Positions 1 through 24,437 of a DNA stretch of 24,437 bases are shown here, one piece after another. The notes under the pieces were generated by a model. That model saw only the letters and a program-made list of their open reading frames with translations, did not search any database and was not told the origin of the DNA. Both the position numbers and the translations under genes were made by a program. This DNA is from a virus, in IMG/VR virus record IMGVR_UViG_3300031920_000057, positions 1 to 24,437 of that record. The stretch is one strand, 5' to 3'. Each line of letters opens with the position of its first letter. Within the stretch, counting starts at the first letter, position 1.

Positions 1-259
1 ATAGTTGCACCCTAATAAACTGTTATTAATACACATACATATACTACCGTCTCCCTCCCCCACTACCTCGTCCTTATCGCGATCCGAGATCCTTGAAAGT
101 GATCCTTGTTCCTAGTCCCGCAACCCCACCCCAGGTTCCTTGTTCCACAGCAGCAAACGAAATAATATATAGGAAAAAAATCCCCACGTAGACACAAAAA
201 AACCCCCCGCTTAGGACGAGAGGTCTGAAAAAGATTAGGTAGATGGCACTACCACGGTC
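1..259. other. Noncoding left edge, C-rich on the + strand
   Basis: I find no convincing gene here; only very short frames are open. The + strand is unusually rich in C runs. The nonamer ccttgttcc occurs twice (104-112 and 138-146), and gatcc recurs between them. The only interpretable element is the leftward terminator at 196-223. The stretch may be the spacer between two convergent or consecutive units, or it may be close to a genome or contig end. Confidence 0.4.
196..223 (-). terminator. Rho-independent terminator of the leftward operon
   Basis: Read on the minus strand, cctctcg (223-217) can pair with cgggggg (209-203) around a 7-nt loop, with two G-U pairs. The stem is followed directly by seven T (202-196). 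It lies 37 bp past the stop of the last leftward gene (260-511), where an operon terminator is expected. Confidence 0.7.
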
Positions 260-511
260 TTAGATCTTAGGGTAAAGGACAGTCCTTTGAGGACCACCAG
301 TAGGTTCAGGCTCTATATAAATACCGTTACCTACAACTTCTAATTGGTCAAGGTCAATGTATTCTCCTTCAGGCATTTTCTTATCCTTACCCATTTTGGG
401 TTTAATACAGTACTGTACGCAGCCGTTGATGTACTCGACTCTAGCTGTAGCGATTCCTTCAAAGCCCGTGACCTTGTCACGAATAAGGTTTCCTAATTTA
501 ATATTTGTCAT
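260..511 (-). CDS. Small conserved phage protein of unknown function (83 aa)
   Basis: Last gene of the leftward operon. It begins with ATG at 511 and ends just before a terminator. The N-terminal half has a VTGFEGIATARVEY-type block followed by NGCVQYCIKPKMG, a pattern I associate with small uncharacterised proteins found in many phages. The recognition is from memory and not confirmed. The protein looks like a short beta-rich domain with no signal peptide or membrane segment, ending in a Pro/Gly-rich tail. Function unknown. Unlike the other genes of the operon, it is separated from its upstream neighbour by a gap of about 136 bp, so it could have its own promoter. Confidence 0.75.
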   Translation of the reverse strand: MTNIKLGNLIRDKVTGFEGIATARVEYINGCVQYCIKPKMGKDKKMPEGEYIDLDQLEVVGNGIYIEPEPTGGPQRTVLYPKI

Positions 512-551
512 AGTGATGATTTAAGTGATTAGTGATATTAATGATATTAAT
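512..551 (-). repeat. Short A/T-rich direct repeats in the leader of the 83-aa gene
   Basis: On the + strand agtgat occurs at 512-517, 524-529 and 531-536, and gatattaat is repeated in tandem at 534-542 and 543-551. The cluster sits immediately upstream of the leftward ATG at 511. It could be a protein-binding site or a structureless translation leader. The sequence alone does not decide. Confidence 0.35.
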
Positions 552-647
552 GTGAGGGAGTCGGTTTTGATTATTGAGTAAAGAACGATTCGAATCCGAC
601 GATAGCTTTTCGCAGAGGTACCCGGGGGTAATCTATTATCCGGCTGT

Positions 648-1265
648 CTACTCTGATGAATTGGACCTCTTTATCAAGGTCGGTTTAGGATCGGGAAAGC
701 CCCCATACTCTGGCTTAACGTGGAGCCGTACACTTGGAGATACTGAACCCAGTCCTGTTATTACTCCAGAATCTTCGTTCTCTACTGAGAATAGGTTAGG
801 GAGTGGGCTTGAGTAGAAGTGGTCTGGGTGTTCTCTTCTAAGGATCCGCATACTGATTAGTTGCTGGAGACCATGGATATGGGCTAGGAAAGCTTCCTGT
901 TCGTTAGGGTGGGTTTTAGGGATGGTATTGAACTTAGCCCAAGCTTCCCCGATGTGATCCATTATTTCCTTTTCGGCTGGAATAAAAGGTGATTTTCTAT
1001 GGGCAGTCTCTATTCCTACGTTTCCAGGGATGGGAGACTCAAGTCGGATTTCTTCATTGGGGATAACGGATCCAATATAGCCTGGGTTATCAAACCTTAA
1101 TACTCCGGGTTCTTTTATGGGATTAGTCCTAAGCTCAATACCTATTTCAGCTAACAAGTGCTTAGGTTCCCCAGCTGGGAGATCCAAGATAAGTGCATCT
1201 ATTCGTCTCATGAGTAGTTCTCGGTGTTTGGCTCTTAATTTGAATTCTGTTTTTGTATCTGTCAT
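648..1265 (-). CDS. Hypothetical phage protein (205 aa)
   Basis: I chose ATG at 1265 (MTDTKTEF) over the longer frame opening at 1298. The 1265 start lies one base after the stop of the upstream gene (TAA at 1269-1267), matching the tight packing of the operon; the longer version would overlap that gene. The product is soluble-looking and charged. Residues about 5-45 are predicted helical (basic RAKHRELLMRRID), the middle is Pro-rich, and a second helical block near residues 95-145 is His-rich. I recognise no catalytic motif and cannot assign a function. Confidence 0.7.
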   Translation of the reverse strand: MTDTKTEFKLRAKHRELLMRRIDALILDLPAGEPKHLLAEIGIELRTNPIKEPGVLRFDNPGYIGSVIPNEEIRLESPIPGNVGIETAHRKSPFIPAEKEIMDHIGEAWAKFNTIPKTHPNEQEAFLAHIHGLQQLISMRILRREHPDHFYSSPLPNLFSVENEDSGVITGLGSVSPSVRLHVKPEYGGFPDPKPTLIKRSNSSE

Positions 1266-1266
1266 A

Positions 1267-1527
1267 TTACTGTGGTTTAGTGAATAGGTTAGCCCCATCT
1301 AGTGTTTTACTGATTGTAGATAGGTGATCATGGATTCTAAAGAGGGTACTGTTAAGGACCTCTGCTTGGTCCCTGGCAGCGATCTGGAGACCTAGGTTCC
1401 GAATATGAACCAGGGCTTGGGGAGCCCACCCCTTGGGATATGGGATCTCTTCTGAAAACCCCTCGGGAAATAGGATATCCCTAGCTTCCAACATAGTTTC
1501 TTGGTTGTAAAATTCTTCGTGTGTCAT
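1267..1527 (-). CDS. Hypothetical phage protein (86 aa)
   Basis: ATG at 1527 follows the end of the 149-aa gene by 24 bp. The stop at 1267 is one base from the next start. The protein is acidic at its N terminus, has a Pro/Trp segment (IPYPKGWAP) in the middle and a helical C-terminal half (HIRNLGLQIAARDQAEV onward). No membrane segment, zinc motif or known domain is visible. Function unknown; the gene call rests on an open frame of reasonable length and tight operon spacing. Confidence 0.65.
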   Translation of the reverse strand: MTHEEFYNQETMLEARDILFPEGFSEEIPYPKGWAPQALVHIRNLGLQIAARDQAEVLNSTLFRIHDHLSTISKTLDGANLFTKPQ

Positions 1528-1551
1528 ATCTTAAGTATTAAAGTTATCTAA

Positions 1552-2001
1552 CTAATCAGTAGTCTTACGCTTAAGTGCAATTATATCCACTAAGGGTATA
1601 TTGGGATTCTCCTTGAGGGTTTCAAGCATCCTAATCATATCGGTCAAATCTTCTCGGTTAATGGATATACCGTTAATGAATAGGGCTTTCTGTACCAAGT
1701 CTAGGTCGGGTTCCTCTGGGAGTTCAGCACTAGAGTAGGAATATTCTGACCCCTGTATATTAAGGAGTTCCCGTTTAGTATCGACGTAACCAAGGGGGTT
1801 TGAGTCAGTCACCCCAGCCTCTCCCTCCTTAGGGTTTTTTACCTTGAATAAATATAGGATATCGGGATGTTTAAAGGGGAGCTTATGTGGAGATACCTTA
1901 GTAGTCTTCGATAGCATATCAACTTCCCTTCCTGGAGCAAGGGGTTTAATACCGGCCGAGCCAAACAACTCTTTGAATTGGGTCTTTTGTTCTTTAGACA
2001 T
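1552..2001 (-). CDS. Hypothetical phage protein (149 aa)
   Basis: ATG at 2001 overlaps the last codons of the upstream 58-aa gene by 8 bp, so translation is probably coupled. The N terminus is basic and Lys-rich. Residues about 40-90 contain a beta-like stretch (DILYLFKVKNP, then NPLGYVDTKRELLNI). The C-terminal 50 residues look helical (NREDLTDMIRMLETLKEN), ending in a basic tail. No recognised domain. The opposite-strand frame at 1844-2035 is a shadow of this gene. Confidence 0.68.
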   Translation of the reverse strand: MSKEQKTQFKELFGSAGIKPLAPGREVDMLSKTTKVSPHKLPFKHPDILYLFKVKNPKEGEAGVTDSNPLGYVDTKRELLNIQGSEYSYSSAELPEEPDLDLVQKALFINGISINREDLTDMIRMLETLKENPNIPLVDIIALKRKTTD

Positions 2002-2170
2002 CTTTCAGGGGGATTTCGATTGTTCCACTCTCTAGGGTAGATCTATAAGCCATAAGCTCCTTATCAAGGATCTGGCTTATAAAAGCATCTACTGACTTAA
2101 TCCCCCTTTTAATACCCAGAGTTTTAAGGTCATTAAGCTTTGTTTCGGATATGTTAATTACAAGCATCAT
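1994..2170 (-). CDS. Ribbon-helix-helix-like small protein, candidate regulator (58 aa)
   Basis: Short frame read from ATG 2170 (a second ATG follows at 2167) to TAA 1994-1996. The translation begins MMLVINISETKLNDLK and continues GIKSVDAFISQILDKEL: a short beta strand, then two amphipathic helices, the size and order of Arc/CopG/MetJ-type ribbon-helix-helix domains. It would be the first gene of the leftward operon, bordering the control region with palindromes at 2318-2425. A role in controlling one or both divergent transcripts is an inference. Alternatively it is an unrelated small helical protein. The 8-bp overlap with the next gene supports that it is real. Confidence 0.6.
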   Translation of the reverse strand: MMLVINISETKLNDLKTLGIKRGIKSVDAFISQILDKELMAYRSTLESGTIEIPLKDV

Positions 2171-2317
2171 AGGAATAAAAATTTAGTTGTTTTTAGTAAA
2201 AGACAAGGAGTGATGAAAATACAGCTTAAGTATAATCTTGATGAAACTAACTAATAGGCCCCTATGCGCGCGCCCACGGTAATAGGTCCTAGTATAATGG
2301 TAAGGGATAAATATATA

Positions 2318-2336
2318 ATATACCCTAAAGGTATAT
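2318..2336. repeat. Inverted repeat, A/T-rich (7-bp arms)
   Basis: atatacc (2318-2324) and ggtatat (2330-2336) are perfect inverted repeats around ctaaa. The flanks continue as imperfect A/T palindrome. Possible operator or promoter-proximal site. Confidence 0.5.
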
Positions 2337-2383
2337 ATATTTATACCCTTATCCATAGATATATGGGGTAAAAGATCAAAAGC

Positions 2384-2398
2384 TTAACATACTGTTAA
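2384..2398. repeat. Inverted repeat ttaaca-tac-tgttaa
   Basis: Perfect 6-bp arms with a 3-bp centre, the usual geometry of a small dimer-binding operator. It directly abuts the longer palindrome at 2399-2425. Confidence 0.5.
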
Positions 2399-2425
2399 AT
2401 GATAGAGAGACAAGCTCTCTATCAT
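2399..2425. repeat. 11-bp perfect inverted repeat, hairpin or operator
   Basis: atgatagagag (2399-2409) and ctctctatcat (2415-2425) are perfect reverse complements around acaag. The half-site tgatagaga recurs once at about 2444-2452, closer to the rightward gene. There is no T tract after the stem, so a terminator is unlikely. It may be an operator or a hairpin in the 5' leader of the rightward mRNA, 76 bp from the start codon. Confidence 0.6.
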
Positions 2426-2501
2426 ATAGTGCATTTGAAAGCCTTGATAGAGATTAAGTAGAAAATACACTATCACGCGCTTTTTATAAAAATTCAAAAT
2501 T

Positions 2502-2693
2502 ATGAAAAAGGTTAGTAGGACAGAATTACGAAAAATGCTAGGACATGCTAGGTTACAGTTAGCTAAGGAAGAAAAGCAATACAACGCCTTTAGTATAATC
2601 CAAGTACATGACAACGGGGGTAGGACTTTACATGACAAGATTGAACAAGTCAAAGGGAGAATTGATACTCTCACGGAACTTTTGGGAGAATGA
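2502..2693 (+). CDS. Small helical protein of unknown function (63 aa)
   Basis: First gene of the rightward transcript. ATG at 2502 follows an A-rich leader, and the stop overlaps the methyltransferase start as ATGA (2690-2693). The protein is basic at the N terminus (MKKVSRTELRKML). It has two helical segments with heptad-like spacing at residues about 6-28 and 44-61, linked by a Gly/Asn-rich turn, suggesting a coiled-coil hairpin. It might help its neighbour or act as a small DNA-binding or packaging accessory. I cannot assign it, and the minus frame at 2384-2674 is its shadow. Confidence 0.65.
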   Translation: MKKVSRTELRKMLGHARLQLAKEEKQYNAFSIIQVHDNGGRTLHDKIEQVKGRIDTLTELLGE

Positions 2694-3688
2694 GAGTCTT
2701 AGGAATATCTGCAGGTAACGGAATTAACTTATTCCCATTTAAGGAACATGTTATTGGTAATGTTGAAGTACGTTCTGATTATACTACTAAGGGTTACCCT
2801 AGCCAATTCTACCTGAATTTCCCTAAAGCTTATTTTCGGGATTATCTAGCAGAAGAACCTGACATCGACATCATTATTGGGAACCCCAAATGCGGCTCCT
2901 CTTCCATGTTAGCTTTATCAAGAGGTAAAAAATTTACTTCCCACAAAGGCGAACCCTCCCTAGACCTCTTCATTAAGGGGATACAGAAATACCAACCCAA
3001 GGTATTCCTAATGGAGAACTTACCTAAGCTACTCGAGACTTATTCAGTAGACGATTTTGCTGTCCTATTTCCCCAATACATACTGAATTTCTGGCAGGGT
3101 CCCATGACTTATCTAGGAAACTCCCAAGTTAACCGAAAAAGACTGATTATAACAGGGGTAAAGAAGACTAGGTCCCGTAGAAGTAAGAAACTTGATTCCG
3201 CACTACTATATAAGTATCCCGTTAATACTCCAGGACTCACTGGGGATCTTTTATCCAATATTCCTCAAAATGGGCACTTTAGACCTCCCCTAGATGAGAC
3301 AATTGCTTTATATGGGGGAACCCAGAAGACCTACACTGAAATACAGCAATTATGGAGAAAGTTAAAGCCTGCCACTAGGATAAAGACCCCAAACGAGACT
3401 TTCAATACAGCCCCGGGAGTTTACAAGGATGATGCTAACAAACCCCCTAATACAATACGAAAATCCAATCGTTGCTTTAACCCCGATGGGTTAACCTATA
3501 CCCCTAGAGAAAGGGCGAGAATCCAAGGAGTCCCTGATACTTTTAAGATTCTTAGTCCGTCAGCAAACCCCGACCTATCCCCAAAAACACTTTTCAATAA
3601 AGGTTGCACTACAATGGGTTCTACACCGAGTTATGAAGTAGGGCAATGGTTTTTTGAAGTATTACAAACTGTATTCAGAAACTTATAA
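2690..3688 (+). CDS. DNA cytosine-C5 methyltransferase, divergent phage type
   Basis: Expected to transfer a methyl group from SAM to C5 of cytosine in phage DNA, usually as protection from restriction. A glycine-rich motif I lies at residues 4-16 (LGISAGNGINLF). Motif IV is at 63-72 with the probable nucleophile C68 in GNPKCGSSS. A motif VI equivalent MENLP is at 108-112, and a motif VIII-like NRKRLIITG at 148-156. The C-terminal TPRERARIQGVPD (271-283) followed by GSTPSYEVGQW matches motifs IX-X. Length (332 aa) is normal for the family. Oddly, the Pro before the catalytic Cys is Lys, the Gln after it is Gly, and motif VIII lacks the clean QxRxR spacing. Family membership is secure; activity and target site are not. 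Confidence 0.85.
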   Translation: MRVLGISAGNGINLFPFKEHVIGNVEVRSDYTTKGYPSQFYLNFPKAYFRDYLAEEPDIDIIIGNPKCGSSSMLALSRGKKFTSHKGEPSLDLFIKGIQKYQPKVFLMENLPKLLETYSVDDFAVLFPQYILNFWQGPMTYLGNSQVNRKRLIITGVKKTRSRRSKKLDSALLYKYPVNTPGLTGDLLSNIPQNGHFRPPLDETIALYGGTQKTYTEIQQLWRKLKPATRIKTPNETFNTAPGVYKDDANKPPNTIRKSNRCFNPDGLTYTPRERARIQGVPDTFKILSPSANPDLSPKTLFNKGCTTMGSTPSYEVGQWFFEVLQTVFRNL

Positions 3689-3689
3689 C

Positions 3690-3986
3690 ATGGCCAAAAT
3701 TAGAAAAGTCATTAATAACGAAATAGGTGGTCAATACACATTCGTATGTCCAGGATGTAATTGTGAACATACCTTCGACGATAGATGGGAATTTAATAAT
3801 GATTTTGAGAATCCAACAATATCGCCATCGTTCTTACAAACTGGTTTTATAGGATTCGACGGAGAAAAACCAATGTATGGTAGATGTCACAGTTTTATCG
3901 AAAACGGCATGATACGGTACTTAAATGATTGCACACATAAATTAGCAGGCAAAACAGTAGAACTCTTGGACATAGCTGACCTCTAA
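3690..3986 (+). CDS. Small Cys/His-rich phage protein, DUF6527-like (98 aa)
   Basis: I chose ATG 3690 (MAKIRKV), one base after the methyltransferase stop, over an in-frame upstream ATG at 3654 lying inside the methyltransferase gene. Residues 20-27 hold CPGCNCEH, followed by WEFNNDFENPTISPSFL (33-49), RCHSF (65-69) and LNDCTHKLAGKTVEL (78-92). This arrangement is common to a small family of phage proteins of unknown function that I recall as DUF6527; the name is from memory. The Cys/His pairs suggest one metal site. The position between a DNA methyltransferase and the terminase does not reveal its job. Confidence 0.75.
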   Translation: MAKIRKVINNEIGGQYTFVCPGCNCEHTFDDRWEFNNDFENPTISPSFLQTGFIGFDGEKPMYGRCHSFIENGMIRYLNDCTHKLAGKTVELLDIADL

Positions 3987-4034
3987 AAGTACAAGCATAA
4001 GTTTTCTACTTTATGAAAATACCCCCAGAAAAGA

Positions 4035-5492
4035 GTGACGAGAAGAGAATTTGATATTTTAACACGGGTATCCATTGATCCTTGGTATTTTAGTTCGTTT
4101 GCTAAGATAATCCATCCAATAGAAGGTAAGATCCCCTTTACATTATACCCTTTTCAAAGAGGGGTACTTTATAACTTCATGCACGAGCAATTTAACATCG
4201 TTGTTAAGTGCCGTCAGATGGGGTTAACTGAATTATTAGGATTTTACGTTTTGTGGTTAGCAATGTACCACAGTTATAAAAACATTGTAATGATATCCCT
4301 AAAAGATAGGGTTGCAAAGAAATTATTACGTAGAGTAAAACATATTTATGCTAATCTTCCACCTATACTCCAAACCCCCATTATTAATGGTAGAACTGGG
4401 GACATGGGAACAGGGTCAGAAATGCTCTTTTCAAATGGGTCTAGTATTACCTCTATCCCCACGACAGAGGATGCGGGTAGATCCGAGGCAGTATCTTTAT
4501 TAGTAATGGACGAAGCTGCAATTATGCAGTACGCCGAAATAATATGGACAGCTGCATTTCCCACTTTATCTACTGGGGGTTCTGCTATTGTAAACTCTAC
4601 TCCTTACGGGGTAGGAGGATTTTTCTACAATACTTGGCAAGATGGCCTATTAGGTATAAACGGCTTCAAAAACATGAAACTAACCTGGGATATGCACCCA
4701 GATAGAGATGAAGCTTGGTATTTAAAAATGCGTAATGCTCTAGGAGCTAAACGTACAGCACAGGAAATAGATGGGGACTTTCTGGCATCTGGGGATACAG
4801 TTTTTGATCTATACGATATTAAAGCTATCGAAGATGACCTTATTGATCACCCAGTTATTGAAAAGAGATTAAACGGTACCCTCCTTATTTTTAAAAGACC
4901 AGTTGAAGGGGAATTTTATTACGTCGGGGCAGACGTTGCAACGGGGAGAGCAAAAGACTACTCTGCCTTTTCTGTAATGAATAGGGCTGGGGAAGAATTT
5001 GCAGCTTTTAAAGGTAGGATTGCTACTAACCGTTTTAGAGATATTTTAATGGGAATTGGGTTAGAGTATAATACTGCTCTACTTGCTCCTGAGGCTAACG
5101 ATATTGGGGAAGCAGTTGTTTCTGGGATACAAGAACGAGGCTACCCTAACCTTTATTATACAGAACAATTGGTTAGAGAAAAGAGAAACTCTAAGCCTAT
5201 AAAGAAGAAAGTTCCAGGATGGTATACTACGGGTAAGAATAGGGGTACAATTCTAACTCTACTGGAAGAAGATGTAAGGGAAGACGTTATAGACATAGCA
5301 GACCCATTTTTCATAAACGAAGCTTACACTTTTATTTATGACTCTGCTAACCGACCTGTTGCAATGAATAAGGGAGATTACATTGGAGATGGTTCCGAAA
5401 CCTACTCTGATGACAGTATAATAGCTAAAGCAATCACCAATTATATAAGACGAGGAAAACACAGATCAACTGAAACAACATCCCCAAGATAA
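4035..5492 (+). CDS. Terminase large subunit (packaging ATPase-nuclease)
   Basis: Motor that pumps DNA into the prohead and cuts it. The ATPase domain has a deviant Walker A KCRQMGLTE at residues 58-66. The Lys sits at the start rather than before Thr, as in lambda gpA. Walker B LLVMDEA is at 155-161 with D159/E160, and the coupling motif IVNSTPYG at 185-192. The RNase H-like nuclease has acidic residues D300 (GADVATG), E353 and D459/D460. Length (485 aa) is typical. No in-frame ATG precedes the ATPase domain, so GTG 4035 is the best start. An ATG at 4013 is in another frame and stops after 13 codons. No small terminase is recognisable next to it. Confidence 0.93.
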   Translation: MTRREFDILTRVSIDPWYFSSFAKIIHPIEGKIPFTLYPFQRGVLYNFMHEQFNIVVKCRQMGLTELLGFYVLWLAMYHSYKNIVMISLKDRVAKKLLRRVKHIYANLPPILQTPIINGRTGDMGTGSEMLFSNGSSITSIPTTEDAGRSEAVSLLVMDEAAIMQYAEIIWTAAFPTLSTGGSAIVNSTPYGVGGFFYNTWQDGLLGINGFKNMKLTWDMHPDRDEAWYLKMRNALGAKRTAQEIDGDFLASGDTVFDLYDIKAIEDDLIDHPVIEKRLNGTLLIFKRPVEGEFYYVGADVATGRAKDYSAFSVMNRAGEEFAAFKGRIATNRFRDILMGIGLEYNTALLAPEANDIGEAVVSGIQERGYPNLYYTEQLVREKRNSKPIKKKVPGWYTTGKNRGTILTLLEEDVREDVIDIADPFFINEAYTFIYDSANRPVAMNKGDYIGDGSETYSDDSIIAKAITNYIRRGKHRSTETTSPR

Positions 5493-5493
5493 T

Positions 5494-6957
5494 ATGGATT
5501 ATTTTTTTAAACCGATACCTAAACCAAAGAAAGAGATAAAAGAGGTCGTAAAACTCCCAATAGGGAGAGTATCTACTCCGACCATCAATCAGTCTCTTAT
5601 AGAAATCAAGGGAGCGGTTGATTTTATTAAACCAGGTTTCGAGTACGAATATATCCCAGTAATTCGTAAATTACTAAGGGTAAATAGCAGTCTTAGTTTA
5701 GCAGCAACCAATATAGTTGAATTAGCTAATACTGGTTACACTATAGAGTTTGATAGTGGGGTCCCAGAAGAGAAACAGGCAGAGATGCGGGAACGTATCG
5801 AATTACGATCTCGTAAGTGGGGCCACGGAGTAGCTGGGTTACATGGTTTAATAAATAAGCTGATTTACCAAGTATATATTGGCGGAGCAGTATCAAGTGA
5901 GTGGGTTTTAGAAAATGAATTAGGGGGAGTACAAAACTTAGCCCTAGTTAACCCAGAAACTGTTAGAGTTCATTATAACAGATCAAAACACATATACGAG
6001 TTTTACCAAGTTCCAACATCCTATGTTTCTGGGGTAATACCCGTAAACGCATTAGTCGACCTACAGAACCACGTAAAACTTAATCCAGTAACATATTCTT
6101 ATTATGCACTTATGGGGGATGAAGATTCTCCAGTGGGTATACCCCCGTTCCTTTCAGCATTAGACGATATCCAAGCTCAACTTAAAATGCTTAAGAATAT
6201 TGGGTATGTATCCGACCAATTGGGTTTAATGGGATTTATGGAAGTATTACTCCAAAAGCCGGGCCAGAGAGAGGGAGAAAACATTACTCAATACCAAGCC
6301 CGATTATCTGGGCTTTTAGGGGAAACCAAAGTATCCATTAAGGAAGGTTTAAAAGATGGGATACTTACTGGGTATGAAGGGGACCACGAATTCGAGTTTC
6401 ACTCTACTACTAAAGATACATCGGGTGTAGCCGATATATTCGATATTAACCAACGTATGGTTGCAAATGGTCTCCAATCTTCCAATGCTTTCATGAACGG
6501 CAGTGGGGGAGGGGCAGAGACTATGGTTAATATCGTATTCACTAAGATGCTATCCCAACTACACAATATCCAAACTACCATTGCTAGGGTAATGGAAGAG
6601 GGTATCACTATGGATCTATTGCTAGGGGGTTATAGCTTTAAAAAGGTTACTTTTAAGTTTAAGCCTTCTACTATATCCGATGAGCTTAAAACTCAACAAT
6701 CCAATGAGATCAAGGTTAGAAATAACCGTATTATGTATGCTGATGGTATTATCGGGATGACTCAATACGCTAATGCTATGGGATTCGATAAAGCCGATCA
6801 AAAGGAGCCTAGGGTTGAAATAGATCCTAATAAGACCTCTGATGATGCTGCTGCTAAGAAAAAGAAAGAAGAAGACAAAGATGCCGGGGATAGAAAATCT
6901 CGGGATAAGAAAAAAGCTCAACCAAAAAGAAAAGATACCGATACTCGTAAAAGATAA
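5494..6957 (+). CDS. Portal protein
   Basis: Dodecameric ring at one capsid vertex through which DNA enters and to which the neck binds. Its place between terminase and the protease/scaffold gene, its 487-aa length and its content fit: an alpha/beta clip-stem region (GGVQNLALVNPETVRVHYN, about 144-162), then a long helical stretch including QAQLKMLKNIGYVSDQLGL, and a Gly-rich loop NGSGGGAE typical of portals (about 335-342). The C-terminal 40 residues are a highly charged Lys/Asp/Arg tail without obvious fold. Start ATG is one base after the terminase stop. Confidence 0.88.
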   Translation: MDYFFKPIPKPKKEIKEVVKLPIGRVSTPTINQSLIEIKGAVDFIKPGFEYEYIPVIRKLLRVNSSLSLAATNIVELANTGYTIEFDSGVPEEKQAEMRERIELRSRKWGHGVAGLHGLINKLIYQVYIGGAVSSEWVLENELGGVQNLALVNPETVRVHYNRSKHIYEFYQVPTSYVSGVIPVNALVDLQNHVKLNPVTYSYYALMGDEDSPVGIPPFLSALDDIQAQLKMLKNIGYVSDQLGLMGFMEVLLQKPGQREGENITQYQARLSGLLGETKVSIKEGLKDGILTGYEGDHEFEFHSTTKDTSGVADIFDINQRMVANGLQSSNAFMNGSGGGAETMVNIVFTKMLSQLHNIQTTIARVMEEGITMDLLLGGYSFKKVTFKFKPSTISDELKTQQSNEIKVRNNRIMYADGIIGMTQYANAMGFDKADQKEPRVEIDPNKTSDDAAAKKKKEEDKDAGDRKSRDKKKAQPKRKDTDTRKR

Positions 6958-6960
6958 ATT

Positions 6961-8436
6961 ATGCCACCTAAGACAAAGAGATTACCAAAAATACTAGAAC
7001 TAACCTTTAGAAGTGGTCACTCACTAATAGTAGGGCACAAGCCTTCAGCTATTTGTGCAGAGGGGTTATGCGAAAACCTTCTAACTGTTACTGATAAAGA
7101 TAAAATGGCTTCCTTTGGCCTATTTGGGGGAAGTGCTGACCCAAATAAGTTTTATCCGGATTTAAGGCCTGAAGATTGGACCCCTAAAGATGCCGACTTT
7201 ATAGAGCCAGTATTTCGGGGTATATCCGAAACATTCGTAGTACACTGGGGTGTACCCATCTCTTTTAAGAAACCCGGAGTATTAAAGGCCTCTTTAAAAC
7301 TATTAAAGGGAATAACAGTTAATACTAATCATGATACTGAAACAGAGAATGCTGTTGGGGCTGTTTCCAATACTGTTTGGCAAGAAGCTTATAAAGCTAA
7401 TGGGGTACAAGTCCCAGCAGGTATTAATATGGTTATGAAGATAGATGCCAAGAGTAACCCCCGTTTAGCTAGGGGAATACAAATGGACCCACCTTCTATC
7501 CATTCTAATTCCGTAACAGTACGCTTTTCTCACGAACAATCTCATACTGACATGGGTGCTGATGATTTTTGGAACCAAGTAGGTCAATATGATAAAAAGG
7601 GTAATCTTATACACGTAGTAGTAAATAAGGTCATTGCCTATAAAGAAACTTCACTAGTAAGCCACGGAGCAGACCCATTTGCCCAAAAGGTAGATGCGGA
7701 CGGGATTATAAATGATCCTAGGTATGCTTCAACAGTTTACAGTTTTACAGAAGATAATACAAATCAATTTTTAATCACTAATACAATAGACATGGATTTT
7801 CTAGAATTTATTGCCAAGTTGGGTTTAACCGAAGAGGCTATCCCTAATGAAGAAGCTCTGGTTGCCCACTTTAAGGCAATGTCAGAGAACCAAATACCCG
7901 AGGATACTGACATCGGTGCTCTCCAGGCTGGAACAAGTGATATAACTGCTTTACGAGAAGTAAGCGAAGATATTACCCCCGAGTCATTAACTGCTCTTGT
8001 GGAGAACCAGATGCCGGAAGATGGAGCCCTTATTACCGAGGCTCAGACCGCTATCTTAACCTCTGTAAAAGAAGCTGGGGATGTACCTACCCTTATATCT
8101 AATGCTGCTGCTGGTATAGCTGCTATTGCTCTTGTTCGCTCTAATGCTGTAGCCCAGTATAAGTTAGCTCAAAAAGATGGTGCCAGTGACCAGATCATTG
8201 AAACTATCAATAAAGCTGATATGAAGACTGCCAAAGCTTTTGAAGCACAATATGCTGCTGAGTTTGAGACTCAGAACCCATTACATTGTGGAGATTGCCA
8301 AAGCGAGAATGTATCTAGGGGAGTTGCTAATAATGATAAGGAAGAAAAAGATACTTCTTTCGAAGCTGCAAGAGACTCTTTTGCTAAAGCCTCTCGTAAA
8401 GGGCCTGCTCACTTACATGGAGTTCCTGCCGAGTAA
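6961..8436 (+). CDS. Prohead protease with C-terminal scaffold-like region
   Basis: Likely cleaves capsid and scaffold proteins during head maturation. Residues about 80-245 resemble the U35/Mu-gpI type protease: NHDTETENAVGAV at 123-135 supplies the probable catalytic His124, SNSVTVRFS at 182-190 a candidate Ser, and KETSLVSHGADPFA at 228-241 matches the conserved strand with an acidic residue before SLV. Residues about 280-440 are Ala/Glu-rich helices with two ENQ(I/M)PED copies (309-315, 348-354), fitting an internal scaffold. The last 55 residues carry CGDC at 443-446 and a basic end. Catalytic residues are proposed by pattern. Gene order (portal, this, decoration, capsid) supports the role. 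Confidence 0.75.
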   Translation: MPPKTKRLPKILELTFRSGHSLIVGHKPSAICAEGLCENLLTVTDKDKMASFGLFGGSADPNKFYPDLRPEDWTPKDADFIEPVFRGISETFVVHWGVPISFKKPGVLKASLKLLKGITVNTNHDTETENAVGAVSNTVWQEAYKANGVQVPAGINMVMKIDAKSNPRLARGIQMDPPSIHSNSVTVRFSHEQSHTDMGADDFWNQVGQYDKKGNLIHVVVNKVIAYKETSLVSHGADPFAQKVDADGIINDPRYASTVYSFTEDNTNQFLITNTIDMDFLEFIAKLGLTEEAIPNEEALVAHFKAMSENQIPEDTDIGALQAGTSDITALREVSEDITPESLTALVENQMPEDGALITEAQTAILTSVKEAGDVPTLISNAAAGIAAIALVRSNAVAQYKLAQKDGASDQIIETINKADMKTAKAFEAQYAAEFETQNPLHCGDCQSENVSRGVANNDKEEKDTSFEAARDSFAKASRKGPAHLHGVPAE

Positions 8437-8447
8437 GTTACAAGATA

Positions 8448-8469
8448 GTTAGTTCTTATTATAACTAAC
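8448..8469. repeat. 7-bp inverted repeat in the protease-decoration gap
   Basis: gttagtt (8448-8454) and aactaac (8463-8469) are perfect inverted repeats with an 8-nt loop. A second small stem, ggttt-tta-aaacc, follows at about 8474-8486. No clear T tract follows, so this is at best a weak attenuator or mRNA-processing structure before the abundant head proteins. Confidence 0.3.
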
Positions 8470-8524
8470 ACTGGGTTTTTAAAACCTAACAATGAAATTA
8501 TTCTTTAACTAAAAAAATAAAAAT

Positions 8525-9577
8525 ATGCCTTATTCTATTGGCGCAAATACTAAGTCGACCTTTGAAGTAGGTCCTGAAGCGCACAAATTAAATTTAGAGT
8601 TTGAGGTGGATGGAACCATTCACGTCGGACAGCCTGTAGTACTTCACTCAGACGGAGATAAAGTATCTCCTGCTACTGCAGCCAGTCTTGAGACTGATAT
8701 TATCGGGGTTTCTATCCACGAAGGCAAATCAGCCTACGGGGATTACGTAGTTGTTGCTATGAAAGGTTACGCTGTAATCTGGGCAAAAGCTATGGAAGTT
8801 ATAGTTCCAGGTCCTATTGTATATAATGGTTTTGATACCAGTGATGCTTACGCAGGTTCCCAAGAAACTTTTGGGGGTTATAACGAAGTAGGAAACATTT
8901 TAGGTGCAGTAGCTCAAGTAGAGACTGTAACTTTAACTGGAGCTAGTGGAACTTGTAATGTTACTATGGGGGGTATGACTAGGTTAGCTACTTTCGATAC
9001 TAGCTTAAACACCACACATGCCAACTTTGTTTCAGCATGGAAATCAGACTATGCAGCAATCGGTATAATTCTTTCGGGAACAACTACCCTTGTATTTACT
9101 GGAGCTTATACTGGTAAACCATTTGTTGCTGGTACTGTATCTGCTGCTGTATCTGGAGACTTAACCGGAACAGTTGCTCATACTACCGCACTTAATGTTA
9201 AACAGGTTGATACCGTAACCTTAACAGGTACAACTGGTACTGCCACTATAACCGGTGCAGGTAGCCTATCTAAGTTAGCTACTTATGATACTAACCTGGG
9301 TACAACTGGGGACAACTTTGTAACAGCTCACGCTGCTGCTTACCTTGTCGAAGGTATCGTTATAACTTCTCCGGGAGATAACGTAGTATTTACTGCTAAT
9401 GTAGCAGGTACCCCATTTACTAACCCAATTATAACAAATACTACTCTTACCCTTGACGGTACAGTTGCTAACACAACTTTAAACTCTGTTGCAGGTTGGG
9501 CAGGTCGTATTTTTGGTTGGGCTCTTGATGCTGCTGCTGCAGTAGGAACCCTTATTAGGGTACTAATTAAGGATTAA
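8525..9577 (+). CDS. Capsid decoration protein with inserted tandem repeats
   Basis: Small beta-rich head protein just upstream of the major capsid gene, the usual place for a capsid cement protein. Residues 1-130 (VGQPVVLHSDGDKV, DIIGVSIHEGKSAYGDYVVVAMKGYA) form the family barrel. Residues 321-350 (GWAGRIFGWALDAAAAVGTLIRVLI) look like its closing part. Between them lie two tandem copies of a 94-residue Thr/Gly-rich beta domain (131-224 and 227-320), each opening QV(E/D)TVTLTG and ending near TVA(H/N)TT. The insert would project from the shell and could bind host surfaces or glycans. ATG follows an A-rich leader, suggesting strong translation in Bacteroidota style. Confidence 0.8.
   Translation: MPYSIGANTKSTFEVGPEAHKLNLEFEVDGTIHVGQPVVLHSDGDKVSPATAASLETDIIGVSIHEGKSAYGDYVVVAMKGYAVIWAKAMEVIVPGPIVYNGFDTSDAYAGSQETFGGYNEVGNILGAVAQVETVTLTGASGTCNVTMGGMTRLATFDTSLNTTHANFVSAWKSDYAAIGIILSGTTTLVFTGAYTGKPFVAGTVSAAVSGDLTGTVAHTTALNVKQVDTVTLTGTTGTATITGAGSLSKLATYDTNLGTTGDNFVTAHAAAYLVEGIVITSPGDNVVFTANVAGTPFTNPIITNTTLTLDGTVANTTLNSVAGWAGRIFGWALDAAAAVGTLIRVLIKD
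8915..9196 (+). repeat. Protein repeat 1 of 2 in the decoration protein
   Basis: Encodes residues 131-224: opens QVETVTLTG, includes RLATFDTSLNTTHANFVSAW and ends GTVAHTTALN. It aligns without gaps to repeat 2. Conservation is clearer at protein than DNA level, so the duplication is not very recent. Confidence 0.8.
9203..9484 (+). repeat. Protein repeat 2 of 2 in the decoration protein
   Basis: Encodes residues 227-320: opens QVDTVTLTG, includes KLATYDTNLGTTGDNFVTAH and ends GTVANTTLN. It is separated from repeat 1 by two residues (VK). Confidence 0.8.
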
Positions 9578-9638
9578 TTAATCCCTCTAATTACACCTTC
9601 GATAATAAATCTTATTTTTAATACATAAAATACAAATC

Positions 9639-10742
9639 ATGGATATACGTAAATTCGAATCCTTTCGCTTAAAGCATAGCCTTAAGACTGCTGTCTTGAA
9701 GGCCCAAGCCATACGGGTGGATAAGCACCGCCCAACCGATGTATCTTTTGCTGATATTATCAAGCAAGAGACCAATTTTGACATTGGGCAATTGTATGAG
9801 GCTATTGGGGTAGACCCCGCATTTGACACAATTGAGAATATTTTCACCACTCCCGACCAGGACGTTAGGTGGCTTATTCCAGAAATCTTTCGTGATGCCC
9901 TAAGATTAGGATATCGCCAATCACCAATCTGGCCTGCACTAATTGCTCGTGAAGAGCAAACTGCTGGACTACAACAAGTTTTACCATCCGTTAATATGTC
10001 GGATGCCACTCCAAAGAGAGTTGGAGAGGGTGAAACAATCCCAGTGGGGTCTTTGAGTTATCAATCAAAGAAATTTGAAATCCACAAGTTTGGACGGGGT
10101 ATTAAGATTACTGATGAAGTTCTTCGGTATGTAAACCTTAATGTACTATCCATTTATCTTCAAGACTTCGGTATGAAGATGGGCTTGGGAGTAGATACTC
10201 TTGCTATTAATACTCTCCTTAATGGAGAACAAGACGATGGTTCAGAAGCTGCTCCAGTAGTGGGTATTGCAACATCTGGTACCCTGAAGTTCAGGGATAT
10301 CCTTAAAATCTGGATTAGAATGTCCAAAATCGGGCGTACTCCTAAACTATTCGTAGGTGGGGAAGATATGGCTCTGGATACTATGGACCTAACAGAATTC
10401 AGTATGACTTCTAACAATGCTGCTGCCGAGTATAAGTTGAATGTTAAGATGCCTTTACCTCAGGGTTCAGACTATTACATCCACGGAGCAATCCCAACTA
10501 ACCAGCACCTCATCATAGATCCTACTGCAGCTTTGTTAAAGTTGAATGCAGTACCTATGCAAGTTGAATCTGAAAGGATCGTATCCAACCAGACTCAGGC
10601 ATTTTATGCTAGTTTCACTTTGGGTTTTGCTAAGTTATTTACTGATGCCGCTATTATACAGGATCAGTCTAAAGCTATTGCCGATTACCCTCTCCCATCT
10701 GCTTTTGATTATGAGTCAAATCAGATTGTTAATATGACATAA
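9639..10742 (+). CDS. Major capsid protein (HK97 fold)
   Basis: Shell subunit. The basic helical N terminus (residues 1-45) could be the part removed by the protease. The E-loop-like region includes GEGETIPVGSLSYQSKKFEI at about 127-146. The spine-helix region has VLRYVNLNVLSIYLQDFGMK, and the A-domain has RTPKLFVGGEDMAL and DYYIHGAIP. The C-terminal strand QVESERIVSNQTQAFYASF is a common HK97-type capsid ending. At 367 aa it is of normal size. It follows the decoration gene by 61 bp and is followed by a strong terminator, consistent with high separate expression. Confidence 0.92.
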   Translation: MDIRKFESFRLKHSLKTAVLKAQAIRVDKHRPTDVSFADIIKQETNFDIGQLYEAIGVDPAFDTIENIFTTPDQDVRWLIPEIFRDALRLGYRQSPIWPALIAREEQTAGLQQVLPSVNMSDATPKRVGEGETIPVGSLSYQSKKFEIHKFGRGIKITDEVLRYVNLNVLSIYLQDFGMKMGLGVDTLAINTLLNGEQDDGSEAAPVVGIATSGTLKFRDILKIWIRMSKIGRTPKLFVGGEDMALDTMDLTEFSMTSNNAAAEYKLNVKMPLPQGSDYYIHGAIPTNQHLIIDPTAALLKLNAVPMQVESERIVSNQTQAFYASFTLGFAKLFTDAAIIQDQSKAIADYPLPSAFDYESNQIVNMT

Positions 10743-10772
10743 GATCATCTGTCGCATATATTCCTCCTTATT

Positions 10773-10809
10773 AAGAAGGCCGGCCCTATCGGCTGGCCTT
10801 CTTTCTTTT
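10773..10809 (+). terminator. Rho-independent terminator after the major capsid gene
   Basis: aagaaggccggcc (10773-10785) pairs with ggctggccttctt (10791-10803) over 13 positions with one G-U, around a 5-nt loop, followed by tctttt. It ends the head transcript 31 bp past the capsid stop codon. Confidence 0.9.
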
Positions 10810-10844
10810 AAGTAAACAAATAATTAGCAGATAGTTAGCTAGCA

Positions 10845-10903
10845 TACTTAAGTACATTAGGGTTAACCCTATATATCGCCTTAAGTATTCTGGATAGTCT
10901 TTT
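10845..10903 (+). promoter_or_regulatory. Repeated intergenic element, copy A (candidate phage promoter)
   Basis: This 59-bp stretch matches 22234-22292 at 44 of 59 positions without gaps. It shares the intact blocks tacttaagta, atatatcgc and attctggata. It lies just after the capsid terminator and 41 bp before the first neck gene, where a promoter for the tail transcript is needed. Within this copy agggttaaccct is a perfect palindrome (10859-10870) flanked by acttaag and cttaagt (10846-10852, 10880-10886). The palindromic features are not kept in copy B, so sequence rather than structure seems conserved. Confidence 0.65.
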
Positions 10904-10944
10904 ATAATTAGCATTTTAAAGAATAAACCTTATAAAACGTAATC

Positions 10945-11310
10945 ATGAGTAAAAAAGTAAAACTAAGTCCGAAGGCAGCCAGTTTTTCAGACCCTGTATC
11001 GGGATTGAGTCTAGTACCAAATGAAGAGAAAGATTTACCGATTGGAAATTTCTGGATGATTAAAGCTGCTATAAAAGGTGGACATTTAATAGTAATTGAA
11101 TCCCCCGTTGAAGAGCCACCTGTTGAGCCACCTGTTGAGCCATCTGTGGGTGAAAAACTTACTGCTGAACTTTTAGCTATGACTCGCGCAGAAATCATGG
11201 AAGAGTATGATTTTATTGACGATGAACATTTAGCCATAGCCAATAAAAAATCTGATAAGCCCAAGCTAGTTGAATATCTCTTATCCATCGTAGGAGAGTA
11301 CCAAGACTAA
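10945..11310 (+). CDS. Head-neck region protein, YqbF-like layout (121 aa)
   Basis: First gene after the capsid terminator. Residues 1-52 form a small beta-rich domain (PKAASFSDPVSGLSLVPNEE, then GGHLIVIE). Residues 53-67 are a Pro-Val-Glu repeat linker (VEEPPVEPPVEPSV). Residues 70-121 are helical and acidic (LTAELLAMTRAEIMEEYDF, then KPKLVEYLLSIVGE), resembling a LEM/HeH or Rho-N-like helix pair. A beta domain, linker and helix pair at this genome position recalls YqbF-type proteins of other phages and prophages. That is a layout comparison, not a demonstrated homology. A connector or accessory role is likely. Confidence 0.65.
   Translation: MSKKVKLSPKAASFSDPVSGLSLVPNEEKDLPIGNFWMIKAAIKGGHLIVIESPVEEPPVEPPVEPSVGEKLTAELLAMTRAEIMEEYDFIDDEHLAIANKKSDKPKLVEYLLSIVGEYQD
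11113..11148 (+). repeat. 12-bp tandem repeat in the linker coding region
   Basis: gagccacctgtt occurs at 11113-11124 and 11125-11136, followed by the imperfect copy gagccatctgtg at 11137-11148. It encodes the EPPV units, so copy-number change would keep the frame and alter linker length. Confidence 0.75.
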
Positions 11311-11313
11311 ACC

Positions 11314-11847
11314 ATGTCCATCCAATCTACCGTAGAAGCTTTAATATCTCCCATAACTTTAGAGGAGCCTGCTTTCCTTATTTTTACTGAAAAGTGGCAA
11401 AATCTGTTATATGAGGGATTGAACATTACCCCAACCTCAATAACCACTGAGGCTGATTGGCCCTATTTAGGGAACTTATTGATCTCATACTTAGTCGTTA
11501 GAGACCTAGTGTATAAGTCCTTAAATGTAACAGCTTTGAGTGCAAGTCAAGGTAGTGGAGCTACTGGCTTAGCAGGAGGTATTAAGAAAATAGAAACAGG
11601 TCCAGTTAATGCAGAAAGACATGATGGGGGAGTTTCTATGGCTAAACTATATGAATCCTTGTTTAATAAGGAGGGGTTATGGGAAGAATTACAATTACAG
11701 ATATGTGGTATAGCTTCTAAGTTAAATATCCATGTAACGGGCTGTAAGGAGATTGTTAATATCCCTATTAAGGTTATAAGGGGTAGTGACTATTCTTATG
11801 AAGACCAATATCCAATTACTCCTGCTACTCTTGAAAAAACACCTTAA
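11314..11847 (+). CDS. Head-tail connector candidate (adaptor, 177 aa)
   Basis: Follows the 121-aa gene by 3 bp and overlaps the next start as TAATG. The N-terminal 80 residues are helical (TLEEPAFLIFTEKW, LGNLLISYLVVRDLVYKSL), as in adaptor proteins that bind the portal. A flexible Gly/Ser stretch (SQGSGATGLAGG, about 79-90) leads into KKIETGPVNAERHD, then a helical region with two Cys and an extended C terminus. The position fits an adaptor between portal and head-closure proteins. No specific family motif was found. Confidence 0.6.
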   Translation: MSIQSTVEALISPITLEEPAFLIFTEKWQNLLYEGLNITPTSITTEADWPYLGNLLISYLVVRDLVYKSLNVTALSASQGSGATGLAGGIKKIETGPVNAERHDGGVSMAKLYESLFNKEGLWEELQLQICGIASKLNIHVTGCKEIVNIPIKVIRGSDYSYEDQYPITPATLEKTP

Positions 11848-12302
11848 TGATATCAGATGCCGAATGGACTCAATTTGCTGCAGACTTAGCCACCTTCAAT
11901 AGCGAAGTTGGTCAACAAGCTGTTACTTGGAAACATGTTTCTATAAACTTACCAAGATATAATGAAGGAGAGGTTAAAACCTATGCAGATAGGACTCTCC
12001 TTTGTGTTGTATCATATAACGCCTTTAGGACTTGGCCTATGGGAGCTGAGACCGACTCTGGTGTTATAGATAAAGAATATTGCCACTTATTAATCAACCA
12101 CGATTACCTAACTGCAAATGGGTGGCTAACCACTAACAAGACTCTAGCTCATAATCCTAATAGCGATTACTTTGTAGTAAATGGTTTAGAATACGAATCA
12201 ATGGGAGATACTCCGATATCCCAGAATAAAACTATCCCTTTATACACTATCGTAATCCTTAAGAGGAAAACTACTCCTACAGGGACTTCTATACGACCAT
12301 AA
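11847..12302 (+). CDS. Head closure protein candidate (151 aa)
   Basis: The start overlaps the previous stop (TAATG). After a short helix, the protein looks like a beta barrel: QAVTWKHVSINLPRYN (24-39), RTLLCVVSYN, and a final pair DYFVVNGLEYES ... PLYTIVILKRK. A C-terminal strand ending in a basic LKR, preceded by 'v-v-n-G-x-x-Y', is common in gp16/FII-type head-closure proteins. Its place between the adaptor candidate and the gp10-like neck protein is the usual one for head closure. Assignment is by context and fold impression. Confidence 0.58.
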   Translation: MISDAEWTQFAADLATFNSEVGQQAVTWKHVSINLPRYNEGEVKTYADRTLLCVVSYNAFRTWPMGAETDSGVIDKEYCHLLINHDYLTANGWLTTNKTLAHNPNSDYFVVNGLEYESMGDTPISQNKTIPLYTIVILKRKTTPTGTSIRP

Positions 12303-12303
12303 C

Positions 12304-12909
12304 ATGGGGTTAGCGAGTATACGTTCTGGAGTACACGATTTAGCTACTCCTATTAGTAGCCTAAGGATGGAACAAGTCGGTAGTTGGTCTAAGTTAGAGA
12401 CCTTACTTAAATATTTGGGTGGAGGAACAACTAACAGGGGTATTAAGAGAGATATTGCTAAAGCCCAAAGGGATTTCTTAACAGGAATGAAAAGGAGCCT
12501 TATAGCAGGGTTATCTTCTGGGGGTTCTAAAGTTGGAGCAGCATTTGAAAAACATAGTACAGATTATAGGACTTCCGGCTCTGTGGGAGTTAGGTCTGGG
12601 CATTACCTTGCAGCTCTAACCAATGCTCGGATTAAACAAAAGGGATACATAGTTACTCTCCTATTAAGTAAGGGGGATGTTTCTTATAAGCCTAATCCCG
12701 CAGGTTTAACGGTAGGGCAATATGCTCTAATCTTTGAAATGGGTAGAAAAGGAGGACATCGTCAACCTGCAAGACCTCTATGGAAAGCTACCTATGCTCA
12801 TCTGGGGGGTAATGCTGGAGTACTAAGGAATATGATAGGGGGAGTAGGTAAACGATTAAGTAAGATGGGGATAAGTATTAAACAAAAGGGCCATAAGTAT
12901 ATTAAGTAA
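12304..12909 (+). CDS. Neck protein, HK97 gp10-like (201 aa)
   Basis: Two bases after the previous stop. The C-terminal half holds the family signature: YALIFEMGRKGGHRQPARPLW (residues about 139-159), where 'E-x-G' and 'PARPLWKATY' are typical of the gp10-like neck family. The N-terminal 70 residues are helical and basic. A Gly/Ser-rich stretch (AGLSSGGSKVGAAFEKH) precedes a strand TSGSVGVRSGHYLAAL. The protein probably helps join tail to head. It is a little longer than the usual 130-160 aa because of the N-terminal helix. It ends with a Lys-rich tail and overlaps the next gene by one base. Confidence 0.78.
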   Translation: MGLASIRSGVHDLATPISSLRMEQVGSWSKLETLLKYLGGGTTNRGIKRDIAKAQRDFLTGMKRSLIAGLSSGGSKVGAAFEKHSTDYRTSGSVGVRSGHYLAALTNARIKQKGYIVTLLLSKGDVSYKPNPAGLTVGQYALIFEMGRKGGHRQPARPLWKATYAHLGGNAGVLRNMIGGVGKRLSKMGISIKQKGHKYIK

Positions 12910-13604
12910 TGAGTGTTATACAAGAAGTTATAGAGAGATCTTTTTTTGAAGCCATTAGGTTATTATTGGTGGCAGATGGATATACTCCTGACATTGCAAA
13001 TAGCGGTCTATACCCCAATACCCCAACTGGGTACCAAGCATACTTAGTGGCTTTAAAGGGTATAGCTACAGGAGCTAAGGGCTTTTCCATTGAAGTGTTC
13101 GGAGCCTCTAACCCCCTTGATCGAGAAACTAAAGATTTACCAAGGATAACTATTCAGACTTCTGCATTCTTACCTGGCTCTATTGGGTATGATACAGCTC
13201 CCCAAAAGGTACTGAACACTGAAACTAACAAGTATGAATTATTTATTTATGATAGTAGAACCTACGACTTGTTCTTAGATTGTACCGTATCCGCCAAGAC
13301 CCAGGCTCAGCTTAGGGTTATGATGGACATAATACATAGGGCAATACCAAATATGGGATATCTTAAATACTACCATAATACCGAATATTTCTTTGTAGAA
13401 AACTCCTCCTTTCAGGATCAGACTAATGCATCGAATAAAGTTCTCGGTTATAATTACCGATACGAAGTACCAGATATCCAATGGGTAGACCCAATCAAAC
13501 AATTAGATGATCAGGGAGCTACTATAGAAATTCCGCCTATAGTCGAGATAACACTCAATACTTATATTAACGATCGGCTAGGCATAACTAAAATCATAAA
13601 TTAA
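12909..13604 (+). CDS. Tail completion/terminator protein candidate (231 aa)
   Basis: Between the gp10-like neck protein and the sheath, where myophages keep the tail terminator. It starts with a helix (VIQEVIERSFFEAIRLLLV), then a mixed alpha/beta part: LPRITIQTSAFLPGSIG (about 74-90), YELFIYDSRTYDLFLDCTVSA (strands), TQAQLRVMMDIIHRAI (helix), and FFVENSSFQD followed by the strand GYNYRYEVPDIQWV. This strand-helix-strand arrangement is that of gpU/gp15-type terminators. No diagnostic motif was seen, and the extended C terminus is long for that family. Confidence 0.6.
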   Translation: MSVIQEVIERSFFEAIRLLLVADGYTPDIANSGLYPNTPTGYQAYLVALKGIATGAKGFSIEVFGASNPLDRETKDLPRITIQTSAFLPGSIGYDTAPQKVLNTETNKYELFIYDSRTYDLFLDCTVSAKTQAQLRVMMDIIHRAIPNMGYLKYYHNTEYFFVENSSFQDQTNASNKVLGYNYRYEVPDIQWVDPIKQLDDQGATIEIPPIVEITLNTYINDRLGITKIIN

Positions 13605-13619
13605 TAAAATCATATAATC

Positions 13620-15158
13620 ATGGCAAAAGACACAGGTCAGGTAATTGTAAATATTATAAATCAGGCCCAATCCGTAGATGCTCCAACACTTGGGGTTGTA
13701 TATGTTATGGGAGAAACTGAATTTGGCATAATCAATGACCCAAAAGATTTAATTACCAGTTGGACCCGATTCACCAAGTTATATGGTGCGGTCCAAGCAG
13801 GGAACGACTTTCCCCTTAATTGTAAATTGGCTTTACAAGCTGGGGCTACTCTACGAGTAAATAAACTTTTAGGGTCAGGAGCTAGTGTTGCTGCTAGCGG
13901 GACTTTTGTAGATACTGCTGTAGACCTATTCTCTTTTACGTCAAAAGGGTCAGGAACTTATTACAACACAGTATCTACAACAAACGGACTTGGTGTAGAA
14001 GTTAAAGCTGCAACTAGTGGAGTTAGTGGGTATTTTAATCTCTTAATATCTGACTACGCTGCAGGGACTTCAGAATTATACGAAAACCTTATCGTAGATG
14101 AGGCTGGACAAGCTGCTGGAACTTATACCTATTTAAAATCGGTAGTAGATAACTCCCTATTAGTGGACGTAGTCTATGTAGACATTTCTGCCTTAACCGG
14201 AGCTAAGAGACCAGTTAATGAAGTAGAGACCTTTACTGGAGGACTACAGGGAGCTGCAACCTCTATCACGGAATATACAGGTAGCGAACCAGACAAGACT
14301 GGGTTCAGAGCCTTTGATGATTATGACGATGCAATGATAATTGCTTGCCCACACCTCAATGAGACTTCTCTAGCCGGGATATATAGTGCGGGTAAATCTT
14401 ATGCTGCCTTACGGGGGGATATGGTATATCTACAGCATACCGACAACGCTCACACAACCGATACCACAATGCTAGCCGGTATATCCGGATTCGCAGCTTC
14501 TAAGTTTGCAGGTATAATAGGCGGAGGTATCAAGGTTACAGATCCCCTATTAGGCGGAGTTAAAAGTATGCAAGCTCTGGGAGAATTGCTTGGGGTAATT
14601 GCTGCTTCACATGATACTTATGGCCCTTGGCTTGAACCTTCCAATTATATTCGGGGAAATTTCCCTACAGCCCTTGGGGTAGTTAATAACTTTGGATCTC
14701 CTGCTATGTTATCTGACCTCGACACTTTAGCTCAAGGGGGTATTAATATGGTAATCAATCGTAACAACCGTATCATGTTATGGGATCTTTATTCTCTAGC
14801 AGAAGCTACTTCTCCAGAAAAATTCTTATCGATAGTATTCTTGGAGATATATATGATGAAGTCTTTACAGCCTACGTTGGAAAGCTATCTATCAGACCCA
14901 AACACCTTCTCTACTTGGAAGAAGATATACTTTGCAGTTAAACCATTCTTGGATAGCTTAGTTGATGCTGATGCTATATTCGAATATAAATGGGATGGAG
15001 ATCAATACGTTACTGACATGGATAACCTAGTTATCAATGATGCCGATGATGTAGATGCTGGTAAGTATGAAATACAGTTACAAATAAAGACTGTCTCTCC
15101 TATGAAGGTAATTACCTTAAACATCATTTTAACTAAAAGCTCAGTAGAGTTTGTATAA
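13620..15158 (+). CDS. Tail sheath protein
   Basis: Contractile sheath subunit that surrounds the tube. The N terminus ([21 protein letters not shown]) begins the family fold, with an inserted beta domain at about residues 90-200. The C-terminal third is the most diagnostic: [15 protein letters not shown], then a final segment with [11 protein letters not shown] and [20 protein letters not shown], the strand that reaches neighbouring subunits in the mesh. Length (512 aa) is normal for Mu/P2/T4-related sheaths. A tube gene follows 33 bp downstream. The A-rich leader without a Shine-Dalgarno suggests high-level host-style translation. Confidence 0.92.
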
Positions 15159-15191
15159 ATCACTTTGTAATCATTAAAAACATATAATACA

Positions 15192-15662
15192 ATGGCCATA
15201 ACTAATCCTAGGAAAAAATTTAAGTATAGGGTAACTATATTGCCTGCTCCTGCTTTAGAACCTTTTGCAGTCCAGGAGATAACTAGTCCAGATCTTGAGA
15301 TCGAAGAGATCGAACATGGAGCTGGTAACACTTATATAAAAACTGCTGGTATGATCAAGGTTGGGAAAGGAACTATCAGTCGTATCCTATCTGCAGATAA
15401 AGTGTCTGGGGAGATATGGGAATGGGCAAGATTAGCCCAAGATGCCTTAACTCAATCTGGCGGAGATCCTTCTGTATATAAGCGGGTTGTACAGGTTGAC
15501 GAACTTGCTAATGATGGACAGACTGCCTTAGATACTTGGTATTGGATAGGGGCTTGGCCTTCAATGATTAACGGTAGGGAATATAGTGCAACCGATTCAG
15601 CTAATACTGTTGAGTCCTTTGAACTAACCGTTGATGCAGTGTCTCAGAATATCCCGATTTAA
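15192..15662 (+). CDS. Tail tube protein (gp19-like)
   Basis: Forms the inner tube injected through the envelope. It is 156 aa, the family size. KKFKYRVTILPAPALEPF (8-25), DLEIEEIEHGAG (34-45) and GMIKVGKGTISRI (53-65) follow the T4 gp19/phage-tube pattern of strand, 'v-e-h-G' loop and strand. The segment WEWARLAQDAL is the helix, and the C terminus FELTVDAVSQNI is the closing strand. It lies directly after the sheath and before the chaperone, the standard order. Confidence 0.9.
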   Translation: MAITNPRKKFKYRVTILPAPALEPFAVQEITSPDLEIEEIEHGAGNTYIKTAGMIKVGKGTISRILSADKVSGEIWEWARLAQDALTQSGGDPSVYKRVVQVDELANDGQTALDTWYWIGAWPSMINGREYSATDSANTVESFELTVDAVSQNIPI

Positions 15663-15680
15663 TAATAAAACCACAGGAAC

Positions 15681-16418
15681 ATGAAACAAAAAGAAATCAA
15701 CGATACCCAAGGTAGGGTATACGTAATCCGTGAACAGACGGGTCAGGATGATGACATATTATCCAACATCTCTTCGGATGAAGCTACTTCTCTAAATACA
15801 TATTTAGCAGGGATCATACAAAAAGGGCCAGATGGTAATCGTTTAACCCTAGCAGATGTAGAGAAATTACGATTAAGAGATAAATACGTAATCCTTTTCA
15901 AATCCCGTATTTTTTCTCTTAGCGAAAATCTAATATTTTCTTATGCTTGGCCGGGTAATTCAGAATCTACCGAATACTCCGTAGACTTAAGGGATTATGT
16001 TTGGGACTACACTAAGCCTTTACCCGAGAAAGGGGAACCTGGGTATTCTGAAGATAGGATTAAACCTTACGAGTTTACGGGAGTTATCGAAAAGGAATTA
16101 TCTTCTGAGACTAAGGTAGCTTTTGATATATTAGATGGTATTGGAGAGATCTTCTTACTAAAACTTAAGGAGAACGAACGGACTATTAATAAGCAATTAG
16201 TAGCCCGAGCTTTAAGGGTATGGGATACTAATAAGTGGATAACTGTTAAAAACTTTGGAGTATTTAGTTCTAAGGATATGATGGAAATCCGAAATTGGGT
16301 TGATGAAATAGATCCCCCAGTAGATGGCAATACTGATCTACAGAACCCAAGTACTGGTGAGGTTATTAGAATGCCGGTTATTGGAGTAAAGGATTTTTAT
16401 TACCCCGCGAAGATTTAG
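15681..16418 (+). CDS. Tail assembly chaperone, short (zero-frame) form
   Basis: 245-aa protein between tube and tape measure, where tail chaperones lie; these coat the tape measure during tail polymerisation and are not in the virion. It starts with a beta-rich section (GRVYVIREQTGQDDDIL), continues with an acidic middle (YSVDLRDYVWDYTKPLP) and a helical C-terminal half (LLKLKENERTINKQLVARAL), and ends PVIGVKDFYYPAKI. Chaperones at this position often come in two forms by -1 frameshifting, and an open -1 frame runs past the stop at 16416-16418 (see next entry). The chaperone role is from context and pattern. Confidence 0.72.
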   Translation: MKQKEINDTQGRVYVIREQTGQDDDILSNISSDEATSLNTYLAGIIQKGPDGNRLTLADVEKLRLRDKYVILFKSRIFSLSENLIFSYAWPGNSESTEYSVDLRDYVWDYTKPLPEKGEPGYSEDRIKPYEFTGVIEKELSSETKVAFDILDGIGEIFLLKLKENERTINKQLVARALRVWDTNKWITVKNFGVFSSKDMMEIRNWVDEIDPPVDGNTDLQNPSTGEVIRMPVIGVKDFYYPAKI

Positions 16419-16567
16419 AATGGCAGTATTGGTTCCTTTGCCAGTTTAACTTACACTTAACTTGGGAGGAATTCTTAAATTTACCGCTATCTTCTCGGGC
16501 CAAGTTCATGGGCTGGGCTAACGACCAAAATGATAAGAATAAGACCTTAATAAGTCAAACATCATAA
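16370..16567 (+). CDS. -1 frame extension of the tail assembly chaperone
   Basis: The -1 frame is open from 16370 to TAA 16565-16567 and lacks a plausible start near its beginning. It reads LEWQYWFLCQF, LTWEEFLNLPLSSRAKF, MGWANDQ. This resembles the short helical domains, with W-x-x-C and EE-x-L-x-L-P patterns, that extend tail chaperones or occur as small proteins before tape measures. The only slippery-looking run in the open overlap is T five times at 16394-16398, with zero-frame codons GAT TTT TAT. Slippage of the Phe tRNA there would join residue F239 to 56 further residues, giving about 295 aa. A separate gene with a rare start remains possible. Confidence 0.68.
   Translation, partial: NAGYWSKGFLLPREDLEWQYWFLCQFNLHLTWEEFLNLPLSSRAKFMGWANDQNDKNKTLISQTS
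16394..16400 (+). promoter_or_regulatory. Candidate -1 ribosomal slippery site (T TTT TAT)
   Basis: In the zero frame the codons are TTT then TAT, preceded by T. The P-site Phe tRNA can re-pair perfectly on TTT after a -1 slip, but the A-site codon would change from TAT to TTA. The heptamer is therefore imperfect, and slippage with an empty A site would have to be assumed. It lies 18 bases before the zero-frame stop. Confidence 0.45.
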
Positions 16568-16573
16568 TTTCTA

Positions 16574-16597
16574 CTGGGACCTTTAATCGGGTCCCAG
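16574..16597 (+). repeat. 8-bp perfect hairpin between chaperone extension and tape measure
   Basis: ctgggacc (16574-16581) and ggtcccag (16590-16597) pair around tttaatcg. The following bases (agttgtatt) are only weakly T-rich. It begins 6 bp after the stop of the -1 extension. It could attenuate transcription into the tape measure gene or stabilise an upstream mRNA end. It is too far from the slippery site to be its stimulator by a simple stem. Confidence 0.5.
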
Positions 16598-16637
16598 AGT
16601 TGTATTGGGATAAATCTAACTTGTACTTTTAAATGAT

Positions 16638-18653
16638 ATGTTACTAGGTAGCTCCGCTTCAGGCGGCCAGATTTCTTTAGGCGTAAGATTTTATCTTAAC
16701 GACCAGTTCTCTACTCCAGTACGGAATATGCGGACTGCTTTACAAGGATACCGAGGAGAGTTCCAAGCTTTCCAGGAGAACCTTAGAGCAGCCCGTAATG
16801 TCGCATTAGGGGTAGCAGCAGCAGGAGCTATGGCTACTAAGGGTTTATACTCAGCAGCTATGGAGGGAGCTGAATTCCTCTATATCATGAAAGGGGTAGA
16901 GGCGATTACTGAAGGTACAAACCAGCAAATGGCCGACCTTAATACCTTAGCTATTAAGCTGGGTAGAGAAACTATGTTTATGCCTGAGGACATTGCTTCA
17001 GGTATGAGATTCATGGCGATGGCTGGCCAGGATGCCTTAGTTATTAAGAAGACTATGGCAGCTTTCACGGATCTTGCTGGAGCAACCATGACAACCCTAG
17101 GTGGGAAGATGGGAGCTGCTGATATTGGAACTAATGCTTTAAAAGCATTTGGTTGGGAAGCAGAACGATCTACAGAGATGGCCGATATCCTAGTGGCTGC
17201 AACAACCAATGCGAACGTATCCTTAGTTGACCTTGGTAATTCTATCAGATATGTAGCCGCAACTTCAAGGAACTTACAGGTCCCAGTACAAGAAACTATT
17301 GGGTTATTAATGTCCCTAGGTAATGCTGGTATCCAAAGCTCTATGGCAGGTACTGCATTAGAGAATATGTACAGGTACCTAGCCCGATCTGTAACTTCTA
17401 ATGCCTCTAAGAAAGCCCGAGAAGCTTGGGAAAGTATGGGACTAGGCCGAGCCGATATTACTACTGATACGGGTAGGTTTAAACCCATGGTTGAGATCCT
17501 TGGTATGATGAATGAAGCTATGGCTGGGATGGACCCCATAGAAATACAGGCTATATTTAGAAATATCTTTGGAGTAAGGGGAGTAAGGGGAGCTGCTACT
17601 ATTGCAAGGAACCTTAAGCAAGCTGGGCAGTTTGTGGGTATGCTCTCAGACGAGAATCAGATTGGGGGTACTGCAGCAGCTAAAATGAAGATTATGATGG
17701 ACAACTTACAGGGAGCCTCCTTTCAGTTGATCTCCACATGGAAAGGTCTTAAGGTTGCTTTCGCAGAATCAGCTGGGAAATGGTTAATACCTCTAATGCA
17801 TGGTTTAAAAACTATATTAGGGTATATTACAGACCTTATAAAAACTCCCATAGGGGGGTTCTTAGCCCGAGCCACCTTTGGGTTCATTACTCTAACAACT
17901 ATAGTATTTGGATTGAAAGCTGCCATCTTATCAGTAGCTTATGCTATGAAGACTATGACTGTATCCGTTGGGGGAATGGCTGCTGCTTCTAAGGTTGCTA
18001 TGGGCTTTATGGGAATGGGGGGATATAATCTCGCTGCTATGTCTGGTGCAGGAGCTAGAGTTGGGGCTACTTCTGGGGCTGTCCAGGGACCCATACCTTT
18101 GACCCGGAACTTGAAGTCTGGAGTTAGTGTTGTATCTGCAGGTAGGTACGGGAATCGTTACAGACAAGGTAGCCGATTCATCCCCAAAACTGCAGCCTTT
18201 AAAGCTGCGGCACCTTTAACTAAAGTAATGAAGACTCTCACTCCTGCTGTCAGAAGTTTAGGGGGAGTTTTACGGGGTGTATTGAGTTTTCTAGGTCCGA
18301 TTGGTATTGGGATAGCAGCATTATCCATCTTTGGCCCCATGATATACTCAGCTCTAACCCGTAACTCTGATGCCGTAGAGGCAAACTCCCGAGCTCTAAT
18401 GCAGAGCCATGATGCTCCCATGGATCCTGAATTATATGCCATGATTTCCAGTAAAAACATTGGGGAATTAATGGAAACCATTTTGGAGAAGATGACTGCC
18501 GCGATTGAACGAGACAGTACTATGCAAGAAATAATCTTAGCTAAGTTAGAGAATGACTCTAATTTTGCAGGGATTGCTGAATTTTTAATATCTGCCCAAG
18601 GTTCAGGTATGGGTATTACTCCAGGGTCAAACTTAATTACACCTTCTGAATAA
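16638..18653 (+). CDS. Tail tape measure protein (671 aa)
   Basis: Sets tail length and is expelled ahead of DNA at infection. Residues about 85-370 match the TP901-type tape measure core: LNTLAIKLGRETMFMPEDIA (101-120), MAGQDALVIKKTM, LGNSIRYVAATS (199-210), GLLMSLGNAGIQSSMAGTAL (222-241). A hydrophobic pair lies at about 407-435 and 550-578 (VLSFLGPIGIGIAALSIFGP), probably membrane-seeking. Between them is a Gly/Ala and basic linker. No peptidase or lysozyme motif was seen. At 671 aa, with about 0.15 nm per residue, a tail near 100 nm is implied. The start is ATG 16638; an earlier ATG at 16633 is out of frame. Confidence 0.9.
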   Translation: MLLGSSASGGQISLGVRFYLNDQFSTPVRNMRTALQGYRGEFQAFQENLRAARNVALGVAAAGAMATKGLYSAAMEGAEFLYIMKGVEAITEGTNQQMADLNTLAIKLGRETMFMPEDIASGMRFMAMAGQDALVIKKTMAAFTDLAGATMTTLGGKMGAADIGTNALKAFGWEAERSTEMADILVAATTNANVSLVDLGNSIRYVAATSRNLQVPVQETIGLLMSLGNAGIQSSMAGTALENMYRYLARSVTSNASKKAREAWESMGLGRADITTDTGRFKPMVEILGMMNEAMAGMDPIEIQAIFRNIFGVRGVRGAATIARNLKQAGQFVGMLSDENQIGGTAAAKMKIMMDNLQGASFQLISTWKGLKVAFAESAGKWLIPLMHGLKTILGYITDLIKTPIGGFLARATFGFITLTTIVFGLKAAILSVAYAMKTMTVSVGGMAAASKVAMGFMGMGGYNLAAMSGAGARVGATSGAVQGPIPLTRNLKSGVSVVSAGRYGNRYRQGSRFIPKTAAFKAAAPLTKVMKTLTPAVRSLGGVLRGVLSFLGPIGIGIAALSIFGPMIYSALTRNSDAVEANSRALMQSHDAPMDPELYAMISSKNIGELMETILEKMTAAIERDSTMQEIILAKLENDSNFAGIAEFLISAQGSGMGITPGSNLITPSE

Positions 18654-19393
18654 TGTCAATATATTTATATACAGGACGACCAGTCCATCGACCTTACATA
18701 TACAGGAATCCTGTAATAAGCCAAGTTCTGGCTTTAGCAAATCCTCTTAGATTGTTTGCTTTAGTGGGTAGATTTTCTCCTGCTTCTAGTGTAGTAGAGA
18801 GGGATATTTTATCTGGGGGGAATAATGCCATAGCTTCAGGACCTACCCCTCCTACGAGTAGGGCTTCCTTACCCAAGGGGGAGGTTGTTAACATAACAAT
18901 TATTGACCCCGATAAATTAGAGACAGAACCAAGCCTAGCAGATAAAGTTTCTTTAGATTTTATTCCCACTTCTTTAACCGTTAGCCCTTCTTCTATGTTA
19001 GCCCCAATCCGTATTTTGGGAGCTAACAATAGTACTTTCCACTTTGGGGGATCTGATGATACTGTAACTTTTAAAATAGATTGGTATGGGTATATTAAGG
19101 AACCCGTCATAAAAAAATGTAGGTTTATAGAGTCTCTTTGTAAAGCAGATGGGTGGACTAGTGGGCCCCCAGAAGTACGTATAGACTGGGGTAATGGTCG
19201 TATGTTTGAACATCATAATTTTATAGTAACTAAAGCCCCCTATACTATGAAGACCTTTGTGCCCTATAAATCAACTAATCGGGCTATTGAGCTAGTTAAT
19301 AATAACCTATGGCCTATACACGCAACCCAAACTATCACTATGAAGCGAGTGTCAAGTAAACAACTAACCCATAAAGAAATAAGGAGGTACTAA
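18653..19393 (+). CDS. Baseplate hub/tube-initiator protein, CIS-tube-like (246 aa)
   Basis: Start overlaps the tape-measure stop (TAATG). The middle, SLDFIPTSLTVSPSSML (99-115), then NSTFHFGGSDDTVTFKIDWYG (125-145), resembles the 'F-x-P-x-x-L' opening and 'f-G-x-d-x-x-F' strand of contractile-injection-system tube/hub proteins that carry a LysM partner. A following helix (VIKKCRFIESLCKADGW) and the strands VRIDWGNGRMFEHHNFIV and the closing TQTITMKRV complete a tube-type fold. N-terminal 75 residues are longer than usual and partly Pro-rich. The LysM-like gene directly downstream fits the pairing seen in Mu- and Afp-type tails. Confidence 0.68.
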   Translation: MSIYLYTGRPVHRPYIYRNPVISQVLALANPLRLFALVGRFSPASSVVERDILSGGNNAIASGPTPPTSRASLPKGEVVNITIIDPDKLETEPSLADKVSLDFIPTSLTVSPSSMLAPIRILGANNSTFHFGGSDDTVTFKIDWYGYIKEPVIKKCRFIESLCKADGWTSGPPEVRIDWGNGRMFEHHNFIVTKAPYTMKTFVPYKSTNRAIELVNNNLWPIHATQTITMKRVSSKQLTHKEIRRY

Positions 19394-19653
19394 TGGCTAT
19401 TTACGAAGACGGTTATACTATAATTTTTGATGATGATACTTCAGCTTTAGTGTCCGGATTTTTTCCTTCTAGTGTTGGGGCTATAGTTAATGAGATCATA
19501 TATACAATCCGAGATGATGATACACTATTTAGTATTTCTTCTGCCTTTTATAAGGGTACCTCTTATTGGTACCTTATTGCTGAGTGGAATAACATAATAG
19601 ATATATTAGACCTAGTAGTAGGTACAGAAATTAAAATCCCACAATTTGGTTAA
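19393..19653 (+). CDS. LysM-like baseplate protein (86 aa)
   Basis: The segment IYTIRDDDTLFSISSAFY (about residues 35-52) followed by WYLIAEWNNI and VVGTEIKIPQ is the pattern of a single LysM domain (Y-x-V-x-x-G/D-D-T-L-x-x-I, N in the middle, L-x-x-G-x-x-L-x-I-P at the end), as in Mu gp53-type baseplate proteins. The role is probably structural, holding the hub to the tube, rather than binding peptidoglycan. The start overlaps the previous stop, and an unusual perfect AAGGAGGT sits 5 bases before the ATG (19381-19388), inside the codons of the preceding gene. Confidence 0.78.
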   Translation: MAIYEDGYTIIFDDDTSALVSGFFPSSVGAIVNEIIYTIRDDDTLFSISSAFYKGTSYWYLIAEWNNIIDILDLVVGTEIKIPQFG

Positions 19654-21502
19654 AGTTCCTATAGTACGTTTGTATTACCCCAGCGGTGGAGAGGTCCTAT
19701 TGGGAGGAGTTAATATTTGTCATAAAGCTCTTGTGTCTTTTTCTTATAAGTATGTAGAGGGAGGAGCAGATAAGGGTAACCTAGTATTACGATTTAATAA
19801 ACAATTCCCCTTTAGTTTGCAGTTATTCAGGCCAGGTAATTTTTATGGGATAAGATGGGGGTATATTGGTAACTTATCGAAAGTTAGAACTATTGCTATA
19901 GATACTGTAGCTCCCTCTGTAGATAGGTCCGGTTATACTTTAAAACTAGTTATTGTTCCTGCTATAGCTTATAAAGATAAAGGGGATGGAGATTGGAATT
20001 CTGTATCTGAAGCCCTAGAGTTTTTAGATGGGATGAGTATAGTTTATGAGTACTATGATACAGAGAAAACTCACGTTAAAGTGATAACTACCAATAAAAA
20101 TGGTAAACCCCATGCGGCCTCCTTTGTTCAACAAAAATTATATGAACAGAAGTATAAGCCTACTCCCTTACCCGAGGATACTCGGCTAGGGCTAGCAGCT
20201 ATGCCTTCAAACGTGGGAGGGCCCCCATATGATCCTTATGCGGGGTTTCCCGTACCCCGTAATCCTAAAGAAGCTTTCGAAGCATTATGGGGAAGAACCC
20301 GAGAGTACATAGGTCAAAGGATAACTACTTTAATAACTACTTTTTTAGAGGTATATTTAAAAGGTCAGCTATTAAGTTCTAGGGATAAAGCTCTTAGTAT
20401 AGCCCCTCCTGATTTGGACTCTACTGCTTGGTTTACTTTTACAGTTGGGGGAGATAACCAAAGCTCTCAAATAATATCCTGTGGTATATCCAAATCTAAG
20501 ACTTCCGGTAAAGCCCCAGCCCACATTGTGGCTACCATGAATCCAACTACTAAGGAGGTAGGTATAATATCTAGTATTACTTCTGAGAATCCTTGGGACA
20601 TACAATCTGCCTATAGCATAAATACTCTCCCAGATAGTACCGAGTATGTAGTGCCCGCTATTGCTTTCGCTGGACAAGGGGATACTGATAAAGTATTCGA
20701 GTATGTACTTAGGAATAATGAGTTATATTTGCGGGATGAGAGTGGCCGAGAAAGTGTAGCAGACTCTGATGTTGTAGATAAATTTAATGTACAGGAAGAT
20801 TATGCTAGAAAACAAAACTACATCCAAGGTAGTACTCCCCTAGAGGATGCCCGCTTACAAGAGGGAGAATATTCTATGAAACGTAGCCCCGCTGCTACAG
20901 AAGAGGCCTCCGCTAATATCCACCAATTATACTTAAAGAAAACTCAGGGGATTAATAAAGATAATATCGTGGGTATAACCTCCCAAGTTACAATGCCCTA
21001 TACCCTAGATGAGGCTTTATCTAGAGTTAAGGGGATAGAGTTGGCTGATTTTTTTAATACCCTACAAGGTACTGTTTTAATTGAGGGATTACCCCTATTG
21101 GAGATTGGATTTAATTTCAATATCCAGGGTTTAGGGGATCTAGCTGATGGTAAGTTCCATTCTACTAGCTGTACTCATACTATACAAGGGGGTAAATATA
21201 CTACGGCTATTTTGGGGGGTAAAATTCCCAAGGTATATAAACGTAAGGAGAGTGCTATTATACAAACTATAACTGATGCCTATACTAAGCGGGTTGAGGA
21301 GTCTCGACAACAGGCTGCCGATGAACTAAACAGTAGGTTTGATAATAAATTTTTACTAGAAGTATCTAGCGAAAACATAGATAAAGAGATTAAAGTACTT
21401 TGGCCAGGTAGATGGGAACGTAGGATAAAGGCCCAAGAGGATAATATCCCAGAACATACTTCAGTAGTACCAAGCCCCCTAACTCAAGAGATACTTAAAT
21501 AA
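19646..21502 (+). CDS. Baseplate hub protein (gp27/gpD-like, 618 aa)
   Basis: Trimeric hub that caps the tube and carries the spike. The N-terminal strands (VRLYYPSGGEVLLGGVNI) and NLVLRFNKQFPFSLQLFRPG (about 45-64) fit the beta-barrel hub start. The C-terminal GIELADFFNTLQGTVLIEGLPLL and KFHSTSCTHTIQGGKYTTAI (503-522) are typical of late-control-D/gp27-type hubs. Between about 165 and 430 there is a Pro-rich linker, a helix (AFEALWGRTREYIGQRITTL) and a beta-rich insert. No in-frame ATG precedes the conserved region, so TTG 19646 (overlapping the LysM gene by 8 bp) is the start. The last 90 residues are helical and charged. Longer than T4 gp27 (391 aa). Confidence 0.78.
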   Translation: MVKVPIVRLYYPSGGEVLLGGVNICHKALVSFSYKYVEGGADKGNLVLRFNKQFPFSLQLFRPGNFYGIRWGYIGNLSKVRTIAIDTVAPSVDRSGYTLKLVIVPAIAYKDKGDGDWNSVSEALEFLDGMSIVYEYYDTEKTHVKVITTNKNGKPHAASFVQQKLYEQKYKPTPLPEDTRLGLAAMPSNVGGPPYDPYAGFPVPRNPKEAFEALWGRTREYIGQRITTLITTFLEVYLKGQLLSSRDKALSIAPPDLDSTAWFTFTVGGDNQSSQIISCGISKSKTSGKAPAHIVATMNPTTKEVGIISSITSENPWDIQSAYSINTLPDSTEYVVPAIAFAGQGDTDKVFEYVLRNNELYLRDESGRESVADSDVVDKFNVQEDYARKQNYIQGSTPLEDARLQEGEYSMKRSPAATEEASANIHQLYLKKTQGINKDNIVGITSQVTMPYTLDEALSRVKGIELADFFNTLQGTVLIEGLPLLEIGFNFNIQGLGDLADGKFHSTSCTHTIQGGKYTTAILGGKIPKVYKRKESAIIQTITDAYTKRVEESRQQAADELNSRFDNKFLLEVSSENIDKEIKVLWPGRWERRIKAQEDNIPEHTSVVPSPLTQEILK

Positions 21503-22200
21503 TGGATTCTGACTATATACATAGGAATGGTATTGAAAAGTTTGGTAGGTTTTATGGGACCTACTCCGGAATGGTACAAGATGTTGAAGACCCCTTAGGC
21601 CTTAATCGTTTACTTTTGTATATACCCGAGGTCATGGGCCCTACGGGGGATTTGACTTGGGCTTTAGCTAAGGGCTCTTTTTCTGGGGCAAACTACGGGG
21701 CTCAAGCTATACCCTCTATTGGAGATATGGTTTGGGTAACTTATAGGCATGGCCATCCCCGACACGCCTTATGGGAACATGGAGCTTTTGGGGTAGACGA
21801 AAAACCGGAGGACTTTAAAGAACTAGATACCTTCGGCTTTATAACTCCAAGGGGAACTAAGGTTCTTTTAAAAGATTCAGATAATACAATATTGGTTAGT
21901 ACTCCAGAGGGAAACTCCATATCCATTATAGAAGATGGAGCTAAGATAGTTTTTAAGAATAAAGAGAATATCTCTATATCCATTGAGGGTAAGAAAGTAA
22001 AAGTAAATAATCAGTATCTTACTATAGGGGATGAGTTAAAAGATATACTAGAGGAACTCCAAGAACACTTATCTGCATACAGTACAGCTATACTTGGAGC
22101 TACAGGGGTACCGGTAATAGGGACTTCTAGTCCCACCCCCGACATTGGGTTAGTTGAATGGCGAGATAAGCTCAAAGAATTCTTAACTAACTATACTTAA
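21502..22200 (+). CDS. Baseplate spike, OB-fold/gpV-gp5-like (232 aa)
   Basis: Membrane-piercing spike at the tail tip. Residues 15-98 form an OB-fold: GRFYGTYSGMVQDVEDPLG, NRLLLYIPEVMGP, then IPSIGDMVWVTYRHGHPRHALW. Residues about 112-170 (FITPRGTKVLLKD, ILVSTPEGNSISIIEDGAKI, ISISIEGKKVKV) show short regular strands suited to the triple beta-helix. The end (173-232) is a helix (DELKDILEELQEHLSAY) and a variable tip. No lysozyme domain is present, as in Mu gp45 rather than T4 gp5. Start overlaps the hub stop (TAATG). This is the last gene of the hub unit before a 157-bp gap. Confidence 0.85.
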   Translation: MDSDYIHRNGIEKFGRFYGTYSGMVQDVEDPLGLNRLLLYIPEVMGPTGDLTWALAKGSFSGANYGAQAIPSIGDMVWVTYRHGHPRHALWEHGAFGVDEKPEDFKELDTFGFITPRGTKVLLKDSDNTILVSTPEGNSISIIEDGAKIVFKNKENISISIEGKKVKVNNQYLTIGDELKDILEELQEHLSAYSTAILGATGVPVIGTSSPTPDIGLVEWRDKLKEFLTNYT

Positions 22201-22233
22201 GCATATATTTTGTACATGTATATTAGGGTATAG

Positions 22234-22292
22234 TACTTAAGTATCCTACGGTTGGCCCCATATATCGCTACTAGCATTCTGGATACTATATT
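22234..22292 (+). promoter_or_regulatory. Repeated intergenic element, copy B (candidate phage promoter)
   Basis: Second copy of the 59-bp element at 10845-10903, 34 bp after the spike stop and 65 bp before the gp25-like start. All three conserved blocks (tacttaagta, atatatcgc, attctggata) are intact. Directly after the last block is tatatttg (22287-22294), a match to the Bacteroidota -10 form TAnnTTTG. Copy A lacks the final TTTG at that place, which leaves promoter identity open. A positively regulated phage promoter is the leading idea. Confidence 0.6.
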
Positions 22293-22357
22293 TGCATATA
22301 TAAATTAACTATATAGGCTAAGCCCTCCAATTAACGAGTAAGAATCTTATAATTAAA

Positions 22358-22729
22358 ATGGCAACTGAAACAAATCAACATGGTTTATACTTTCCTATCG
22401 TATTAAGCGCTGGAGCTCCCGTGAAACCTAGCTTAGAAGACTCAATAGACTCTTCCCTCAGAATCATTCTTTCTTGGCCTTACCTTAATCGTTACTTTTT
22501 AAATAAGTTTGGTTCTGTATTACATAGGTTAGTTAGTGAACCCAATACCCAGTATCTACTTATCCAAGTAAAACAATATGTAATATATTCCATAGAACTT
22601 TGGGAAACTAGGATTGAGATACAACAAGTCGAGACTTTACTAAATGATACAGGGGATAGTTTAGAAATTAACATAGCAGCTATGATTAAAGATACACAAG
22701 AAATTTATAACTATACGACACAAATATGA
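22358..22729 (+). CDS. Baseplate wedge protein, gp25/GPW-like (123 aa)
   Basis: Attaches the sheath to the baseplate. GLYFPIVLSAG (8-18), SLEDSIDSSLRIIL (24-38) and KFGSVLHRLVSEPNTQ (50-65) follow the gp25 pattern of an extended start, helix, and 'fGS-L-x-x-l-x-E-p' motif. The C-terminal half has a helix (YLLIQVKQYVIYSIELWE) and ends in a strand SLEINIAAMIK. Length is normal for the family. ATG follows an A/T-rich leader, and the gene overlaps the next start as ATGA. It opens the wedge unit, with the gpJ-like gene after it. Confidence 0.85.
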   Translation: MATETNQHGLYFPIVLSAGAPVKPSLEDSIDSSLRIILSWPYLNRYFLNKFGSVLHRLVSEPNTQYLLIQVKQYVIYSIELWETRIEIQQVETLLNDTGDSLEINIAAMIKDTQEIYNYTTQI

Positions 22730-24423
22730 ACGCCTGGGTAAAATACATAGACCGTAGTTTTTCCGATATTAAAACATCTATCTTAGCAGGACTAAGTTCT
22801 GCAGTATCTGAATTAACTGATCGTAGCTCTTCCAATTTAATGATGGTTATCGTGGATATCTTTTCAGGAGTAGCCGAGCTAACCAACTACTATATAGATA
22901 TCACTGCTCGAGAGTTGTTTTTACCTACTGCTCGGCGATTATCCTCAATCATTAAGTTAGCTAACCTAGCTAATTATAATGGTAAAGCCAGAACCGCTGC
23001 TCATACTACTGTAACTTTTACAGCTAAGGATGCTTTGAATGAAACCATAGCTAACCCCCTAGCTTTCACTATAGATACTGGGACAATATTAACTGATGCT
23101 AATGGGAATAAATGGACTACTCAGCATGATCAAGTATTCAGGTTAGACTTTGAAACAACCCAAATAAGTGTATCCCAATATGAATCCATTACAGGAGAGA
23201 ACCTTGGTCTATCAGATGGTTCTATTAATCAAGTTTTTTTATTACCCACCACCTATAAAGATAGTTCTCTAGTTATTACTATAGGAGTAGATATCTGGGA
23301 GCTAGTTGAATCCTTTGGATTTTCTTCTGCAACTGATAAACACTGTGTAGTTAAGATGTTATCTGATGGCCTTGTTTATGTAACCTTCGGGGATGGAGTA
23401 AATGGTTTAATACCCACTAATGGTAGTACAATTCTTGCCGACTACCATAGTACCGAGGGGGTCGACGGTAATACCACTATCAATACTATCAGTATTATAA
23501 CCAGTACCCTAGTCTTACCTGGAGGTATTGATCACTTAGATGTAACTAATGATGATGATGCTTTTGGGGGTAGGAATATAGAGGGTATAGAAGAACTAAG
23601 AAGAGCGATCCCAATAGCACTAAGGACTCTGGGCCGAGCAGTAACCCGAAAAGACTATGAAGATATAGCAATCCTATCTGCGGACATAAGAGCAGCAAGG
23701 GTAGAATGGGATTGTGGTACTAGTTTACAAATATACTTAGTATCTCACGGTGGGGGTAATCCCCCTCTATCTATATTATCTGAAACAGAAGACTTTATTT
23801 TAGCTAGGTCCATGATGACTATAGGAGTCACAGCCCAACCTTCTGGGGAAAGTGTAGTCCGAGGTAAATTATCTATAGTGGGTAGGTTCAGAGCATTAGC
23901 TTCTGTGATAAGTACTAAGGCCAACGAAGCATTACAAGAATTATATAACCCATATACTTCCTTAATAAACCAGGACATTCGACTATCCGATATAATTGCT
24001 ATAGTAGATAATATACCAGAAGTAGATTATTTAAACTTGGACTATTTATACATCCAACCCTATCTAAGACCTTCTAATCCTGCTGCACCTCTATCTTATA
24101 CTATAGAGGTATTATCCATGTCTGTTGTTAAAACAACTTGGCAAATAGTATACGATCCGGCCCAAGACGCAGCCTTACCATTTTTCATTTATAAGGAGGG
24201 AACTTACTTGGCCAAGATGGCTTCAGGTACTACATTGAATGGGGTAGGAGCTCTAATAAATATAACCATTAATTCAACTCCAGGATCAGTAGCCCAAGAT
24301 GATCTATGGAACTTCACTGTATATCCTTATAATAAGGATGTGAATCTTGACGACCTATCTATTCCAGTAGTAGGTCCTGGGGATTTTATTATTAATGTTG
24401 ATCAAACTTACGTTTCACTATAA
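22726..24423 (+). CDS. Baseplate wedge protein, gpJ/gp6-like (565 aa)
   Basis: Main wedge component that forms the baseplate ring. The helical N terminus includes LMMVIVDIFSGVAELTNYYIDITARELFLPTA (residues about 39-70), typical of 'baseplate J-like' proteins. The core includes VYVTFGDGVNGLIPTNGSTI (about 219-238), the family's 'FGDG-x-x-G-x-x-P' motif, then GGIDHLDVTNDDDAFGGRNIEGIEELRRAIP (about 265-295) and RAVTRKDYEDIAI (about 302-315), where 'T-x-x-D-y' is conserved. The C-terminal third has a helical region (ALQELYNPYTSLINQDI) and a final beta-rich domain. Complete in the window; stop overlaps the next start. Confidence 0.88.
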   Translation: MNAWVKYIDRSFSDIKTSILAGLSSAVSELTDRSSSNLMMVIVDIFSGVAELTNYYIDITARELFLPTARRLSSIIKLANLANYNGKARTAAHTTVTFTAKDALNETIANPLAFTIDTGTILTDANGNKWTTQHDQVFRLDFETTQISVSQYESITGENLGLSDGSINQVFLLPTTYKDSSLVITIGVDIWELVESFGFSSATDKHCVVKMLSDGLVYVTFGDGVNGLIPTNGSTILADYHSTEGVDGNTTINTISIITSTLVLPGGIDHLDVTNDDDAFGGRNIEGIEELRRAIPIALRTLGRAVTRKDYEDIAILSADIRAARVEWDCGTSLQIYLVSHGGGNPPLSILSETEDFILARSMMTIGVTAQPSGESVVRGKLSIVGRFRALASVISTKANEALQELYNPYTSLINQDIRLSDIIAIVDNIPEVDYLNLDYLYIQPYLRPSNPAAPLSYTIEVLSMSVVKTTWQIVYDPAQDAALPFFIYKEGTYLAKMASGTTLNGVGALINITINSTPGSVAQDDLWNFTVYPYNKDVNLDDLSIPVVGPGDFIINVDQTYVSL

Positions 24424-24437
24424 TGGGTAAACTAGAT
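24423..24437 (+). CDS. Start of next gene (partial)
   Basis: TAATG overlaps the gpJ-like stop. Five codons are visible (MGKLD) before the window ends. In related phages the next gene is a tail-tip or fibre-joining protein, but nothing here shows it. Confidence 0.5.

Follow-up and report, generated by a model that had tools for sequence, protein, structure and literature searches.

The window analysed here, a 24.4-kb virus record whose gene content makes it a myovirus fragment, carries two copies of an intergenic element of about 95 bp that, judged by its sequence and placement, is probably a phage-specific class of promoter, activator-like in its upstream part and serving several rightward operons. 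Six related contigs of one clade contain at least 17 copies between them. The window encodes a methylase (at 2690), terminase (4035), portal (5494), major capsid protein (9639-10742, plus strand; phrog_3922, E 4.5e-41), sheath (13620), tube (15192), tape measure (16638), a gp25-like baseplate wedge protein (22358-22729, plus strand; phrog_43, E 9e-14) and a second wedge protein (22726). Copy A lies between the capsid-gene terminator and the neck/tail operon, headed by a gene for a 121-residue protein with no PHROG match (10945-11310, plus strand), and copy B precedes the gp25-like wedge gene.

The repeat was first noticed from the letters alone as a gapless match of 44 in 59 positions between 10845-10903 and 22234-22292, and this count is exact. 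It is the highest of all gapless 59-mer pairs at every offset on the plus strand of the window, the runner-up (8978/9269) reaching 41 and the maximum in the mononucleotide-shuffled window 36. The combination TACTTAAGTA...ATATATCGC at 10-20 bp spacing occurs twice against an expectation of 0.00 (100 shuffles, no chance match), and exact ATTCTGGATA is confined within the window to the two sites. The distances to ATG, 41 bp for copy A and 65 bp for copy B, were also correctly given, as was the placement of both copies in the two genuine long gaps that follow the capsid gene; most of 16419-16637, which looks like a third, is taken up by a frameshifted reading frame that is conserved. The extent needed revision, as the 59-bp match is sound but the element starts some 36 bp before it, its true left edge being TTAAG at 10808-10812 and 22197-22201, exactly 40 bp before CTTAAG. 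Likewise, palindromes described as exclusive to copy A are so for GGGTTAACCC but not for TACTTAAGTA, which both copies hold, and TATATTTG of copy B spans 22287-22294, ending 2 bp beyond the limit first assigned to the copy.

In its full extent copy A occupies 10808-10903 on the plus strand (HMM 65 bits), and its 88-column PSSM score of 82 is the highest of the set. From left to right it comprises the upstream block TAAGTAA (10809-10815; consensus TAAGTAT) 40 bp before CTTAAG, CTTAAGT within the palindrome TACTTAAGTA (10847-10853; C, TT, A and G columns invariant in 13 copies), the perfect dyad TAGGG-TTAA-CCCTA (10858-10871), the ATCGC block (10875-10879; A and final C invariant) and CTGG (10890-10893; GG the same in every copy, CT in over 90%), the putative core block near -10. 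Immediately upstream an intrinsic terminator follows the capsid gene (10773-10809, plus strand, read directly), with a hairpin AAGAAGGCC/GGCCTTCTT and a T run that touches the first block of copy A; a terminator-like hairpin is found at this place in relatives too. Copy B (22196-22292, plus strand; HMM 22196-22290, 60 bits; PSSM 76.7) overlaps the stop codon of the 21502-22200 gene and has the same series on the same strand, namely TAAGCAT (22198-22204), CTTAAGT (22236-22242), TACGG-TTGG-CCCCA (22247-22260) as the counterpart of the copy A dyad, ATCGC (22264-22268) and CTGG (22279-22282).

Further copies, to which the sequence-only reading had tied its fate, do exist in relatives. Phages with capsid proteins 70-77% identical have the element in the corresponding position, behind the capsid-gene terminator, and copies before the gp25 gene are likewise found in relatives. 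A first PSSM trained on eight copies recovered others outside its training set (G005 32910, 48 bits; G004 6980, 25 bits), and one with a one-base insertion (G004 12974, 9.7 bits) was recognised by eye. An exact ATATATCGC-N6-10-ATTCTGGATA scan of IMG/VR gave no match; because the blocks vary too much for such a scan the invariant columns were searched instead, leading to G009, a 48-kb contig that covers the replication half of a related phage and carries four copies, of which three are strong and one is weak. The IMG/VR pattern matches L067 and L068 were rejected as chance, and three matches from an invariant-pattern scan of genome contigs, all in Bacillota with PSSM scores of at most 5, are read in the same way. 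With a widened PSSM the copies score 58-82 and everything else at most 18, save the weak G009 copy at 31. Model-free self-comparison of intergenic DNA in G007 (capsid protein 66% identical) revealed three copies of a diverged form, in which the first interval is 39 rather than 40 bp and an extra base ahead of TAGGG makes up for the loss, leaving the distance from first block to TAGGG unchanged. The HMM was built from all 17 copies including this trio, whose HMM scores are therefore not independent. More distant relatives have the terminator but no detectable copy.

The order of blocks is TTAAGTAT, CTTAAGT 40 bp on, TAGGG-N4-CCC, a mostly-ATCGC block, CTGG and T-rich DNA. In the consensus of the 13 gapless main-clade copies (columns -35 to 59), TAAGTATAT starts at -35 and is followed by CTTAAGT (3-9), TAGGG (14-18), CCC (23-25), TATCGC (30-35, final C invariant), AAG (39-41), CTGG (46-49), which is among the most conserved blocks, and T-rich DNA from 57. 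TAAG of the upstream block is invariant in all 13, and both intervals, upstream block to CTTAAG and CTTAAG to ATTCTGG, are 40 bp without a single indel in these copies. The TAGGG/CCCTA dyad is perfect in copy A and imperfect in most copies. The view that divergence between copies reflects selection on the blocks themselves is borne out over this gapless set. Copies within a genome are no closer to each other than to those of other genomes (window A/B 56/88, window A/G003 A 54/88), with the exception of a group formed by G003 B and G009 E1/E2 (69-75/88); the general pattern fits long independent survival of the blocks, not recent duplication.

The capsid-gene and gp25-wedge sites are not the sole contexts, as copies also accompany replication operons (DnaB, primase), a gene for a 319-residue HTH-like protein and the edges of the early region. 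Read along transcription, G009 has copies at 5536 before DnaB, 26335 before the 319-residue protein gene, 35903 at the start of the early region and, weakly, 43156. Those of G004 lie at 6944, 12938, 27051 (A) and 38996 (B), those of G005 at 5807, 20363 (A) and 32874 (B), and in G007 one stands ahead of gp25, one ahead of a lipoprotein-like gene and one between DnaB and primase-like genes. Positions thus vary by phage, G007 lacking a copy after the capsid gene and the DnaB copy standing before the gene in G009 and after it in G007, and good copies are followed by a co-directional gene. A possible minus-strand copy near 1447 in G007, below the HMM threshold, has a CTTAAG pair 39 bp apart and precedes a minus-strand gene. 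No copy was found before the methylase/terminase operon. The initial designation of a 'late' promoter is too narrow, given the copies at the start of replication operons and at the borders of the early region. Less in line with a promoter, three copies (G004 12938, G005 5807, G009 rc 43156) are followed not directly by a gene but by long non-coding DNA. These stretches (G004 12938-13488, G009 rc 43156-43710, G005 5807-6612) contain repeated GAGCTA motifs, in G005 as a tandem repeat of about 65 bp, followed by a host-type promoter and, before the first gene, a boxA-like GTTCTTTGAAAT that is less exact in G005.

The recurrence before several operons and the orientation with transcription support the earlier proposal of a promoter specific to these phages, with an activator-like section upstream. 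We favour this reading because it explains where the copies lie and which way they point, the contact with the terminator, the rigid spacing and the absence of conserved RNA structure; at site A in particular the element fills the space right after the terminator, which leaves the next operon in need of a start of its own. In such a mechanism rightward operons, both replication and structural, would start from the element once phage factors are present. CTGG and the T-rich DNA after it would form the core, recognised by RNA polymerase with the help of a phage specificity factor, and the upstream blocks TTAAGTAT, CTTAAGT, TAGGG-N4-CCC and ATCGC would bind one or more activators or provide extended polymerase contacts. 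Early genes would be served by ordinary Bacteroidota-type promoters. The placing of the core comes from the G009 copy before the 319-residue protein gene, in which only 24 bp separate CTGG from ATG and the protein start is conserved in a homologue from the gut phage MT121964, so that CTGG cannot be a -33/-35 box at this copy. If transcription begins at a common offset, the start would fall within those 24 bp, which would put CTGG near -10 and TAGGG-N4-CCC around -40, a region where activators often bind. The start 10-20 bp past the last block, as originally predicted, would fit this 24-bp ceiling.

The promoters expected of the host are of a different kind. The Bacteroidota primary promoter has TTTG at -33 and TAnnTTTG at -7 (PMC6847099), the latter box lying 4-5 nt before the start. 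No TTG-N18-23-TAnnTTTG is present in intergenic plus-strand DNA of the window, and in G004, G005 and G009 such intergenic promoters sit in the early region. Their occurrence in relatives, together with the absence by eye of Shine-Dalgarno sequences before genes, indicates that the host of this phage group is probably a member of the Bacteroidota. Early promoters of G004 and G009 form a repeated intergenic unit of their own, TTTAAATCC...TTATTATATTTGCAT, nearly identical at several sites (G004 2957, 7044, 8706 and 9471; several in G009). The element itself has no consistently placed TAnnTTTG, and CTGG with its flank fits neither the -10 box of sigma-70 promoters nor the -7 box of the Bacteroidota, a point against the promoter reading. 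A TAnnTTTG box does follow some copies, as TATATTTG or TACATTTG after copy B in both the window and G003 and after copy C in G004 and G009, which would be expected if the element were a cluster of operator or activator sites recruiting an activator to a host-type promoter, with the downstream box as core read by a host sigma factor. We consider this unlikely, as the distance to the box varies from about 6 to more than 60 bp, most copies (A of all phages, those of G005 and that of the 319-residue protein gene) lack a box close before ATG, and CTGG itself ranks with the most conserved blocks.

The element most likely acts as DNA, since RNAalifold gives a consensus energy of 0 for the copy set and the TAGGG/CCCTA helix pairs no better than shuffles do, with standard pairs in 66% of cells in either case and one doubly changed cell. 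With no covariation at that helix, TAGGG-N4-CCC is read as a DNA contact region. The mRNA element that the sequence-only reading had offered as an alternative accordingly found no support. Its fuller form, a riboswitch-like leader or an antitermination or processing signal working post-transcriptionally, would suit the 5' leader position and the hairpin possible in copy A and some others, but is very improbable given these energies and pairings, the lack of an Rfam match and, at site A, an abutting terminator that leaves no room for a promoter before it. A dispersed DNA site for replication, recombination, partition or packaging, to which several palindromic blocks, rigid spacing and three or four copies per long contig might point, is equally hard to sustain, as the copies lie in gaps before co-directional genes and their positions differ between phages, tracking operon starts. 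That the element is instead read by the phage's own RNA polymerase, for which its dissimilarity to host promoters could be cited, we regard as barely credible, as inspection by eye of the proteins encoded on the 48-kb G009 contig turned up no gene for such an enzyme (the genomes being incomplete) and promoters of single-subunit polymerases are usually short.

Phage-specific promoters read through phage factors are an already known kind. T4 late promoters consist of an 8-bp TATA box with no conserved -35 element and depend on gp55, a sigma-family late factor (PMC2988020); the box lies about one helical turn upstream of the start. A promoter class of the kind proposed here would resemble them in being phage-specific, in using host polymerase with a small sigma-like phage protein (here a candidate) and in having its core at the -10 place (here by deduction). 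It differs in its length of about 95 bp with several rigid blocks, conserved as far as about 80 bp upstream of CTGG, in having no TATA box common to all copies, and in standing before DnaB/primase operons and around the early region rather than at late genes only. Length, rigidity and use for both replication and structural genes thus set it apart from T4 late promoters. In the T4 MotA middle, P2 Ogr and Mu Mor/C promoters a core is combined with an upstream activator site at fixed distance. The element would be analogous in its core and upstream activator-like site, but its blocks reach further upstream, and they presumably match none of the MotA, Ogr or Mor/C sites. We found no description of it in the open-access literature searched, in which the switch from early to later genes in Bacteroidota phages is itself little described. 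The element serves as a marker of operon starts in these uncultured phages, and offers a concrete candidate promoter class, located by coordinate in six contigs, along with a protein that may be its specificity factor.

The leading candidate for a reader is a protein of about 190 residues encoded directly before DnaB in G009 and G007 (syntenic homologues, 46% identical), a region outside the window and the G003, G004 and G005 contigs. Sequence searches of this family in Pfam, PHROGs and PDB gave nothing informative and no sigma match. Its AlphaFold model (pLDDT 77.5, pTM 0.44) consists entirely of helices, apparently arranged in two domains. In a PDB fold search the first 35 of 49 matches are sigma factors, the best at E 0.15 and none significant alone, and in a viral fold library one uncharacterised relative (3e-6) is followed by several sigma-annotated phage proteins (E of at least 0.07). 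These models suggest that the protein is probably a divergent sigma factor. Distant homologues occur in gut phages, often behind a strong host-type promoter box. MT121964 has homologues of both this and the 319-residue protein yet no detectable copy of the element, and for this reason we grade the sigma-like protein only a possible reader. We advance just tentatively, and with some doubt, the broader picture that an unusually long, rigid promoter class (about 95 bp, blocks 40 bp apart) is paired in Bacteroidota myophages with an unrecognised, extremely divergent two-domain phage sigma factor, possibly together with the 319-residue HTH-like protein, whose structure model (pLDDT 38) was too poor to use. 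If so, the copy before the gene of the latter could create a positive feedback loop.

Other features were evident in the same genomes. The divergent gap before the methylase/terminase operon contains a row of hairpins (window 2270-2530, G004 18320-18555, G005 12655-12875, L004 656-880) whose stems differ in sequence with pairing kept across the four phages (for example TTAACA/TGTTAA, TTAGCC/GGCTAA, CTAACC/GGTTAG); the first hairpin has the loop CCTAAAGG, TTAAGTrG follows the row, and there is no Rfam match. It may be a structured leader RNA or a DNA site such as an origin or packaging site. A probable programmed -1 frameshift at about 16380-16567 of the window joins the 15681-16418 gene to a downstream frame (...FLLPREDLEWQYWF...); G004 and G005 share it, at a slippery stretch of the GGATTTTTnnTT type, and the arrangement is typical of the tail assembly chaperone. 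In G009 (rc 14656-18042) a DNA polymerase-like gene, whose product has 1128 residues, carries, by eye, an apparent intein-like insertion running from CLIAGSMVKTPYGLIPI... to ...VANGFTVHNS.
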